A stretch of 64,000 nt of DNA, taken from Bacteroides sp. AN502(2024) (lineage in GTDB: Bacteria > Bacteroidota > Bacteroidia > Bacteroidales > Bacteroidaceae). The notes beneath the pieces are model-generated. The model was not told the DNA's origin. It did no database searches and saw nothing but the letters and a program-made list of their open reading frames with translations. The DNA is taken from positions 3,534,001-3,598,000 of the forward strand of contig NZ_JBGFSP010000003.1 of assembly GCF_041227145.1 (NCBI RefSeq). The letters are read 5' to 3'. The position numbers and the translations under genes are program-made. This document shows positions 1 through 64,000 of the stretch, in pieces (position 1 is the stretch's first letter; each line of letters starts with the position of its first letter).

Positions 1-485
1 ACCAACAGAGCTACCAGCAAAGGGCCCAGTGCACCTCCGAAGTTACCACCTACCTGAAAGAGTGATTGTGCCAGTCCGCGTTTTCCGCCGGAGGCAAGGA
101 ACGTGATACGGGAGGCTTCCGGATGCAGTACGGAAGAGCCGATTCCGATGAAGAATACGGATGTTAATATCCAGTATAGGTTGTCAGAGAATGCTAAGTT
201 TATCAGACCCATCAGTGTAAAACTCATTCCGATAGGCAATGACCATGCGATGGGATGCTTATCAAAGAAAATTCCGGTAATCGGTTGAAAAACAGAAGCG
301 GAAAGTTGATAGATTAACGTGATAAGTCCGATTTGTGCGAAACTAAGTCCTAAGTCATCTTTGAATAAAGGATAAGATGCCGATAGCACCGACTGTAATA
401 GATCGTTGAGACAATGCGAAAGACTCAATGCAATCAAAATGGAAAATGTAATTTTTCCTACGGGTTGTTCCTGATTCTGTACCAT
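1..485 (-). CDS. fsr: MFS efflux transporter, fosmidomycin-resistance (Fsr) type, 5' part
   Basis: Reading the minus strand from an ATG at 485 gives a hydrophobic protein that begins MVQNQEQPVGKITFSILIAL and continues with the LSHCLNDLLQS and YPLFKDDLGLSFAQIGLI segments typical of the first helices of Fsr-type major facilitator transporters. About 160 residues are present; the gene runs off the window at position 1, so the remaining membrane helices are not seen. The family acts as inner-membrane proton antiporters that export small drugs. Substrate here is unknown. It is transcribed away from the LacI-type regulator, with a repeat-bearing intergenic region between them. Confidence 0.8.
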   Translation of the reverse strand, partial: MVQNQEQPVGKITFSILIALSLSHCLNDLLQSVLSASYPLFKDDLGLSFAQIGLITLIYQLSASVFQPITGIFFDKHPIAWSLPIGMSFTLMGLINLAFSDNLYWILTSVFFIGIGSSVLHPEASRITFLASGGKRGLAQSLFQVGGNFGGALGPLLVALL

Positions 486-637
486 ATACTACCAGTTTGC
501 TTTTAACGTGTTCCTGAAAAAGGTTGCAAAGGTAGGTAAACTTCCCGTTTCTCTAAAACGAAGGATTGTAAATTGTCGTTAATTCGGTTTTGTGTCATTG
601 GGCTATTCTCTATGCCCGATTGCAGGGGGTACCAAAT

Positions 638-764
638 GTTTCGCGGCATGAAACACTTGGTTTAGAGCCGCAAAACCGAGTATTTAGAGCCGCTAAATCA
701 GGTGTTTAGAGCCGCAAATCCAACTGTTTAGAGCCGCTAAACTAAGTGTTTCGCGGCTTGAAAC
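638..764. repeat. Array of six 17-bp mini-palindromes at exact 22-bp spacing
   Basis: Six units are centred at 646, 668, 690, 712, 734 and 756, exactly 22 bp apart. Most are a 5-bp stem with a 7-nt loop, for example GTTTA-gagccgc-TAAAC at 726-742 and ATTTA-gagccgc-TAAAT at 682-698; the unit at 704-720 has a shorter stem. The four inner units carry loop GAGCCGC. The two outer ones (638-654 and 748-764) carry GCGGCAT or GCGGCTT, which is the same core on the opposite strand, so the array is bounded by inverted units. Function unknown; protein binding or a multi-hairpin RNA are possible. Confidence 0.75.
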
Positions 765-1032
765 TGTCTTTCCTTGATTTAACCAGACGCTTTTTTGCTT
801 TAAAACCGTAATCCGTAGACGGTTTTTTCATTCGCATACTGATACAGTAGTCAGTTCTTTCGCAGTCATGCTGATAACATATACACAGCAACATTCCTTA
901 TACTGTTTCTGTACACAATGTGTCTTTTTCTCTATACTATTTTTACTTTTTCTTATGTTTAACAACATGTCTCTTTGTAGTGATGTTGAATTAATGGATT
1001 AATTATTAGTTGTTTATGCTCATTTATTTAGG

Positions 1033-1050
1033 ATGTGTGTGCGTACACAC
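1033..1050. promoter_or_regulatory. Candidate LacI-type operator
   Basis: The sequence TGTGTGCGTACACA (near-palindrome, half-sites TGTGT and ACACA) lies just upstream of and abutting the -33 region of the regulator promoter. A related TGTACACAATGTGT element sits at about 912-925. Position and symmetry fit an autoregulatory operator for the adjacent LacI-family protein. This is inferred from the sequence only. Confidence 0.4.
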
Positions 1051-1052
1051 TA

Positions 1053-1083
1053 TTGCTTAATTCAATAATTCATTTTACTTTTG
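1053..1083 (+). promoter_or_regulatory. Bacteroides-type promoter of the LacI-type regulator
   Basis: A -33 TTG at 1053-1055 and a perfect -7 TACTTTTG at 1076-1083 are separated by 20 bp, matching the Bacteroides housekeeping promoter (TTTG / TAnnTTTG). The predicted start of transcription near 1090 leaves a short leader before the ATG at 1113. Confidence 0.6.
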
Positions 1084-1112
1084 CCGATGAAAAACAAGAT
1101 ACTTATCAATAT

Positions 1113-2186
1113 ATGGATAAAGAATTTTCAAATATTCGGATTGTGGACATAGCCAAGATGGCAGGTGTCTCTGTTGGCACGGTAGACCGTGTAATCCATA
1201 ATCGGGGAAGAGTATCTGAAGAAAACAAGAAAAAAGTACAGGCTATCCTGGAAATGGTACATTATCAACCCAATCTGATGGCACGTTCGTTAGCAACCTC
1301 CAAAAGACAATATCATATCCTTGCAATAACTCCTTCTTTTATGCAGGGAGAGTATTGGGAAGCGATTTCGGAAGGTATCGATAAAGCTGCGGCGGAAATG
1401 GGATCCTATAATGTCACCATTACCAAACTCTTTTTCGATCAATATAATAACAATACTTTTGATGATATTGTCCGAAATCTGCTGAATGAGAAAGTGGATG
1501 GGGTGTTGATTGCGACATTGTTTACAGAGTCTGTTATCCGGCTTTCGCAGGAGCTTGACAGGAATGAAATACCTTATGTGTATGTTGACTCCAACATTGG
1601 AGGGCAACATCAACTGGCTTATTTTGGAACGGAATCTTATGATGCCGGAGTGATTGCTGCCAGATTATTGATGGACAGGCTTCCTTCTTCTTCGGATATA
1701 TTAATGGCACGGATTATTCATAGCGGGAAGAACGATTCCAACCAGGGGAAGAACAGGCGCGAAGGGTTCTGTCATTATCTCACGGAGACAGAGTTTAATG
1801 GAAATCTGCATGAAGTGGAATTGAAAATCAATGATTCGGTCTATAATTTTGACAGGCTCGATGAAATATTCGAGGCGAATCCTGGAATAAAAGGGGCTGT
1901 TATATTTAACTCCACCTGTTATATTCTGGGCAATTACTTGAAAGCGAGGGAGAGGAAAGCGGTAAAACTGGTAGGATACGACCTTATCGGGAGAAATACC
2001 CGATTACTTTCCGAAGGTGTTATTACTGCATTGATCGCGCAACGTCCTGAGAGACAGGGGTATGAAGGAGTCAGGTCTTTGTGTAATTACTTGTTATTCA
2101 AGCAAAAATCGGAAACGGTGAATTTAATGCCGATTGATATTCTCTTGAAAGAAAATCTGAAATATTATCTGAACAATAAGCTATAA
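1113..2186 (+). CDS. LacI/GalR-family transcriptional regulator
   Basis: The 357-residue protein has an N-terminal helix-turn-helix (about residues 10-29, IVDIAKMAGVSVGTVDRVIH) and hinge, followed by a periplasmic-binding-protein-like sensor domain (from about residue 60, QYHILAITPSF onward). The upstream frame extends to 1035, but the ATG at 1113 is chosen because the protein then begins a few residues before the HTH and because a perfect promoter -7 box lies at 1076-1083. It is followed after 18 bp by hexuronate genes, so it probably controls glucuronate/galacturonate breakdown in response to a pathway sugar. The ligand is not known from sequence. Confidence 0.85.
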   Translation: MDKEFSNIRIVDIAKMAGVSVGTVDRVIHNRGRVSEENKKKVQAILEMVHYQPNLMARSLATSKRQYHILAITPSFMQGEYWEAISEGIDKAAAEMGSYNVTITKLFFDQYNNNTFDDIVRNLLNEKVDGVLIATLFTESVIRLSQELDRNEIPYVYVDSNIGGQHQLAYFGTESYDAGVIAARLLMDRLPSSSDILMARIIHSGKNDSNQGKNRREGFCHYLTETEFNGNLHEVELKINDSVYNFDRLDEIFEANPGIKGAVIFNSTCYILGNYLKARERKAVKLVGYDLIGRNTRLLSEGVITALIAQRPERQGYEGVRSLCNYLLFKQKSETVNLMPIDILLKENLKYYLNNKL

Positions 2187-2204
2187 ACATGAATTTTTAG
2201 AACC

Positions 2205-3017
2205 ATGAATGAATTATTTAACGTTAAAGGCAAAGTAGTTGTAATTACCGGTGGAGCCGGAATTTTAGGTAAAGGTATTGCTGCATATCTTGCAAAAGAA
2301 GGTGCAAAAATTGTGGTGCTCGACAGAAGTGAAGAGGCAGGAAAGGCATTGGTAGAGCGTATCAAGGCAGAAGGACACGAAGCTATGTTTCTTTATACGG
2401 ACGTAATGGATAAAGAAATTCTGGAAAGCAACAAAGGGGAAATCATGAAAGCGTATGGACGCATTGATGTTTTGTTGAACGCTGCCGGTGGCAATATGGC
2501 AGGTGCTACAATCGCACCGGATAAGACATTCTTCGACTTACAGATCGATGCATTCAAGAAGGTGGTGGATTTGAATCTGTTCGGTACGGTATTGCCTACA
2601 ATGGTATTTGCCGGAGTCATGGTTGAACAGAAAAAAGGTTCGATCGTAAACTTCTGCTCTGAATCAGCTCTTCGTCCATTGACTCGTGTGGTAGGCTACG
2701 GTGCAGCGAAAGCGGCTATCGCTAACTTCACCAAATATATGGCCGGTGAACTGGCTTTGAAATTCGGTAACGGTCTGCGTGTAAACGCTATCGCTCCGGG
2801 ATTCTTCCTGACGGAACAGAACAGGACATTGTTGACGAATCCGGATGGTTCACTGACTGATCGTTCCAAGACTATTCTTGCTCATACTCCGTTCAATCGT
2901 TTTGGCGAACCGGAAGACCTTTACGGAACAATCCACTATCTGATTAGTGATGCTTCTAACTTCGTAACGGGTACGGTAGCTGTTATTGACGGCGGGTTTG
3001 ATGCATTCTCAATTTAA
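2205..3017 (+). CDS. uxuB: SDR-family D-mannonate oxidoreductase (fructuronate reductase)
   Basis: This 270-residue classical short-chain dehydrogenase has a glycine-rich NAD-binding loop (GGAGILG, residues 16-22), an NAAGG motif (92-96), a catalytic Ser near 152, and YGAAK giving Tyr165 and Lys169. The neighbouring mannonate dehydratase suggests it interconverts D-fructuronate and D-mannonate, the step before dehydration to 2-keto-3-deoxygluconate. In Bacteroidetes this step is carried out by an SDR rather than the longer enterobacterial UxuB, so the gene symbol is functional rather than by homology. It probably forms an operon with the regulator (18 bp upstream) and uxuA (83 bp downstream). 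Confidence 0.75.
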   Translation: MNELFNVKGKVVVITGGAGILGKGIAAYLAKEGAKIVVLDRSEEAGKALVERIKAEGHEAMFLYTDVMDKEILESNKGEIMKAYGRIDVLLNAAGGNMAGATIAPDKTFFDLQIDAFKKVVDLNLFGTVLPTMVFAGVMVEQKKGSIVNFCSESALRPLTRVVGYGAAKAAIANFTKYMAGELALKFGNGLRVNAIAPGFFLTEQNRTLLTNPDGSLTDRSKTILAHTPFNRFGEPEDLYGTIHYLISDASNFVTGTVAVIDGGFDAFSI

Positions 3018-3094
3018 TAAATCGATAATTAGCTGTGCTGTGGGTGCATACTGATTATCAACTTTTGACTTTCAATTTTCAACTTTTAATTTAA

Positions 3095-4270
<1,176 letters not shown>

Positions 4271-4299
4271 TCTTAGCATATAATTATCGCTTTATCATC

Positions 4300-4347
4300 A
4301 AACACTACGGCTATTGTTGGTTGAAATGATAGTTGTAGTGTTTTTTA
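4300..4347 (+). terminator. Rho-independent terminator after uxuA
   Basis: The arms AACACTACGGCTAT (4301-4314) and ATAGTTGTAGTGTT (4329-4342) pair with two G-U pairs and are followed by a T run. It ends the hexuronate operon. Confidence 0.85.
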
Positions 4348-4371
4348 TTAGGTCTTTTTCACTGCTGCCGT

Positions 4372-4947
4372 TTACGGGATCAGTGAACCGAATAAGTCTC
4401 CGACATGTGTGTCTTTGTTTGCTTTGTTCGTCGATTTCGCTTTCTTCGGTTCGGGAATGATCAATAATGCTATTTGGGCGCAGGCTTCTGCGTCAGCCAG
4501 TGCGTGATGATGGTTGGTCAAATCATATCCGCATCGTTCTGCTACTGTATGCAACTGGTGATTGGGCAGCTCCTTTCCGAACACTTTCCTCGAAGTGCGG
4601 CAGGTGCAATAAAACTTGTAATTAGGATAAGTCATTCCATATAATTCGTGAACCGCACGAAGACAACCTTCGTCGAATGGACTGTTGTGGGCAACAAGTG
4701 GAAGCCCGTCTATCAATGGTTTGATTTCTGCCCATACGTCTGGAAAGTCTGGCGCTTCTACCGTGTCATCGTAAGTTAATCCGTGAACGGCCGTTGTCCG
4801 TTGCGTATAATAATTGGGAGCAGGACGGATGAGGCGATAGATTTTATTCACAATCTTACCATCTTTTACAATGACAACACCGACACTGCATACACTGGTA
4901 CGCTTGTCATTGGCTGTTTCAAAGTCGATTGCTGCAAAGTTTCTCAT
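4372..4947 (-). CDS. DnaQ-like DEDDh 3'-5' exonuclease
   Basis: The 191-residue protein shows the exonuclease signatures in order: AAIDFETAN (Exo I, Asp-x-Glu), VAHNSPFDEGCL (Exo II) and HHALADAEACA (Exo III, His...Asp). This is the DnaQ/epsilon-like fold used in proofreading or RNA/DNA turnover. The ATG at 4947 is preferred over an upstream start at 5010 because the conserved core begins at residue 4 of MRNFAAIDFETAN. The C-terminus (KKAKSTNKANKDTHV) is a short basic tail. It is a single gene, converging on uxuA. Its exact substrate cannot be inferred. Confidence 0.85.
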   Translation of the reverse strand: MRNFAAIDFETANDKRTSVCSVGVVIVKDGKIVNKIYRLIRPAPNYYTQRTTAVHGLTYDDTVEAPDFPDVWAEIKPLIDGLPLVAHNSPFDEGCLRAVHELYGMTYPNYKFYCTCRTSRKVFGKELPNHQLHTVAERCGYDLTNHHHALADAEACAQIALLIIPEPKKAKSTNKANKDTHVGDLFGSLIP

Positions 4948-5283
4948 GAATTCTGTTGCTTTTGAGGATACAAAATTAGATAGAAAAATCGAGTTTTTAT
5001 ACACCGGCAAGATAAAGAATCCGTTTTTTCTTTAGAGGAAAGGTATGAATTTGAATTTATTTTCACCGTATTTCTCCGCAAAACAGATCAGTCTATACAG
5101 GATATAATCCTTCCCATGGGCTTGCATCTATAAATAAGAAAGAGGGATATCTCGGTCTTGTGCCGATGAGTAATATGACAACATTTGGGGGGGGATAGAA
5201 TCGGTTTTACAGTTTTTTTTTATAGCTTTGCGAAATGATAATTCGCTTTCTGTAAAAGAGGTTGTACTATTGAGATTAAAGGT
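4948..5283. other. Intergenic region with G8 tract and SIMPL-gene promoter
   Basis: This 336-bp divergent region contains no gene that can be supported. Notable are a run of eight G (5187-5194) and, 18 bp on, a run of nine T (5213-5221) that occupies most of the spacer of the downstream promoter. Confidence 0.5.
5203..5230 (+). promoter_or_regulatory. Promoter of the SIMPL-domain gene
   Basis: The -7 element TAGCTTTG (5223-5230) matches TAnnTTTG exactly. A TTTT near 5203 stands in the -33 position. The nine-T run between them is part of the spacer, so a change in its length would change promoter spacing. Confidence 0.5.
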
Positions 5284-5985
5284 ATGAAAAAGGTATGTTT
5301 ATTTGTTTTTGTTTGGTTTGCTTGGAGTGTTGTTGGGAATGCACAAGAAAGTGATGGACGATACATTGAAGTGACCGGTTCTTCCGAAATAGAAGTCGTT
5401 CCGGATGAGATTCATTTTCTGGTTCAGATTAAGGAGTATTGGGAAGAAGAGTACACCGGTCAATCAAAAAAAGAAGAAGATTTCCGGACGAAAGTGCCGT
5501 TGGCTACGATCGAGAAAGAGTTGCGCCGCAGTTTGCACAAAATCGGAATAACGGATGATGCCATCCGCACACAGGAAATAGGAGATTATTGGCGCCAGCG
5601 GGGAAAGGAGTTTCTGATAGGTAAGCAATTGGATATTCGGCTCACGGATTTTGAGCAGATTAATTCTATTATCCGTTCGGTCAACACGTGGGGAATCGAG
5701 TCCATGCGTATCGGAGAACTCAAGCATAAGGATTTGCCAACGTATCGGAAACAAGGTAAGATGGCAGCACTGAAGGCTGCCCGTGAGAAAGCATCTTATT
5801 TGGTGGAAGCGATGGGGCAGCAGTTGGGTGAAGTGATTCGTATCGTCGAACCTGCCGATAATAATATGAGCCGTTATTTTTCTTTCGAGGCACAGAGTAA
5901 TGTAAGCATGGGCACGGCAGCTACCGAGCAGTACCGGGTTATCAAGCTGCGGTATGAGATGACGGCTCGTTTTGCCATTAAGTAA
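5284..5985 (+). CDS. SIMPL (DUF541) domain secreted protein
   Basis: The 233-residue protein has a signal peptide (MKKVCLFVFVWFAWSVVGNA, cleaved near residue 20). It is followed by the SIMPL/DUF541 opening IEVTGSSEIEVVPDEIHFLVQI, a middle section on paired residues (LKAAREKASYLVEAMG) and the C-terminal KLRYEMTARFAI strand. DUF541 proteins are periplasmic or outer-membrane-associated and of poorly defined function; some form ring assemblies. The gene stands alone with its own promoter and no obvious operon partner. Confidence 0.8.
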   Translation: MKKVCLFVFVWFAWSVVGNAQESDGRYIEVTGSSEIEVVPDEIHFLVQIKEYWEEEYTGQSKKEEDFRTKVPLATIEKELRRSLHKIGITDDAIRTQEIGDYWRQRGKEFLIGKQLDIRLTDFEQINSIIRSVNTWGIESMRIGELKHKDLPTYRKQGKMAALKAAREKASYLVEAMGQQLGEVIRIVEPADNNMSRYFSFEAQSNVSMGTAATEQYRVIKLRYEMTARFAIK

Positions 5986-6371
5986 AGATTGGCTATCTTT
6001 ATCGTATGACAAGAAATAGTAATACATTTCCTATGGAACGGTACAATGGTTGTCTGTTTTGAGGAACTCCGTTCCAAACGGCTATCCATGCACCGATTCC
6101 ATAAACCGTACCTTTTCCTGCGGATAAAATGGATTCAATCAGAAAGGTTGAAAAGTCAAGAATTCTAATGGATTAGATTGCTTGTTTGGCTGAATTATTA
6201 TAATTTTGTGGCAAAACTTTTTATTTTATATGGTTTGTTTGATGACTGAATGTCATGAGCTATAAAATAACAACTATTGTGGAGAATTGCGTCTATGGAC
6301 GTAATTTGCAGGCGGAGCATGACCTTTCTCTCTCAAACCTATTTTTCAGAATAAATATATAATAAATTGAT
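5986..6371. other. Intergenic region upstream of the S41 protease
   Basis: No gene is supported in these 386 bp. A probable promoter lies at 6178-6208 and a small hairpin (arms AATTGCGTC and GACGTAATT) at about 6286-6308 in the leader of the protease mRNA. A GC-richer block at 6030-6120 has no coding potential that I can see. Confidence 0.4.
6178..6208 (+). promoter_or_regulatory. Probable promoter of the S41 protease gene
   Basis: A -33 TTG (6178-6180) and -7 TAATTTTG (6201-6208) are separated by 20 bp. This would give a leader of about 155 nt before the ATG at 6372. Confidence 0.45.
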
Positions 6372-9300
6372 ATGAGGAAATTAATAACTTCTTTTGCACT
6401 GGTATTATCAGCATTATCCAGTTATGCGATTACTCCTTTGTGGATGCGTGATGCACGTATCTCACCGGATGGAACCGAGATTGTCTTTTGTTATAAAGGA
6501 GACATTTATAAAGTTCCCGTACAAGGAGGCACCGCTGTCCGACTTACTACACAAGCTTCTTATGAGGCCAATCCTGTCTGGTCTCCCGATGGAAAGCAAA
6601 TCGCATTTGCCAGTGACCGGAATGGAAATTTCGACCTGTTCATCATGCCTGCCGACGGAGGTATCGCCCGTAGATTGACTTACCATTCCGCATCGGAAAT
6701 TCCTTCGGCTTTTACACCGGATGGAAAGTATGTCCTTTTCTCCGCTTCCATACAAGATCCTGCAAACAGTGCCTTGTTTCCTACGGGAGCAATGACCGAA
6801 TTATACAAAGTGGCTGTTGACGGAGGACGCACCGAACAAGTGCTGGCAACTCCCGCCGAGCTCGTTTGTTTTGATAAGGCAGGGAAGAATTTTCTTTATC
6901 AGGACCGCAAAGGTTTCGAGGATGAATGGAGGAAGCATCACACTTCATCCATAACGAGGGATATTTGGTTATACAACACCCAAACCGGAAAGCATACGAA
7001 CCTGACAAACCGGGGAGGGGAGGACCGTAATCCGGTGTATGCGCCTGATGGTCATACAGTCTATTTTTTGAGTGAACGTAAGGGAGGTTCTTTCAATGTG
7101 TATACTTTCTCATTGAATGCTCCACAAGAAGTGAAGGCGGTAACTGCTTTTAAAACTCATCCGGTACGTTTTCTGTCTGTCAGCGATCAAGGAACTTTGT
7201 GTTATACCTATGACGGTGAACTTTATACCCAGAAACCCGATACCCGTCCGAAAAAAGTAAAAGTGGAACTTGTCCGTGACGATGAAGAGCAGATGGCTAC
7301 ACTTAAATTCTCACAGGGGGCCACTTCCGCTTCTGTATCTCCGGATGGCAAACAGGTTGCTTTTATTGTGCGTGGTGACGTATTTGTGACTTCGACCGAC
7401 TATACTACGACCAAGCAAATTACCAATACTCCGGCAAAAGAAGCCGCTGTCTCTTTTGCACCGGACAACCGGACATTGGTTTATGCCAGTGAACGAACCG
7501 GTAATTGGCAACTTTATACTGCCAGAATAGCACGTAAGGACGACCCCAATTTCCCTAATGCCACTCTTATTGAAGAAGAAGTGTTATTACCCTCTCAGAC
7601 AGTGGAACGTACTTATCCGCAATACTCGCCGGATGGGAATGAATTGGCTTTTATAGAAGATCGCAACCGTTTGATGGTGCTCAATCTGAAAACAAAGAAA
7701 GTACGCCAGGTGACGGACGGTTCCACATGGTATAACACCGGAGGTGGATTCGACTACGAATGGTCGCCTGATGGTAAATGGTTCACTCTCGAATTCATTG
7801 GCAACCGTCACGATCCTTATTCGGATATAGGCATTGTCAGTGCACAGGGAGGAGCGATCACCAATCTGACTAATAGCGGATATATCAGCGGCTCTCCACG
7901 TTGGGTACTCGACGGAAATGCCATTCTCTTCCAGACCGAACGGTATGGTATGCGTGCGCATGCTTCCTGGGGATCGCAACAGGATGTTATGTTAGTATTT
8001 ATCAACCGGGATGCTTATGATCGTTATCGTTTAAGTAAGGAGGATTTCGAATTGCTGAAGGAGCTTGAAAAGGAACAGAAGAAAGCAAAGGAGAAAGACG
8101 GTGACAAGAAAAAAGACGGAAATAAGACTGAAAAGGGAGAGGCTGACAAGAAAAAGAACAAGCAGCATGAAGACAGCGGTAAGAAGGAGGCTGACAAGGA
8201 TCAAGCTGTCAACAAAGAGATCGTTGTGGAACTTGACGGTATCGAGGACCGTATCGTACGTCTGACTCCCAACTCTTCCGACTTGGGTAGTGCGATACTT
8301 TCAAAAGACGGAGAGAATCTTTATTACTTCTCTGCCTTCGAAAATGGATATGATCTTTGGAAAATGAATCTCCGCGAAAAGGATACGAAGCGTCTGCACA
8401 AACTCAATACAGGTTGGACATCATTGATGATGGATAAGAAAGGAGATATCTTCTTGTTGGGAAGCCGTAGTATGCAAAAGATGGATGGCAAGTCGGATGC
8501 TTTGAAATCGATCGGTTATCAAGCTGAAATGCAAATGGATCTGGCATCCGAACGTGAAGCGATGTTCGACCATGTGTACAAACAGCACCGGAAACGTTTT
8601 TATAATGTCAATATGCATGGCGTGAACTGGGATGCCATGACGGATGCTTATCGCAAGTTCCTGCCTCACATTGATAACAATTATGATTTCGCAGAACTGT
8701 TGAGTGAATGGTTGGGCGAGTTGAATGTTTCACATACCGGAGGACGCTATTCTCCTCGAGGAAAAGGTGACGTTACTTCCAATCTGGGACTTCTGTTCGA
8801 CTGGGATTATCAGGGAAAAGGGATGCAGATTGCCGAAATCATCGAGAAAGGTCCGTTCGACCATTCGCGTACCAAGGTAGAGGCAGGATGTATCATTGAA
8901 AAGATTAATGGAGAGGAGATAACTCCCGATCATGATATCACTTGTCTGTTAAATAACAAAGCAGGGAAGAAGACGTTGATATCAATCTACAACCCGCAAA
9001 ATAAAGAACGTTGGGAAGAAGTGGTGATGCCCATTACGAGTGGTCAGCTGAATGGATTGTTATACAAACGTTGGGTGAAGCAGCGTGCGGCAGATGTTGA
9101 AAAATGGTCGAAAGGACGTTTGGGATATGTTCATATTCAGTCGATGGGAGACGGTAGTTTCCGTACGGTTTATTCGGACATTCTGGGAAAATACAATCAC
9201 TGTGAAGGGATTGTGATCGATACCCGGTTCAACGGTGGCGGTCGTCTGCATGAAGACATTGAAATACTGTTCAGTGGTCAGAAGTACTTTACACAGGTAG

Positions 9301-9680
9301 TCCGCGGGCGTGAGGCGTGTGATATGCCAAGTCGTCGTTGGAACAAACCTTCCATCATGTTGCAATGTGAAGCCAACTATTCGAACGCGCACGGAACGCC
9401 ATGGGTATACAGACATCAACATATAGGAAAGCTGGTCGGTATGCCTGTTCCGGGGACAATGACAAGTGTGTCTTGGGAAACTTTACAAGACCCTTCACTC
9501 GTCTTTGGTATTCCTATTGTCGGTTATCGTTTGCCTGATGGCAGTTATTTGGAAAATACTCAGTTGGAACCGGATGTGAAGGTCGCCAATGATCCGGAGA
9601 CAGTCGTTAAGGGAGAGGATAACCAATTAAAGGTGGCTGTCGATGAACTTCTGAAAGAGATAGATAGTCAGAAGAAGTAA
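6372..9680 (+). CDS. Tricorn-like S41 family peptidase with beta-propeller and PDZ domains
   Basis: This 1102-residue secreted protein has a signal peptide (MRKLITSFALVLSALSSYA). WD40/PD40 propeller repeats (VWSPDGKQIAF, SPDGKQVAFIV, SPDGNELAFIE) fill about residues 25-520. A very Lys/Glu/Asp-rich linker lies near 555-615, followed by a second set of propeller strands, a PDZ-like segment (GCIIEKINGEEI) and an S41 C-terminal protease core. By analogy with tricorn, Ser787-His788 (NVSHTGG) and the nucleophile Ser1004 (NYSNAHG) are present. The family degrades peptides; here it is probably periplasmic. It is transcribed alone and ends at a terminator. Confidence 0.88.
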   Translation: MRKLITSFALVLSALSSYAITPLWMRDARISPDGTEIVFCYKGDIYKVPVQGGTAVRLTTQASYEANPVWSPDGKQIAFASDRNGNFDLFIMPADGGIARRLTYHSASEIPSAFTPDGKYVLFSASIQDPANSALFPTGAMTELYKVAVDGGRTEQVLATPAELVCFDKAGKNFLYQDRKGFEDEWRKHHTSSITRDIWLYNTQTGKHTNLTNRGGEDRNPVYAPDGHTVYFLSERKGGSFNVYTFSLNAPQEVKAVTAFKTHPVRFLSVSDQGTLCYTYDGELYTQKPDTRPKKVKVELVRDDEEQMATLKFSQGATSASVSPDGKQVAFIVRGDVFVTSTDYTTTKQITNTPAKEAAVSFAPDNRTLVYASERTGNWQLYTARIARKDDPNFPNATLIEEEVLLPSQTVERTYPQYSPDGNELAFIEDRNRLMVLNLKTKKVRQVTDGSTWYNTGGGFDYEWSPDGKWFTLEFIGNRHDPYSDIGIVSAQGGAITNLTNSGYISGSPRWVLDGNAILFQTERYGMRAHASWGSQQDVMLVFINRDAYDRYRLSKEDFELLKELEKEQKKAKEKDGDKKKDGNKTEKGEADKKKNKQHEDSGKKEADKDQAVNKEIVVELDGIEDRIVRLTPNSSDLGSAILSKDGENLYYFSAFENGYDLWKMNLREKDTKRLHKLNTGWTSLMMDKKGDIFLLGSRSMQKMDGKSDALKSIGYQAEMQMDLASEREAMFDHVYKQHRKRFYNVNMHGVNWDAMTDAYRKFLPHIDNNYDFAELLSEWLGELNVSHTGGRYSPRGKGDVTSNLGLLFDWDYQGKGMQIAEIIEKGPFDHSRTKVEAGCIIEKINGEEITPDHDITCLLNNKAGKKTLISIYNPQNKERWEEVVMPITSGQLNGLLYKRWVKQRAADVEKWSKGRLGYVHIQSMGDGSFRTVYSDILGKYNHCEGIVIDTRFNGGGRLHEDIEILFSGQKYFTQVVRGREACDMPSRRWNKPSIMLQCEANYSNAHGTPWVYRHQHIGKLVGMPVPGTMTSVSWETLQDPSLVFGIPIVGYRLPDGSYLENTQLEPDVKVANDPETVVKGEDNQLKVAVDELLKEIDSQKK

Positions 9681-9737
9681 ACACGAGGGTAATTGAATAT
9701 AAAATAAAGAGGGTGTGTCGAAACTCCCTTTTTGAAG

Positions 9738-9780
9738 AAATTACCCCTGCTATAGCGATCTGTGGCAGGGGTAAATTTTT
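9738..9780 (+). terminator. Terminator after the S41 protease gene
   Basis: The arms TTACCCCTGC (9741-9750) and GCAGGGGTAA (9765-9774) form a perfect 10-bp stem with a 14-nt loop, followed by ATTTTT. The stem sequence resembles the central hairpin of the repeat element that starts 25 bp further on. Confidence 0.75.
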
Positions 9781-9798
9781 ATATTTAGGCATTATGAT

Positions 9799-9895
9799 GA
9801 GTCTGTCTAACGAGTCCTATTTTAACGATTTCACCCCTGCCAGAATATGCTTTGGCAGGGGTGACTTCTAATTACTGAGACTTGTTAGACAGCCC
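9799..9895. mobile_element. MITE-like repeat element, copy A
   Basis: About 97 bp with terminal inverted repeats (CTGTCTAACGAGTC at the left end, GACTTGTTAGACAG at the right) surround a strong hairpin with arms ACCCCTGCC and GGCAGGGGT. A nearly identical copy lies at 20981-21082 in the opposite orientation, with only scattered differences. No coding capacity. The size, terminal repeats and dispersal fit a small non-autonomous element. The hairpin could also terminate transcription from either side. Confidence 0.65.
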
Positions 9896-9977
9896 CCTCT
9901 TTTATTGGGTGTCTGTTTGAAATAGGTTGATGCAATGATATCGAACCGGTATTCATATATAGTGAAAGGACTCGCTT

Positions 9978-11735
9978 TTAACCGATAAGTGCCGTGATAT
10001 CTTCTATAATCTGCTTATCCGTTAAGTGATTGGCAAGGAGAAACTCCTGTAAATCAAAACGGTCAACAAATTCCTTTTTAGCTCCATAGTTCAGGACTTT
10101 CATGTCTGTAGCACCATAGTAGCGGGCTATTTTCTCACCGAAACCGCCATCCAATACACCGTCTTCCAACGTTATCACTACTTCGTGATCCGCTTTCAGC
10201 TCATCCATCAGTTCGTTGTCTACACCGGTGATGTAACGCGGATTGATGAGCGTTGCATCGATCTCGGTTTTTTCTTTTAGAAGTGACGCAACCGATGCTC
10301 CCAATCCATAGAATGACCCTAAAGCCACAATGGCCACTTTCGAACCGCGATGAGTAACTTTATAACGATTGAGAATACCATAATCGGAGTCTACCGGTTC
10401 TTTGCAACTGATGACATCGGTCGCCGGTACACGGATCGCAACAGGATGTTCATTCTGACGGATGCTCCACTCCAGCATGGCAATATACTCTTCCTTACAA
10501 GTCGGAGCCAGATAAACCATATTCGGAATATTGCTGATAAGCGGAATATCGAAGAAACAGAGATGAGTCACATCATTCATTCCGGATAACGTACCCCAGA
10601 AGACCAACAAAACAGCCGGATTGTTGTTGATACAAAGATCTTGTGAGAGTTGATCGTAGGAGCGTTGAATGAAGGTGCTGTATACACCGTAAACAGGTTT
10701 CCCTCCATTGGCTGCGATGCCCGAAGCAAGAGCCACGGCGTGTTCTTCGGCAATGCCTACATCTACGAACTGCTTGCCCGCTTCCCGACGACGGTCCGGA
10801 GTAAATCCCAAAACAGTGGGAGTGCCGGAAGTGATGGTCACTACACGTGAGTCCTCTTTCATCTTTTTCAGCAGGTATTGGGCGGTTACTTCGCTGTAAT
10901 CTTCTTCTTCACCGCTCACTTTTGCTTCTCCGGTTTCTACATTGAATGGAGTCCGCCAGTGGTAAGTCTCTTTATCTTGTTCGGCACGTGCATACCCTTT
11001 GCCTTTCAACGTATTGATGTGTACTACGATCGGATGCCGGATGTCTTTCACTTGAGAGAAAGCTTTAATCAGCGCCTGTACATCGTTACCCTCATTTACA
11101 TACATATAATCCAATCCCATCGCTTTGAAGAAGTTACATTCGCACTGCCCGTTACTGTCACGTAACTCTTTTAGATTCTTGTACAGCCCTCCGTGATTTT
11201 CAGCAATAGACATTTGGTTATCATTGACGATGATAATCATGTTCGTGCCCAGCTCTGCCACATAATCCAATCCTTCGAAGGCTTCGCCTCCACTCAGAGA
11301 ACCGTCACCTATGACAGCTATGATATTTTCATGACCGCCTGTAAGGTCACGTCCCTTTGCCAATCCGCTTGCCAGGCTGACAGAAGTAGAGGTATGTCCG
11401 ATGATGAAGAAGTCATGTTCACTTTCTTGCGGTTCGGTATAGCCCGATACATCGTCGTATTTTTCCGGATGAAGGAACGCCTCTTTACGGCCGGTCAGCA
11501 TCTTGTGTACATAGCTTTGGTGCGATACGTCAAATACAATTTTGTCTTGGGGCGAATTGAATACATAGTGTAAGGCAATCGTTGCTTCCACCATTCCGAA
11601 ATTAGGTCCGAAGTGTCCGCCGTGCTCACTTAATTTTTGCAGGAGTGCTGTACGGATTTCATTACCTAATTCGTTTAACTCTTTCTCCGACAGTCTCTTT
11701 ACATCTGCGGGAGCATTTATCTTTTCCAAATACAT
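9978..11735 (-). CDS. 1-deoxy-D-xylulose-5-phosphate synthase-like transketolase
   Basis: The 585-residue protein follows the DXS layout: the GGHFGPNFG start region, DVSHQSYVHKMLTGR, thiamine-diphosphate motif IGDGSLSGG...VNDN (about residues 140-172), then FVDVGIAEEHAVALASGIA with the catalytic Glu and YSTFIQRSYDQ. It differs from standard DXS where the latter has DRAGxVGxDGxTHxG: here the stretch is FWGTLSGMNDVTH, so the Arg and Asp of the glyceraldehyde-phosphate site are not conserved. The protein is also shorter than usual. It may be a second, divergent DXS or a related acyloin-forming enzyme. It is a single gene flanked by a MITE-like element and an ompA-type gene. Confidence 0.75.
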   Translation of the reverse strand: MYLEKINAPADVKRLSEKELNELGNEIRTALLQKLSEHGGHFGPNFGMVEATIALHYVFNSPQDKIVFDVSHQSYVHKMLTGRKEAFLHPEKYDDVSGYTEPQESEHDFFIIGHTSTSVSLASGLAKGRDLTGGHENIIAVIGDGSLSGGEAFEGLDYVAELGTNMIIIVNDNQMSIAENHGGLYKNLKELRDSNGQCECNFFKAMGLDYMYVNEGNDVQALIKAFSQVKDIRHPIVVHINTLKGKGYARAEQDKETYHWRTPFNVETGEAKVSGEEEDYSEVTAQYLLKKMKEDSRVVTITSGTPTVLGFTPDRRREAGKQFVDVGIAEEHAVALASGIAANGGKPVYGVYSTFIQRSYDQLSQDLCINNNPAVLLVFWGTLSGMNDVTHLCFFDIPLISNIPNMVYLAPTCKEEYIAMLEWSIRQNEHPVAIRVPATDVISCKEPVDSDYGILNRYKVTHRGSKVAIVALGSFYGLGASVASLLKEKTEIDATLINPRYITGVDNELMDELKADHEVVITLEDGVLDGGFGEKIARYYGATDMKVLNYGAKKEFVDRFDLQEFLLANHLTDKQIIEDITALIG

Positions 11736-12079
11736 ATCAAACAGTTTTTCTAAATAATATTTTTACTTGTTTCTTTGTGACGCAGCAAAGATACTACAGT
11801 ATTTGAGATCTGTTTGTATCTGAATTACGGATTTATTGACCCATATTACAGTTTCTCCGAAACAAATGCATCATGTGCGCCATTTCATCTGTGAGTCTTC
11901 TATTTTAGGTTCTCTCAGTTTTTAAAAGATGTTAAGAGATCTTGTGCCTTGCGAACTAATTTTTGATATGATGTGTTGTTTTAGGTGAATAATGAATTAA
12001 GAAAAGACTAGAGAGTTAGAGATGAACAGATGAACCATATCTAATGATTTAGCAGATAAAAAATTACATTTTAAAATTT
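11736..12079. other. Divergent intergenic region between DXS-like and OmpA-like genes
   Basis: These 344 bp hold no supported gene. A -7 element for the DXS-like gene lies at 11786-11793 on the minus strand. The plus-strand promoter for the abundant OmpA-type gene is not clear; a near match (TAATTTTTG, about 11960) is off by one base in spacing. Confidence 0.4.
11786..11793 (-). promoter_or_regulatory. -7 element of the DXS-like gene
   Basis: On the minus strand the octamer TATCTTTG is a perfect TAnnTTTG. It lies about 50 bp upstream of the ATG at 11735. I see no good -33 TTTG at the usual distance. Confidence 0.45.
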
Positions 12080-13216
12080 ATGAACATGAGAAAGTCTATT
12101 ATTTTATTAGCTTTTATATTGGGTGGTTTTACAGTAGCAAATGCCCAATCAGTTGTAGAAGGCGCCAAACTTACAGATAATTGGTCTGTCGGAATAAATG
12201 CCGGTGCGGTCACTCCCCTTACTCACAGTGACTTCTTAAAAGACATGCGTCCCGCTGTCGGAGTGGGGATTTCGAAGCAGTTGACTCCCATCTTCGGTTT
12301 GGGAATTCAAGGAATGGGCTATATTAATGCCACTCCCAGTAAAACAGCTTTCGATGTTTCGGATGTCAGTCTGTTGGGTAAGATCAATTTGATGAATCTC
12401 TTTGCAGGCTACACAGGTAAGCCTCGTGTGTTTGAGATGGAGGCTGTTACCGGAATTGGTTGGTTGCACCGTTATGTCAATGGTGATGGCGATCAGAATT
12501 CATGGTCTACCCGTTTGGGATTGAATCTTAATTTCAACTTGGGTGAAAGCAAAGCATGGACATTGGGAATCAAACCTGCCGTTGTATATGATATGCAAGG
12601 TACTTATCCCGAAACAAAGAGCCGTTTCAATGTCAATAATGCCGCTTTTGAATTGACAGCCGGGTTGACATACCATTTTAAAACAAGTAACGGAACACAT
12701 CACTTTGCCAAAGTGAAAGTATACGATCAAGCCGAAATTGACGGACTGAACTCTTCAATCAATGCCCTTCGTGCAGATGTAAACAACAAAGAGAATGAAA
12801 TCAGCAATGCAAACCAGCGCATCAACGGATTGCAGAAGGAACTTGAAGAATGTCGCAACAAAGTGGTTCCGGTGGAGACGGTAGTGAAAACCGCTCGTGT
12901 ACCCGAATCTATCATTACTTTCAGACAAGGCAGATCGTCAGTGGATGCTTCACAGCTTCCTAATGTGGAACGTGTCGCTTCTTATATGAAGAAACATGCT
13001 GATTCGAAAGTAGTCATTAAGGGATATGCTTCTCCGGAAGGTAGTGTTGAGGTGAATGCAAGAATTGCTGCTGCACGTGCGGAAGCTGTAAAAACGATCT
13101 TGGTCAATAAGTACAAGATTAATGCATCTCGCATCACTGCCCAAGGTCAGGGGGTAGGCGATATGTTTACCGAATCGGATTGGAATCGTGTAAGTATCTG
13201 TACAATTGAAGATTAA
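12080..13216 (+). CDS. OmpA-family outer-membrane protein
   Basis: The 378-residue protein has a signal peptide (MRKSIILLAFILGGFTVANAQ, from the second Met), then a beta-barrel-like region (about 25-215, many alternating aromatic strands). A short coiled coil follows (SINALRADVNNKENEISNAN, about 225-265), then a C-terminal OmpA/MotB peptidoglycan-binding domain with VVIKGYASPEGSVEVN and AARAEAVKTIL. Such proteins tether the outer membrane to peptidoglycan and are highly expressed in Bacteroides. An alternative start six bases downstream is equally possible. It is followed by a compact terminator. Confidence 0.9.
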   Translation: MNMRKSIILLAFILGGFTVANAQSVVEGAKLTDNWSVGINAGAVTPLTHSDFLKDMRPAVGVGISKQLTPIFGLGIQGMGYINATPSKTAFDVSDVSLLGKINLMNLFAGYTGKPRVFEMEAVTGIGWLHRYVNGDGDQNSWSTRLGLNLNFNLGESKAWTLGIKPAVVYDMQGTYPETKSRFNVNNAAFELTAGLTYHFKTSNGTHHFAKVKVYDQAEIDGLNSSINALRADVNNKENEISNANQRINGLQKELEECRNKVVPVETVVKTARVPESIITFRQGRSSVDASQLPNVERVASYMKKHADSKVVIKGYASPEGSVEVNARIAAARAEAVKTILVNKYKINASRITAQGQGVGDMFTESDWNRVSICTIED

Positions 13217-13243
13217 ACGGATATAGTCTAAAATAGAATGATG

Positions 13244-13272
13244 AAAGCTGCCCAAAAGGCAGCTTTTGTTGT
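13244..13272 (+). terminator. Terminator after the OmpA-family gene
   Basis: A perfect 8-bp stem AAGCTGCC (13245-13252) / GGCAGCTT (13258-13265) with a five-base loop is followed by TTGTTGT. Confidence 0.75.
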
Positions 13273-13336
13273 ATGTACAGGTTTTAGGGATAAACGGCCG
13301 ATTTCAGCCTTTGTGTTGATACTGTATCTTGTAATA

Positions 13337-13440
13337 AAGGCTCTGTTTTAGCGAAACGAAGCCTGCATTTCATTCAAACGGAGCCTCTGTTTTACTCGGA
13401 TAAAGGCTCTGTTTCAACCAAATAGAGCCTCTATTTGGTT
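13337..13440. repeat. Array of five palindromic units at about 22-bp spacing
   Basis: Units with core GAGCCTC or its complement are centred near 13341, 13362, 13384, 13407 and 13428 (steps of 21-23 bp). The last is a perfect 9-bp stem, AACCAAATA / TATTTGGTT, with loop GAGCCTC. Another is AAAC-ggagcctct-GTTT at 13376-13392. The cores alternate in strand. The architecture matches the array at 638-764 but the stems differ. Confidence 0.65.
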
Positions 13441-13703
13441 CAGCTTATATGCTGATGAATTTTAACCTACGGATAAATACGGATAAATAACGCTAAGTAA
13501 GCCGGGAGTTCCGTTGAACGCGTTGGCTTGATGAAGATCGTAATTTACCGAAAAAGAAATAACCTACTCCAAAGAAAGGCGACACCCGTCAAGATGTCGC
13601 CTTTTTTATCAGAATATCGGCACCGCTATTTTACACGTTGCTCACTTATATGGTGTATTATAGCTTGCTTTACCGTTTATTTTATAATAAAATGAAAAAA
13701 CGG
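13441..13703. other. Intergenic remainder downstream of the array
   Basis: Contains a tandem ACGGATAAAT pair (about 13471-13490), a short stretch with the sequence AAGCCGGGAGTTCCG that recurs at about 14388, and a terminator-like hairpin at 13575-13607. No gene can be supported. Confidence 0.4.
13575..13607 (+). terminator. Terminator-like hairpin
   Basis: A perfect 10-bp stem AAAGGCGACA (13575-13584) / TGTCGCCTTT (13595-13604) is followed by further T residues. It may be the remains of a lost gene's terminator, since no gene ends just before it. Confidence 0.6.
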
Positions 13704-13982
13704 CTATTTATCCCCGTAGTGGCTTCTAAGCGAAACAACTTCTACCGTAACGATGTCTTCGTGTATGCTATAAATTAGGCGGTATTGTTTGTTTATTCGC
13801 CTGCTCCAATAACCGGAATAGTTACCTTTTAACTGTTCTATCTGCCCCGTTCCCGTCGTAGGGTGTTCTTCCAACTCCTGCAATAATGAAATAATCTTTG
13901 CTATGTCTTTCTTTTGCCCGGATTTTCGCCACTGTATCATTTGCTTCTCGGCTTCATCCGTCAATTTTACCCTATATTTCAT
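13704..13982 (-). CDS. Txe/YoeB-family mRNA interferase toxin
   Basis: The 92-residue protein aligns along its whole length with YoeB/Txe toxins: LKGNYSGYWSRRI (residues 51-63), RLIYSI and a C-terminal SHYGDK. The residues expected to act in RNA cleavage are visible as Glu49, Arg61/62, His88 and Tyr89. These toxins cleave mRNA at the ribosome A site. Its ATG overlaps the upstream antitoxin stop by four bases, the usual antitoxin-first arrangement, which implies translational coupling. Confidence 0.85.
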   Translation of the reverse strand: MKYRVKLTDEAEKQMIQWRKSGQKKDIAKIISLLQELEEHPTTGTGQIEQLKGNYSGYWSRRINKQYRLIYSIHEDIVTVEVVSLRSHYGDK

Positions 13983-14278
13983 GCCCCTAGCAAAGTCCTT
14001 ATTTCGTCCATCGTATAATATTTACTTCTTCCTTGTTTTGCGTCTTCAATACCACGATTAAGAGAAGCAATGTTTTCGGGATCATCAAACCACGGGTCAC
14101 CGCTGGGGCTTGGATTAGTATATACTACGTCCGAAGATTCTGCCTTTGTTTCCAAAATGTTCTCTATGAAAACTTTCAAGCTCTGACCTTGCGAAGCTGC
14201 CATAGCCGAAAGTTTTTGTAGGGCATTAACGGATAAATCTATAGACTTCCGTTTCTTCTGTAAAGCTGTTGTATTCAT
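13979..14278 (-). CDS. Antitoxin of the YoeB/Txe-type module
   Basis: The 99-residue protein starts MNTTALQKKRKSIDLSVNAL, with a ribbon-helix-helix-like N-terminus, and ends in a flexible acidic and polar tail (DPWFDDPENIASLNRGIEDA) likely to wrap the toxin. The ATG at 14278 is chosen over an upstream TTG because a purine-rich GGAAGAAG sits just before it. It precedes and overlaps the toxin gene. It should neutralise the toxin and, with it, repress its own promoter, whose -7 box lies at 14297-14304. Confidence 0.75.
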   Translation of the reverse strand: MNTTALQKKRKSIDLSVNALQKLSAMAASQGQSLKVFIENILETKAESSDVVYTNPSPSGDPWFDDPENIASLNRGIEDAKQGRSKYYTMDEIRTLLGA

Positions 14279-14296
14279 AATCTTCTTCCTTTTTTG

Positions 14297-14304
14297 CAAA
14301 GATA
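14297..14304 (-). promoter_or_regulatory. -7 element of the toxin-antitoxin operon
   Basis: The minus-strand octamer TATCTTTG is a perfect match to TAnnTTTG, 19 bp before the antitoxin ATG. The leader would be very short. Confidence 0.5.
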
Positions 14305-14416
14305 CAATAAATACAAATAAGTCGGTTGCAATTTACATTTATTTATTTGCACTATGCAAAGATTATACGCCGTATTACCCTATTTGGAAAAGCCGGGAGT
14401 TCCGGCAGGAAAACAT

Positions 14417-14465
14417 AAAAAGCACCCGGAAAAGTGAATAACAGGTACTTTTCCGGGTGCTTTTT
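14417..14465. terminator. Bidirectional terminator between tRNA genes and antitoxin
   Basis: A perfect 19-bp stem runs from 14417-14435 (core AGCACCCGGAAAAGT) to 14447-14465 (core ACTTTTCCGGGTGCT) with an 11-base loop. A and T runs at its ends suit termination in both directions. On the minus strand it ends the tRNA-Asp transcript. Confidence 0.85.
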
Positions 14466-14495
14466 ATGAAACTTCCTTATTATGAGTGTTGTATG

Positions 14496-14569
14496 CGGTG
14501 CGTACGGGACTCGAACCCGTGACCCCATGCGTGACAGGCATGTATTCTAACCAACTGAACTAACGCACC
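14496..14569 (-). tRNA. tRNA-Asp (GTC)
   Basis: The minus strand folds as a normal 74-nt tRNA: acceptor GGTGCGT/ACGCACC with discriminator G, D loop AGTTCAGTTGGTTAGA, anticodon stem-loop CATGCCTGTCACGCATG with anticodon GTC, and T arm ACGGGTTCGAGTCCCGT. The 3' CCA is not encoded. It is the distal of two identical-looking copies. Confidence 0.97.
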
Positions 14570-14624
14570 AATATTTTAATCGGATTCATTCATTTCCATT
14601 CTCCCTGCTTCTTGATGAAGGAAG

Positions 14625-14698
14625 CGGTGCGTACGGGACTCGAACCCGTGACCCCATGCGTGACAGGCATGTATTCTAACCAACTGAACTAACGCACC
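14625..14698 (-). tRNA. tRNA-Asp (GTC), promoter-proximal copy
   Basis: The same 74-nt sequence as the copy at 14496-14569, with anticodon GTC and no encoded CCA, 55 bp upstream of it. The two are almost certainly cotranscribed from the promoter at 14742-14771. Confidence 0.97.
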
Positions 14699-14741
14699 AG
14701 AATTTCAATTTATTAATCCGCATCTCTCTCGATTGCGGGTG

Positions 14742-14771
14742 CAAAGGTAGTTGTTTTTTGCAAATCTGCAA
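14742..14771 (-). promoter_or_regulatory. Promoter of the tRNA-Asp pair
   Basis: On the minus strand a TTG (complement of 14769-14771) is followed after 19 bp by TACCTTTG (complement of 14742-14749), a perfect -7. Transcription would start about 35 nt before the first tRNA. Confidence 0.65.
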
Positions 14772-14872
14772 GCGTTTCGAGAAAAGTTTTTTCAAGAAAA
14801 AGCGATAAAAATGCTTAGTCTCTCATTTAGAGTACTTTTGTAATGAGAAAAACATTCATCTTTCTTCTGATC

Positions 14873-14934
14873 GGATAGTGAGGCCATCCGGTCAGTATAG
14901 TGAGGCTATCACGATGGCAATGGTGTCACTATCC
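14873..14934. repeat. Array of three palindromic units at about 22-bp spacing
   Basis: Units are GGATagtgaggccATCC (14873-14889, centre 14881), ATAGtgaggCTAT (14897-14909, centre 14903) and an inverted third unit ending GGTGTCACTATCC (14922-14934). The first and last units are inverted relative to each other (GGATAGTGAGGCC against GGTGTCACTATCC, a few mismatches). This is the same plan as the arrays at 638 and 13337, with yet another sequence. The surrounding 420 bp contain no gene. Confidence 0.55.
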
Positions 14935-15032
14935 TAAAAGTTTGTTGTTCTTTTCATTGAGAATAGCTCCCGATATCTTTCTATCTGTAAGAAATCACCG
15001 TTTTTATATCAACTTTCTGCTTGAATAGTTCG

Positions 15033-15059
15033 TAATTTTGCAATAAATCGTTATTTTTG
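15033..15059 (+). promoter_or_regulatory. Promoter region of the purU-his operon
   Basis: Two perfect -7 elements lie in succession: TAATTTTG (15033-15040) and TATTTTTG (15052-15059). The -33 partners are weak. Either would give a leader of 50-75 nt before purU. No attenuator or leader peptide for histidine control is apparent. Confidence 0.45.
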
Positions 15060-15118
15060 CGGACTAAAAATAGAAAGGTAGAAAACAATCTGCTTAGAAT
15101 CGTTAATTAGTAAAAGGA

Positions 15119-15976
15119 ATGATGACAACAGCCAAACTGTTATTGCATTGTCCCGACAAACCGGGAATCCTTGCGGAAGTGACAGACTTTATTACGGTAA
15201 ACAAAGGAAATATCATCTATCTGGATCAATATGTAGATCATGTAGAGAACATATTCTTCATGCGTATTGAATGGGAACTGAAAGACTTTCTGGTTCCGCA
15301 GGAGAAAATAGAAGATTATTTCAGAACTCTCTATGGACAGAAATATGAAATGGATTTTCGCCTTTATTTCTCTGATGTAAAACCACGTATGGCTATCTTC
15401 GTTTCTAAGTTGTCACACTGCCTTTTCGATATGTTGGCACGATATACGGCCGGAGAATGGAATGTAGAAATTCCTCTTATCATAAGTAACCATCCGGATT
15501 TGCAACACGTAGCAGAGCGGTTCGGAATTCCTTTCTATCTGTTTCCTATCACTAAGGAGACGAAAGAAGAGCAGGAGCGTAAAGAAATGGAGCTGCTTGC
15601 CAAGCATAAGATTACATGTATCGTATTGGCACGCTATATGCAGGTAATTTCCGAGCGGATGATTCAAGCGTATCCGAATAAGATTATCAATATCCATCAC
15701 TCTTTCCTCCCTGCGTTTGTGGGGGCGAAGCCTTATCATGCTGCTTTCCAGAGAGGAGTGAAAATTATCGGTGCAACCAGCCATTATGTAACCACGGAAC
15801 TGGATGCCGGACCGATTATTGAACAGGATGTGGTGCGTATTACCCATAAAGATACTATCGAAGACCTGGTAAATAAAGGCAAGGATCTGGAAAAAATTGT
15901 TCTTTCGCGTGCCGTGCAGAAGCACATCGAACGTAAAGTCTTGGCTTATAAAAATAAAACAGTAATATTTAATTGA
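15119..15976 (+). CDS. purU: Formyltetrahydrofolate deformylase
   Basis: The 285-residue protein has an N-terminal ACT domain (LLLHCPDKPGILAEVTDFI, about residues 6-80) and a C-terminal formyltransferase-like hydrolase domain containing NIHHSFLPAF, the asparagine and histidine active-site segment, and TTELDAGPIIEQD. PurU hydrolyses 10-formyl-THF to THF and formate, balancing one-carbon units and feeding formate to PurT. The next codon (15122) is also ATG and either could be used. Its TGA overlaps the ATG of hisH by one base, tying it to the histidine genes, which also link to purine metabolism through AICAR. Confidence 0.93.
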   Translation: MMTTAKLLLHCPDKPGILAEVTDFITVNKGNIIYLDQYVDHVENIFFMRIEWELKDFLVPQEKIEDYFRTLYGQKYEMDFRLYFSDVKPRMAIFVSKLSHCLFDMLARYTAGEWNVEIPLIISNHPDLQHVAERFGIPFYLFPITKETKEEQERKEMELLAKHKITCIVLARYMQVISERMIQAYPNKIINIHHSFLPAFVGAKPYHAAFQRGVKIIGATSHYVTTELDAGPIIEQDVVRITHKDTIEDLVNKGKDLEKIVLSRAVQKHIERKVLAYKNKTVIFN

Positions 15977-16566
15977 TGAAAGTAGCAGTTGTAAAATACA
16001 ATGCCGGCAATATTCGCTCTGTGGATTATGCTTTAAAGCGGTTGGGGGTAGAAGCGGTGATCACTGCCGATAAAGAAGAGCTCCAATCGGCTGATAAAGT
16101 TATTTTCCCTGGAGTGGGGGAGGCGGAAACGACCATGAACCACTTGAAGGCAACGGGATTGGACGAGCTGATCAAAAAACTCCGTCAGCCTGTACTGGGA
16201 ATTTGTCTCGGCATGCAGTTGATGTGCCGGCATTCTGAAGAAGGAGAGGTCGATTGTTTGAATATCTTTGATGTGGACGTGAAACGTTTTGTCTCGCAGA
16301 GACATGAAGATAAAGTGCCGCACATGGGATGGAACACCATTGGGCAAACGAATAGCAAATTGTTTGAAGGATTCGCCGGAGAGGAGTTTGTCTATTTTGT
16401 GCATAGCTTTTATGTGCCTACCTGTGATTTTACTGCTGCTACGACAGATTACATTCACCCGTTTAGTGCGGCATTACATAAAAATAATTTTTATGCAACC
16501 CAGTTTCATCCGGAGAAAAGCGGCAAGACGGGAGAGAAGATTCTGACGAATTTTTTGAATCTATAA
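15976..16566 (+). CDS. hisH: Imidazole glycerol phosphate synthase, glutaminase subunit
   Basis: The 196-residue class I glutamine amidotransferase has its nucleophile Cys77 in LGICLGMQ and His178/Glu180 in TQFHPEKSG, making a complete triad. HisH supplies ammonia to HisF in the fifth step of histidine synthesis. The ATG at 15976 shares its A with the purU stop codon; a TTG one codon upstream was rejected. hisA follows after 47 bp and hisF after that. Confidence 0.95.
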   Translation: MKVAVVKYNAGNIRSVDYALKRLGVEAVITADKEELQSADKVIFPGVGEAETTMNHLKATGLDELIKKLRQPVLGICLGMQLMCRHSEEGEVDCLNIFDVDVKRFVSQRHEDKVPHMGWNTIGQTNSKLFEGFAGEEFVYFVHSFYVPTCDFTAATTDYIHPFSAALHKNNFYATQFHPEKSGKTGEKILTNFLNL

Positions 16567-16613
16567 TAAACTCGTTCATCGTTTATCATAAACTTTTAGT
16601 AACTAAATAATAG

Positions 16614-17333
16614 ATGATAGAAATTATTCCAGCCATTGATATTATTGACGGAAAGTGTGTACGGCTTTCCCAGGGAGATTACGGCAGTAAGAAAGTATAT
16701 AATGAAAATCCGGAGGAAGTTGCCAAGGAGTTTGAAGCGAACGGTATCCGCAGGCTTCACGTAGTAGATTTGGACGGTGCTGCTTCTCATCATGTAGTCA
16801 ATTATCGGGTGTTGGAACGGATTGCAGCACGCACTTCTCTCGTTATCGATTTTGGTGGTGGGGTAAAGAGTGATGAAGATTTGAAAATTGCTTTTGAGAG
16901 TGGAGCACAGATGGTAACCGGTGGAAGCATTGCGGTGAAAGATCCGGCACTGTTCTGTCATTGGCTGGAAGTGTATGGTAGTGAGAAAATTATTTTAGGG
17001 GCAGATGTAAAAGATCATAAGATAGCCGTCAATGGTTGGAAAGACGAAAGCGCTTGTGAGCTTTTTCCATTTCTTGAAAACTATATGGATAAAGGTATAC
17101 GAAAAGTGATCTGTACGGATATCAGCTGTGACGGAATGTTGAGTGGGCCTTCCATTGATTTATATAAAGAGATACTGGCTAGATTCCCCGGCCTCTATCT
17201 GATGGCTAGTGGCGGGGTAAGTAAGGTGGATGATATTATTGCTTTGGATGAGGCGGGTGTTCCCGGGGTTATTTTCGGCAAGGCATTATACGAAGGACAT
17301 ATCACCTTAAGAGATCTGAGAATCTTTTTATAG
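16614..17333 (+). CDS. hisA: Phosphoribosylformimino-AICAR-P isomerase
   Basis: The 239-residue TIM-barrel starts [20 protein letters not shown], with the catalytic Asp8. A second acid lies in [10 protein letters not shown], and the phosphate-binding loops are [13 protein letters not shown] and [11 protein letters not shown]. HisA carries out the Amadori rearrangement of ProFAR to PRFAR, just before HisHF. Length and order in the cluster (H-A-F-IE) are as expected. Confidence 0.96.
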
Positions 17334-17455
17334 TTGTCGTACCGGAATGAAATGGCTGTTTGGTTGTAAATGCTCCCCATATTATAAGAGGGGATAAAAA
17401 ATCAAACTTCAGGGATATGGATTATAAATTGTTGAACAGTAAATAAAATAGGATT

Positions 17456-18208
17456 GTGTTAGCAAAAAGAATAGTATCTTGTCTGGATATAAAAGACGGA
17501 CAAACCGTGAAAGGAACGAATTTTGTCAATTTGCGCCAAGCCGGTGATCCGGTAGAGTTAGGCCGTGCTTACAGTGAACAAGGAGCAGATGAACTTGTTT
17601 TTCTGGACATTACTGCAAGCCATGAGGGGCGTAAGACTTTTACGGAATTGGTAAAACGGATTGCTGCCAATATCAATATTCCATTTACTGTAGGTGGGGG
17701 AATCAACGAATTAAGTGATGTAGATCGCCTATTGAATGCTGGGGCGGATAAGATCTCCATCAACTCTGCAGCTATCCGTAATCCTCAATTGATTGATGAG
17801 ATTGCAAAGAATTTCGGATCGCAGGTTTGCGTGTTGGCAGTAGATGCCAAACAAACCGGAAACGGTTGGAAATGTTACTTGAACGGAGGACGTATCGAAA
17901 CAGATAAAGACCTGTTCGAGTGGACAACAGAGGCTCAGAACCGTGGGGCAGGAGAGATTCTTTTCACAAGTATGGATCACGATGGTGTAAAGGCCGGTTA
18001 TGCCAATGAAGCACTTGCCGCTTTGGCGGATCGGCTTTCCATTCCTATCATAGCTTCGGGAGGGGCAGGCTGTAAAGAGCACTTCCGCGATGTCTTTTTA
18101 CAAGGAAAAGCGGATGCGGCATTGGCTGCCAGTGTTTTTCACTTCGGAGAAATTAAAATTCCCGAATTAAAATCGTATCTTTGCGGTGCAGGAATTACCG
18201 TCAGGTAA
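17456..18208 (+). CDS. hisF: Imidazole glycerol phosphate synthase, cyclase subunit
   Basis: The 250-residue TIM-barrel has the HisF start [19 protein letters not shown], with the first catalytic Asp in SCLDI, the second in LAVDAKQT, and phosphate loops [12 protein letters not shown] and [11 protein letters not shown]. It joins ammonia from HisH to PRFAR, releasing IGP and AICAR. The start codon is GTG at 17456, since LAKRI must follow directly and no ATG lies at the right place. A 122-bp gap separates it from hisA. Confidence 0.95.
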
Positions 18209-18261
18209 TTGCTGCATAGCAAAAATTAGCCTTTGAAATAGTAATTAGAACGTATATAAAA

Positions 18262-18873
18262 ATGGAATTGGATTTCGATAAGATGAACGGACTCGTTCCG
18301 GCTATCATACAGGACAACCAGACACGTAAGGTCTTGATGTTAGGCTTCATGAATCAAGAAGCTTATGATAAAACGGTAGAAACCGGAAAGGTTACATTCT
18401 TTAGCCGTACCAAGAATCGTTTGTGGACAAAAGGCGAAGAAAGCGGTAACTTCCTTCAGGTTGTATCTATAAAGGCCGATTGCGATCATGATACACTACT
18501 GGTTCAGGTAGACCCGGTAGGGCCCGTGTGCCACACAGGTACGGATACTTGTTGGGGGGAGAAAAACGAAGAACCGGTTATGTTCCTGAAAGTATTGCAG
18601 GATTTCATAGACAAGCGTCATGAGGAGATGCCCGAAGGTTCTTATACTACCAGCCTGTTTGAGTCGGGAATCAATAAGATGGCCCAAAAAGTAGGTGAAG
18701 AAGCTGTGGAAACAGTAATCGAAGCAACAAACGGTACTGATGAACGTTTGATTTACGAAGGAGCGGATCTTATTTATCACATGATTGTGTTGCTTACTGC
18801 AAAAGGCTATCGTATCGAAGACCTTGCACGTGAACTGCAGGAAAGACACTGTAGCACATGGAAGAAACATTAA
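18262..18873 (+). CDS. hisI: Bifunctional PR-AMP cyclohydrolase / PR-ATP pyrophosphohydrolase
   Basis: This 203-residue fusion (HisIE) has an N-terminal cyclohydrolase domain (to about 105) with the zinc and magnesium site residues in KADCDHDTLLVQVD and VCHTGTDTCW. A C-terminal MazG-like pyrophosphohydrolase domain carries KVGEEAVETVIEAT and YEGADLIYHMIVLL. It performs steps two and three of histidine synthesis. It ends the his block of this operon; hisG, hisD, hisC and hisB are not in the window. Confidence 0.95.
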   Translation: MELDFDKMNGLVPAIIQDNQTRKVLMLGFMNQEAYDKTVETGKVTFFSRTKNRLWTKGEESGNFLQVVSIKADCDHDTLLVQVDPVGPVCHTGTDTCWGEKNEEPVMFLKVLQDFIDKRHEEMPEGSYTTSLFESGINKMAQKVGEEAVETVIEATNGTDERLIYEGADLIYHMIVLLTAKGYRIEDLARELQERHCSTWKKH

Positions 18874-18902
18874 ACAATTAAATAATTAAAATAGGAGTCG
18901 GT

Positions 18903-19631
18903 ATGGATGACGAGGCGTTGATTCGATATAAGAATGTGGAAATCCATCAACAGGAACTCTGTGTGCTAAGGAACGTAAATCTGGAATTGCACAAAGGGGA
19001 GTTGGTCTATTTGATCGGAAAAGTGGGCTCGGGAAAAACGAGTCTGCTCAAGACTTTTTATGGCGAACTGGACGTTATTGACGGTGAAGCGGAGGTGCTG
19101 GGGTATAATATGCGATCTGTCAAACGGAAGCATATCCCGCAACTGCGCCGGAAGTTAGGCATTGTGTTCCAGGACTTTCAACTGCTTACGGACCGTACGG
19201 TATACAGTAATCTGGAATTTGTGCTTCGTGCCACAGGCTGGAAGAACAGACAGGAGATACAAGACCGCATTGAAGAAGTGCTTCAACTGGTGGGAATGTC
19301 CAACAAAGGGTATAAACTCCCGAACGAACTTTCCGGTGGCGAGCAGCAGCGTATTGTGATTGCACGTGCCGTACTCAATTCTCCGGCTATTATCCTGGCG
19401 GATGAACCAACCGGAAATCTGGATGTAGAGACAGGTAAGGCTATCATTGAGTTGTTGCACAATATCTGCGAATCCGGTTCGTCTGTAGTGATAACGACAC
19501 ACAATTTGCAATTGTTGAAAGATTATCCGGGCAGGGTATATCGTTGTGCCGACCATCGGATTGTAGAGGTGACCGATGAATATGTGCCCAGACAGAAAAC
19601 AATAGAAATAGATTTAAATATAGATAACTAA
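18903..19631 (+). CDS. ftsE: FtsE-like ABC transporter ATPase
   Basis: The 242-residue ATPase has Walker A GKVGSGKT (about residues 39-46), Q-loop VFQDFQLL, signature [14 protein letters not shown], Walker [13 protein letters not shown] and the switch His in VITTHN. The sequence best fits FtsE, which with FtsX controls cell-wall hydrolases at division. No ftsX-like permease is adjacent, so the name rests on family resemblance. It sits between hisIE (29 bp) and lysC (13 bp), apparently in the same transcript. Confidence 0.8.
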
Positions 19632-19644
19632 AACAGTAACGAAG

Positions 19645-20964
19645 ATGAAAGTTTTAAAGTTTGGAGGAACTTCCGTAGGTTCTGCTCAGCGCATGAAGGA
19701 AGTAGCCAAATTGATTACCGATGGTGAACAGAAGATTGTTGTTCTTTCTGCTATGTCAGGAACAACAAATACATTGGTGGAAATCTCGGACTATCTGTAT
19801 AAGAAGAATCCGGAGGGTGCCAACGAGATTATTAATAAGCTGGAAGCAAAATATAAACAGCATATTGATGAACTTTTTGCAACCCGGGAATATAAACAGA
19901 AAGGTCTGGAAGTGGTCAAATCTCACTTCGACTACATCCGCTCCTATACTAAAGACCTTTTCACTTTGTTCGAAGAGAAAGTGGTTTTAGCACAGGGAGA
20001 GCTCATTTCTACGGCGATGGTCAACTTCTATCTACAAGAGTGTGGGGTGAAGTCCGTGTTACTTCCGGCTTTGGAATTCATGCGTACCGACAAGAACGCA
20101 GAACCGGATCCTGTATATATTAAGGATAAATTGCATGCTCAATTGGAACTTTATCCGGATGCGGAAATCTATATTACACAAGGTTTTATCTGCCGCAATG
20201 CTTACGGGGAGATAGATAACCTGCAACGTGGTGGCAGCGACTACACCGCTTCTCTGATTGGAGCGGCAGTGAATGCTTCCGAAATCCAGATCTGGACAGA
20301 CATTGACGGTATGCACAATAATGACCCGCGTATTGTTGACAAGACTGCTCCGGTGCGTCAGCTTCATTTTGAGGAAGCGGCTGAGTTGGCTTACTTTGGT
20401 GCCAAAATCCTGCATCCTACTTGTGTTCAGCCGGCTAAATATGCCAATATACCTGTCCGCCTGTTGAATACAATGGATCCGGAAGCTCCGGGCACACTCA
20501 TCTCTAACGATACGGAAAAAGGTAAAATCAAGGCGGTAGCTGCAAAAGACAACATCACTGCCATCAAGATTAAATCCAGCCGTATGTTATTGGCTCACGG
20601 TTTCTTGCGTAAGGTATTCGAAATCTTCGAAAGCTATCAGACGTCTATTGATATGATCTGTACGTCGGAGGTCGGGGTCTCTGTTACGGTAGATAATACG
20701 AAACATCTTAACGAGATTCTGGATGACTTGAAGAAATACGGAACGGTAACCGTTGATAAAGGAATGTGTATCGTCTGCGTTGTAGGTGACCTTGAATGGG
20801 AAAATGTCGGGTTTGAAGCAAAAGCACTCGATGCGATGCGCGACATACCGGTGCGAATGATCTCATTTGGAGGAAGTAACTATAATATCTCCTTCCTCAT
20901 TCGGGAGTGTGATAAGAAAGTTGCTTTACAATCATTGAGCGATATGCTGTTCAACGGCAAATAA
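19645..20964 (+). CDS. lysC: Aspartate kinase (monofunctional, lysine-type)
   Basis: The 439-residue protein begins MKVLKFGGTSVGSAQRM, the kinase start, with the substrate and ATP motifs QGFICRN and LQRGGSDYTASLIGAAV. Two C-terminal ACT domains (TAIKIKSSRMLLAHGFLRKV and VCVVGDLEWENVGFEAK regions) are the usual site of feedback control by lysine or threonine. No homoserine dehydrogenase domain is fused. It is followed by lysA, but a MITE-like element now lies between the two. Confidence 0.93.
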   Translation: MKVLKFGGTSVGSAQRMKEVAKLITDGEQKIVVLSAMSGTTNTLVEISDYLYKKNPEGANEIINKLEAKYKQHIDELFATREYKQKGLEVVKSHFDYIRSYTKDLFTLFEEKVVLAQGELISTAMVNFYLQECGVKSVLLPALEFMRTDKNAEPDPVYIKDKLHAQLELYPDAEIYITQGFICRNAYGEIDNLQRGGSDYTASLIGAAVNASEIQIWTDIDGMHNNDPRIVDKTAPVRQLHFEEAAELAYFGAKILHPTCVQPAKYANIPVRLLNTMDPEAPGTLISNDTEKGKIKAVAAKDNITAIKIKSSRMLLAHGFLRKVFEIFESYQTSIDMICTSEVGVSVTVDNTKHLNEILDDLKKYGTVTVDKGMCIVCVVGDLEWENVGFEAKALDAMRDIPVRMISFGGSNYNISFLIRECDKKVALQSLSDMLFNGK

Positions 20965-20980
20965 TTCTACAAATAACACG

Positions 20981-21082
20981 GGGAGACTGTCTAACAGGTC
21001 TCAGTAATTAGAAGTCACCCCTGCCAAAGCATATTCTGGCAGGGGTAAAATCGTTAAAATAGGATTTGTCAGACAGTCTCCT
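20981..21082. mobile_element. MITE-like repeat element, copy B
   Basis: This is the inverted copy of the element at 9799-9895. It has the same terminal inverted repeats (GACTGTCTAACAGG and TTGTCAGACAGTC), the same hairpin arms ACCCCTGCC / GGCAGGGGT and nearly the same interior. It fills the gap between lysC and lysA and ends about 32 bp before the lysA start, so its hairpin may reduce read-through into lysA. Confidence 0.65.
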
Positions 21083-21113
21083 CCTTTTTAAACCAACTAA
21101 ACAAGTTTTTCGA

Positions 21114-22277
21114 ATGATGAAGGGAATATTTCCAATCGATAAATTCCGTACTTTGCAGACACCTTTCTATTATTACGATACCCGAGTGCTGCGTGATACA
21201 TTGGCGGCTATTAACCGTGAGGTGGCTAAATATCCTAATTATTTAGTGCATTATGCTGTCAAAGCAAATGCCAATCCGAAAGTACTTACCATTATCCGTG
21301 AGGGCGGAATGGGAGCCGACTGTGTGAGCGGTGGAGAAATTCGTGCTGCCATCCGTGCCGGATTCCCTGCTGATAAAATTGTTTTTGCAGGAGTAGGTAA
21401 AGCTGACTGGGAAATCAACCTCGGGTTGGAGTACGGCATCTTCTGTTTCAATGTAGAGTCTATTCCCGAGCTGGAAGTAATTAATGAATTGGCCGCTGCT
21501 CAAAATAAAGTGGCTAATGTGGCTTTTCGTATCAATCCCGATGTGGGCGCACATACCCATGCAAATATCACTACCGGTTTGGCAGAAAACAAATTCGGTA
21601 TCAGTATGCAGGATATGGACAAGGTGATAGATGTGGCGCAAGAGATGAAAAACGTAAAGTTAATCGGCCTTCACTTCCACATCGGTTCGCAGATCCTGGA
21701 TATGGGCGATTTTGTGGCCCTCTGTAATCGTGTCAATGAATTGCAGGATAAGTTGGAGGCTCGCCGAATCCTGGTGGAACATATTAACGTAGGAGGGGGG
21801 CTGGGAATTGATTACGAACATCCCAACCGGCAGGCTGTCCCGAACTTCAAAGATTACTTTGCTACTTATGCCGGACAATTGAAATTGCGTCCTTGTCAGA
21901 CCTTACATTTTGAATTGGGGCGTGCAGTTGTGGGGCAATGCGGTTCTTTGATATCTCAGGTGCTGTATGTAAAACAAGGTACCCGGAAGAAATTTGCTAT
22001 CTTGGATGCAGGTATGACCGATCTTATTCGTCCGGCTCTGTATCAAGCATTCCATAAAATGGAAAATATTACTTCCGAGGAGCTGTTGGAAGCATACGAT
22101 GTAGTAGGACCGATCTGTGAATCGTCGGATGTTTTCGGGAAAGCGATTGACCTGAACAGGGTGAAGCGCGGCGACTTGATAGCCATTCGCTCTGCTGGTG
22201 CTTATGGTGAAATCATGGCTTCCGGATACAATTGTCGTGAACTGCCGAAAGGGTATATCTCTGATGAACTGGTGTGA
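21114..22277 (+). CDS. lysA: Diaminopimelate decarboxylase
   Basis: The 387-residue PLP enzyme of the alanine-racemase-like fold has the PLP lysine in VHYAVKANANPKVL, HFHIGSQILDM, the glycine loop NVGGGLGIDYEH, and CESSDVFGK near the C-terminus. It decarboxylates meso-DAP to lysine, the last step of the pathway opened by LysC. Two successive ATGs (21114, 21117) are possible. An upstream open extension to 21066 runs through the MITE-like element and is rejected. Confidence 0.93.
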   Translation: MMKGIFPIDKFRTLQTPFYYYDTRVLRDTLAAINREVAKYPNYLVHYAVKANANPKVLTIIREGGMGADCVSGGEIRAAIRAGFPADKIVFAGVGKADWEINLGLEYGIFCFNVESIPELEVINELAAAQNKVANVAFRINPDVGAHTHANITTGLAENKFGISMQDMDKVIDVAQEMKNVKLIGLHFHIGSQILDMGDFVALCNRVNELQDKLEARRILVEHINVGGGLGIDYEHPNRQAVPNFKDYFATYAGQLKLRPCQTLHFELGRAVVGQCGSLISQVLYVKQGTRKKFAILDAGMTDLIRPALYQAFHKMENITSEELLEAYDVVGPICESSDVFGKAIDLNRVKRGDLIAIRSAGAYGEIMASGYNCRELPKGYISDELV

Positions 22278-22358
22278 GCAAAATGAACCGCTATCATCAA
22301 AGTGTGAATGTAGCTTAAAAATGTAGGGGGTATGGAACTATTTTAATTGAAAGCGTGT

Positions 22359-22366
22359 TATTTTTG
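22359..22366 (+). promoter_or_regulatory. -7 element of the ferritin gene
   Basis: The octamer TATTTTTG fits TAnnTTTG and lies 50 bp upstream of the ferritin ATG. No clear -33 TTTG is present at the expected distance, and I cannot identify an iron- or oxygen-responsive site. Confidence 0.45.
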
Positions 22367-22415
22367 TAATGAGTTCAAAAAGAAACTACATTAACAACTT
22401 AATAAAATTACGATT

Positions 22416-22895
22416 ATGATTTCAGAAAAATTACAAAATGCAATTAACGAACAGATTGCTGCTGAAATGTGGTCTTCCAACCTGTATTTAGCAATATCTT
22501 TCTTTTTTGAGAAAGAAGGTTTCAGCGGTTTTGCTCATTGGATGAAAAAGCAATCTCAAGAAGAAATGGGACATGCTTATGACATGGCATCTTATATCAT
22601 CAAGCGTGGAGGAACTGCTAAAGTTGATAAAATAGATGTTGTTCCTAACGGATGGGGCACTCCTTTGGAAGTGTTCGAACACGTTTATAAACATGAATGT
22701 CATGTTTCTCAATTGGTAGATAAGTTGGTGGACGTAGCTGCTGCTGAAAAAGACAAAGCAACACAAGATTTCTTGTGGGGATTTGTTCGCGAACAGGTAG
22801 AAGAAGAAGCTACGGTACAAGGTATTGTTGACAAAATCAAGAAAGCCGGTGATGCTGGAATTTTCTTTGTTGATTCACAATTGGGACAGCGTTAA
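22416..22895 (+). CDS. ftnA: Ferritin (FtnA-type iron storage protein)
   Basis: The 159-residue four-helix protein has ferroxidase-centre residues in EMWSSNLYLAISFFFEKEGF, QSQEEMGHAYDMA and VREQVEEEATVQGI, with no haem-binding Met typical of bacterioferritin. It oxidises and stores iron in a 24-mer cage and protects against peroxide stress, which in Bacteroides is relevant to oxygen exposure. It is a single gene with its own promoter and terminator. Confidence 0.95.
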   Translation: MISEKLQNAINEQIAAEMWSSNLYLAISFFFEKEGFSGFAHWMKKQSQEEMGHAYDMASYIIKRGGTAKVDKIDVVPNGWGTPLEVFEHVYKHECHVSQLVDKLVDVAAAEKDKATQDFLWGFVREQVEEEATVQGIVDKIKKAGDAGIFFVDSQLGQR

Positions 22896-22935
22896 TGATG
22901 ATGCTATAAAAAAAATCTTTATAGAGATAGAAGCG

Positions 22936-22970
22936 AAGCTGCCTGAATTCTTGTTCAGGTGGCTTTTTTT
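22936..22970 (+). terminator. Terminator after ferritin gene
   Basis: AAGCTGCCTGAA (22936-22947) pairs with TTCAGGTGGCTT (22954-22965), with two non-Watson-Crick positions, and is followed by a T run. Confidence 0.85.
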
Positions 22971-23162
22971 ATTTAGAAATTCTCACAGGGAGCAAGATGA
23001 GGACTTTCTATGTTGCAGGTGATGATGGAAAAGCCGGGTGGAGAGATCGAACTCAAAGCCGAAGTAGGCAAGGACATCGCTTTACGCTCTTCCTTGCTTG
23101 TCGGATAGTGCCTTGCGAGAAAGTGTCTTGCGAGAAACAAATGGGAGGGAATATGAGTCTGA

Positions 23163-23570
23163 TTATTTCTTGTTTTTCCCTTTCTCCATTGTTCCCAGGT
23201 AAATCTCCAGTGAACGGGTGGATATCTGTATTTCGTGGAAAGATACGCCAAGGGATGCTATCAATAGGATTAAAGCCAATCCGAATACGTAAGCAGAGAA
23301 TAATTGCAGTCCGATATAAATAAGGAACATACTGACTACACAAAGAAAAAGACTTGCAATGCCCAGTCCTTGCATCGTGCGGGTCAGGTTCAACCGTTTT
23401 CGTAAATTCTCGATTTGAGCTTCAGTGATGTCCGAAGGGTTTTCTACGTAGCGGTCACGCAGTTGGCGTACAAGTTGGGCATACGATAAGAAACGGTTGG
23501 TGTAAGCCAATAAAATCAATGAAACTGCCGAGAAAAGCAGGGTAGGAGTCGTGAGAGTCAGTTCTTCCAT
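23163..23570 (-). CDS. DUF2721-family membrane protein
   Basis: The 135-residue protein begins with a membrane helix (LLFSAVSLILLAYTNRFLSY). A charged amphipathic middle follows (LVRQLRDRYVENPSDITEAQ ... LRKRLNLTRTMQ), then two further hydrophobic segments (about residues 70-110). This matches the DUF2721 pattern, whose function is unknown. It sits between ferritin (converging) and kbl (same strand, about 210 bp away), with no functional hint from context. Confidence 0.65.
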   Translation of the reverse strand: MEELTLTTPTLLFSAVSLILLAYTNRFLSYAQLVRQLRDRYVENPSDITEAQIENLRKRLNLTRTMQGLGIASLFLCVVSMFLIYIGLQLFSAYVFGLALILLIASLGVSFHEIQISTRSLEIYLGTMEKGKNKK

Positions 23571-23623
23571 AATCTATGTTTAATAGTTAAGTAGCGGTTC
23601 GAAATTCATTTTATAAAAGAATT

Positions 23624-23734
23624 AGGCGCGGATTACATGGTTTTCACGTATTATGCGTTTTCTTAGCATGGTGGTTGTCATAAGGTAACTGTGTAAAATA
23701 CGTGAAATCTGTATACTCCGTGTAATCCGTGCCT
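23624..23734. repeat. Large imperfect inverted repeat
   Basis: The left arm at 23624-23652 contains GGATTACA and TTCACGTATT. The right arm at 23697-23734 contains AATACGTGAAAT and TGTAATCCG and is complementary with one insertion. It could form a long hairpin between the kbl end and the DUF2721 gene. Sequences of this kind recur between genes in many Bacteroidetes. It may act as a terminator or be a relic. Confidence 0.5.
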
Positions 23735-23781
23735 AAAATATGGATTCAGTAAAGAAACTTTGTTCGGTCGTTATTCCGCTT

Positions 23782-24969
23782 TCATTTCAATACATGAAGC
23801 TCTTTACCTACCTTGATAAAGGCTGCGATACACTTGTCAAGATGTTCTCTTTCGTGTCCTGCAGAAATCTGTACACGGATGCGGGCCTGATCTTTGGGTA
23901 CTACCGGATAGTAGAAACCTGTCACATAGATCCCTTCTTCCTGCATGCGGGCAGCATAAATTTGAGACAGCTTTGCATCATATAGCATTACTGCACAAAT
24001 AGCACTTTGGGTCGGTTTAATATCAAATCCGGCAGCGGTCATCTTATCACGGAAGTAGTTTACATTTTCAACCAACTTTTCATGCAGCGCATTGCTCTCT
24101 TTCAGCATCTTGAAAACCTCGAGACTTGCACCGATGATGCCCGGAGCCAATGAGTTGGAGAACAAATACGGGCGACTGCGTTGACGGAGTAAATCAATGA
24201 TTTCTTTACGTCCGGTGGTAAATCCTCCCAGCGCACCACCGAAAGCCTTACCCAATGTTCCGGTATAGATATCTACGCGTCCGTGAGTCTGATACAACTC
24301 GCTTACACCGTGACCGGTGGCACCTACTACACCGGCAGAATGAGATTCATCCACCATTACCAGTGCATCGTATTTCTCGGCAAGATCACAAATCTGGTCC
24401 ATCGGAGCTACATTGCCGTCCATTGAGAATACACCGTCCGTAACGATAATGCGGAAACGTTGTGCCTGGGCTTCTTGCAGACATCTTTCCAAATCTTTCA
24501 TGTCGGCATTGGCATAACGGTAACGTTTTGCCTTACAAAGACGTACTCCGTCAATGATAGAAGCATGATTTAGAGAGTCTGAGATAATGGCATCCTCTTC
24601 GGAGAAAAGCGGTTCGAATACCCCACCGTTAGCATCGAAGCAGGCAGCATACAGAATTGTGTCTTCCGTTTGGAAAAACTCAGAGATGGCGGTTTCCAGT
24701 TCTTTGTGTATATCTTGTGTACCACAAATGAAGCGGACGGATGACATTCCATAGCCACGGCTATTCATCATTTCCTGCGAAGCCTTGATTAAGCGGGGAT
24801 GATTGGATAGCCCCAGATAGTTATTTGCACAGAAGTTTAATACTTCCTTGCCTTTTACAGTGATGGCAGCTTGCTGCGCACTTTCAATTAGTCGTTCTTC
24901 TTTATAAAGTCCGGCTTCTTTGATTTCCGCCAATGTCTGGCAGAGATAATTTTGCATTTTACCGTACAT
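23782..24969 (-). CDS. kbl: Glycine C-acetyltransferase (2-amino-3-ketobutyrate CoA ligase)
   Basis: The 395-residue alpha-oxoamine synthase has NFCANNYLGLSNHP, DESHSAGVVGATGHG (PLP aspartate and histidine) and the PLP lysine in YTGTLGKAFGGALGG. It cleaves 2-amino-3-ketobutyrate with CoA to glycine and acetyl-CoA, the second step of threonine breakdown. It is divergent from the threonine dehydrogenase gene across a 136-bp gap, which makes shared regulation likely. A second Met at residue 5 is an alternative start. Confidence 0.94.
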   Translation of the reverse strand: MYGKMQNYLCQTLAEIKEAGLYKEERLIESAQQAAITVKGKEVLNFCANNYLGLSNHPRLIKASQEMMNSRGYGMSSVRFICGTQDIHKELETAISEFFQTEDTILYAACFDANGGVFEPLFSEEDAIISDSLNHASIIDGVRLCKAKRYRYANADMKDLERCLQEAQAQRFRIIVTDGVFSMDGNVAPMDQICDLAEKYDALVMVDESHSAGVVGATGHGVSELYQTHGRVDIYTGTLGKAFGGALGGFTTGRKEIIDLLRQRSRPYLFSNSLAPGIIGASLEVFKMLKESNALHEKLVENVNYFRDKMTAAGFDIKPTQSAICAVMLYDAKLSQIYAARMQEEGIYVTGFYYPVVPKDQARIRVQISAGHEREHLDKCIAAFIKVGKELHVLK

Positions 24970-25105
24970 AGTGTTTGTATGATTAAGTTATATTGCAAAG
25001 AACACAATTTTTTTTGGAATAACAATGTCTTTTTGATTAAAATCTGAAAAAAAAGTGCTTACTTTGCGCACTATTTAAGCTTTATATTCTAAGTCAGAAG
25101 AGAAA

Positions 25106-26059
25106 ATGGAAAACATTTTGATTATTGGAGCTACCGGACAGATAGGGTCGGAGCTAACGATGGAGCTACGTAAACGTTATGGAAATGCAAATGTCGTAGC
25201 AGGTTATATACCAGGCGCAGAGCCTAAAGGGGAATTGAAGGAGTCGGGACCTTCAGCTATTGCTGATGTTACGGATGGAGAGATGGTTGCATCTGTGGTC
25301 AAAGAGTATCACATCGATACGATTTATAATTTGGCTGCTCTGTTATCCGTAGTCGCCGAGTCGAAACCCAAGTTGGCTTGGAAAATAGGTATCGATGGAT
25401 TATGGAATGTGTTGGAAGTGGCACGTGAACAAGGATGCGCGGTGTTTACTCCGAGTTCTATCGGGTCGTTTGGCGCTAGTACGCCTCATACAAAAACGCC
25501 ACAGGACACTATTCAGCGTCCGCGTACCATGTATGGGGTCACTAAAGTAACGACAGAGTTGTTGAGTGATTATTATTTTAATAAATACGGTGTTGATACC
25601 CGTGCTGTCCGTTTCCCGGGCATTATTTCGAATGTGACTCCTCCGGGAGGAGGTACGACCGATTATGCTGTTGATATATACTATTCGGCAGTGAAAGGGA
25701 AAAAATTTGTGTGCCCCATTAAGCAAGGCACTTTAATGGACATGATGTATATGCCGGATGCATTGAATGCAGCAATTATGCTGATGGAAGCCGATCCGAC
25801 AAGATTGATACATCGCAATGCTTTCAATATCGCTTCCATGAGCTTTGATCCGGAAACGATATATCAGGCTATTAAAAAGCATATGCCGCAGTTTGAGATG
25901 ATCTATGAGGTAGATCCTTTGAAACAGCGCATAGCTGATAGTTGGCCCGACAGTCTGGACGATACCTGTGCTCGCGAAGAGTGGGGATGGAAGCCTGTCT
26001 ATGATTTGGAAAGCATGACGGTGGATATGCTTGAAAAATTAAGAGAGAAACTGAAATAA
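25106..26059 (+). CDS. L-threonine 3-dehydrogenase, SDR (epimerase-like) type
   Basis: The 317-residue extended SDR has GATGQIG (residues 8-14), active-site SSIGSFG and YGVTK (Tyr and Lys), and the loop RFPGIISNVTPPGGGTTDYA that is characteristic of the NAD-dependent threonine dehydrogenases related to GalE. It oxidises threonine to 2-amino-3-ketobutyrate, the substrate of the divergently encoded Kbl. Its stop codon overlaps the next gene's ATG by one base (TAATG). Confidence 0.88.
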   Translation: MENILIIGATGQIGSELTMELRKRYGNANVVAGYIPGAEPKGELKESGPSAIADVTDGEMVASVVKEYHIDTIYNLAALLSVVAESKPKLAWKIGIDGLWNVLEVAREQGCAVFTPSSIGSFGASTPHTKTPQDTIQRPRTMYGVTKVTTELLSDYYFNKYGVDTRAVRFPGIISNVTPPGGGTTDYAVDIYYSAVKGKKFVCPIKQGTLMDMMYMPDALNAAIMLMEADPTRLIHRNAFNIASMSFDPETIYQAIKKHMPQFEMIYEVDPLKQRIADSWPDSLDDTCAREEWGWKPVYDLESMTVDMLEKLREKLK

Positions 26060-26907
26060 TGAAAAAACTAATTGCAGGGGTCATATTGCTCGGTATATTG
26101 AGCTCTTGTGGAAACAAGAAAACAAATATTGACCCCTTCGCATCTATTACTAAAGAAGTGGATTCTATCCGGTGGACCGCTGATTCTATCCACCATGAAA
26201 AATCATCGGAAGATCCGCAGCCTATACAGGCGGATGAATCTTTCGATGATTTTATCTACAATTTTGCTTCCGATGATGTGTTGCAGCGTCAGCGTGTGAA
26301 ATTTCCATTGCCCTATTACACTGGAGATAAAAAGTTGAATATTGAGGAAAGCAATTGGAAGCATGATGACTTGTTTACGAAACAGCTTTATTATACACTT
26401 CTGTTTGATAGAGAGGAAGACATGGATTTAGTAGGAGACACCTCCCTCACTTCCGTGCAGGTAGAGTGGATGTTCGTGAAAACACGGATGATGAAGAGAT
26501 ATTATTTTGAACGTATCAAAGGCGCATGGGTGCTGGAGGCAATCAACCTGAGGCCTATTGAGCAAAGTGATGATGAAAACTTTGTCGAGTTTTTCGGACA
26601 TTTTGCAACGGATAGTCTTTTTCAGAGTCAGCGTGTGCGGGAGCCATTAGCTTTTGTAACCACCGATCCGGACGATGATTTTTCTATTCTGGAGACGACT
26701 CTTGATCTTAATCAGTGGTTTGCTTTCAAACCTGCGCTTCCTGTCGATCGCCTTTCTAATATAAACTACGGACAGCGGAATGATGATGATTCGCCCACGA
26801 AAATATTGGCGTTGAAAGGTATCGGCAATGGCTTTTCCAATATCCTTTATTTCCACCGGACAGCCGGAGGATGGGAATTGTATAAGTTTGAAGATACAAG
26901 TATCTGA
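26059..26907 (+). CDS. Lipoprotein, DUF4348-like
   Basis: The 282-residue protein has a lipoprotein signal (MKKLIAGVILLGILSSC, Cys17) and a mature region with two similar halves around FDDFIYNFASDDVLQRQRVK and FVEFFGHFATDSLFQSQRVR, i.e. an internal duplication. It resembles DUF4348 proteins of Bacteroidales, which have no known function. It is translationally coupled to the threonine dehydrogenase gene by a TAATG overlap but no functional link is evident. Confidence 0.7.
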   Translation: MKKLIAGVILLGILSSCGNKKTNIDPFASITKEVDSIRWTADSIHHEKSSEDPQPIQADESFDDFIYNFASDDVLQRQRVKFPLPYYTGDKKLNIEESNWKHDDLFTKQLYYTLLFDREEDMDLVGDTSLTSVQVEWMFVKTRMMKRYYFERIKGAWVLEAINLRPIEQSDDENFVEFFGHFATDSLFQSQRVREPLAFVTTDPDDDFSILETTLDLNQWFAFKPALPVDRLSNINYGQRNDDDSPTKILALKGIGNGFSNILYFHRTAGGWELYKFEDTSI

Positions 26908-26954
26908 TACGGATTATGATACGCTATAATAGTATAACTTATAATTAAAAATAT

Positions 26955-27947
26955 ATGTATTCTCTTTTGCCCTACAATACATTCGGCATTGATGTCAGTG
27001 CCACTCGCTTTTTAGAATATTCTTCGGTTGAAGAGCTGAAGAGGCTGATTGCGCAAGGTGCCATTGTGACGCCTTTTTTGCATATTGGCGGAGGCAGTAA
27101 CCTACTGTTTACCAAGGATTACGATGGATTGATACTTCATTCCCGTATTGAAGGAATCGAAGTGACGGAAGAAGATGAACGTTCTGTTTCAGTACGAGTG
27201 GGAGCGGGGGTAGTATGGGATGACTTTGTTGCATATTGTGTACAGCATGGATGGTATGGAGCGGAGAACTTGTCACTGATTCCCGGTGAAGTGGGAGCGA
27301 GCGCAGTACAGAACATCGGGGCTTATGGCGTTGAAGTGAAAGATCTGATAACGGCTGTGGAAACGGTGAACATTCAAGCTGAAGAACGTGTTTATTCAGT
27401 GGAGGAATGTGGATATACCTACCGGAACAGTATCTTTAAGCGTCCGGAAAATAAGTCGGCTTTTGTCACTTATGTTCGTTTCCGGCTTAGTAAAAAAGAA
27501 CATTATACGTTGGATTATGGAACCATTCGTCAGGAACTTGAACAATATCCGGCATTGACACTTTCTGTTGTACGGAAAGTGATTATTGATATTCGTGAGA
27601 GCAAGTTGCCTGACCCGAAAGTGATGGGGAACGCCGGTAGCTTCTTTATGAATCCCATTGTGTCGAAAGAAAAACTGGAAGCCTTACAGCAGGAATATCC
27701 TCGGATACCTTACTATGAGCTGGAGGATGGTCGGGTAAAGATTCCGGCTGGATGGATGATTGATCAATGCGGCTGGAAAGGAAAAGCTTTGGGACCGGCA
27801 GCTGTGCATGATAAACAAGCGCTGGTATTAGTGAATCGTGGTGGAGCAAAAGGTAGCGATATTCTTGCACTTTCAGATGCAGTCCGAGCCTCTGTTCGTG
27901 AGAAGTTCAGCATTGATATCTATCCGGAAGTTAATTTAATCTGTTGA
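26955..27947 (+). CDS. murB: UDP-N-acetylenolpyruvoylglucosamine reductase
   Basis: The 330-residue FAD enzyme begins NTFGIDVSA, has the FAD-binding stretch [31 protein letters not shown] and YRNSIFK, and ends in [13 protein letters not shown] with the conserved catalytic Glu. It reduces UDP-GlcNAc-enolpyruvate to UDP-MurNAc in peptidoglycan synthesis. Features fit the enterobacterial type I MurB. It lies 47 bp after the DUF4348 gene and 47 bp before the PhnP-like gene. Confidence 0.94.
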
Positions 27948-27994
27948 TAGGTGCTAAATCAATTATCGTTGGTCAACTGTTAACTATATAAAGA

Positions 27995-28753
27995 GTGAAA
28001 GTAAGAATCATAGGAAGTGGAACATCGACGGGAGTACCCCAAATCGGTTGTACATGTCCGGTTTGTACTTCTGCCGATCCAAAAGATAACCGGTTGCGTG
28101 CATCTGCTATTGTCGAGACAGAGGATGCACGGATTTTGATAGATTGTGGACCGGATTTCCGGACACAGGTATTGCATCTTCCTTTTGCGAAGATAGACGG
28201 AGTGCTCATTACACATGAACATTATGACCATGTAGGCGGGTTGGATGATTTACGTCCGTTTTGCCGGTTTGGCTCAGTGCCTATTTATGCGGAAAATTAT
28301 GTGGCGCAAGGCCTGCGTTTGCGTATGCCCTATTGTTTTGTCGACCATCGTTATCCGGGTGTCCCCGACATCCCTTTGCAGGAGATTGTGGCAGGACAGG
28401 CCTTTTCGGTTAACCACACGGAAGTGCTTCCTTTGCGCGTGATGCATGGCCGATTGCCGATTCTGGGGTATCGTATCGGGCAATTAGGTTATATCACTGA
28501 TATGCTGACCATGCCCGAAGAATCTTATGAACAATTGGCAGGAATAGATGTTTTAATAATGAATGCACTTCGGATTGCTTCGCATCCTACCCATCAGAAT
28601 TTGGAACAGGCATTGGCGGTAGCGCAGCGCATTCAGGCAAAGAAGACGTACTTTATACACATGAGTCATGATATGGGCTTGCACGCGGAGGTTGAAAAGA
28701 ACCTTCCGGAAAATATTCACTTGGCATTCGATGGATTAGACATCTATCTTTGA
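27995..28753 (+). CDS. PhnP-like metallo-beta-lactamase-fold hydrolase
   Basis: The 252-residue protein starts with GSGTSTGVPQIGCTCPVC, which carries the Cys-x-Cys-x2-Cys zinc motif of PhnP-type hydrolases, and has the metallo-beta-lactamase motif LITHEHYDHVGGLDDLR and a late FIHMSHDMG. Family members act on cyclic phosphodiesters or related small substrates. No phosphonate genes are near, so its substrate is unknown. The start is GTG at 27995: the conserved beta-strand KVRIIGSG follows immediately and no ATG fits. Confidence 0.85.
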   Translation: MKVRIIGSGTSTGVPQIGCTCPVCTSADPKDNRLRASAIVETEDARILIDCGPDFRTQVLHLPFAKIDGVLITHEHYDHVGGLDDLRPFCRFGSVPIYAENYVAQGLRLRMPYCFVDHRYPGVPDIPLQEIVAGQAFSVNHTEVLPLRVMHGRLPILGYRIGQLGYITDMLTMPEESYEQLAGIDVLIMNALRIASHPTHQNLEQALAVAQRIQAKKTYFIHMSHDMGLHAEVEKNLPENIHLAFDGLDIYL

Positions 28754-28779
28754 TTTTCGGTGAAATATTTAGCAAAAGT

Positions 28780-28810
28780 TTTGTTTCCTTTGTAGAAATT
28801 ATTATTTTTG
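28780..28810 (+). promoter_or_regulatory. Promoter of the 28834 gene
   Basis: A -33 TTTG (28780-28783) and -7 TATTTTTG (28803-28810) are separated by 19 bp, a textbook Bacteroides promoter. The leader would be very short. Confidence 0.65.
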
Positions 28811-28833
28811 CACTTGACCGATAAACAGCGAAT

Positions 28834-30411
28834 ATGATGAAACTTCGTACGATAGTAAAAATAGCGATTACGTCTTCTGTTGTACTTTTGTGCTCAGGTT
28901 TTGCATTGTACTCTTTTTTTAGGCTGTCGGCAGCCGAAGGGCAGAAAGATTTTAACCTTTATGAACTGGTTCCGCCCACCACTTCAGCGGTGTTTGTTAC
29001 TGATGACGTGAATGAATTTGTGGCAGGGGTCGATGGTCTGACCTGTAGTAAAAATCAGCAATATCTTTATGTGTCCAAACTATTTTCTTATCTGAAACAA
29101 AGTCTTTATACCCTTTCCGAAGATGCTCCCCATGGTTTGAGTCGGCAGATGAATCAGATGCTGATCAGTTTCCACAAACCGGATAACGAACGGAATCAAG
29201 TGCTATATTGCAGATTGGGGAACGGAGATAAGGAATTGGTAGCCGGATTTGTGCGCAAATATATATCTTCGCTTTATCCGCCGAAAACATTTGTTTACAA
29301 AGGAGAAGAGATTACCATTTATCCGATGTCGGATGGCGATTTTCTTGCCTGCTATCTGACAGCTGATTTTATGGTATTGAGTTTTCAGAAAAAGCTGATT
29401 GAAGACGTTATTGATGCATATAAAAGTGGAAAATCATTGGCAGATGATCCTGTCTTTACAGGAGTGCGTGCTCCGAAAAAAAGTGCAGCGACCGCCACAA
29501 TCTATACCCGTATGGAGGGGGTGATGGGGTGGACGGAATTTGACATGAAGATGAGAGATGATTTTATCTATTTCTCCGGTATCACTCACGATGCGGACAC
29601 TTGTTTTACATTTATGAATCAGCTTCGTCAGCAGCAATCAGTCCAAGGGTTTCCGGGCGAAGTGTTGCCCTCTACTGCTTTTTATTTTAGCAGGCAGGGG
29701 ATTGCGGACTGGGCGTCTCTGCTTTCTGATGGAAATGCGCAGGAGCAGAACGGGGATGTCCGTACGAGTGAAGTTCGGAATAGGGATAAGGAATTTTCCC
29801 GTTATCTGATGGAAAATGCCGGGCAGGATTTGGTAGCCTGTCTCTTTCAGCAGGGAGATACGTTGCAAGATGTAGCGGCAGTCTTGAGCTTGTCTGTGGC
29901 AGATGTGGCGGAGGCTGAAAGAATGCTTCGTGTCCTTGTTGATACTGCTCCGGCAGATGGAGGAAGAAAAACTCCTCGTATAACTTTTTGTTATACTGTA
30001 GATAAGGCATACCTTGTCTATCGGTTGCCTCAAACAACTTTGTTTAAACAACTGAGCGGTTTCGTAGAACCGACTTTGGATATGTATGCGGCATTTTATG
30101 GCGGACGCTTGTTGCTTGCTCCGGATGAGAGCAGCCTATCGCATTATATTCGCCAATTGGATAAAGGTGAAGTGCTCAATGGGGCGATAGCTTATCAGAC
30201 AGGCATGGATCACTTGTCTGATTCGTATCATTTTATGTTGATGGCAGATTTCGATCACGTGTTTCGGCTATCGGAAAATTATATCCGTTTCATACCGGAT
30301 TTCTTTCTTCGCAATGCCGGCTTCTTCCGCAATTTTACACTCTTTGTCCAGTTTGCCTGTATGGACGGAGTAGTATATTCCAATATTATTTTGAAATATA
30401 AATCAGAATAG
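28834..30411 (+). CDS. Membrane-anchored protein of unknown function (DUF3352-like)
   Basis: The 525-residue protein has one N-terminal membrane helix (IVKIAITSSVVLLCSGFALY) and a long soluble region, presumably periplasmic, that opens with YELVPPTTSAVFVTDDVNEF. This opening, repeated later in similar strand patterns, resembles DUF3352-type proteins. No catalytic motif is recognisable. It has its own promoter and is followed by a bidirectional terminator. I cannot assign a role. Confidence 0.6.
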   Translation: MMKLRTIVKIAITSSVVLLCSGFALYSFFRLSAAEGQKDFNLYELVPPTTSAVFVTDDVNEFVAGVDGLTCSKNQQYLYVSKLFSYLKQSLYTLSEDAPHGLSRQMNQMLISFHKPDNERNQVLYCRLGNGDKELVAGFVRKYISSLYPPKTFVYKGEEITIYPMSDGDFLACYLTADFMVLSFQKKLIEDVIDAYKSGKSLADDPVFTGVRAPKKSAATATIYTRMEGVMGWTEFDMKMRDDFIYFSGITHDADTCFTFMNQLRQQQSVQGFPGEVLPSTAFYFSRQGIADWASLLSDGNAQEQNGDVRTSEVRNRDKEFSRYLMENAGQDLVACLFQQGDTLQDVAAVLSLSVADVAEAERMLRVLVDTAPADGGRKTPRITFCYTVDKAYLVYRLPQTTLFKQLSGFVEPTLDMYAAFYGGRLLLAPDESSLSHYIRQLDKGEVLNGAIAYQTGMDHLSDSYHFMLMADFDHVFRLSENYIRFIPDFFLRNAGFFRNFTLFVQFACMDGVVYSNIILKYKSE

Positions 30412-30447
30412 AAATGACGGTTTATATACAATTGTCCATCATAAAAA

Positions 30448-30485
30448 ACTCCCGATAGGATTAAATCCCGTCGGGAGTCTTTTAT
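30448..30485. terminator. Bidirectional terminator
   Basis: ACTCCCGA (30448-30455) and TCGGGAGT (30471-30478) form the stem, which can extend inward with mismatches. A run of A precedes it and CTTTT follows. It serves the converging genes at 28834-30411 and 30515-30889. Confidence 0.8.
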
Positions 30486-30514
30486 GTTGATACGTCGGAT
30501 GAATGACTTTCAGT

Positions 30515-30889
30515 TTAGAATGGCAGATCGTCTTTGGCGTCACCTGAAATAAATTCAGGCATAGGCGATGGAGCCGGAGGAGGAACGGGAGAACCTGAAA
30601 CCATTGGATCACCTGCGCTGACGCGCTCTATTTTCCATGCGCGGATACTGTTGAACCAACGGTCATTCCATTGACGGGCGTCAACGTCGAATGATACGGT
30701 CAGTTCTTCACCCATCTGAATGTTGAATTGCTCGATTTTGTCTGTACCAAATACGTCGAAACACATTTTGCGCGGATATTGATCATGGTTTTCAATAACG
30801 TACTCTTGTGCTTTCCACTCGTTGCCGCTAGTCTTTGAAACTCCGCCTCTCGGGGGGAGGATAGCGATGATTTTTCCTGTAAATTCCAT
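30515..30889 (-). CDS. DUF3127 protein with SSB-like C-terminal tip
   Basis: The 124-residue protein is an OB-fold-like DUF3127 member (MEFTGKIIAILPPRGGVSKT, VFGTDKIEQFNIQMGEELTV, FNSIRAWKIERV). A proline-rich linker (SGSPVPPPAPSPMPEF) leads to a terminal DAKDDLPF. The domain order, OB fold, disordered linker, acidic tip ending Pro-Phe, is that of single-stranded DNA-binding proteins. It is transcribed divergently from dnaN, and repair genes lie nearby. A role in DNA replication or repair is inferred, not shown. Confidence 0.75.
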   Translation of the reverse strand: MEFTGKIIAILPPRGGVSKTSGNEWKAQEYVIENHDQYPRKMCFDVFGTDKIEQFNIQMGEELTVSFDVDARQWNDRWFNSIRAWKIERVSAGDPMVSGSPVPPPAPSPMPEFISGDAKDDLPF

Positions 30890-30972
30890 TGCAATAATTT
30901 TAAATTCTGCGGCGAAGTTACAATTTTTTAGTCATATCCTTCACACAATGCTTGTTTTTTTCTTTTCTTTTA

Positions 30973-31004
30973 TTGGGCAGCCCAAATCTTTTTTCGTAAC
31001 TTTG
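30973..31004 (+). promoter_or_regulatory. Promoter of dnaN
   Basis: A -33 TTG (30973-30975) and -7 TAACTTTG (30997-31004, perfect) with 21-bp spacing lie 39 bp before the dnaN ATG. Confidence 0.6.
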
Positions 31005-31042
31005 TGCGATAGAACATTTAAAACTTAAATACACAAAAATAT

Positions 31043-32167
31043 ATGAAATTTATCGTTTCAAGTACTGCTCTTTCCAGCCATTTACAGGCCATCAGCCGTG
31101 TGATTAATTCCAAAAATGCGCTGCCAATTCTCGATTGTTTCCTCTTCGAATTGGAAGACGGAACATTGTCCGTGACTGTATCCGACAGTGAAACAACGAT
31201 GGCAACTACCGTAGAAGTAAATGAAAGCGATGCGAACGGGCGTTTTGCCGTAGTAGCGAAAACATTGCTTGATGCACTGAAAGAAATCCCGGAACAACCA
31301 CTCACATTTGAAATCAATCCGAGTAATTATGAAATAACAGTGCAGTACCAGAACGGAAAATACAGCCTGATGGGGCAGAATGCGGATGAATTTCCTCAAT
31401 CAGCCACCCTGGGTGATAATGCAGTCCGTGTAGAGATGGAAGCAAGTGTACTTCTGGGAGGTATCAACCGTTCGGTGTTTGCTACTGCCGATGACGAACT
31501 TCGTCCGGTGATGAACGGTATTTATTTCGATATTACTACAGAAGATATTACAATGGTTGCTTCAGACGGTCATAAACTGGTGCGTTGCAAGACATTGGCA
31601 GCTAAAGGTAGCGAGCGTGCAGCTTTCATCCTCCCGAAGAAACCGGCTACGTTGCTTAAAAATCTTTTGCCGAAAGAACAGGGCACTGTGACGATCGAAT
31701 TTGATGAACGCAACGCTGTATTCATGCTTGAAAGTTACCGGATGGTTTGCCGCTTGATTGAAGGACGTTACCCGAACTATAACTCGGTAATTCCACAAAA
31801 TAATCCGCACAAAGTGACTGTAGACCGCCAACAGTTGGTAGGAGCTTTGCGCCGTGTGTCTATCTTTTCGTCGCAAGCAAGCAGTTTGATTAAACTCCGT
31901 ATGCAGGAAAACCAAATTGTGATTTCCGCACAAGATATTGATTTCTCAACTTCTGCCGAAGAGACACTAGTTTGCCAGTATGCAGGTGCGGCAATGAGCA
32001 TCGGTTTCAAATCGACTTTCCTTATTGACATCCTGAACAATATTTCAGCAGACGAGGTAGTCATTGAGTTGGCAGATCCTTCACGTGCCGGAGTGATTAT
32101 CCCGGTAGAACAGGAAGAAAACGAAGACTTGCTGATGTTGCTGATGCCGATGATGCTAAATGATTAA
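31043..32167 (+). CDS. dnaN: DNA polymerase III beta subunit (sliding clamp)
   Basis: The 374-residue protein shows the three-domain clamp pattern: MKFIVSSTALSSHLQAISRVI, the second-domain segment ATADDELRPVMNGIYFDI...VASDGHKLVR, and a third domain ending in EENEDLLMLLMPMMLND, the clamp C-terminus. It encircles DNA and tethers polymerase III. It is not next to dnaA here, and heads a plus-strand series with an exonuclease, coaBC, recN and rlmB. Confidence 0.97.
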   Translation: MKFIVSSTALSSHLQAISRVINSKNALPILDCFLFELEDGTLSVTVSDSETTMATTVEVNESDANGRFAVVAKTLLDALKEIPEQPLTFEINPSNYEITVQYQNGKYSLMGQNADEFPQSATLGDNAVRVEMEASVLLGGINRSVFATADDELRPVMNGIYFDITTEDITMVASDGHKLVRCKTLAAKGSERAAFILPKKPATLLKNLLPKEQGTVTIEFDERNAVFMLESYRMVCRLIEGRYPNYNSVIPQNNPHKVTVDRQQLVGALRRVSIFSSQASSLIKLRMQENQIVISAQDIDFSTSAEETLVCQYAGAAMSIGFKSTFLIDILNNISADEVVIELADPSRAGVIIPVEQEENEDLLMLLMPMMLND

Positions 32168-32196
32168 TCTGTGTTGACTCCATAAAATAATTAGAA

Positions 32197-32976
32197 ATGA
32201 AATTAAACCTGAAAAATCCCCTTGTTTTTTTTGATTTAGAAACAACCGGAACCAATATCAACACAGACCGAATTGTTGAAATCTGCTATCTGAAAGTATA
32301 TCCAAATGGAAATGAAGAAGCAAAGACATTACGTATCAATCCTGAAATGCATATCCCGGAAGCATCTTCTGCTATACATGGCATTTATGATGCCGACGTA
32401 GCCGATTGCCCTACTTTCAAAGAAGTGGCTAAAAAAATAGCCAGGGATATTGAAGGTTGCGACTTGGCAGGATTTAATTCCAATCGTTTTGATATACCGG
32501 TCCTTGCCGAAGAGTTCCTTCGCGCCGGAGTGGACATTGACATGACGAAACGCAAATTTGTAGACGTACAGGTGATCTTCCATAAGATGGAACAACGCAC
32601 CCTGTCTGCTGCCTATAAATTCTATTGCGATAAGAATCTGGAAGATGCACACACTGCCGAAGCAGATACACGGGCCACTTACGAAGTGCTGAAAGCACAG
32701 CTTGATCGTTACTCTGATCTTCAGAATGATATTGCGTTTCTGGCAGATTATTCAAGTTTCAGCAAGAACGTAGATTTTGCCGGGCGCATGGTATACGATG
32801 ATCATGGAGTGGAAATATTCAATTTCGGAAAATATAAGGGAATGTCCGTAGTTGAGGTTTTGAAGAAAGATCCAGGATATTACAGTTGGATTTTGAATAG
32901 CGATTTCACGCTGAACACTAAGGCGGCATTGACAAAAATCCGTTTGCGTGAAATGAGTAATTTGATTACAAAATAA
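32197..32976 (+). CDS. DnaQ-like 3'-5' exonuclease with extra C-terminal domain
   Basis: The 259-residue protein has DEDDh motifs VFFDLETTGTN (Exo I), LAGFNSNRFDIPVL (Exo II) and DAHTAEADTRATYEV (Exo III). After about residue 185 comes a short extra domain with FNFGKYKGMSVVEVLKKDPGYYSWILN, a module often joined to DnaQ-like exonucleases in Bacteroidetes. Its place directly after the clamp gene suggests a proofreading or repair role. Its stop overlaps the coaBC ATG by one base (TAATG). Confidence 0.9.
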   Translation: MKLNLKNPLVFFDLETTGTNINTDRIVEICYLKVYPNGNEEAKTLRINPEMHIPEASSAIHGIYDADVADCPTFKEVAKKIARDIEGCDLAGFNSNRFDIPVLAEEFLRAGVDIDMTKRKFVDVQVIFHKMEQRTLSAAYKFYCDKNLEDAHTAEADTRATYEVLKAQLDRYSDLQNDIAFLADYSSFSKNVDFAGRMVYDDHGVEIFNFGKYKGMSVVEVLKKDPGYYSWILNSDFTLNTKAALTKIRLREMSNLITK

Positions 32977-34184
32977 TGCTGAAAGGGAAAAAAATAGTTC
33001 TTGGGATTACCGGCAGTATTGCCGCGTACAAGGCGTGCTATATCATTCGTGGACTGATAAAACAGGGAGCGGAAGTGCAAGTTGTAATTACTCCGGCGGG
33101 GAAAGAATTTATTACTCCCATCACTCTTTCGGCTTTGACCAGTAAACCTGTTATCAGTGAGTTTTTTGCCCAGCGTGACGGAACGTGGAACAGTCACGTC
33201 GATCTCGGGCTGTGGGCGGACGCTGTATTGATTGCACCTGCCACTGCCTCTACTATCGGCAAAATGGCGAATGGAATAGCTGACAATATGCTGATAACAA
33301 CTTATCTTTCCGCAAAAGCTCCCGTGTTTGTTGCTCCGGCAATGGATCTCGATATGTTTGCTCACCCTGTTACCCGGAAAAATCTGGATATATTGCGTTC
33401 CTATGGGAATCACATTATCGAGCCGGGAACAGGAGAACTGGCCAGCCACTTGGTAGGGAAGGGACGTATGGAAGAGCCGGAAAATATCATCCGGGTATTG
33501 GACGAATTCTTTGCCTCGGGTGACGAATTATCCGGAAAGAAAGTGATGATTACAGCCGGACCGACCTACGAAAAGATTGACCCGGTGCGTTTCATTGGCA
33601 ATTATTCTTCCGGAAAGATGGGATTCGCGTTGGCAGAAGAATGTGCTCGTCGCGGAGCACAGGTGACATTGATAACAGGGCCTGTGCAGCTCCAAACGAA
33701 ACATTCTCGTATCCGGCGTGTAGATGTGGAATCGGCAGAAGAGATGTATGCGGCTTCACAGGTATATTTCCCGGATGCTGATGCTGGTATTCTTTGTGCA
33801 GCAGTAGCCGACTATCGTCCGGAAACTGTGGCCGACAATAAGATTAAGCGGGAGAAAGAAGGGGAACTGACCCTTCATCTTCAGGCAACACAAGACATTG
33901 CTGCCAGTTTAGGAGCAATGAAAGGGGAAAATCAGTTATTGGTTGGCTTTGCCCTCGAAACCAATAATGAGCAGCGGAATGCCGAAGAGAAGCTTGAACG
34001 TAAAAACTTCGACTTTATCGTGCTCAACTCATTGAAAGATGCTGGAGCCGGGTTTCGCCATGATACCAATAAAATAAGCATCATCGACAGGAAAGGCCGT
34101 ACAGATTATCCTTTGAAGCCGAAAGCGGAAGTAGCCCAAGACATCATCGACCGTCTGGTGGCCATTCTGTCTTCAGGTTTTTAA
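32976..34184 (+). CDS. coaBC: Phosphopantothenoylcysteine synthetase/decarboxylase
   Basis: The 402-residue bifunctional flavoprotein has an N-terminal decarboxylase half (VLGITGSIAAYKACYIIRGL, the HVDLG motif in NSHVDLGLWADA, and VAPAMDLDMFAHP) and a C-terminal CTP-dependent synthetase half (MITAGPTYEKIDPVRFIGNYSS, NKIKR). It makes 4'-phosphopantetheine on the way to coenzyme A. It is translationally coupled to the upstream exonuclease gene. Confidence 0.96.
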   Translation: MLKGKKIVLGITGSIAAYKACYIIRGLIKQGAEVQVVITPAGKEFITPITLSALTSKPVISEFFAQRDGTWNSHVDLGLWADAVLIAPATASTIGKMANGIADNMLITTYLSAKAPVFVAPAMDLDMFAHPVTRKNLDILRSYGNHIIEPGTGELASHLVGKGRMEEPENIIRVLDEFFASGDELSGKKVMITAGPTYEKIDPVRFIGNYSSGKMGFALAEECARRGAQVTLITGPVQLQTKHSRIRRVDVESAEEMYAASQVYFPDADAGILCAAVADYRPETVADNKIKREKEGELTLHLQATQDIAASLGAMKGENQLLVGFALETNNEQRNAEEKLERKNFDFIVLNSLKDAGAGFRHDTNKISIIDRKGRTDYPLKPKAEVAQDIIDRLVAILSSGF

Positions 34185-34216
34185 TTATTACTCTTTAATT
34201 TTTAATTAAATAGAAG

Positions 34217-35878
34217 GTGTTACGTTCACTATACATTCAAAATTACGCATTGATAGAAAAACTGGATATCAGTTTTGAAACAGGCTTTTCCGTTATAACA
34301 GGTGAAACGGGAGCCGGAAAATCAATTATTTTGGGAGCTATCGGACTCCTGTTAGGACAGCGTGCCGATGTGAAAGCGATTCGCCGCGGAGCTTCCAAAT
34401 GTATCATAGAGGCACGTTTCGATATATCTGCCTACGGAATGCGTCCGTTTTTCGAAGAAAACGAACTGGAATATGATGAAGAGTGTATTTTGCGTCGTGA
34501 GGTACAAGCTTCCGGTAAGAGCAGGGCATTCATCAACGATACTCCTGCTTCGCTGGCACAAGTGAAAGAGCTGGGCGAACAGCTGATAGATGTACATTCA
34601 CAACATCAGAATTTATTGCTCAATAAAGAAGGATTCCAGTTGAATGTACTGGATATTCTGGCGCATAATGATGCAGCATTGGAGAAATACCATCAGTATT
34701 ATGAGGAATGGAAACAGACAGACCGCGAACTGGCTGAATTAGTGTCACTGGCAGAGAAAAGCCGCTCCGATGAAGATTATATCCGCTTCCAACTCGAACA
34801 GCTCGAAGAAGCCTGTTTGGTGGAAGGTGAACAGGAAGAACTGGAACGGGAAGCTGAAACATTAACTCATGCGGAAGAAATTAAAGCCGGACTTTACCGG
34901 GTGGAACAGTCGTTTGCTTCCGATGAAGGCGGATTGCTTTCTTACCTGAAAGATAGCCTGAATACGCTGAATAATCTGCAAAAGGTATATCAGCCGGCCA
35001 AGGAGCTTACCGAACGTATGGAGAGTGCTTATATCGAATTGAAAGATATCTCGCACGAGGTCTCTTCGCAAAGTGAATCCGTTGAATTCAATCCGGTCCG
35101 TCTGGACGAAGTGAACGAACGTTTGAATCTGATTTATTCCTTACAGCAGAAACATCGGGTACAGACTCTTGGCGAATTGATAACGCTAACGGATGAATAC
35201 CGCGGTAAATTGTCGGATATCACCTCCTATGATGAGCGTATCACCGAACTGACCGTTCGTAAAGAGGAACAATATAAACAGGTGAAACAGCAGGCGGAAG
35301 TGTTGACTAAAGCCCGTGCGAAAGCTGCGCGTGAAGTAGAGAAACAACTGGCTGCCCGCTTGATTCCATTAGGAATGCCGAATGTTCGTTTCCAGATAGA
35401 AATGGGACTGAAGAAAGAGCCGGGATTGCAAGGAGAAGATACAGTCAATTTTCTGTTTTCCGCCAATAAGAACGGTACCCTACAGAATATCTCTTCCGTA
35501 GCTTCGGGGGGTGAAATCGCTCGTGTCATGCTTTCTATCAAGGTTATGATTGCCGGAGCCGTCAAATTGCCGACCATTATATTTGATGAAATAGATACCG
35601 GAGTCTCCGGTGAAATAGCCGACCGCATGGCTGACATGATGCAGGAGATGGGCGATCGAAACCGCCAGGTCATCAGTATCACACACCTACCGCAGATTGC
35701 TGCCCGTGGGCGTGCTCATTATAAGGTATATAAGAAAGATAGCGATACGGAAACCAATAGTCATATCCGCCATCTCACAAGCGAAGAACGGGTAGAGGAA
35801 ATTGCTCATATGCTTAGCGGTGCTACTCTGACCGAGGCTGCTCTTAGCAATGCCAGATCCTTGCTTGCACGCAATTGA
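34217..35878 (+). CDS. recN: DNA repair protein RecN
   Basis: The 553-residue SMC-like ATPase has Walker A GETGAGKS (residues 29-36), a central coiled coil rich in Glu, Lys and Gln (about 150-350), the signature SVASGGEIARVMLSIK and Walker B IIFDEIDTGVSG. RecN helps repair double-strand breaks by holding DNA ends. The start is GTG at 34217, chosen because LRSLYIQNYALIEKLD, the conserved opening, follows at once. It lies 32 bp after coaBC. Confidence 0.95.
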   Translation: MLRSLYIQNYALIEKLDISFETGFSVITGETGAGKSIILGAIGLLLGQRADVKAIRRGASKCIIEARFDISAYGMRPFFEENELEYDEECILRREVQASGKSRAFINDTPASLAQVKELGEQLIDVHSQHQNLLLNKEGFQLNVLDILAHNDAALEKYHQYYEEWKQTDRELAELVSLAEKSRSDEDYIRFQLEQLEEACLVEGEQEELEREAETLTHAEEIKAGLYRVEQSFASDEGGLLSYLKDSLNTLNNLQKVYQPAKELTERMESAYIELKDISHEVSSQSESVEFNPVRLDEVNERLNLIYSLQQKHRVQTLGELITLTDEYRGKLSDITSYDERITELTVRKEEQYKQVKQQAEVLTKARAKAAREVEKQLAARLIPLGMPNVRFQIEMGLKKEPGLQGEDTVNFLFSANKNGTLQNISSVASGGEIARVMLSIKVMIAGAVKLPTIIFDEIDTGVSGEIADRMADMMQEMGDRNRQVISITHLPQIAARGRAHYKVYKKDSDTETNSHIRHLTSEERVEEIAHMLSGATLTEAALSNARSLLARN

Positions 35879-35905
35879 TAAATAGTATAATAGTAAATCA
35901 ACCAG

Positions 35906-36649
35906 ATGTTAGATAAAAGTGAAATGATTTTCGGTGTTCGTGCCGTGATAGAAGCCCTTCAGGCTGGGAAAGAGATAGATAAGATCCTCGTGAAGAAAGA
36001 TATTCAAAGTGATCTTTCCAAGGAGCTTTTTGCAGCTTTGAAAGGTACGCGGATACCTGTTCAGCGTGTTCCGGTAGAGCGTATCAACCGTATTACCCGG
36101 AAAAATCATCAGGGAGTGATTGCTTTCATTTCTTCTGTGACTTATCAGAAAGTGGAAGATCTTGTTCCTTTCTTGTTTGAGCAAGGAAAAAATCCGTTTT
36201 TTGTTATGCTGGACGGAGTGACTGACGTGCGCAATTTCGGAGCGATTGCCCGTACCTGTGAATGTGCAGCTGTCGATGCAGTGATTATTCCTGTCCGGGG
36301 TAGTGCGTCGGTCAATGCTGATGCCGTGAAAACATCGGCAGGAGCGTTACACACTCTGCCTGTATGCCGTGAACAGAATCTTCGTTCGACTTTGCAATAT
36401 CTGAAAGACAGCGGTTTCCGCATTGTGGCTGCTACTGAAAAAGGAGATTATGACTATATCAAAGCCGATTATACAAGTCCCCTCTGTATCATAATGGGAG
36501 CGGAAGATACGGGAGTTTCGTATGATAACCTCGCACTCTGTGATGAATGGGTAAAAATTCCGATGCTGGGTACCATCGAATCCCTGAATGTTTCTGTAGC
36601 TGCCGGTATCTTGATTTACGAAGCTGTGAAACAAAGAAACAATAACTGA
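35906..36649 (+). CDS. rlmB: 23S rRNA 2'-O-methyltransferase, RlmB type (TrmH family)
   Basis: The 247-residue SpoU/TrmH-family enzyme has an N-terminal substrate-binding domain (MIFGVRAVIEALQAGKEIDK) and a C-terminal knotted SAM domain with the three motifs: DVRNFGAIARTCE, IMGAEDTGVSYDNL and IPMLGTIESLNVSVAAGIL. Family members such as RlmB methylate G2251 of 23S rRNA. It lies 27 bp after recN, and the next gene starts immediately after its stop. Confidence 0.9.
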   Translation: MLDKSEMIFGVRAVIEALQAGKEIDKILVKKDIQSDLSKELFAALKGTRIPVQRVPVERINRITRKNHQGVIAFISSVTYQKVEDLVPFLFEQGKNPFFVMLDGVTDVRNFGAIARTCECAAVDAVIIPVRGSASVNADAVKTSAGALHTLPVCREQNLRSTLQYLKDSGFRIVAATEKGDYDYIKADYTSPLCIIMGAEDTGVSYDNLALCDEWVKIPMLGTIESLNVSVAAGILIYEAVKQRNNN

Positions 36650-36650
36650 T

Positions 36651-38357
36651 ATGAAGAAGATTTTTATTCTATCTCTGCTGCTTTTCTTCCTGTTACAGGG
36701 AAGCATGGCGCAAACCCCCAAATGGGTAGAGAAGGCAAAACGTGCGGTCTTCTCAATAGTGACTTATGATAAGAATGATAAAATGTTGAATACCGGAAAC
36801 GGATTCTTTGTGTCCGAAGACGGATTGGCTTTATCAGATTATACTCTTTTTAAAGGAGCCGAGCGTGCGGTGGTGATCACTTCCGAAGGTAAGCAGATGC
36901 CGGTCAGCCTGATACTTGGAGCGGATGATATGTATGATGTCATTAAGTTCCGGGTGGCTATTACCGAGAAAAAAGTGCCTGCATTGGTGGTTGCCGAAAC
37001 AGCTCCGGCGGTGGGATCCGATGCGTGGATGCTTCCTTATTCTACGCAGAAAAGCATTGCTTGTGTCAGCGGTAAAGTGAAAGATGTTTCCAAAGTAGCC
37101 GGGGAACATCATTACTATACATTGGGCATGCAGATGAAAGATAAGATGGTGAGCTGCCCGGTGATGAATGCGGAGGGGCAGGTCTTCGGTATTGCGCAGA
37201 AATCATCCGGCATCGATACGGTGACTACTTGTTATGCGGCAGGAGCATCTTTTGCCATGTCGCAGAAAATCAGTGCCCTTTCTTGGGGAGACACTGCCTT
37301 GAGAAGCATTGGTATCCGGAAAGGTTTGCCCGAAACGGAAGAACAAGCATTGGTATACCTGTTTATGGCCTCTTCGAGTCTCTCGGGTGACGATTATGAA
37401 GAGCTGTTGAATGATTTCATCCGTCAGTTCCCTGCCAATGCGGACGGTTATCTTCGTCGTGCCAATTATTATGCATCTAAGGGCAAAGACGATCAGACTT
37501 GGTATGATAAAGCCGTTACAGACTTAAATCAGGCTTTGAAAGTAGCCCAGAAAAAAGATGATGTATATTATAATATAGGTAAGCTGATCTATGCTTATCA
37601 GTTATCAAAGCCGGAGAAAACTTACAAAGACTGGACGTATGACACCGCTTTGGAGAATGTACGTCAGGCAATTGCTATCGATTCGCTGCCCATTTACATT
37701 CAAATGGAAGGTGATATATTGTTTGCCCGGCAAGACTATGCCGGTGCTTGGGTTGCTTATGAAAAGGTAAATGCCAGCAATATTGCTTCTCCAGCCACTT
37801 TCTTTAGTGCTGCCAAGGCGAAAGAACTGATGAAGGGGGATCCGAAAGAAGTGTTAGCCCTGATGGATAGCTGTATTGCCCGTTGTCCGCAACCAATCAC
37901 GGCAGATTGGGCTCCGTACCTGTTGGAACGTGCACAGATGAATATGAATGCCGATCGGGCGCGAAATGCGATGCTTGATTATGATGCCTATCATACGGCA
38001 GTCAAAGGACAAGTGAACGATGTGTTCTATTATTATCGTGAACAGGCAGCTTTGAAAGCACGCCAGTTTCAACGTGCTTTAGACGATATTGCCAAGGCTA
38101 TCGAGATGAATCCGACAGATCTTATCTACCAGGCGGAACATGCAGTGGTAAACCTCCGTGTAGGACGATATGAAGAAGCCATTCAGATTTTGAATAATAT
38201 ATTGAAGACTGATCCCAAATATAGTGAGGCTTACCGTTTATTGGGACTTTGTCAGATACAGCTGAAGAAGACGGATGAAGCTTGCGGTAACTTTAAGAAA
38301 GCGAAAGAATTGGGTGATCCGAACGTTGATGAATTAATAAGCAAATACTGCAAGTAA
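36651..38357 (+). CDS. Secreted TPR protein with degenerate trypsin-like domain
   Basis: The 568-residue protein has a signal peptide (MKKIFILSLLLFFLLQGSMA) and a trypsin-like (HtrA-type) domain to about residue 215, recognisable from GNGFFVSEDGLALSDYTLFK and CPVMNAEGQVFGIAQKS. TPR-like helices then run to the end, e.g. ALDDIAKAIEMNPTDLIYQA and AIQILNNILKTDPKYSEAYR. The usual catalytic His (LTNNHV position reads LSDYTL) and Ser (GNSGGP position reads MVSCPV) are absent, so it is probably a non-catalytic scaffold. It starts one base after the rlmB stop and ends at a terminator. Confidence 0.78.
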   Translation: MKKIFILSLLLFFLLQGSMAQTPKWVEKAKRAVFSIVTYDKNDKMLNTGNGFFVSEDGLALSDYTLFKGAERAVVITSEGKQMPVSLILGADDMYDVIKFRVAITEKKVPALVVAETAPAVGSDAWMLPYSTQKSIACVSGKVKDVSKVAGEHHYYTLGMQMKDKMVSCPVMNAEGQVFGIAQKSSGIDTVTTCYAAGASFAMSQKISALSWGDTALRSIGIRKGLPETEEQALVYLFMASSSLSGDDYEELLNDFIRQFPANADGYLRRANYYASKGKDDQTWYDKAVTDLNQALKVAQKKDDVYYNIGKLIYAYQLSKPEKTYKDWTYDTALENVRQAIAIDSLPIYIQMEGDILFARQDYAGAWVAYEKVNASNIASPATFFSAAKAKELMKGDPKEVLALMDSCIARCPQPITADWAPYLLERAQMNMNADRARNAMLDYDAYHTAVKGQVNDVFYYYREQAALKARQFQRALDDIAKAIEMNPTDLIYQAEHAVVNLRVGRYEEAIQILNNILKTDPKYSEAYRLLGLCQIQLKKTDEACGNFKKAKELGDPNVDELISKYCK

Positions 38358-38385
38358 AAAGCTCATCTTCTTGAAGATAAAAATG

Positions 38386-38423
38386 AATCCTTGCCAATCT
38401 GAAAATTGGCAGGGATTTTTTTA
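38386..38423 (+). terminator. Terminator before the capsule region
   Basis: AATCCTTGCCAAT (38386-38398) pairs with ATTGGCAGGGATT (38405-38417), one mismatch, followed by TTTTT. It isolates the housekeeping operon from the capsule locus. Confidence 0.88.
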
Positions 38424-38542
38424 GGAATAAATTGAAAATCCATCTAAAACAGTGAGTAAATTAAAAATTATGACTTATTTTATCTATAATCTTATTATAT
38501 TCCACACGTTTTTAATAACATGTATGAGATAAGTTATAATTT

Positions 38543-39487
38543 ATGAAGAAAAATCGATTTACTATTTGTGCAAACGATTACATTGATTGTTTGCAACAAG
38601 AGGGGCGTTATTCGACGGCCCATGTGTATAAACACGCTATTCGTTCTTTTTCGCAGTTTTGTGGAACTCAATCCATTGCGTTTAGTAAGATAAACCGTGA
38701 GAATCTAAAGAGGTATAGCAACTACCTGATGGCTTCCCGTCTGAAGCCCAATACGATTTCTACGTATATGCGTATGCTGCGTAGTATATACAATCGGGGT
38801 GTCGATATGCATCAGGCTCCTTATGTGCACGGCTTGTTCCGGGATGTTTTTACGGGGGTGGACACACGTCAGAAGAAAGCCATCCCGATCGGTGAACTTC
38901 ACATTCTGCTAAACAAAGATCCTCAATCGGAAAAACTTCGGCGGACGCAGGCTATTGCTAATTTGTTGTTTCAGTTTTGTGGAATGCCTTTTTCAGATTT
39001 GGCCCACCTGGAAAAGTCCAATCTGGAGCGGGGACTTTTGAAGTACAATCGCATCAAGACCGGTACTCCTATGAGCATAGAAGTGCTGGAGTCAGCGCAA
39101 AATGCAATGGGGAGACTGTATAATAAATCAGATCCCCGGAGTTCCGATTATCCTGATTATCTTTTCCGGATATTAAGCGGAGTATATAAGAGAAATGAAG
39201 AAGGAGCCTATCGTGAATATCAGTCAGCTTTGAGACGTTTTAATAATGAGTTGAAAAGCCTGTCTAGGAAATTAAGGCTGCATTCACCTGTTACGTCTTA
39301 CACGCTCCGCCATTCTTGGGCAACGACAGCCAAGTACAGAGGTGTACCTGTCGAAATGATTAGCGAATCACTGGGACACAAATCTATTAAAACAACGCAG
39401 ATATATTTGAAAGGGTTCGAATTGGAAGAAAGAACAAAGGTTAATAAAATGAATTATTCTTACGTATGTAGTTTGAAAATGATCTGA
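38543..39487 (+). CDS. Tyrosine site-specific recombinase of the capsule locus
   Basis: The 314-residue protein has an N-terminal SAM-like core-binding domain (RFTICANDYIDCLQQEGRYS to about 105) and a catalytic domain. It keeps Lys (RIKTGTPM), Arg (SYTLRHSWAT), His (ESLGHKSIKTT) and the nucleophile Tyr (QIYLKGF). The first catalytic arginine, expected in the RGM/TGLR segment, is replaced: it reads QFCGMPFSDLAHL. It sits directly beside a pair of perfect inverted repeats around the capsule promoter, so it is the likely inverting enzyme, perhaps with help from another recombinase. Confidence 0.85.
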   Translation: MKKNRFTICANDYIDCLQQEGRYSTAHVYKHAIRSFSQFCGTQSIAFSKINRENLKRYSNYLMASRLKPNTISTYMRMLRSIYNRGVDMHQAPYVHGLFRDVFTGVDTRQKKAIPIGELHILLNKDPQSEKLRRTQAIANLLFQFCGMPFSDLAHLEKSNLERGLLKYNRIKTGTPMSIEVLESAQNAMGRLYNKSDPRSSDYPDYLFRILSGVYKRNEEGAYREYQSALRRFNNELKSLSRKLRLHSPVTSYTLRHSWATTAKYRGVPVEMISESLGHKSIKTTQIYLKGFELEERTKVNKMNYSYVCSLKMI

Positions 39488-39529
39488 TTTGTATTATTAA
39501 AGCATTATGAATTAGGGACTTAATGCTGG

Positions 39530-39550
39530 CGTTACTTCTTAGGTAACGGA
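39530..39550. repeat. Left inverted repeat of the invertible capsule promoter
   Basis: A 21-bp sequence whose exact reverse complement is at 39800-39820. Each copy contains a recombinase-site-like core, GTTAC-TTCTTAG-GTAAC, i.e. inverted 5-bp arms around an asymmetric 7-bp spacer. Confidence 0.9.
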
Positions 39551-39799
39551 TAAGGTACACAAGACACACACATCTCAATAAGAATAGAAATCACATATAG
39601 GAATGGGGCACAAGAAAGGAACTACCTAATACTCAACAGGAAAAATCCAGAGATTAGGCAATAAAAAGTATAGAGCATGGAAATAAGATTATTTCATGTT
39701 CAGACAGTTTTTTGCTCTATATTTCAAATAAAACGAAAAAAGTGGAAGAATATTTGCTTACTATTCGTGTTTTTGTCTATATTTGCATCAAATTTAAGT
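39551..39799. promoter_or_regulatory. Invertible segment carrying the capsule promoter (ON orientation)
   Basis: These 249 bp lie between the two 21-bp inverted repeats and contain no gene. On the plus strand they carry a complete promoter close to the right repeat (39753-39785) directed at upxY. I see no TAnnTTTG facing the other way. A nested hairpin (outer arms TATAGAGCA 39669-39677 and TGCTCTATA 39713-39721, inner arms around 39676-39698) lies in the middle. Inversion would turn the promoter towards the 3' end of the recombinase gene and silence the capsule. Confidence 0.85.
39753..39785 (+). promoter_or_regulatory. Capsule operon promoter inside the invertible segment
   Basis: -33 TTTG (39753-39756) and -7 TATATTTG (39778-39785), both perfect, with 21-bp spacing. 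Transcription would start near 39792 and cross the right inverted repeat into upxY. Confidence 0.8.
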
Positions 39800-39820
39800 T
39801 CCGTTACCTAAGAAGTAACG
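39800..39820. repeat. Right inverted repeat of the invertible capsule promoter
   Basis: The exact reverse complement of 39530-39550, with core GTTAC-CTAAGAA-GTAAC. It lies 22 bp before the upxY start and would be in the mRNA leader in the ON state. Confidence 0.9.
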
Positions 39821-39842
39821 GACTAGTATGGGGTAAAAAAGT

Positions 39843-40412
39843 ATGATTCTAACGCAAGAAACTTTGAGTGCTGGGCCTAAAAATGGGACAGGGGAAGGCG
39901 TAGCACACCCTAAACGCTGGTATGTCGCCTTGGTTCGCATGCATCATGAGAAGAAAGTGGCCGAGCGTTTAGGCAAAATGGGGATTGAAAATTTTGTACC
40001 GGTCCAGCAGGAAGTACATCAATGGAGCGACCGCCGCAAGGTGGTCGAATGTGTGTTGCTTCCCATGATGGTTTTTGTACATGCGGATGGGAAAGAACGC
40101 AAAGAGGTCCTTTCCCTGTCTACGGTGAGCCGGTATATGGTCATGCGCGGTGAGAGCAGTCCTGCTGTAATTCCCGATGATCAGATGGCCCGTTTCCGTT
40201 TTATGCTCGACTATTCGGAAGAGGCGATCAGTATGAACAGTGCTCCCTTGGCACGTGGTGAGAAGGTCCGTGTCATCAAAGGTCCTTTGACGGGTCTTGT
40301 GGGTGAGCTTGTCACGGTTGGCGGCAAGAGTAAGATTGCTGTCCGTCTGAATATGCTGGGATGCGCCTGTGCGGACATGCCGGTGGGCTATGTCGAACCT
40401 GTGAATTCCTGA
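39843..40412 (+). CDS. upxY: UpxY-family NusG-like antiterminator of the capsule operon
   Basis: The 189-residue protein has a NusG N-terminal domain (RWYVALVRMHHEKKVAERLG, about residues 25-110) and a KOW domain (LARGEKVRVIKGPLTGLVGELV, about 140-185). UpxY proteins open Bacteroides capsule operons and prevent early termination within their own long leader and operon. It is the first gene after the invertible promoter. No UpxZ-type inhibitor gene follows, unlike the B. fragilis loci. Confidence 0.92.
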   Translation: MILTQETLSAGPKNGTGEGVAHPKRWYVALVRMHHEKKVAERLGKMGIENFVPVQQEVHQWSDRRKVVECVLLPMMVFVHADGKERKEVLSLSTVSRYMVMRGESSPAVIPDDQMARFRFMLDYSEEAISMNSAPLARGEKVRVIKGPLTGLVGELVTVGGKSKIAVRLNMLGCACADMPVGYVEPVNS

Positions 40413-40473
40413 TTGCCTGTATTTTTCATTTCTTACACACGCACACATTTTTCATTCATACTGTAGCATTATA

Positions 40474-42402
40474 ATGGAAAAGACATTGAAGGGTATCGTT
40501 CAATATGCCCGTAAGAACTATTTGAGCTATTGGATCATTCTGGGTATCGATACGTTGGTATCCGTATTGTGTTCATTGGTCGCCTATGCCGTGATTCATT
40601 ATATGGGTCATGTTCCGATGAGCGACCGTCTGCTCTGTCAATTGGTCGTCATCTCTTTGGCGGCAAGTGTCGCAGGTTCCTTATTGTTCCACACTTACCG
40701 TAATACGATCCGTTTTTCCCAGGCCCGCGAACTGTGGCGTATCATCTGTGCGGTATTATTCAAAGTTGTCTGTCTGGCTATCATCTCTTTTGGGCTTATC
40801 TGTGAGACCCGGCTGCCATATAATTATAAAGTATCCTGTCTTCTGTTTGACGGGTTGTTGACCATGGTGATTCTGACAGTCTTCCGTGTATCATTGATCA
40901 TCGTCTATGACCTGCTGCTGGATTGGGTGAATAAGAAGAACACGCGTATCCTAATCTACGGTACCGACGAAAAGAGTGTAGCCTTGAAACTGCGTCTCCG
41001 TAACAGTGCCCATTATAAGGTTGCAGGCTTTTACGTTTATGGCAAAACCAACAGCCGCCGCCGTTTGACGGATCTTCCCGTCTATTACTTTGAGAGCGGG
41101 TCTGATGTGGACTATATCATACGTAAGCGCGGAATTAAGGGTATTCTTTTTGCCCGTTACGAGGACACCCGCCAGGAAGAGAAACGGCTCCTGGAATATT
41201 GCAAGGACCATGGACTCAAGACACTGATCGCCCCTACCATCAGCGAGGCGGATTCCGACGGGAACTTTCACCAGTGGGTCCGCCCCATCAAGATCGAGGA
41301 TCTTCTTGGCCGTGCTGAAATCAACATCAACCTCCGTCAGGTGGCGGAAGAGTTCCGTGGCAAGGTGGTGCTGGTGACCGGTGCCGCGGGCAGTATCGGC
41401 AGTGAGCTTTGCCGCCAGCTGGTACAGATGGGGATTCAGAGACTCGTCATGTTCGACTCTGCGGAAACTCCCCTTCACAATGTCCGTCTGGAATTCGAGA
41501 AGAACTATCCCGGGATGGATTTTGTCCCGGTAATCGGTGACGTCCGTGTGAAGGAGCGTGTCCGTATGGTATTTGAGCTCTACCATCCCCAGATCGTCTT
41601 TCATGCGGCTGCCTACAAACACGTTCCTTTGATGGAGGAGAATCCCTGCGAGGCTGTCCTTGTCAATGTGATAGGTTCGCGACAGGTTGCCGACATGGCG
41701 GTGGAATACGGTGCGGAGAAAATGGTCATGGTCTCCACGGATAAGGCTGTGAACCCCACGAACGTGATGGGCTGCTCCAAACGACTGGCTGAAATCTACG
41801 TGCAGAGCCTTGGCTGTGCCATCGGTGAGGGAAAGGTGAAGGGTCGTACCCGATTTATCACGACCCGCTTCGGTAATGTGCTGGGCAGTAACGGTTCGGT
41901 CATTCCCCGTTTTAAGGAACAGATCGAGAACGGCGGGCCTGTGACGGTCACCCATCCCGATATCATCCGCTTCTTCATGACCATCCCCGAAGCCTGCCGC
42001 TTGGTGATGGAGGCCGCCACGATGGGACAGGGCAATGAGATCTTTGTCTTTGAGATGGGACAGGCGGTGAAGATCGTGGACCTGGCTACTCGCATGATCG
42101 AATTGGCGGGTTACCGTCCGGGTGAGGACATCAGGATCGAGTTCACGGGTTTGCGCCCGGGAGAGAAGCTTTACGAGGAAGTGTTGAGCGACAAGGAAAA
42201 TACGATTCCGACTGGGAACAAGAAGATCATGATAGCGAAGGTGAGAAGATATGAATATGCCGATATCCTTGACACGTATGAAGAGTTCGAGAATCTGTCG
42301 CGTGCGGTGAGGATCATGGATACAGTCAGACTGATGAAGAAGGTAGTTCCTGAATTTAAGTCAAAGAACTCACCGAGATTTGAGGTATTGGATAAAGAAT
42401 AA
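40474..42402 (+). CDS. Membrane-bound UDP-HexNAc 4,6-dehydratase (WbpM/PglF/CapD type)
   Basis: The 642-residue protein has four N-terminal membrane helices (about 15-150), a CoA-binding-like Rossmann domain (ILIYGTDEKSVALKLRLRNS) and a C-terminal extended SDR domain with TGAAGSIGS (302-310). Its active site follows the Ser-Met-Lys pattern of WbpM (VSTDKAVNPTNVMGCSKRLAE) instead of Ser-Tyr-Lys. It should form a UDP-4-keto-6-deoxy-HexNAc, the substrate for the aminotransferase at 56336. GC content is higher than in the flanking housekeeping genes. Confidence 0.9.
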   Translation: MEKTLKGIVQYARKNYLSYWIILGIDTLVSVLCSLVAYAVIHYMGHVPMSDRLLCQLVVISLAASVAGSLLFHTYRNTIRFSQARELWRIICAVLFKVVCLAIISFGLICETRLPYNYKVSCLLFDGLLTMVILTVFRVSLIIVYDLLLDWVNKKNTRILIYGTDEKSVALKLRLRNSAHYKVAGFYVYGKTNSRRRLTDLPVYYFESGSDVDYIIRKRGIKGILFARYEDTRQEEKRLLEYCKDHGLKTLIAPTISEADSDGNFHQWVRPIKIEDLLGRAEININLRQVAEEFRGKVVLVTGAAGSIGSELCRQLVQMGIQRLVMFDSAETPLHNVRLEFEKNYPGMDFVPVIGDVRVKERVRMVFELYHPQIVFHAAAYKHVPLMEENPCEAVLVNVIGSRQVADMAVEYGAEKMVMVSTDKAVNPTNVMGCSKRLAEIYVQSLGCAIGEGKVKGRTRFITTRFGNVLGSNGSVIPRFKEQIENGGPVTVTHPDIIRFFMTIPEACRLVMEAATMGQGNEIFVFEMGQAVKIVDLATRMIELAGYRPGEDIRIEFTGLRPGEKLYEEVLSDKENTIPTGNKKIMIAKVRRYEYADILDTYEEFENLSRAVRIMDTVRLMKKVVPEFKSKNSPRFEVLDKE

Positions 42403-42410
42403 TAAACCAA

Positions 42411-43253
42411 ATGTTTTTTATGAATAAATCATTTTACATGTATATGAATATGCAAAGTGTGGGACGCCATGTATTTGCCTGCCTGGTTGTGATATTATTG
42501 CTCGCTTCCTGCCAGTCATATAAGAAAGTACCTTATCTTCAGGATGCGGAAGCTGTGCAGCAGACCGTGCAACAGGAGAGTCTGTATGATGCCAAGATCA
42601 TGCCCAAGGACCTGCTTACCATTGTGGTCTCATGTACCAGTCCGGAATTGGCTGTCCCTTTCAATCTGACAGTGGCCAGCCCTGCGGGTGTGGCTGCCGG
42701 TACTACCCAGCTGACTACCCAGCCTGTCCTGCAGCCTTACCTGGTGGATAATGAAGGGAAGATCAACTTTCCTGTCCTGGGTGAGTTGAGAATCGGAGGA
42801 CTGACCAAAAGAGAGGCCGAACAACTGATCATAGACAAGCTGAAACCCTATATCAAGGAGACTCCGATCGTGACCGTCCGTATGGTGAACTATAAGATCT
42901 CCGTACTGGGTGAGGTCACCCGTCCCGGCACGTTTACAATCAGCAATGAGAAAGTGAACCTTCTGGAAGCCCTTGCCATGGCTGGTGACATGACTGTCTG
43001 GGGAGTCCGTGAGAATGTCAAGCTGATCCGTGAGGGTGCTGACGGTAAACAGGAGATCATAACGCTGGATCTGAACAAGGCGGAAACCATCCTTTCTCCG
43101 TACTACTGGTTACAGCAGAATGACATCGTTTATGTGACCCCGAACAAGGCGAAGGCACGCAATTCCGATATCGGTAACAGTACCAGTCTTTGGTTCTCCG
43201 CCACCTCTATCTTAGTATCACTGGCAAGTTTATTAGTAACAATCTTCAAATAA
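42411..43253 (+). CDS. Wza-type polysaccharide export lipoprotein
   Basis: The 280-residue protein has a lipoprotein signal ending LLLASC (Cys34 from the first Met). Several Mets are available and the ones at 42444 or 42450 give a more usual signal length. The poly-export domain (MPKDLLTIVVSCTSPELAVP) and SLBB domain (VLGEVTRPGTFTISNEKVNL) follow. It builds the outer-membrane channel for capsule export. A C-terminal hydrophobic segment (SLWFSATSILVSLASLLVTIF) is also seen. It is followed after 9 bp by wzc. Confidence 0.92.
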   Translation: MFFMNKSFYMYMNMQSVGRHVFACLVVILLLASCQSYKKVPYLQDAEAVQQTVQQESLYDAKIMPKDLLTIVVSCTSPELAVPFNLTVASPAGVAAGTTQLTTQPVLQPYLVDNEGKINFPVLGELRIGGLTKREAEQLIIDKLKPYIKETPIVTVRMVNYKISVLGEVTRPGTFTISNEKVNLLEALAMAGDMTVWGVRENVKLIREGADGKQEIITLDLNKAETILSPYYWLQQNDIVYVTPNKAKARNSDIGNSTSLWFSATSILVSLASLLVTIFK

Positions 43254-43262
43254 TATCACTGT

Positions 43263-45677
43263 ATGGTTGAGGAAAAGAACGAAAATCGTATGGAACAGTC
43301 TGAAGACCAGGTTAATATTCAGGAAATCCTTTTCCGCTGCCTGGTCCATTGGCCCTGGTTCGTGGTTTCGGTGATTGTGTGTATCGCTTGTGCATGGGGA
43401 TACCTGCGCCTGGCAACGCCCGTTTATAATATATCCGCCACGGTCTTGATCAAGGATGACAAGAAAGGCGGCGGTACCAGCATGTCCTCCGAACTGGAAA
43501 AAATGGGACTGGACGGTTTCGTTTCTTCTTCAAGCAACGTGGACAATGAGATCGAGGTGCTGAAATCCAAGTCACTGGCAAGAGAAGTGGTCAATCATTT
43601 AGGTTTATTCGTAACTTACAAGGATGAAGACGGGTTTCCCGTCAGGGAACTTTACCGCACCTCTCCCGTGGTGGTAAGCCTGACTCCTCAGGAGGCGGAC
43701 AAGCTTCCTCATCCGATGGAGGTGAATATGACCTTGCAGCCTGCCGGTTCGATGGATGTTCGGATTGCTGTAGGGGAAAAGGAATACCGGAAACAGTTTG
43801 ATAAACTACCTGCCGTATTCCCTACCGATGAGGGTACGGTCGCTTTCTTTGCGAATACCGATACGCTGTCATCGGTCCGTCCGGACAGCGTGACACAGGA
43901 ACGTCGTATCACCGCTTTCATCCACAGGCCTTCTTCCGTAGCGAAAGGATATGCCACTGCTCTCTCGATATCTCCCACATCGAAGATGACTTCTGTAGTG
44001 GTGATTTCATTGAAAGATTCAGAGATTCATCGTGGTAAGGATTTCATCAACAAGTTGCTCGAGATGTATAATGTGAATGCGAATAATGACAAGAATGAGG
44101 TTGCCCAGAGAACGGCGGAGTTCATCGATGAGCGTATCGGCATTATTTCCAGGGAACTTGGCAGTACGGAACAGGACCTGGAGAACTTCAAGCGTAGCGC
44201 GGGGATTACGGATCTGAGCAGTGAGGCACAAATAGCCTTGACGGGAAATGCCGAATACGAGAAGAAGCGGGTGGAGAACCAGACCCAGATCAATCTGGTG
44301 ATGGATCTGCAACGCTATATGAAAGGTTCGGAATACGAAGTATTGCCCAGCAATATCGGACTGCAGGATGCCGCATTGGCGGGTGCGATAGACAGATACA
44401 ATGAGATGCTTGTCGAGAGGAAACGCCTGCTCCGCACCTCTACCGAGAGCAACCCTACGATCATCAATCTGGATACGGGTATCCGTGCGATGCGTAGCAA
44501 TGTTCAGGCTACGTTGGATGCGACCTTGAAAGGACTGCAGATCACCCGGGAAGACCTTGCCCGTGAGGCTAACCGCTATTCGCGTCGTATCAGTGACGCC
44601 CCTACTCAGGAACGCCGTTTCGTGAGCATCGCCCGCCAGCAGGAGATCAAGGCAGGCCTTTATCTGATGCTGCTTCAAAAACGTGAGGAGAACGCCATCA
44701 CCCTGGCCGCTACCGCGAACAATGCCAAGACGATCGATGAGGCGCTGGCGGATGACGATCCGGTTTCTCCAAAGGGACTGATGGTGTACTTTATTGCTTT
44801 AATCGCAGGAGTGGGTCTTCCTGCCGGTATCATCTATCTGATCGGCTTGACCCGCTTCAAGATCGAGGGACGTTCGGATGTCGAGAAGCTGACCTCTCTT
44901 CCTGTGATCGGTGATATCCCGCTGGCGGATGAGAAGTCCGGTTCCATCGCCGTATTCGAGAATCAGAACAACCTGATGAGCGAGACCTTCCGTAATGTGC
45001 GTACGAACCTCCAGTTCATGCTTGAGAACGGAAAGAATGTGATTCTGGTGACCTCCACCATCAGCGGTGAGGGCAAATCCTTCGTCTCGTCGAATCTGGC
45101 AGTCAGCCTTTCGCTGCTGGGTAAAAAAGTGGTGATAGTGGGTCTTGACATCCGTAAACCGGGGTTGAATAAGGTTTTCAAACTTTCCACCAAGGAACGT
45201 GGCATCACCCAGTTCCTGACCAACCCGAGTATGGACCTGATGGAGCTGGTCCAACCGTCTGATGTAAACAGGAACCTGTTTATCCTTCCGGGTGGGACAG
45301 TCCCTCCCAATCCTACGGAACTGCTTGCCCGTGACGGACTGGACAAAGCCATTGAAATATTGAAGAAGAATTTTGATTATATCATATTGGATACGGCACC
45401 GGTTGGTATGGTCACCGATACATTGCTGATCGCACGTGTGGCAGATTTGTCGGTCTACGTCTGTCGTGCCGATTATACCCACAAGGCGGAATTCACATTG
45501 ATCAATGAACTTTCCGAGAACAAGAAACTGCCTAATCCCGGTATCGCCATAAACGGTCTGGATTTGAATACCAGAAAATACGGGTATTACTACGGTTACG
45601 GTAAATACGGCAAGTATTACGGCTATGGCAAGCGTTACGGTTATGGCTATGGTCATGGAGAGAAGCATGCCGAGTAA
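43263..45677 (+). CDS. Wzc-type capsule tyrosine autokinase
   Basis: The 804-residue protein has an N-terminal Wzz domain with membrane helix (WPWFVVSVIVCIACAWGYLRL, about 30-50), a coiled-coil periplasmic part with the GNVR-like RFVSIARQQEIK, and a second helix near 510-530. The cytoplasmic kinase has Walker A SGEGKS (601-606), VVIVGLDIRKPG and IILDTAPVG. The last 40 residues are rich in Tyr, Gly and Lys, the autophosphorylation tail. It controls chain length and export with Wza. Confidence 0.95.
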   Translation: MVEEKNENRMEQSEDQVNIQEILFRCLVHWPWFVVSVIVCIACAWGYLRLATPVYNISATVLIKDDKKGGGTSMSSELEKMGLDGFVSSSSNVDNEIEVLKSKSLAREVVNHLGLFVTYKDEDGFPVRELYRTSPVVVSLTPQEADKLPHPMEVNMTLQPAGSMDVRIAVGEKEYRKQFDKLPAVFPTDEGTVAFFANTDTLSSVRPDSVTQERRITAFIHRPSSVAKGYATALSISPTSKMTSVVVISLKDSEIHRGKDFINKLLEMYNVNANNDKNEVAQRTAEFIDERIGIISRELGSTEQDLENFKRSAGITDLSSEAQIALTGNAEYEKKRVENQTQINLVMDLQRYMKGSEYEVLPSNIGLQDAALAGAIDRYNEMLVERKRLLRTSTESNPTIINLDTGIRAMRSNVQATLDATLKGLQITREDLAREANRYSRRISDAPTQERRFVSIARQQEIKAGLYLMLLQKREENAITLAATANNAKTIDEALADDDPVSPKGLMVYFIALIAGVGLPAGIIYLIGLTRFKIEGRSDVEKLTSLPVIGDIPLADEKSGSIAVFENQNNLMSETFRNVRTNLQFMLENGKNVILVTSTISGEGKSFVSSNLAVSLSLLGKKVVIVGLDIRKPGLNKVFKLSTKERGITQFLTNPSMDLMELVQPSDVNRNLFILPGGTVPPNPTELLARDGLDKAIEILKKNFDYIILDTAPVGMVTDTLLIARVADLSVYVCRADYTHKAEFTLINELSENKKLPNPGIAINGLDLNTRKYGYYYGYGKYGKYYGYGKRYGYGYGHGEKHAE

Positions 45678-45863
45678 ACCTTCACACCCTGATGTGGGCG
45701 GAAAGATAAACTTATATTTACATTTTACCATGATAACCATAGAGAACACCGAATTGAAATCGGCCATAAAACTTTGTACCGTGCTGAATGTGCTTACAAA
45801 GGACAAGATTGTGGACTTCTGTGCCCTCCCTTGCATAAACTATCAATTTTTGTAGCAAACAAC

Positions 45864-45957
45864 AATTCGTTCCACAGATGTAGAACTAAACAATAACAGA
45901 TGTGGAACTAAAGGGAAACAACTGTGGAACTAAAGAATAACCTTGGTGGAACGAATT
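45864..45957. repeat. 22-bp-period array bounded by a 12-bp inverted repeat
   Basis: Four units with core GTGGAAC (one variant GTAGAAC) are centred at 45883, 45905, 45927 and 45949, exactly 22 bp apart. The array is closed by a perfect inverted repeat, AATTCGTTCCAC (45864-45875) and GTGGAACGAATT (45946-45957). Same spacing as at 638-764, different sequence. Confidence 0.7.
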
Positions 45958-46027
45958 AATAGTAGTAATTAATCTATTAATAATCTAATATTGGGCGTGA
46001 GGAAGATTCACACAGATTGAACCCTGC

Positions 46028-46108
46028 ATGAATGTAGGTCTCAATGCCCGTGACTATATTGCAACTACAATCAGGCTGCTGATGCACGGAAATGATAATT
46101 ATGAATAG
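46028..46108 (+). pseudogene. Coding fragment, possibly from a transposase C-terminus
   Basis: An open frame MNVGLNARDYIATTIRLLMH ending in TAG at 46106-46108 looks like the tail of a larger protein. The GLNARDY segment is reminiscent of the C-terminal region of IS66-type transposases, but the piece is too short to be sure. No intact upstream part is present. Confidence 0.3.
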
Positions 46109-46263
46109 CTCGTTCCTATGTCAATGGCTGTATAAATATTATAAATCGTTAAATTTTAAAATACTCAAAAGTTCATTTTCTTGATTTCTAAGAGGGTGGA
46201 CGCTGTTGAGTGCTTACCTTGATTAACGCAATTCATAAATAAAAAATACGATATTAAGAAATA

Positions 46264-47238
46264 ATGGTAACAAAAGTATTAGTGACCGGGGGTGCTGGCT
46301 TCATCGGGTCAAACCTCTGTGAGCATCTGCTCGAAAACGGCTACACGGTGCGTTGTCTCGACAACTTCGCTACCGGTAAGTGGCAGAATATCATTCCGCT
46401 TATAAATCGCTTCCCCGAAACGTTTGAGATGCTTGTCGGCGACATCCGCAAAATCGAAGACTGTCACAAGGCTGTCGATGGTGTCGAATATGTTTTCCAC
46501 GAGGCTGCCCTCGGCTCGGTGCCTCGTTCGATCAACGACCCGATTACAACCAACAATGTCAACATCGGCGGTTTCCTCAATATGATTGTCGCCGCACGCG
46601 ATGCCGGCGTCAATCGTTTCATCTTTGCTGCGTCATCATCGACCTATGGCGATTCCAAGACGCTCCCCAAAGTCGAAGACGTAATCGGCAAACCTTTGTC
46701 ACCATACGCTATAACCAAGTATGTTGACGAGCTTTATGCCGACGTGTTCGCACGTACCTATGGAATAGAATATATCGGTCTGCGCTACTTCAATGTGTTC
46801 GGTCGTCGTCAGGATCCGCACGGAGCATACGCCGCCGTTATTCCGTTGTTTGTCAAGAAATTCATGAATCACGAAGCACCGAATATTAACGGTGACGGTG
46901 AATACAGCCGTGACTTTACTTACATCGACAACGTCATCCAGATGAATATGTTGGCGATGACAACAACAAACCCCGAAGCGGTCAACCAAATCTATAACAC
47001 CGCTTTCGGTGAGCGCACCACGCTCAATCAGCTTGTCGGGTACCTGCGCGAGTTCCTCGGTGCCAAGGATGACGCTATCAAGTCCATCGAAACGACACAT
47101 GGCCCGAATCGTACTGGCGATATCCCTCACTCATTGGCTTGCATCGACAAGGCCAAGCGATTGCTTGGCTACGCACCTAAGTTTTCGATGCGCGATGGTC
47201 TTAAAGAAGCTGTCGACTGGTATTGGGATAATCTATAA
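46264..47238 (+). CDS. UDP-N-acetylglucosamine 4-epimerase, WbpP/TviC type
   Basis: The 324-residue extended SDR has TGGAGFIGSNL (8-18), the catalytic Ser in AASSSTYGDS and YAITK. The context EDVIGKPLSPYAITKYVDEL is that of WbpP-like epimerases. It should interconvert UDP-GlcNAc and UDP-GalNAc (or their uronic acids), working with the dehydrogenase 18 bp downstream. Codons end in C or G much more often than in the genes that follow from 48610, marking this pair as a block of separate origin. Confidence 0.88.
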   Translation: MVTKVLVTGGAGFIGSNLCEHLLENGYTVRCLDNFATGKWQNIIPLINRFPETFEMLVGDIRKIEDCHKAVDGVEYVFHEAALGSVPRSINDPITTNNVNIGGFLNMIVAARDAGVNRFIFAASSSTYGDSKTLPKVEDVIGKPLSPYAITKYVDELYADVFARTYGIEYIGLRYFNVFGRRQDPHGAYAAVIPLFVKKFMNHEAPNINGDGEYSRDFTYIDNVIQMNMLAMTTTNPEAVNQIYNTAFGERTTLNQLVGYLREFLGAKDDAIKSIETTHGPNRTGDIPHSLACIDKAKRLLGYAPKFSMRDGLKEAVDWYWDNL

Positions 47239-47256
47239 ACAAAATACATAACTATA

Positions 47257-48531
47257 ATGGAAAAAGAGATTAAAATCTGCGTAATCGGTCTCGGTTACGT
47301 AGGCCTACCGCTTGCACGTCTGTTTGCAACCAAATATCCTACCGTGGGCTTCGATATGAACATCAAACGTTGCGAAGCCCTTATGGCCGGACATGATGCA
47401 ACGTTGGAAGTAAGCGATGAATTGCTTCAGGATGCTATCAACAACCACGGATTCCGTTGTACTGCAAACATCGATGACATCCGCGACTGCAACTTCTACG
47501 TCGTAGCCGTGCCGACCCCTGTCGACGAGAACAAGAACCCCGACTTGCGACCACTTTGGGGTGCATCAGAAACTGTCGGAAAAGTCATTTTGAAAGGCGA
47601 CATTGTAGTCTACGAATCGACCGTTTATCCCGGCGTGACTGAGGACGAATGCATTCCCGTAGTAGAGCGCGTCAGCGGCATGAAATTCAACTGCGATTTT
47701 TTCGCCGGCTACTCGCCTGAGCGCATCAATCCCGGCGATAAACTACACACTGTTGAAAAAATCAAAAAAGTTACTTCCGGTTCCACTCCCGAAGTAGGCA
47801 AACTTGTCAATGAGGTATATTCATCAGTTATTACTGCCGGGACGCACCTTGCGCCCTCAATCAAGGTTGCAGAAGCCGCAAAGGTAATCGAGAACTCGCA
47901 GCGCGACATCAACATCGCCTTTGTTAACGAATTATCGAAAATCTTTACCCTTATGGGCATCGACACTATGGACGTACTCGAAGCAGCATCAACCAAATGG
48001 AACTTTCTACCCTTCAAGCCCGGACTTGTTGGCGGACACTGCATCGGCGTTGACCCATACTACCTTGCGCAGTGCGCACAACGCTACGGCTACAACCCCG
48101 AAATTATCCTTGCCGGACGACGCATGAACGACGGCATGGGTGCATACGTAGCCAACTGCGTCATCAAACTGATGCTAAAGAAAGGTATACAAGTACTCGG
48201 TAGTCAAATTATTATCTTTGGTTTCACATTCAAGGAAAACTGTCCTGATGTGCGCAACACCAAAGTCGTTGATATCGTCAAAGCCCTTCAAGAATACAAT
48301 CTTGACATTACCATCTTCGACCCTTGGGCAAACTCCGAAGCTGTCCATCGTGAATACGGTCTTAAAGTCGTCAACGAATTACCCACCGACAAGAAGTTCG
48401 ATGCTGCCATAGCTGCCGTTGCCCACCATGAGTTCGACGGAATGGATATGACCGCCACCCTCAAACCCTTACATGTCATCTTTGATGTAAAGGCTACCCG
48501 CCCCATCGCAGAAATTGATGGCAGGTTGTAA
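47257..48531 (+). CDS. UDP-N-acetyl-hexosamine 6-dehydrogenase, WbpO/TviB type
   Basis: The 424-residue nucleotide-sugar dehydrogenase has the N-terminal NAD loop VIGLGYVGLPLA, VPTPVDENKNPDL, the glutamate in VVYESTVYPGVTEDEC, and the catalytic Cys in GGHCIGVDPYYLAQ. It oxidises C6 of UDP-GalNAc or UDP-GlcNAc to the uronic acid, with NAD. With the epimerase it would give UDP-GalNAcA, an acidic precursor of the capsule. Ends at a 12-bp inverted repeat. Confidence 0.9.
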   Translation: MEKEIKICVIGLGYVGLPLARLFATKYPTVGFDMNIKRCEALMAGHDATLEVSDELLQDAINNHGFRCTANIDDIRDCNFYVVAVPTPVDENKNPDLRPLWGASETVGKVILKGDIVVYESTVYPGVTEDECIPVVERVSGMKFNCDFFAGYSPERINPGDKLHTVEKIKKVTSGSTPEVGKLVNEVYSSVITAGTHLAPSIKVAEAAKVIENSQRDINIAFVNELSKIFTLMGIDTMDVLEAASTKWNFLPFKPGLVGGHCIGVDPYYLAQCAQRYGYNPEIILAGRRMNDGMGAYVANCVIKLMLKKGIQVLGSQIIIFGFTFKENCPDVRNTKVVDIVKALQEYNLDITIFDPWANSEAVHREYGLKVVNELPTDKKFDAAIAAVAHHEFDGMDMTATLKPLHVIFDVKATRPIAEIDGRL

Positions 48532-48542
48532 CATTATAATTC

Positions 48543-48585
48543 CACATGTGAGTTTCAAGCTCTGTTTGTCAGGAACTCACATGTG
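48543..48585. repeat. 12-bp perfect inverted repeat
   Basis: CACATGTGAGTT (48543-48554) and AACTCACATGTG (48574-48585) could form a hairpin with a 19-nt loop. There is no T run, so simple termination is doubtful. It marks the change from the GC-richer block to the AT-rich block. Confidence 0.6.
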
Positions 48586-48609
48586 AAAATATGCCATATT
48601 ATATAATTT

Positions 48610-49128
48610 ATGAACCCGTTTAAACTCTTATCAATTATTTATTGGCGCTTTATTGCTTCTCCGCTTAAATATGCGCGACATATTGGAGTTAATATAGGAG
48701 AACATAACTTGATTGGTAAGGACCATTGGTCTTCCGAACCGTATCTAATAACAGTTGGTAGTAATTGCCAATTAACTGATTGCAAAATTTTTACACATGG
48801 GGGGGGAAATGTCCTTCGCGATAAATATCCCGATTTCGATTGTTTTGGTAAAGTAGTAATTGGAAACTATGTGTATATAGGCTCAAACGCCTTGATAATG
48901 CCGGGTGTAACCATTGGGGATAATGCCTTAATTGCTGCTGGCAGTGTGGTTACAAAATCAGTACCGCCACGTATGGTAGTAGCTGGAAATCCCGCTAAAG
49001 TTATTTGTACAATAGACGAGTATTACGAACGAAACAAGCGATTCGATGTTCATTCCAAAGGTCTTAGTTATACTAAGAAAAAAGAAGTTATCATGAATGC
49101 CTCTACCGCACATCTGATAAATAAATGA
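48610..49128 (+). CDS. Left-handed beta-helix acyltransferase (serine acetyltransferase-like)
   Basis: The 172-residue protein has hexapeptide repeats (VVIGNYVYIGSNALIMPGVTIGDNALIAAGSVVTK, about 92-126) and the typical closing VAGNPAKVI. Such enzymes O- or N-acetylate sugars. Within the gene, at 48799-48806, eight consecutive G encode part of FTHGGGNVL; a change in length there would shift the frame early in the hexapeptide domain. Its stop overlaps the next gene's ATG by four bases. Confidence 0.85.
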   Translation: MNPFKLLSIIYWRFIASPLKYARHIGVNIGEHNLIGKDHWSSEPYLITVGSNCQLTDCKIFTHGGGNVLRDKYPDFDCFGKVVIGNYVYIGSNALIMPGVTIGDNALIAAGSVVTKSVPPRMVVAGNPAKVICTIDEYYERNKRFDVHSKGLSYTKKKEVIMNASTAHLINK

Positions 49129-50507
49129 GAAACAAAAGCGCTTATATTTGGGGTATTCTCGGTAAAATCGGTCCGCAAGGGATTAATTTGATTATTAATA
49201 TGATATTGGCCCGATTTTTAACTCCCGATGATTTTGGAAAAATAGGTGTTTTAGCTGTATTTATTACTGTTTCTATGACTTTGTCTGAGTCCGGACTTGG
49301 AGGTAGTTTAATTAAAGAAGATAATATTTCTAAGAAAGACTGTCAAACAGTTTTTACGTTTAATTTGGGCATTAGTATATTTTTTTACATTCTATTGTTT
49401 TTATGTGCATATCCTATCCAATATTTTTTCAATATACCGAGATTGGAAAACGTTGTGCGTTCTCTTGCATTGGTTTTTATTTTAAGTGCGATATGTATTG
49501 TGCCTAAATCTATAATGATAAGAGAGTTAAGATTTAAGGAGCTAACTATAATCTCTATAATTTCATATGTTATTGGTGGGATTGTTGCAATTACAGGCTG
49601 TCTTTTTAATTGGGGGGTATACGCTTTAGTAGCTTTTCAGTTGTCATTAGTTGCAACCACGTCCATTTTAACAAATTATTTTGCAAAGTATCATATTTCA
49701 ATCGGGTTTAATTATCATTCATTTAAAAGGCTATTTTCATTTGGAGCATTCACTACGTTATGCAATATAATCGATTCTTTTTATGAAAATATTATATCTA
49801 TTTTATTTGGCAAATTTGCTGGTTTGAGTATTGTTGGATATTATGACCAAGCAAAAAAAATAGAAACCGGGTCTGCTAATTCTATCGTTACAACGGTTAA
49901 TTTAGTGTCATTTCCAATTTTGGCAAGACTACGAACAGATAAAATAGCTTTTAAATATGAGGCCGACTCAATCTTTAAATATCTTTTACAATATCTTGTT
50001 CCGATATTATGCATAATATCAATTTATTCTAAAGAAATCATAGTCATACTATGGGGAAGGAACTGGATTGATGCAGCTCCGATTTTGAGTATTTTGATGT
50101 TGAATGGCATAGTGTTTTTATGTGAATCTCTTGTACGAAATAATATAAAGTCATTAGGCTCTGTCAAATTCCTTGCGAATATTACCATTATAAAAAGATT
50201 CATAGGTATTGGAATCATATGTAGCTTTTTGTTTATATCCGACTTTGCATTACTTTATGGTTTGGTAGTTAGTACATTATTGGGGTTTGTGATGAATGTT
50301 TGGCTATATTGTAGAATTATGTGTATTTCATTCGTTAAACAATTATCTATGTATTTTCAGTATTTATTGCCCCCTGTTTTACTGAGTGGGGTGTGCTTTG
50401 TTATTTATAGTTATTCTCCTTATAATTTAATCTATAATATAATAATATGTGCGGTTCTTTTGTGTACATATTATGGATTTATTTATAGGTATATGAAACG
50501 AGTTTAG
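49125..50507 (+). CDS. wzx: Wzx-type polysaccharide flippase
   Basis: The 460-residue, very hydrophobic protein has about 12-14 membrane helices and begins GPQGINLIINMILARFLTPDDFGKIG, the usual opening of the MATE-like oligosaccharide flippases (LPS/O-antigen type). It should flip undecaprenyl-linked repeat units across the inner membrane for Wzy. The gene is AT-rich, as Wzx/Wzy genes often are in exchanged sugar cassettes. Confidence 0.9.
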   Translation: MRNKSAYIWGILGKIGPQGINLIINMILARFLTPDDFGKIGVLAVFITVSMTLSESGLGGSLIKEDNISKKDCQTVFTFNLGISIFFYILLFLCAYPIQYFFNIPRLENVVRSLALVFILSAICIVPKSIMIRELRFKELTIISIISYVIGGIVAITGCLFNWGVYALVAFQLSLVATTSILTNYFAKYHISIGFNYHSFKRLFSFGAFTTLCNIIDSFYENIISILFGKFAGLSIVGYYDQAKKIETGSANSIVTTVNLVSFPILARLRTDKIAFKYEADSIFKYLLQYLVPILCIISIYSKEIIVILWGRNWIDAAPILSILMLNGIVFLCESLVRNNIKSLGSVKFLANITIIKRFIGIGIICSFLFISDFALLYGLVVSTLLGFVMNVWLYCRIMCISFVKQLSMYFQYLLPPVLLSGVCFVIYSYSPYNLIYNIIICAVLLCTYYGFIYRYMKRV

Positions 50508-50523
50508 GTATAATTTTAACTCT

Positions 50524-51984
50524 ATGAATATGATTTTTTCAGTTTTCGGAATAATACTTAGTCTTTTCTTGTGGCTTTTTAGCATTACAGGCAAAGATGA
50601 TAGCCTTTCAGGTTTATATCCTCTTTTTCTAGTATTGATAATATGCTATATTATACTATTTTATATCTCGGATAAAAAAAATGATGGTTCATTATCCAAC
50701 TGGGGGTTAAGACCTACCTATATTTGTCTTATCGGATTAATAATAGTAAATCTTCAATTCTTCTTTGACGAATCATTTTGTGCTAGAAAAATTGGCGACT
50801 TTATACCGGTAAGTTGGGCAGAACAATATTATGACAAGTGCTTTTTTGGAGGTTGCTTATTTATAGTTTTATTTTTATTAGCGAACTATCATACCAGGAA
50901 TTTCCCTTCTGTAAAATGTAAGACAGGTTTATTGCCAGTTAAATCTTGGGTTTATATCCAACTTGTATTCTTCCTATTATTTGTTATTACTATTGATATA
51001 GAGTCATTTTTGACCGGCACTATATATGTAGGCTCTGGAGCTTCTAACGCTGACGGAGGACTGTCTGCTTCTTTCGAAAGATTTTACGATGCTACAAGTT
51101 TAATAGCATTAGCATTATATACTCAGAAAATGGTTCGCAGTGGTGAATGTGTATCTGTAAAAAAATATATTAAATCAATATCTATAGTATTCTGGCTTCC
51201 ATTATGTGTCTATGTAATTTTGCGATTATTCAGTGGAGACCGAGGGCCGGTAATATATTCTACACTTTCGATTATTTATTCATATACTTTTGTCTCAAAA
51301 AAAATTATAAATATTAAAGTTGCAGTTCTATTCATAGCTGCTGGCGCTTTCGCAGTTACTTTACTAGGGTTTATTCGTAGTCGGTCTACTGAGTTGTCGT
51401 TTACAGAAAAGGTAGAGCAGTCACTGATAAGAATGAATGAGAAGAAGAATACCGAGATACAGTCGTTTTCTCCGTTTACCAAAGAGTTAGCCTCAAGTTT
51501 GAGATGTAACTTTGTAGCGGTGAGGGCTATTGAAGAAGGTGATGCAAATCTTTCTTTTGGAAAATTTACCATACTTAGTTCAATATCCTCATTTCCAGGT
51601 GCTCGGAAAGAATATTTTAAGCCCTTAGGCCTTTCCGATGAGGATTTTTCAAGCGCTGTATATCTAACACAGTTGTCTAATAAATCGAAAACGTATACAT
51701 ATGGTATTGGTTCATCTGTTTTTGCTGAGGCCTATTTAGATTTAAATATATGGGGAGTGATAATTGTGGCTATATTGCTGGGACGTATTTTCAAATGCAT
51801 TGACTTGAGTTATAGATATAAAGAGCTTTCTCCGATTGTAATTATTGTTATAATAAGATTGGCAGCTATGGCTATATATGTATCGCGTGATTCATTTTCA
51901 CATTGGGCATCATATATATTATCAGTCCTCATTATTTATTGGATTATTAATCCATTCCTAAAGATATTCCTAGATAAAGGTTGA
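50524..51984 (+). CDS. wzy: Wzy-type polysaccharide polymerase
   Basis: The 486-residue protein has some 10-12 membrane helices and a large extracytoplasmic loop (about 290-390, SFTEKVEQSLIRMNEKKNTE onward), with the motif FSGDRGPVIYS seen in O-antigen polymerases. The N-terminal half and the final helices are strongly hydrophobic. It should link repeat units in the periplasm. AT-rich like its neighbours. Confidence 0.85.
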   Translation: MNMIFSVFGIILSLFLWLFSITGKDDSLSGLYPLFLVLIICYIILFYISDKKNDGSLSNWGLRPTYICLIGLIIVNLQFFFDESFCARKIGDFIPVSWAEQYYDKCFFGGCLFIVLFLLANYHTRNFPSVKCKTGLLPVKSWVYIQLVFFLLFVITIDIESFLTGTIYVGSGASNADGGLSASFERFYDATSLIALALYTQKMVRSGECVSVKKYIKSISIVFWLPLCVYVILRLFSGDRGPVIYSTLSIIYSYTFVSKKIINIKVAVLFIAAGAFAVTLLGFIRSRSTELSFTEKVEQSLIRMNEKKNTEIQSFSPFTKELASSLRCNFVAVRAIEEGDANLSFGKFTILSSISSFPGARKEYFKPLGLSDEDFSSAVYLTQLSNKSKTYTYGIGSSVFAEAYLDLNIWGVIIVAILLGRIFKCIDLSYRYKELSPIVIIVIIRLAAMAIYVSRDSFSHWASYILSVLIIYWIINPFLKIFLDKG

Positions 51985-51991
51985 TTTTATT

Positions 51992-53074
51992 ATGAAAAAA
52001 ATATTGTGTTTTATAGATGAATTAGGACCTGGTGGTGCAGAACGTCAATTAGTCGGATTAGCATCTATGCTAAAAAATCATGGTTACGATGTTTCTGTCT
52101 ATTGTTATCATCCTATTTATTTTTATGAACCCATACTAAGTGAAAACGAGGTTAGCTTAATTAAAGAAAATAGTTTACCCCAAAATGTATTTCAAAAACT
52201 ATGGCGTTCTTTCCGGGTCTTAAAAAACGGAGGGTATGATTTTATCATTTCATTTTCTCCGGGTTCTTCTTTAGCGGCCTTAATTTGTAAGCCTTTCTTT
52301 CGGAAGACCAAATTACTGGTATCCGATAGAAATATGACTCCAGTCATTTCTCTTAAGCAAAAGGTGATATTCAATTTATATAGACTTGCAGATTATATTG
52401 TCCCAAATTCTTATACTCAAACAAAAATATTGGCGAAACATTATCCTTTCATGCAACCAAAATTGCGCACAATTACTAATTTCGTAGATTTTTCTAAATT
52501 TCAACCGAGTCTCCCAATATGTAGAAGTCGTAATGGAATTTTAAATATGATTGTTGTCGCTAGGCATGCCGTCGATAAAAATATTTCTAATTTTATTAAA
52601 GCTGTTTATATAGCTAAATCAAGGGGGCTTAGATTTAAAGTTGATTGGTACGGTAATTACAATAATCGAATTGGCGAGCAAAATTTGGGTCTTATAAAAG
52701 AATATGCAGTTGACGATATTATTCGTTTTCTTCCTCCGCATAATAATATAAAGGAATGTTACGCCAAAGCTGATGTCATGTGCTTACCCTCCGTGAGAGA
52801 GGGCTTTTCTAATGTTATTGGGGAGGCCATGTGTATGGGATTACCTGTAATTTGTGGGTGTATATCGGATAACGTAAAAATGATTGAAGATGGCGTAAAC
52901 GGTTATTTATTTGATCCCACCAGTCCTGACGATATAGCCGAAGCTATTGAAAAAATGATAAATACTGACGACAACCTTTTCAAAACTTTCAGCAACAATA
53001 ATTTAAAGAAAGCACATGAGATGTTATCAGCGACATCTTTTTTAAAGAAATACGTTAACATTATAGAATCTTAA
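51992..53074 (+). CDS. Glycosyltransferase family 4
   Basis: The 360-residue GT-B enzyme has the N-terminal DELGPGGAERQLVGLASML glycine loop and a C-terminal nucleotide-sugar site with the E-x7-E motif in PSVREGFSNVIGEAMCMGLP. Members retain the donor sugar's configuration and add it on the cytoplasmic side to the lipid-linked unit. Donor and acceptor are unknown. Eight bp separate it from wzy and three from the next gene. Confidence 0.9.
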   Translation: MKKILCFIDELGPGGAERQLVGLASMLKNHGYDVSVYCYHPIYFYEPILSENEVSLIKENSLPQNVFQKLWRSFRVLKNGGYDFIISFSPGSSLAALICKPFFRKTKLLVSDRNMTPVISLKQKVIFNLYRLADYIVPNSYTQTKILAKHYPFMQPKLRTITNFVDFSKFQPSLPICRSRNGILNMIVVARHAVDKNISNFIKAVYIAKSRGLRFKVDWYGNYNNRIGEQNLGLIKEYAVDDIIRFLPPHNNIKECYAKADVMCLPSVREGFSNVIGEAMCMGLPVICGCISDNVKMIEDGVNGYLFDPTSPDDIAEAIEKMINTDDNLFKTFSNNNLKKAHEMLSATSFLKKYVNIIES

Positions 53075-53077
53075 ATT

Positions 53078-53902
53078 ATGAACTTATTTGTTCTAATCTC
53101 TTGTATGCACCAAACTGATTTCAGTATAGTACAACGTACTAATGTTCAAACGGACTGTGTAGTTGTTAATCAGTGTGACCACAACATGGTTGAAGAGTTT
53201 GATTTCGTAAATAAATTCGGGCAAATAAAGCATTGTACGTTTGTGTCAACCACCGAACGAGGATTGTCACGAAGTCGCAACATGGCAATAGCTTTTACTC
53301 CAGACGATGCCATTTGTAAAATCTGTGATGATGATGAAACCCTTGATGACAGTTATGAGTCTACAATAATAAACGCATATCGTGATTTAGAAGATGCAAA
53401 TATAATAGCTTTCGAAGTAAAACGGAAGAATTTAAGTAGGCCATATCCTACATTAGCCAAGAAACTGAACTTCTTATGGTGCAATCGGGTGTCTTCAGTT
53501 CAAATTACTTTTAGAATAGATGATATTAGGAACAAAAACATATGTTTTGACGAACAAATAGGAAGCGGAACTGGCAATGGAGGGGGTGAAGATAACAAAT
53601 TCATGGTTACTTGTTGGAGAAAGAAACTTAAATGCTATTTCTATCCACAAAATATCTCCACGCTTGCAGAAGATTCCGAAAGTCAATGGTTTAAAGGATA
53701 TGACAAACGGTATTTTAAAAATTATGGATTCACTGCCCGAAGAATATATGGGTTGTTGCTGAGTTTAATGGTTATACCATATTATATATTCTCGCATTAT
53801 AAAAGTATTAGTGCCAGTATTTCGGTATTAAAAGCCTTGTTCTATAGCTATTGGGGTATAATGGAGAAAAGAAATAGAAATAGGCGTCCAAGCACTAACT
53901 GA
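53078..53902 (+). CDS. Glycosyltransferase family 2-like (GT-A)
   Basis: The 274-residue protein has a divergent GT-A domain: LFVLISCMHQTDFSIV, RGLSRSRNMAIAFTPDDAIC and ICDDDETLDD (the DxD metal site), and later GSGTGNGGGEDNKFM, which resembles the acceptor-side ED motif. A C-terminal amphipathic segment (ARRIYGLLLSLMVIPYYIFS) suggests membrane contact. Specificity unknown. Confidence 0.8.
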   Translation: MNLFVLISCMHQTDFSIVQRTNVQTDCVVVNQCDHNMVEEFDFVNKFGQIKHCTFVSTTERGLSRSRNMAIAFTPDDAICKICDDDETLDDSYESTIINAYRDLEDANIIAFEVKRKNLSRPYPTLAKKLNFLWCNRVSSVQITFRIDDIRNKNICFDEQIGSGTGNGGGEDNKFMVTCWRKKLKCYFYPQNISTLAEDSESQWFKGYDKRYFKNYGFTARRIYGLLLSLMVIPYYIFSHYKSISASISVLKALFYSYWGIMEKRNRNRRPSTN

Positions 53903-53943
53903 GGAATAATGATTCCTTTCGTGGCTGTAACATTCCTAATTGA

Positions 53944-54126
53944 TTAAATATTACAGTAGCGAAGATTTTTAAAACTTATACGTCCGGATATGCTGTCACA
54001 GATGACATGACGGCTGACAATATTATGTCACTTATATCGTCACCATTCGTTCGATTTAAAAAGGCATTACGTTGGAATTGCCTGTCTGTTGCCAAGGTCG
54101 TGTTAGGAGATACATACTTTCAATAA
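53944..54126 (+). pseudogene. C-terminal fragment of a lost capsule gene
   Basis: Between two glycosyltransferase genes a reading frame without a start runs from 53944 to a TAA at 54124-54126. It encodes ...KTYTSGYAVTDDMTADNI... and ends ...RFKKALRWNCLSVAKVVLGD.... Its codon use resembles the downstream GC-richer gene. It looks like the 3' end of a gene replaced by the AT-rich cassette, and fixes one cassette border. Confidence 0.45.
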
Positions 54127-54150
54127 GAACTAAACTTACAAAATAGAGCA

Positions 54151-55140
54151 ATGCTATCCGTAATTTGTCCGATATATAACGAGGAAAAGTATATCGGGGC
54201 ATGTATTGAGTCGATTTTGGCGCAGGATTACCCCAAGGATGACTTGGAGGTAATTTTTGCCGACGGGATGAGTACCGACCGTACGCGCGAGATTGTTGCC
54301 GCATACATGGCAAAATACCCTTGGATTCGTCTCATTGACAATCCCGACCGTATTGTTCCTCCGGCACTTAACAAAGCAATCGAGGCATCATGCGGTGACA
54401 TTATTATGCGTCTTGATGCACATGCCTCGTATGCTGATAACTATTTTTCCGCATTAGTTAGTGGAATTGACAAATATGAAGCTGACAATATTGGTGCGGT
54501 ATGTAAAACTGATGTACTGAATAAAACCCCAAGGTCATTGGCAATAAGAGCAGTGTTGGCGCATCCTCTCGGTGTTGGAAATTCGACATTCCGAACCGGA
54601 ATCTCGGAAGTAAAGGAAGTTGATACTGTACCATTCGGGTGTTGGAAACGTTCTGTATTTGAACGCTTTGGTCGCTTTGATGAAAGGCTGGTCCGCAATC
54701 AGGACATTGAATTTAATAAGCGTATTCATCGGGGAGGCGGCAAAATAGTGATTATTCCCGATACATATTCGACCTATTATGCTCGCGAAACATACAGCAA
54801 ACTTGCCAAGAACAACTATGGTAACGGTAAATGGAATATCCTCACCGTGTGGTACACACGACAGTTTAAGTCGCTGAGCCTTCGACATTTTATTCCATTG
54901 GTGTTTATCCTTTCCCTAATATTGCCGGTGGTTGCCGCACTATTTTGGACTCCGATGATATGGCTTGCTGTTTTCTCCCTGCTCGGTTACACTATCGTCA
55001 TCTCTGCTGTCAGTTTGGATATTGCCAAAAAACAAAAACTAAGATTTATAAATCTTTTCAAAACTTTTTTTGTTTTGCATCTCTCTTACGGGTGGGGTTC
55101 TCTTTCGGGTATTATCGAAACACCATTTGTAAAAATATAA
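54151..55140 (+). CDS. Glycosyltransferase family 2 with membrane anchor
   Basis: The 329-residue protein has a GT-A domain opening LSVICPIYNEEKYIGACIES, IMRLDAHASYADNYF (metal-binding DxD-like DAH) and NQDIEFNKRIHRGGGKI (acceptor motif). About two to three C-terminal helices (PLVFILSLILPVVAALFW and WLAVFSLLGYTIVISAVSL) follow. It resembles succinoglycan-type ExoA transferases. Codon use is GC-richer than in 48610-53902. Confidence 0.88.
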   Translation: MLSVICPIYNEEKYIGACIESILAQDYPKDDLEVIFADGMSTDRTREIVAAYMAKYPWIRLIDNPDRIVPPALNKAIEASCGDIIMRLDAHASYADNYFSALVSGIDKYEADNIGAVCKTDVLNKTPRSLAIRAVLAHPLGVGNSTFRTGISEVKEVDTVPFGCWKRSVFERFGRFDERLVRNQDIEFNKRIHRGGGKIVIIPDTYSTYYARETYSKLAKNNYGNGKWNILTVWYTRQFKSLSLRHFIPLVFILSLILPVVAALFWTPMIWLAVFSLLGYTIVISAVSLDIAKKQKLRFINLFKTFFVLHLSYGWGSLSGIIETPFVKI

Positions 55141-55143
55141 CGC

Positions 55144-56304
55144 ATGACAATAACCGAAATAGTTTATAGACTTATCTACCGTAAGAGATTTAGAGGGAGT
55201 GGTATAATCCCATATTACTGGAAATACTCTGTTTTTACGATTGTTGCTAAGCCGATAAGAAAATTTTTTTCTGCGGTGCTTATTCCGAATATCCCATTCA
55301 ATGGTCTCCGAGTTCTATTTTATCGAATGTGTGGTTATAAAATAGGAAAGTCTGTTTTCATTGGAATGAAGTGCTACCTTGATGATATGTGCTATGATAA
55401 GATTGTGATTGAGGATAATGTGACAATCTCATACGGTGTCTATTTCGCTTGCCACGGAAGAAAACAAGGACATAATGCAATAGTAATAAAACAAGGTGCC
55501 TACATCGGAATGCGTGCAAGTATCATTGCACGACAAAACATCGAGATAGGCGAAGATTCCATTATTGGAGCATGTACATTCGTAAATAAATCAGTGCCTG
55601 CTTCGTTCATTTCGGTTGGTATTCCGAATAAAAATCTCCCCCCCCCCCCCCATAATCAACTGTATTTCAATTGTTTATTACATAAAAGGACTATGTGCAT
55701 GAAATTCGTTTTTGACAGGCTGATGGCGACAGTCGGGCTGTTGGTCCTGTGGCCAGTGTTAGCTGTTGTGGCGGTTCTAATCCGCGTGAAGATGCCGGGT
55801 GGTCCGGTAATTTTCAAGCAGAAGCGCGTTGGGCGCGGCGGTCGGCTGTTCACGATGTACAAGTTTCGGTCGATGACTGTCGGTCATGGCGGTAGCTCGG
55901 TGTCGGTGGCTGGCGAGAGTCGCATAACGCTGCTTGGTGCAAAGTTGCGCCGCTACAAGCTTGATGAGTTGCCCGAGCTGTGGAATGTGCTTGTCGGCGA
56001 CATGAGTTTTGTCGGGCCGCGACCCGATGTACCAGGCTATGCCGACAACCTCACTGGCGATGACCGTGAAGTGCTTCGCCTTCGCCCCGGCATCACTGGA
56101 CCGGCTTCGCTCAAATACCGCAACGAGGAAGAACTGCTCGCGCGGCAGTCTGATCCACAGCGATATAACGATGAGATTATCTTCCCCGACAAAGTACGCA
56201 TTAACCGCTATTACCTCCATCACTACAGTTTTATCAAAGATATCGAGATGATCTTCGCGACTGTCCTCGGATTTAAAGTGAAGTTTGCCGGTGAAGAAGT
56301 TTAA
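55144..56304 (+). CDS. Fusion: hexapeptide acetyltransferase + initiating sugar-phosphate transferase
   Basis: The 386-residue frame joins an acetyltransferase (residues 1-165, VIEDNVTISYGVYFACHG, IGMRASIIARQNIEIGEDSI, ending SVGIPNKNL) to a PglC/WcfS-like polyprenyl-phosphate sugar transferase (from about 184, MKFVFDRLMATVGLLVLWPV, MYKFRSMT, KLDELPELWNVLVGDMSFVG, GPRPDVPGY). The joint is a run of 14 C coding for Pro4. The second part has its own ATGs at 55693 and 55699 with AAAGGA before them, so it may also be made alone. One base more or less in the run would separate the two proteins. Confidence 0.82.
   Translation: MTITEIVYRLIYRKRFRGSGIIPYYWKYSVFTIVAKPIRKFFSAVLIPNIPFNGLRVLFYRMCGYKIGKSVFIGMKCYLDDMCYDKIVIEDNVTISYGVYFACHGRKQGHNAIVIKQGAYIGMRASIIARQNIEIGEDSIIGACTFVNKSVPASFISVGIPNKNLPPPPHNQLYFNCLLHKRTMCMKFVFDRLMATVGLLVLWPVLAVVAVLIRVKMPGGPVIFKQKRVGRGGRLFTMYKFRSMTVGHGGSSVSVAGESRITLLGAKLRRYKLDELPELWNVLVGDMSFVGPRPDVPGYADNLTGDDREVLRLRPGITGPASLKYRNEEELLARQSDPQRYNDEIIFPDKVRINRYYLHHYSFIKDIEMIFATVLGFKVKFAGEEV
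55638..55651. repeat. Homopolymer of 14 C inside a coding frame
   Basis: A run of 14 C at the junction between acetyltransferase and sugar transferase parts. At this length the two parts are in one frame; lengths of 13 or 15 would end the acetyltransferase soon after the run. Runs like this are prone to slippage. Confidence 0.9.
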
Positions 56305-56335
56305 CCGATACGATTTTCAAAATACATAACATATT

Positions 56336-57613
56336 ATGGAAGAAAGAAAAACAATTTATCTCTGCCTTGCCCACATGAGTGAGTCAGGTCTGGAACAGAA
56401 ATACGTGAAGGAAGCATTTGATACCAATTGGGTAGTGCCGCTTGGTCCGAATGTGAATGGTTTTGAGGACGACTTGAAATCATTTGTATCGAAGAATTCG
56501 GATGGCTCGGAAACTCCTCGTGAAGTTGTTGCATTGTCTGCCGGTACGGCTGCCGTACATTTGGCGTTGCTGGCATGCAGTGTAGGCAAAGGTGATGAGG
56601 TATGTGTACAGAGTTTTACGTTCTGTGCTTCTTCACATCCGATAACCTATCTTGGCGCAACTCCTGTATTCATTGATTCTGAACCTCATTCATGGAACAT
56701 GGATCCGGAATTGTTGGAGAAGGCCATTCTCGATCGTAAGGCGAAGACCGGCAAATATCCGAAGGCTATTGTGCCCGTGGCGCTGTATGGTATGCCATAC
56801 GACTGTGACAGGATTATGGCGATTGCCAATAAATATGGAATTCCTGTTGTTGAGGATGCAGCAGAGGGGTGTGGCTCCCGTTGGAAAGGTCAGGTACTTG
56901 GCACATTTGGCAAGTGGGGTGTGTTGTCATTCAATGGCAACAAGATGATAACGACTTCGGGTGGTGGTGCTCTTATCTGCCGTGATGCCGAAAGCAAGAA
57001 CAATATCATGTGGTATGCGACACAGGCTCGCGATGCTTATCCTTATTATCAGCATACGGCAATCGGTTACAACTATCGTATGTCTAATATCTGTGCCGGT
57101 ATCGGTCGTGGTCAGATGAGTGTCTTGAACGAGCATATCGATCATCATAAGCACGTACAGTCTCTTTACAAGAGGTTGCTGAAGGACGTGGATGGGGTTA
57201 CTTTGCATGAGGCTCCCAATGCCGATTATGATTCAAACTATTGGCTTTGCACTGTTACGCTTGATGAGAATCTGAAGATTAAGAGTCAGGAAAATGCCTA
57301 TAAAGAGGTTATAACAACTGCTGTAGGTGGTGCTGCCGGAGTGATCCATGCAGTGGATTGTCCGACTACAGATTGTCAGCCTAACAATAATGTGGAAGCG
57401 TTGCGTGTATTTATGCTTTCAAAAAAGATAGAGGCTCGTCCTGTATGGAAGCCGATGCATAAGCAGCCGGTGTATAGCGATGCTCCGGCTTATGTGAACG
57501 GGGTGTCGGAAGCAATATTCAAGGTTGGGATGTGTCTGCCTGCAGGTCCTTATGTGACGGATGAAGACGTTCGTTATATCGTTGACTGTATCAAGGAAGC
57601 TATCGTGAAGTAA
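56336..57613 (+). CDS. DegT/DnrJ/EryC1-type sugar aminotransferase
   Basis: The 425-residue PLP enzyme has the N-terminal THNWVVPLGPNV-like opening (DTNWVVPLGPNVNGFEDDL), LSAGTAAVHLAL, VEDAAEGCGS (PLP aspartate) and the PLP lysine, Lys203, in SFNGNKMITTSGGG. It should aminate C4 of the UDP-4-keto sugar made by the dehydratase at 40474, giving UDP-2-acetamido-4-amino-2,4,6-trideoxyhexose as do PglE or WcfR. It directly follows the sugar transferase, the order known for the first sugar of B. fragilis polysaccharide A. Confidence 0.88.
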   Translation: MEERKTIYLCLAHMSESGLEQKYVKEAFDTNWVVPLGPNVNGFEDDLKSFVSKNSDGSETPREVVALSAGTAAVHLALLACSVGKGDEVCVQSFTFCASSHPITYLGATPVFIDSEPHSWNMDPELLEKAILDRKAKTGKYPKAIVPVALYGMPYDCDRIMAIANKYGIPVVEDAAEGCGSRWKGQVLGTFGKWGVLSFNGNKMITTSGGGALICRDAESKNNIMWYATQARDAYPYYQHTAIGYNYRMSNICAGIGRGQMSVLNEHIDHHKHVQSLYKRLLKDVDGVTLHEAPNADYDSNYWLCTVTLDENLKIKSQENAYKEVITTAVGGAAGVIHAVDCPTTDCQPNNNVEALRVFMLSKKIEARPVWKPMHKQPVYSDAPAYVNGVSEAIFKVGMCLPAGPYVTDEDVRYIVDCIKEAIVK

Positions 57614-57616
57614 TAT

Positions 57617-57805
57617 ATGGAATCTGGCAGCACAGGTGGAACAGTAGTTACCCTTCACCGATATCTAAATACCAGTGAGACGCTGGTCTGTATGTGTGGT
57701 AAGATGGATGAGGTACTGTTCACGGACTTTCATCCGAAGACCAAGGTGTTTTCTGTGAGAGAAGTACGGCTGATTACCTATTACTTGGGAAAGCCGGGAG
57801 TATAA
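57617..57805 (+). pseudogene. Truncated DUF4248-like gene
   Basis: A 62-codon frame ends ...HPKTKVFSVREVRLITYYLGKPGV, which matches the C-terminal pattern of the small DUF4248 proteins often found at the ends of Bacteroides capsule loci. The N-terminal half does not look like that family, so this is more likely a relic than a working gene. It lies four bases after the aminotransferase stop and just before the operon terminator. Confidence 0.4.
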
Positions 57806-57825
57806 ATGATATAAAGATCAAAAAG

Positions 57826-57869
57826 AACTACGGGAGTCGACGAAAGTGCAGGCTCCCGTAGTTTTTTTA
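57826..57869 (+). terminator. Terminator of the capsule operon
   Basis: A perfect 11-bp stem AACTACGGGAG (57826-57836) / CTCCCGTAGTT (57853-57863) is followed by a T run. It ends about 18 kb of co-directional capsule genes. Confidence 0.92.
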
Positions 57870-57991
57870 TATATTCACATACTCCCTCCTTGCGACTGTC
57901 AAAACAGGGCGGTAGGAATTGAAGTGCTTTTTTTGCCATCTCGGCTTCAAATTCTTTGCAGAAATCATCTGCAATACAAAAAAAAAATCGG

Positions 57992-57999
57992 TAACTTTG
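57992..57999 (+). promoter_or_regulatory. -7 element of the AAA ATPase gene
   Basis: TAACTTTG is a perfect -7. The predicted transcription start near 58006 falls at the first base of the palindrome cluster, so the repeats would be in the mRNA leader and overlap the start site. Confidence 0.55.
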
Positions 58000-58005
58000 T
58001 TGTCG

Positions 58006-58052
58006 GTTGTAAAGTTTACGGTGGTAAAATTTGCTATGGTAAACTTTACAAC
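58006..58052. repeat. Three 11-bp palindromes at 15-bp spacing / 14-bp inverted repeat
   Basis: GTAAAGTTTAC (58009-58019), GTAAAATTTGC (58024-58034) and GTAAACTTTAC (58039-58049) begin exactly 15 bp apart. The outer two extend to a perfect 14-bp inverted repeat, GTTGTAAAGTTTAC / GTAAACTTTACAAC. The cluster lies between the promoter and the ATPase ATG, fitting an operator or an mRNA hairpin that controls that gene. Confidence 0.75.
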
Positions 58053-58081
58053 AGTGAAATCGAATATAAAAAGATAAGGAT

Positions 58082-59407
58082 ATGAAATTCTACAATAGAG
58101 AAAAAGAGTTAGCATCATTGGAAAGGGTTCGCCGAGTATCTTTTTCTGTACATTCCCAAATGACTGTGCTTACCGGTCGGCGACGTATCGGCAAGACCAG
58201 TCTTATATTCAAGAGTTGCGAGGACACTCCTACGGTGTACTTGTTTGTCAGCCGAAGCAATGAAGCTGATCTTTGTTCACGCTTTACTTCTGAGATTCGG
58301 CAGGCACTTCATATTTATGTACCGGAATTTACCCACTTTGCAGAAATGTTTCGCTTCTTAATGGATTTGGGAACACGGATGGAATACAACCTGATTATAG
58401 ACGAATTTCAGGAGTTCTATTACATAAATCAAGAGATTTACAGCTTGATGCAGGATGCTTGGGATCGGCTAAGGAAACAGAGCCATGTCAATCTTATTGT
58501 GAGTGGTTCGGTTTATACTCTTATGAATAAAATCTTCAGGGATTCAAAAGAACCGCTGTATGGCCGTGCTGACAGTATAATGAAGTTAGCTCCTTTTACT
58601 ACTTCCGTATTAAAAGAAATTATGTCGGATCATAAGGCTGACTATACTAAAGATGACTTGTTGGCACTCTATGCTTTTACCGGTGGTGTTCCGAAGTATA
58701 TCGAGCAGTTTATGGATAATGGATGTACGAGTATGGAAAGCATGGTCGATTTCATGTTGCAACCCGATTCATCCTTTCTGACTGAAGGACAGGCTTTGCT
58801 GATACAGGAGTTCGGAAAAAAATACGGTAATTACTTTTCTATCTTATCAGCAATCTCCAATGGAAAGAATACTCTACCGGAAATGGAAACGGTTATGGGT
58901 GGTATGAGTCTGGGCGGACAATTGAAGAGATTGGAAGAAGATTATGATCTGGTAGAGAAGAAACGGCCTATACTCTCAAAAGAGGGTTCCCAGACCGTCC
59001 GTTATGAAGTGTCGGATATGTTTCTACGTTTCTGGTTTCGGTATTTTATCAAGTATCAAAATTACATAGAGATACAGAATTTTGAACGTTTGACTGATAT
59101 TATAAAAAAGGATTATCCGACTTTCTCCGGTTGGGTTTTGGAAATGTATTTCCGTCAACAGATGATGGAAAGTAAGGAATTTGCAGATATAGGTTCTTGG
59201 TGGCAAGGCAAGAATAATAGAGATCAGGATGAAATAGATATTGTCGGACTATATGCGGAAGAGAAAAAAGCTCTGGTGGCAGAGGTGAAAAGACAATCCA
59301 AAAATTTCAAGCCGGAATTGTTCGCACTCAAAGTAGAGGAATTACGGAAAAAAGTCTTGTTTAAATATGAGATAGAGAGCAGGCTTTTTTCGATGGAAGA
59401 TATGTAG
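58082..59407 (+). CDS. AAA+ ATPase with C-terminal nuclease-like domain (DUF234-type)
   Basis: The 441-residue protein has Walker A GRRRIGKT (32-39), Walker B YNLIIDEFQEFYY (about 104-116), sensor LIVSGSVYTLM, a winged-helix middle part (about 270-340), and a C-terminal domain with DEIDIVGLYAEEKKALVAEVKRQ. The last shows the Asp...Glu-x-Lys spacing of PD-(D/E)xK nucleases. Such archaeal-type ATPases are numerous in Bacteroidales and their role is unknown; links to mobile elements or defence have been proposed. It is a single gene controlled by a palindrome cluster. Confidence 0.82.
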   Translation: MKFYNREKELASLERVRRVSFSVHSQMTVLTGRRRIGKTSLIFKSCEDTPTVYLFVSRSNEADLCSRFTSEIRQALHIYVPEFTHFAEMFRFLMDLGTRMEYNLIIDEFQEFYYINQEIYSLMQDAWDRLRKQSHVNLIVSGSVYTLMNKIFRDSKEPLYGRADSIMKLAPFTTSVLKEIMSDHKADYTKDDLLALYAFTGGVPKYIEQFMDNGCTSMESMVDFMLQPDSSFLTEGQALLIQEFGKKYGNYFSILSAISNGKNTLPEMETVMGGMSLGGQLKRLEEDYDLVEKKRPILSKEGSQTVRYEVSDMFLRFWFRYFIKYQNYIEIQNFERLTDIIKKDYPTFSGWVLEMYFRQQMMESKEFADIGSWWQGKNNRDQDEIDIVGLYAEEKKALVAEVKRQSKNFKPELFALKVEELRKKVLFKYEIESRLFSMEDM

Positions 59408-59593
59408 GTATTCATATCAGATTATCATCTCCACCAATGGCAGGAAGCGGCTCTTTATCCGAATCCGTGAAAGCTGCATGACGCGTAGTGACGCACAGAA
59501 AAAACATTAGGAGATTTGTATTGAAATATCTCAATGTTTGATTTCAATTATTGAGATGTTTTTTTCAAACCTCCCTATGTTTTTGGGGAGGCT

Positions 59594-59632
59594 TCAAAAG
59601 GACAAAAGGACAAAAAGGACATATGGTACTAT
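59594..59632. repeat. Left arm of 38-bp inverted repeat
   Basis: Contains tandem AAAAGGAC units followed by ATATGGTACTAT. Its reverse complement, with one A fewer, is at 59911-59948, enclosing 278 bp. Confidence 0.8.
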
Positions 59633-59699
59633 CATTTTTTATCTTGGTATAAGAATTGTAGTATATTTTATTGATTTGTAGTTTGTTAGGCGATTTTTG

Positions 59700-60249
59700 C
59701 GGGCGTGTCACCTTGCGATGATTGAAATCTTATTTTGCGCCAATCCGAATCGCTTCATCTGTTGTGAAACTGTCGGGCAATTCTTGCACGAAATTACGAA
59801 TAATGTACAGATTATTTTAGTGGACGGGTAGGCAGAGGCGGCATGGATGAGTGTAACAGTCGGCTGTGCTCGTAACCCAATAGGTTTCGTCATCGGCATT
59901 GGAATTTTCCATAGTACCATATGTCCTTTTGTCCTTTTGTCCTTTTGAAAGGAAGGGAAGCAGGTGGGGAGGAAATAGGTGTCTGTTCGTTAACTTGCTT
60001 ATATTCAGATGATAAAACGCTTTTCAGCTCTTCAATACTGAAATCCGTGTGCTCGAAAAATGCGCTAAGTTCACGTAACATGCCTTCTTGGGGATAGTGG
60101 CGGCATGGTCTCCTTCTGTATGATATCAGCGGATGGCGCTGATAAATATTGATGCTATTGGGTATAATATAGCAGTAGTTGGATATGGGACAGGATTCTT
60201 GTAATCCTGGTTTTCTATAGCCAAGAGCTTTTTTGTTGGCTATAAACAT
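59700..60249 (-). pseudogene. Fragments of a mobile-element gene, possibly DUF3987/VirE type
   Basis: On the minus strand, 60249-59890 reads ...LRELSAFFEHTDFSIEELKS... and ...LPFKRTKGQKDIWYYGKF..., and a separate frame near 59800-59720 reads ...IIRNFVQELPDSFTTDEAIR.... The last resembles the C-terminal end of Bacteroides DUF3987 proteins. The pieces are in different frames with stops between them. I am unsure of the family, but these appear to be remains of a gene. Confidence 0.3.
59911..59948. repeat. Right arm of 38-bp inverted repeat
   Basis: ATAGTACCATATGTCC followed by tandem GTCCTTTT units, complementary to 59594-59632. Confidence 0.8.
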
Positions 60250-60269
60250 ATTATTCAGTAAATTAGTTG

Positions 60270-60277
60270 TATCTTTG
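60270..60277 (+). promoter_or_regulatory. -7 element of ridA
   Basis: TATCTTTG, a perfect TAnnTTTG, lies 30 bp before the ridA ATG. The -33 element is not clear. Confidence 0.5.
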
Positions 60278-60307
60278 AAACCTGATAAACAGAAAAAGAA
60301 AATAGAT

Positions 60308-60682
60308 ATGAAAAAAGTAATTTGCAGTGAGAAAGCTCCGGGGGCTATCGGCCCTTATAGTCAGGCAATAGAAGCCAATGGTATGGTATTTGTATCCGGT
60401 CAGTTGCCTATTGATGCCGCTACGGGACAGATGGCGGAAGGCATAGAAGGACAGGCGCGTCAGTCATTGGAAAATATCAAACACATTCTTGAAGAAGCAG
60501 GATTGACAATGGGAAACATTGTCAAAACTACTGTATTTCTTCAGGATATGTCTCTGTTTGCAGGGATGAACGGTGTGTATGCCACGTATTTTGACGGAGC
60601 CTTTCCGGCACGTTCGGCGGTTGCCGTAAAAGCGTTGCCGAAGGATGCGTTAGTAGAGATCGAGTGTATCGCGGTTCGCTAA
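60308..60682 (+). CDS. ridA: RidA-family enamine/imine deaminase
   Basis: The 124-residue protein is a full-length RidA: APGAIGPYSQAIEANGMVFVSGQLP, QARQSLENIKHILEEAG, FPARSAVAVKALPKDALVEIECIAV, with the substrate-binding Arg in PARSAV and the closing Glu. RidA hydrolyses reactive 2-aminoacrylate and similar imines. The ATG at 60308 is used; an upstream frame to 60233 adds residues not found in the family. Its last 33 bp overlap the 3' end of folC on the other strand. Confidence 0.93.
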   Translation: MKKVICSEKAPGAIGPYSQAIEANGMVFVSGQLPIDAATGQMAEGIEGQARQSLENIKHILEEAGLTMGNIVKTTVFLQDMSLFAGMNGVYATYFDGAFPARSAVAVKALPKDALVEIECIAVR

Positions 60683-62086
60683 TAAATCTGCTACAATGAA
60701 ACTGCTGCCTCCTACAAAGATCAGATCTTTGGGGGGGCAGTTCTTTTTTGCCGCCTGTACCGCTTCTACAACAGTGGGGTAGGTGGTGCCTTTCAATCCG
60801 GCTTTCTCCGCTAAGGCCAGTAGTTCGTTTTCCGGAAGTGCACGTTTCACACTTGCTTTGGTAAAATAATAGGTAGCATTTCTGGGTAAGATCTGCAGGA
60901 CGCCGCTGATATCTTTGTCGTTCACCATTCCGAATATAATGTGAATATTCCGATTGAGATTTTGGTGAATAAAATCAAGTTGTTTACAGATATATTTGAT
61001 TCCATCCACGTTATGTCCTGTGTCACAAATAATATCCGGATGACTGTAAACTTTCTGCCAACGTCCCATCAGGCCGGTGAGTCTGCATACATCGGAAAAG
61101 CCATTGAGACAGTCTTTGCGTTGGATCTTGTAACCTAATTTTCTCAGTTCTGTGAGGGCAGCCATGATGGTGCGACAATTCTCGAATTGGTAATAGCCGT
61201 TTAACTCCATGAAAAATCCGGTATCAATCGCCGAAAGTCTGATTTTGATAGCATCTTTTCTTTTGTCGAGTATTTTGTCCATAGCTTGTATGCTGCTCAT
61301 GGGATCCGGGTGTTCGGGTGATATGGATGCGTCATGTACCATTTGTGCTAAGTCTGTTCTCTCTTTTTGAAGCATCGAATAAGAGATCCATTCTATGTAA
61401 ATATGCGGAGTCTGTGTTTGAGCATATAGAATGGGGACTTGCTTTTCTTTGGCTTTCATTGTGAATACCCTTTTTACACTGCCGTTGGCTCTGCCGATGA
61501 CTACGGGGACTCCTTCTTTGATAATTCCAGCTTTTTCTTTAGCTATTTTTGTCAGGGTATCTCCCAAATATTGCATGTGGTCGAAGCTGATATTGGTAAT
61601 GATACATAGATCGGGATGAATGATGTTGGTGCAATCCAAACGCCCGCCCATTCCTACTTCGATAACGGCTACATCTACTTTCTGATCTGCAAAATAGCGG
61701 AATGCCATGGCGGTAGTCAGCTCAAAAAACGAAGGATGGAGCGGTTCGAAGAAAGAGCGGTGTTTTTCTACGAAGTGGACTACATACTCTTCCGGTATCA
61801 TTTCTCCGTTGATACGGATACGTTCGCGGAAGTCGATTAGATGAGGGGAGGTGAATAGACCTACTCGGTAACCGGCGCACTGTAATACGGCTGCGATAGT
61901 ATGCGAACAGGAACCTTTTCCGTTGGTTCCGGCGATATGTATCGTTTTGAACTGTTGATGAGGATGTCCGAAATGTTCGTCCAATTGGTGTGTGGTTGCT
62001 AACCCCGGCTTATATGCTTTGCCTCCTACTTGTTGAAACATGGGGGCACTCTCATATAAGTACTTTATAGTGTCTTGATAGTTCAT
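60650..62086 (-). CDS. folC: Folylpolyglutamate synthase / dihydrofolate synthase
   Basis: The 478-residue Mur-ligase-like enzyme has the P-loop IAGTNGKGSCSHTIAAVL, FTSPHLIDFRERI, VAVIEVGMGGRLDCTNI and, in the C-terminal domain, ICDTGHNVDGIKYI. It adds glutamates to folates and, in the bifunctional type, makes dihydrofolate from dihydropteroate. An insertion of about 50 residues near 225-280 (HIYIEWISYSMLQKERTDLA) makes it longer than the E. coli protein. It converges on ridA with a 33-bp overlap. Confidence 0.92.
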   Translation of the reverse strand: MNYQDTIKYLYESAPMFQQVGGKAYKPGLATTHQLDEHFGHPHQQFKTIHIAGTNGKGSCSHTIAAVLQCAGYRVGLFTSPHLIDFRERIRINGEMIPEEYVVHFVEKHRSFFEPLHPSFFELTTAMAFRYFADQKVDVAVIEVGMGGRLDCTNIIHPDLCIITNISFDHMQYLGDTLTKIAKEKAGIIKEGVPVVIGRANGSVKRVFTMKAKEKQVPILYAQTQTPHIYIEWISYSMLQKERTDLAQMVHDASISPEHPDPMSSIQAMDKILDKRKDAIKIRLSAIDTGFFMELNGYYQFENCRTIMAALTELRKLGYKIQRKDCLNGFSDVCRLTGLMGRWQKVYSHPDIICDTGHNVDGIKYICKQLDFIHQNLNRNIHIIFGMVNDKDISGVLQILPRNATYYFTKASVKRALPENELLALAEKAGLKGTTYPTVVEAVQAAKKNCPPKDLIFVGGSSFIVADLLANRDTLDLY

Positions 62087-62217
62087 ATTTTATAATATTT
62101 AACATCGGTCGGTTTTTATTGCCCGCTAATTTGTTTATCTTTAAAACCGTTAATCAGACAATAAATGAAGGATTGACGAATGAGATTGCAAATATCAACA
62201 TTTAATTCCAAGAAATC

Positions 62218-63543
62218 ATGGGAAAAAAGAAAAATTTTGTGCTGGACACAAATGTGATTCTTCACGACTACAATTGCTTGAAGAATTTTCAGGAAAATGA
62301 TATTTACCTCCCTCTTGTTGTGCTCGAAGAACTGGATAAGTTCAAAAAAGGAAACGAGCAGATAAATTTCAATGCTCGTGAGTTCGTGCGCGAGCTGGAT
62401 GTGCTGACAAGCGATGAGCTTTTCTCCGACGGGGTGAAGCTGGGCGAAGGATTGGGACGTCTGTTTGTGGTGAAGAGCAATGTGCCGGCTACCAAAGTAT
62501 GGGAATCGTTTCCTATAAAGAAACCCGACCATTTGATTTTGGCGGCAACCGAATATCTGACCGAAGAGGATCCGGACATGATGACTATCTTGGTGACCAA
62601 AGATGTGAATCTGCGTATGAAAGCCCGTTCCATCGGTCTGCTTTGCGAGGATTATATTACGGATAAGGTGGTGAATGTAGATGTGTTCGAGCAATCTAAT
62701 GAGATTTTTGAAGATGTGGATCCGGCATTGATCGACCGTATTTATTCTTCCAAGGAGGGCATTGATTTGAGTGAATTCGACTTTAAGGATTTGATTCACC
62801 CCAATGAATGTTTTGTATTGAAGAGTGACCGGAATAGTGTGCTTGCACGCTACAATCCTTTTACTCATTCCATTATCCGCGTGATAAAGGGTAGGAATTA
62901 TGGAATCGAACCACGGAATGCGGAACAGAGTTTTGCTTTTGAGATTTTGAATGACCCGGAAATCAAACTGGTGGCTTTGACAGGAAAAGCGGGAACAGGT
63001 AAGACTTTGCTGGCTCTGGCTGCTGCTTTGGGCAAATTGACGGACTATAAACAGATCTTGCTGGCACGTCCCATTGTGGCACTTTCCAATAAGGATATCG
63101 GTTTCCTTCCGGGAGACGCGCAGGAGAAAGTGGCTCCTTATATGCAGCCGTTATTTGATAACCTGAACGTGATAAAACGTCAGTTTGCTGCAAACTCTAC
63201 CGAAGTGAAGCGTATAGAAGATATGCAGAAAAGCGGACAGCTGGTGATTGAAGCCTTGGCATTTATCCGTGGGCGTAGCTTGAGTGAAATGTATTGCATT
63301 ATCGATGAAGCGCAGAATCTGACCCCGAATGAAATAAAGACAATCATCACCCGCGCAGGTGAAGGTACGAAGATGGTATTTACGGGAGATATCCAACAGA
63401 TCGACCAACCTTATCTGGACAGCCAGTCCAATGGATTGGTATATATGATTGACCGTATGAAAGATCAGAATATCTTTGCACATGTCAATTTGCTGAAAGG
63501 TGAACGAAGTGAATTGAGTGAACTGGCAAGCAATCTGTTATAG
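62218..63543 (+). CDS. PhoH-family ATPase with N-terminal PIN domain
   Basis: The 441-residue protein joins a PIN RNase domain (KNFVLDTNVILHDYNCLKNF, LVTKDVNLRMKA; about 1-150) to a PhoH-like helicase/ATPase domain with Walker A GKAGTGKT (256-263), ARPIVALSNKDIGFLPGDAQ, Walker B MYCIIDEAQNLTPNE and VFTGDIQQIDQPYLD. This is the PhoH2 arrangement, linked in other bacteria to RNA unwinding and cleavage. It is monocistronic. Confidence 0.92.
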   Translation: MGKKKNFVLDTNVILHDYNCLKNFQENDIYLPLVVLEELDKFKKGNEQINFNAREFVRELDVLTSDELFSDGVKLGEGLGRLFVVKSNVPATKVWESFPIKKPDHLILAATEYLTEEDPDMMTILVTKDVNLRMKARSIGLLCEDYITDKVVNVDVFEQSNEIFEDVDPALIDRIYSSKEGIDLSEFDFKDLIHPNECFVLKSDRNSVLARYNPFTHSIIRVIKGRNYGIEPRNAEQSFAFEILNDPEIKLVALTGKAGTGKTLLALAAALGKLTDYKQILLARPIVALSNKDIGFLPGDAQEKVAPYMQPLFDNLNVIKRQFAANSTEVKRIEDMQKSGQLVIEALAFIRGRSLSEMYCIIDEAQNLTPNEIKTIITRAGEGTKMVFTGDIQQIDQPYLDSQSNGLVYMIDRMKDQNIFAHVNLLKGERSELSELASNLL

Positions 63544-63588
63544 CAGGTTGCTCTGCTAAGCGAGATAAATGAATAAGTGATTAAAAGT

Positions 63589-63636
63589 AAACGGTGAACA
63601 AATGGTGCTATTTGCAACAAGATGTCCACCGTTTCT
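63589..63636. terminator. Bidirectional terminator between phoH-like and DHOD-like genes
   Basis: AAACGGTGAACA (63589-63600) pairs with TGTCCACCGTTT (63623-63634) with one mismatch. A and T residues on both sides suit the two converging genes. Confidence 0.75.
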
Positions 63637-63659
63637 TTATTGATTCAGTATGCTTTCCC

Positions 63660-64000
63660 TTATTCTTTCTTTCCGAAATATTTCAGGAATTGTGTACGTT
63701 CGAATGTATTGATACCCTGAACATCTTTACTGTTCAGTTTGCCTTTGAATTGAGCTATATTCGTGAATCCTTTGCTCTCCATCCATTCAGAGAGGAAGCG
63801 GTTGGCTTCTCCGATGAAGGCGTTGGTGTTCAGGTAGACTGCACTGCAAACTTCCACGGCTGAAGCACCGGCAAGAATAGCTTTCACTACTGATTTTGCG
63901 TTGGCAACGCCACCGGAAGCGGCATAGTCGATCTTGTCTACTACTGCAGATGAAATTCCGATCCAACGGAGCGGAGTGGCGAGGGCGGAAGCATTGCTGA
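63660..64000 (-). CDS. Dihydroorotate dehydrogenase-like protein, C-terminal part
   Basis: The minus strand from the window edge reads ...LATPLRWIGISSAVVDKIDY..., then AASGGVANAKSVVKAILAGA and SAVEVCSAVYLNTNAFIGEA, and ends KYFGKKE at 63660. The SGGV and GA-x-AVEVCSA segments are the FMN phosphate-binding end of the DHOD TIM barrel. This matches the DHOD-like family found beside true PyrD in Bacteroidetes, whose substrate is uncertain. The N-terminal two-thirds are outside the window. Confidence 0.8.
   Translation of the reverse strand, partial: SNASALATPLRWIGISSAVVDKIDYAASGGVANAKSVVKAILAGASAVEVCSAVYLNTNAFIGEANRFLSEWMESKGFTNIAQFKGKLNSKDVQGINTFERTQFLKYFGKKE

Follow-up and report, generated by a model that had tools for sequence, protein, structure and literature searches.

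Intergenic arrays with a 22-bp period in Bacteroides and their association with BT4734/VapE primase-helicase genes

The gap between the divergent genes of an MFS transporter and a regulator in Bacteroides sp. AN502(2024) holds six short palindromes at a strictly constant spacing. The locus raises the question of what such a grid serves and how it came to lie there. It is analysed here in the window, which is the whole 64,000-nucleotide stretch of DNA under study, in the 4.8-Mb genome containing it (G000) and in other genomes. The regulator is read here as LacI-type, and its ortholog is annotated as a substrate-binding domain protein.

The array in the window and its locus

The following features describe the locus:

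638..769, no strand assigned: six-unit array, a degenerate member of family A (lag-22 identity 48/60, at most 33 in 500 shuffles)
631..661, no strand assigned: longest dyad of the array, around unit 1, with 12-nt arms that are 92 percent complementary
765..887, minus strand: relic of an IS3-family end abutting the last array unit, recognised by its similarity to IS3-flanking DNA
611..921, no strand assigned: stretch divergent from the orthologs, with the array and the IS relic; B. xylanisolvens XB1A has 812 bp with ymgE (GlsB/YeaQ) and ytxH genes instead

The six 22-bp units start at 638, 660, 682, 704, 726 and 748, and their dyad centres lie at 646, 668, 690, 712, 734 and 756, in exact 22-bp steps. 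Each unit consists of a 5-bp arm, a 7-bp centre, a second 5-bp arm and a 5-bp linker. The stems are GTTTC-7-GAAAC, GTTTA-7-AAAAC and ATTTA-7-TAAAT in units 1 to 3 (pairing 5/5, 4/5 and 5/5) and GTTTA-7-AAATC, GTTTA-7-TAAAC and GTTTC-7-GAAAC in units 4 to 6 (3/5, 5/5 and 5/5), the family A arms GTTTC/GAAAC having drifted to GTTTA/TAAAC in inner units. The four inner units have the centre GAGCCGC, and the outer two, with GCGGCAT and GCGGCTT, carry this core on the opposite strand. This unit reading agrees with the preliminary description of the locus, which had given mostly 5-bp stems, 7-nt centres and a GAGCCGC core inverted in the outer two units.

The exact 22-bp grid of six units claimed in that description is likewise borne out. 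Across the array, 48 of 60 bases are identical at lag 22, whereas dinucleotide shuffles of positions 483-1112 reach at most 33 at this lag (n=500) and at most 34 over all lags from 12 to 44 (n=100). Chance grids, which the description had named as the outcome that would make the pattern fortuitous, were therefore absent from shuffled sequence, both around the window array (maximum 34) and in the genome shuffles described below (none at 22). Its exclusion of a CRISPR also holds, since identical repeats with unique spacers of about 30 nt are replaced here by variable 17-bp units and 5-bp linkers. A search of Rfam gave no match for the window array.

The sequence at 762-887 is 76 percent identical to DNA adjoining an IS3-family transposase gene in P. 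distasonis (NZ_OY725757), and 765-887 is 85 percent identical to the flank of a second G000 array (locus L082). Within this relic, to the right of the array, an inverted repeat at 802-830 (AAAACCGT/ACGGTTTT, then T) is terminator-like.

Ten orthologous loci were found in named records. The preliminary description had proposed that the pattern would be chance if orthologous loci showed no period, and the outcome is divided: in nine of the ten, a lag-22 repeat is absent from the 2 kb upstream of the regulator, but the B. faecis ortholog (L034 1683-1800) has a 22-bp array of the unrelated family F in the gap between the MFS and ymgE genes, upstream of ymgE. Several of the nine show a lag-21 signal, which is taken as the ytxH coding repeat. 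The ymgE gene is present in eight of the ten loci and ytxH in nine; the window has neither. The absence of the array in nine orthologs looks here like the gain or loss of an element. The reverse case is found in XB1A, where a 151-bp insertion containing an array stands where G000 has 4 bp. At the window locus an array may have been gained, an IS may then have inserted beside it, and the IS body may later have been lost together with ymgE and ytxH, in this presumed order. The window copy is a solitary, degenerate (worn) remnant, a bare array beside an IS3 relic.

Dispersal, constant period and conserved half-sites

A search of G000 with the window array returns about 50 matching pieces in dozens of places. 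The pattern GTTTC-N7-GAAAC-ANNGT-GTTTC, with at most two mismatches, has 102 matches in G000 (reversed control 0) and reaches 10 or more in 15 of the 59 further genomes of the genus. In 40 genomes outside the genus it has 0-2 matches, with reversed-pattern controls summing to 0-5 a genome. Twenty family A loci from six genomes have the same grid, mostly in exact 22-bp steps, with fixed arms and with 7-bp centres drawn from a shared vocabulary. In 46 non-redundant family A chains (overlapping duplicate loci removed by hand, L054 and L055 also left out), counted between opposite-orientation neighbours only, the centre is 7 bp long in 82 of 112 cases and 8 bp in 29, and the linker is 5 bp long in 87 of 94. 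The 129 same-orientation gaps, which were kept apart, measure 17 or 18 bp in most cases, a half-site being absent there.

Information per position and covariation are both calculated on loci chosen for holding family A (L041-L060) and rest on how that family is defined. In 64 middle units flanked by near-exact neighbours, the arms hold 1.4-1.9 bits and the centre and linker 0.3-0.8. At the three variable arm positions of 219 units, one-sided changes number 47, 80 and 78, and two-sided changes number 4, 9 and 10, against 3.4, 11.0 and 10.6 expected without pairing. Because the arms change without an excess of two-sided changes, the half-sites vary independently, as for a DNA-binding protein, and these 219 units give no sign of selection for hairpin pairing. 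A period of 22 bp corresponds to about two turns of DNA in vivo. The earlier proposal of a protein array reading helical phase is thus supported at the level of sequence, with half-sites and spacing fixed, centres and linkers freer, and stems lacking a compensatory excess. Pure half-site reading does not account for the sharing of 7-bp centres between species, with 44 distinct sequences in 82 cases.

The same data bear on the idea that the arrays are RNA or single-stranded DNA hairpins selected for pairing, such as messenger stabilisers, attenuators or cruciforms. The units are palindromic and two window units have compensated stems (ATTTA/TAAAT and GTTTA/TAAAC), but the mostly one-sided arm changes, the lack of an Rfam match for the window array or for the module described below, and a mixed gene context leave this explanation extremely improbable. 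Of 42 arrays, 15 lie between convergent, 18 between co-directional and 9 between divergent genes, the corresponding counts for 247 background gaps being 61, 125 and 61. This mixed context speaks against a fixed role as promoter or terminator.

The period was examined independently of sequence. A scan for tandem identity at any lag, run on 464 kb of G000 and on samples of 140-400 kb from each of seven further Bacteroides genomes, places 57 of 69 non-coding tandem arrays at 21-23 bp or at the double (43-45 bp), at least four of the 57 being other repeats (the IS-end copies L087, L096 and L100 and the ytxH coding repeat L107). Shuffled controls of about 1 Mb, run for five rounds at a slightly looser threshold, give 1.0 array per round and none at 22. 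Outside Bacteroides the sample is small (6 arrays in total from four samples): one of five arrays in three genomes of other Bacteroidales families has this period, and none of one in 150 kb of E. coli. The IS-end copies (L087 819-900, L096 10435-10516 and L100 2246-2327) contain similar 22-bp direct repeats (GTCACCGGTAAAGTCTTGTGGG) at an apparent insertion-sequence end.

Judged by eye, the array sequences are unrelated: GTTTC-N7-GAAAC (family A), AAACAGAGGCTCTGTTT (B), CTAAAGC-N3-GCTTTAG (C), GTTCCAC...CTTTA (F) and GATAGTGACGCTATC (J), with further 22-bp types including CACTGGAGTG, GAACCCATGGG, TTTGTACAAA, TGACACCCGGGTGTCA and others. One genome (G003) has no family A match yet contains 22-bp arrays of other types. 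Of 20 arrays examined for palindromy, 5 reach p 0.05 singly and 18 lie above the null mean. Conservation of geometry without conservation of sequence, as put forward in the preliminary description, is therefore what the Bacteroides scan shows, and for its claim of an undescribed repeat type, no description was found in the literature searched, a body of text that leaves out most subscription journals.

Three of these families have members elsewhere in the window:

13333..13436, no strand assigned: family B array, AAACAGAGGCTCTGTTT + 5 bp, found by the sequence-blind scan, with the B-copy leader GGTTCAGCTTATATGCTGATGAATTTTAACC to its right
14873..14934, no strand assigned: short family J array of the GATAGTGAGGCTATC type, 22 bp, absent from the list of the blind scan
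45864..45957, minus strand: family F array, GTTCCAC...CTTTA, 22 bp, with a closing inverted unit and TTCG/CGAA ends, located by the scan at 45874-45955

The preliminary description had pointed to three further loci of about 22-bp spacing with sequences of their own. Their spacing stands, two of them (13333-13436 and 45874-45955) having been found blind and the short array at 14873-14934 having close relatives of the same period. Their standing as one-off sequences does not, since families A, B and F, the three checked, are each multi-copy and dispersed, and B and F are common to several species. Family B arrays have matches in G000, G021, G009, G034, G012, G001 and G014, several of their copies share the leader GGTTCAGCTTATATGCTGATGAATTTTAACC, and a plasmid search with the family B array gave no match. 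Family F arrays have matches in G000, G021, G012, G030, G001, G009 and G031. Units closely related to that of family J (GATAGTGACGCTATC type) recur every 22 bp in G021 (L124) and in B. xylanisolvens XB1A. Two other repeats were noted in the window. At 23697-23731, AATCCGTGT is repeated 3.9 times, with a flavour like that of CACAGATT repeats, and the stretch at 46015-46221, upstream of a gene at 46264, is 92-94 percent identical at three other places in the genome.

In situ amplification of a local seed had been offered earlier as one of two explanations. In such a process, slippage and template switching would multiply the seed into functionless palindromes and tandem repeats. As the main source of the arrays it is not supported: the window array is one of dozens of dispersed copies in G000, and array copies have flanking modules and neighbouring genes in common. 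Two observations favour it. At XB1A 5317796-5317873, CACAGATTAACACAGATT repeats form a long hairpin whose counterpart in G000 (site at 3566164) consists of no more than the seed TTAATCTGTGTTGACTC, so that the palindrome seems to have grown in place, and some neighbouring units are identical (L082). As a general cause, however, amplification predicts neither a single preferred period across unrelated sequences, and the period statistic argues against it here, nor an association with one gene family or one module, and two strains of B. finegoldii have one array in identical form. It is accordingly rated very improbable.

The arrays are also targets of insertion. An IS3-type element (rve domain) with the end TGACTTATACTAGAAATGG has 24 ends in G000 (e.g. 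L071 3084-3251 and L020 1592), and for every one of them a 22-bp array is no more than about 50 bp away (19 by script, five by eye). Such ends are often directly beside a half-site, and in three places (L071, L079 and L094) array sequence is present on both sides of the end. The 22-bp arrays are apparently the exclusive target of this element in G000.

Linkage to BT4734/VapE genes and to a repeated module

BT4734-like proteins form a family of archaeo-eukaryotic primases, and VirE (PF05272) is a predicted helicase of mobile elements, according to the accessible part of PMC5862659. Matches to PF08800 are present in 27 of 41 genomes searched, the genome of the window included. A 22-bp array lies upstream of 22 of the 28 BT4734/VapE genes examined, a count in which L336 and L342 are barely above threshold (L342 may be another motif), L351 and L348 have an unannotated gene start, L338 is the same place as L323, and two genomes may be duplicates of others (G001 and that of L034; G012 and that of L036). 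Twenty of the 28 are PF08800 matches from seven genomes, selected for their strength and by genome; the other eight are named loci of Bacteroides, Parabacteroides and Phocaeicola, chosen from 18 plasmid records. In 14 of the 20 the strongest repeat is a 21-22-bp array within about 500 bp upstream, and all eight of the named loci have an upstream array. No array was detected within about 500 bp of the other 6 of the 28 genes.

Among other long open frames, 8 of 150 have an array (Fisher p 8e-11 for the 20 genes). A stricter control, limited to genes with at least 250 of 520 bp upstream non-coding, gives 32 of 149; against it, p is 2e-5 for the 20 genes and 1e-8 for the full set of 28. The 22-bp arrays are thus common in these genomes yet clearly enriched at BT4734/VapE genes. 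The fair background upstream of other genes, about one in five, counts against the reading preferred here, and because of the stricter control, confidence in that reading was lowered from 0.60 to 0.55. The same background favours the possibility that the arrays bind a host protein that organises or regulates the chromosome, unrelated to mobile elements, with the vapE link secondary; the arrays are indeed intergenic, chromosome-wide and helically phased. Their patchy occurrence among species, their presence or absence between relatives, the enrichment upstream of vapE and the coupling to a repeated module argue against a host-protein array, which is considered very improbable.

About twelve unrelated array types, counted by eye, occur upstream of the 22 genes, for example GAACCCATGGG, TACAGCCC/GGGCTGTA, CACTGGAGTG, CACGGCCGTG and TTATCATxxxATGATAA. 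Three of the types, A, GAACCCATGGG and CACTGGAGTG, occur in solitary arrays as well as in front of the gene; in this sample no BT4734/VapE gene was preceded by an array of family B, F or J. A phage-borne origin is disfavoured, an IMG/VR search with two peptide patterns having confirmed only 3 loci, and the one IMG/VR contig gene with upstream sequence (L352) has no array. Neither the window nor the 400 kb sampled of G000 contains a relative of the BT4734/VapE gene.

The second association is with a module of about 120 bp, which by alignment contains three copies of GGTGATAGG and one inverted copy and occurs 40 times in G000. Thirty of the 40 copies were fetched and one (L302) could not be placed; among the 29 tested, a 22-bp array lies no more than 230 bp away on the same side in 22 cases and on the other side in 2, compared with 10 of 211 random non-coding windows. 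Three arrays lie between two modules and are counted twice, so that the 22 represent 19 distinct arrays. In a blind sample of 3 modules, 2 have an array. Where no array was detected (seven modules), an insertion-sequence end takes its place in three cases (L296, L309 and L310). The module-adjacent arrays belong to families A, B and C and variants. Modules have no match in Rfam, an NCBIfam search gave no match, and no shared gene was seen among the genes adjoining module copies.

Inverted module pairs enclosing an array form three elements of about 420-510 bp in G000, and four inverted pairs in other genomes are about 2.5 kb apart. At the two of these places that were read (L322 and L323), the order is module, array, gene, module, with one open frame of 702-703 aa. 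Its domains are BT4734-like_N (E 2e-41), VapE-like (8e-33) and DUF3874 (1e-22); the phage families matched by the protein are DNA helicase and DNA primase, and its best solved structure is the VapE protein 7pds. In G000, the array at L024 ends 135 bp upstream of a BT4734/VapE gene, and a second gene of this kind (C3:1394014) is flanked by inverted modules with 5.3 kb between them. No terminal module accompanies the window array.

The mobile replication gene is usually preceded by an array, and the linkage suggests a role of the arrays as landing strips for its protein. The preferred reading, with a probability of roughly 0.55, is that chromosomal mobile elements of one class, in Bacteroides and relatives, use such arrays as iteron-like initiator sites, and that the window array is a degenerate, solitary copy of this cis-acting site. 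A complete element would consist of inverted terminal modules (in one lineage the type of about 120 bp that carries GGTGATAGG repeats), an array of dyads or half-sites with a period of 22 bp, and a single gene in which a BT4734-like primase is fused to a VapE-type helicase and DUF3874. The primase-helicase, or a partner such as an adjacent HU-family protein, would bind half-sites on one face of the DNA, two turns apart, and the bound protein would start replication or copying of the element. By analogy with plasmid incompatibility groups, each lineage would have its own repeat sequence and keep the two-turn spacing set by the protein complex, and gene-less elements would persist as module-array-module copies or bare arrays. 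Initiators with lineage-specific repeats and a common two-turn architecture would account for the constant period, the variable sequence, the gene linkage and the solitary leftovers.

The main rival to the iteron reading is that the arrays are operators, at which a repressor, an HU-family protein or VapE binds cooperatively at two-turn spacing and controls vapE, the solitary arrays being leftovers or decoys. Half-sites suit an operator equally well, and the arrays lie upstream of the start codon. At L344, L349 and L350 the array lies between vapE and a divergent HU-family gene. It does so likewise at L346, though overlapping a small hypothetical gene; the HU protein there, the one tested, is HU-HIG. 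Gene-less copies keep the array between terminal modules, however, suggesting a role in propagation, and the operator role is regarded as possible and distinctly the less likely of the two.

A further, tentative and rather unlikely reading is that the elements are Bacteroidales transposable replicons, with a primase-helicase as their sole gene and no recombinase or transposase of their own. The protein, acting on the phased array and the inverted, hairpin-like modules, would copy the element to new intergenic sites, and unrelated array families within a genome would be specificity groups, like plasmid incompatibility groups. Such a replicon would be a mobile element without a recombinase.

Relation to known repeat systems

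Plasmid iterons are mostly 17-22 bp long, and displacement of two iterons by half a turn abolishes cooperativity, according to the part of PMC4980987 that was available. Iterons of RK2 (17 bp), P1 and F (19 bp) and R6K and pPS10 (22 bp), and those of SaPI and SCCmec, are likewise short, helically phased repeats near an initiator gene in the accessible text of PMC4980987 and PMC7581432. In the latter text, mobile-element initiators of this general kind bind iterons at origins, those of the SaPI type are iteron-binding helicases, and iteron sequence is specific to the lineage, as in the arrays. The features expected of an iteron origin are found in part: several short repeats in helical phase are present, and a presumed initiator gene adjoins the arrays as a class (22/28 vs 32/149), not the window copy. 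Unlike iterons, many units here are dyads instead of direct repeats, the arrays lie upstream of the gene, and dozens of chromosomal copies have no gene. SaPI origins lie downstream of rep (PMC7581432, as far as its accessible text goes), and since the arrays lie upstream, they could equally be operators.

The nearest described element found, to the extent that its source was accessible, is the BrickBuilt MITE of Porphyromonas gingivalis (PMC4596501), also of the Bacteroidales, which is intergenic, has 19 copies and consists of a leader, tandem 23-nt repeats, a tail and short terminal inverted repeats. Its number of units is variable, like that of the arrays. Unlike them, it is one sequence family and its terminal repeats resemble those of the IS5-family elements ISPg1 and ISPg9. 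In the accessible text, no replication gene was seen and the words hairpin and palindrom are absent. Terminal inverted repeats of the MITE type are found in the three module-array-module copies of G000, and the window array has no module.

REP, BIME and REPIN sequences with RAYT are also dispersed intergenic palindromes and IS3-family targets. In contrast, the arrays here are on a fixed 22-bp tandem grid and the linked gene is a primase-helicase. No Y1 transposase (PF01797) was found in G000, G001, G021 or G030, all rich in family A; the array-bearing genomes G012, G018, G031 and G033 have one each. Identity with REP/RAYT is disfavoured, with 0 PF01797 matches in G000, the genome of the window. 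The palindrome targeting of IS3 elements of the IS1397/ISKpn1 type resembles that of the IS3-type element with 24 of 24 ends at arrays in G000, with REP as the target there (PMC1525189, accessible part) and the 22-bp Bacteroides array here.

The BT4734-like primases with a VirE/VapE helicase described in PMC5862659 belong to the same Pfam families as the array-linked gene; in the accessible part of that paper, arrays, terminal modules and non-autonomous copies are unmentioned and the words iteron and tandem are absent. DUF3874 and BF3469 were not found in the literature searched, which leaves out most subscription journals, and BT4734 is rarely mentioned there.

The reading preferred here offers an explanation for much of the tandem repetition between Bacteroides genes and connects it with a gene family that is abundant. 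Should the iteron reading be true, each genome would offer natural specificity variants, a DNA repeat paired with an initiator, and the evolution of new origin specificity with helical phase kept would become directly testable.

A second type of module, noted near vapE genes, combines at least two direct copies of a motif with an inverted one. The motif differs from lineage to lineage: TTGCAGAT (L339, L022 and L024), ATGAGAAA/ATGAGAGAT (L325, L335, L337, L341 and L344), CTGACAAT (L345), GTGACAGC (L340) and GGTGATAGG (L322 and L323). A motif with two direct copies and one inverted copy, which is partly the array itself, is found in 18 of 28 vapE upstream regions and in 2 of 140 shuffles.
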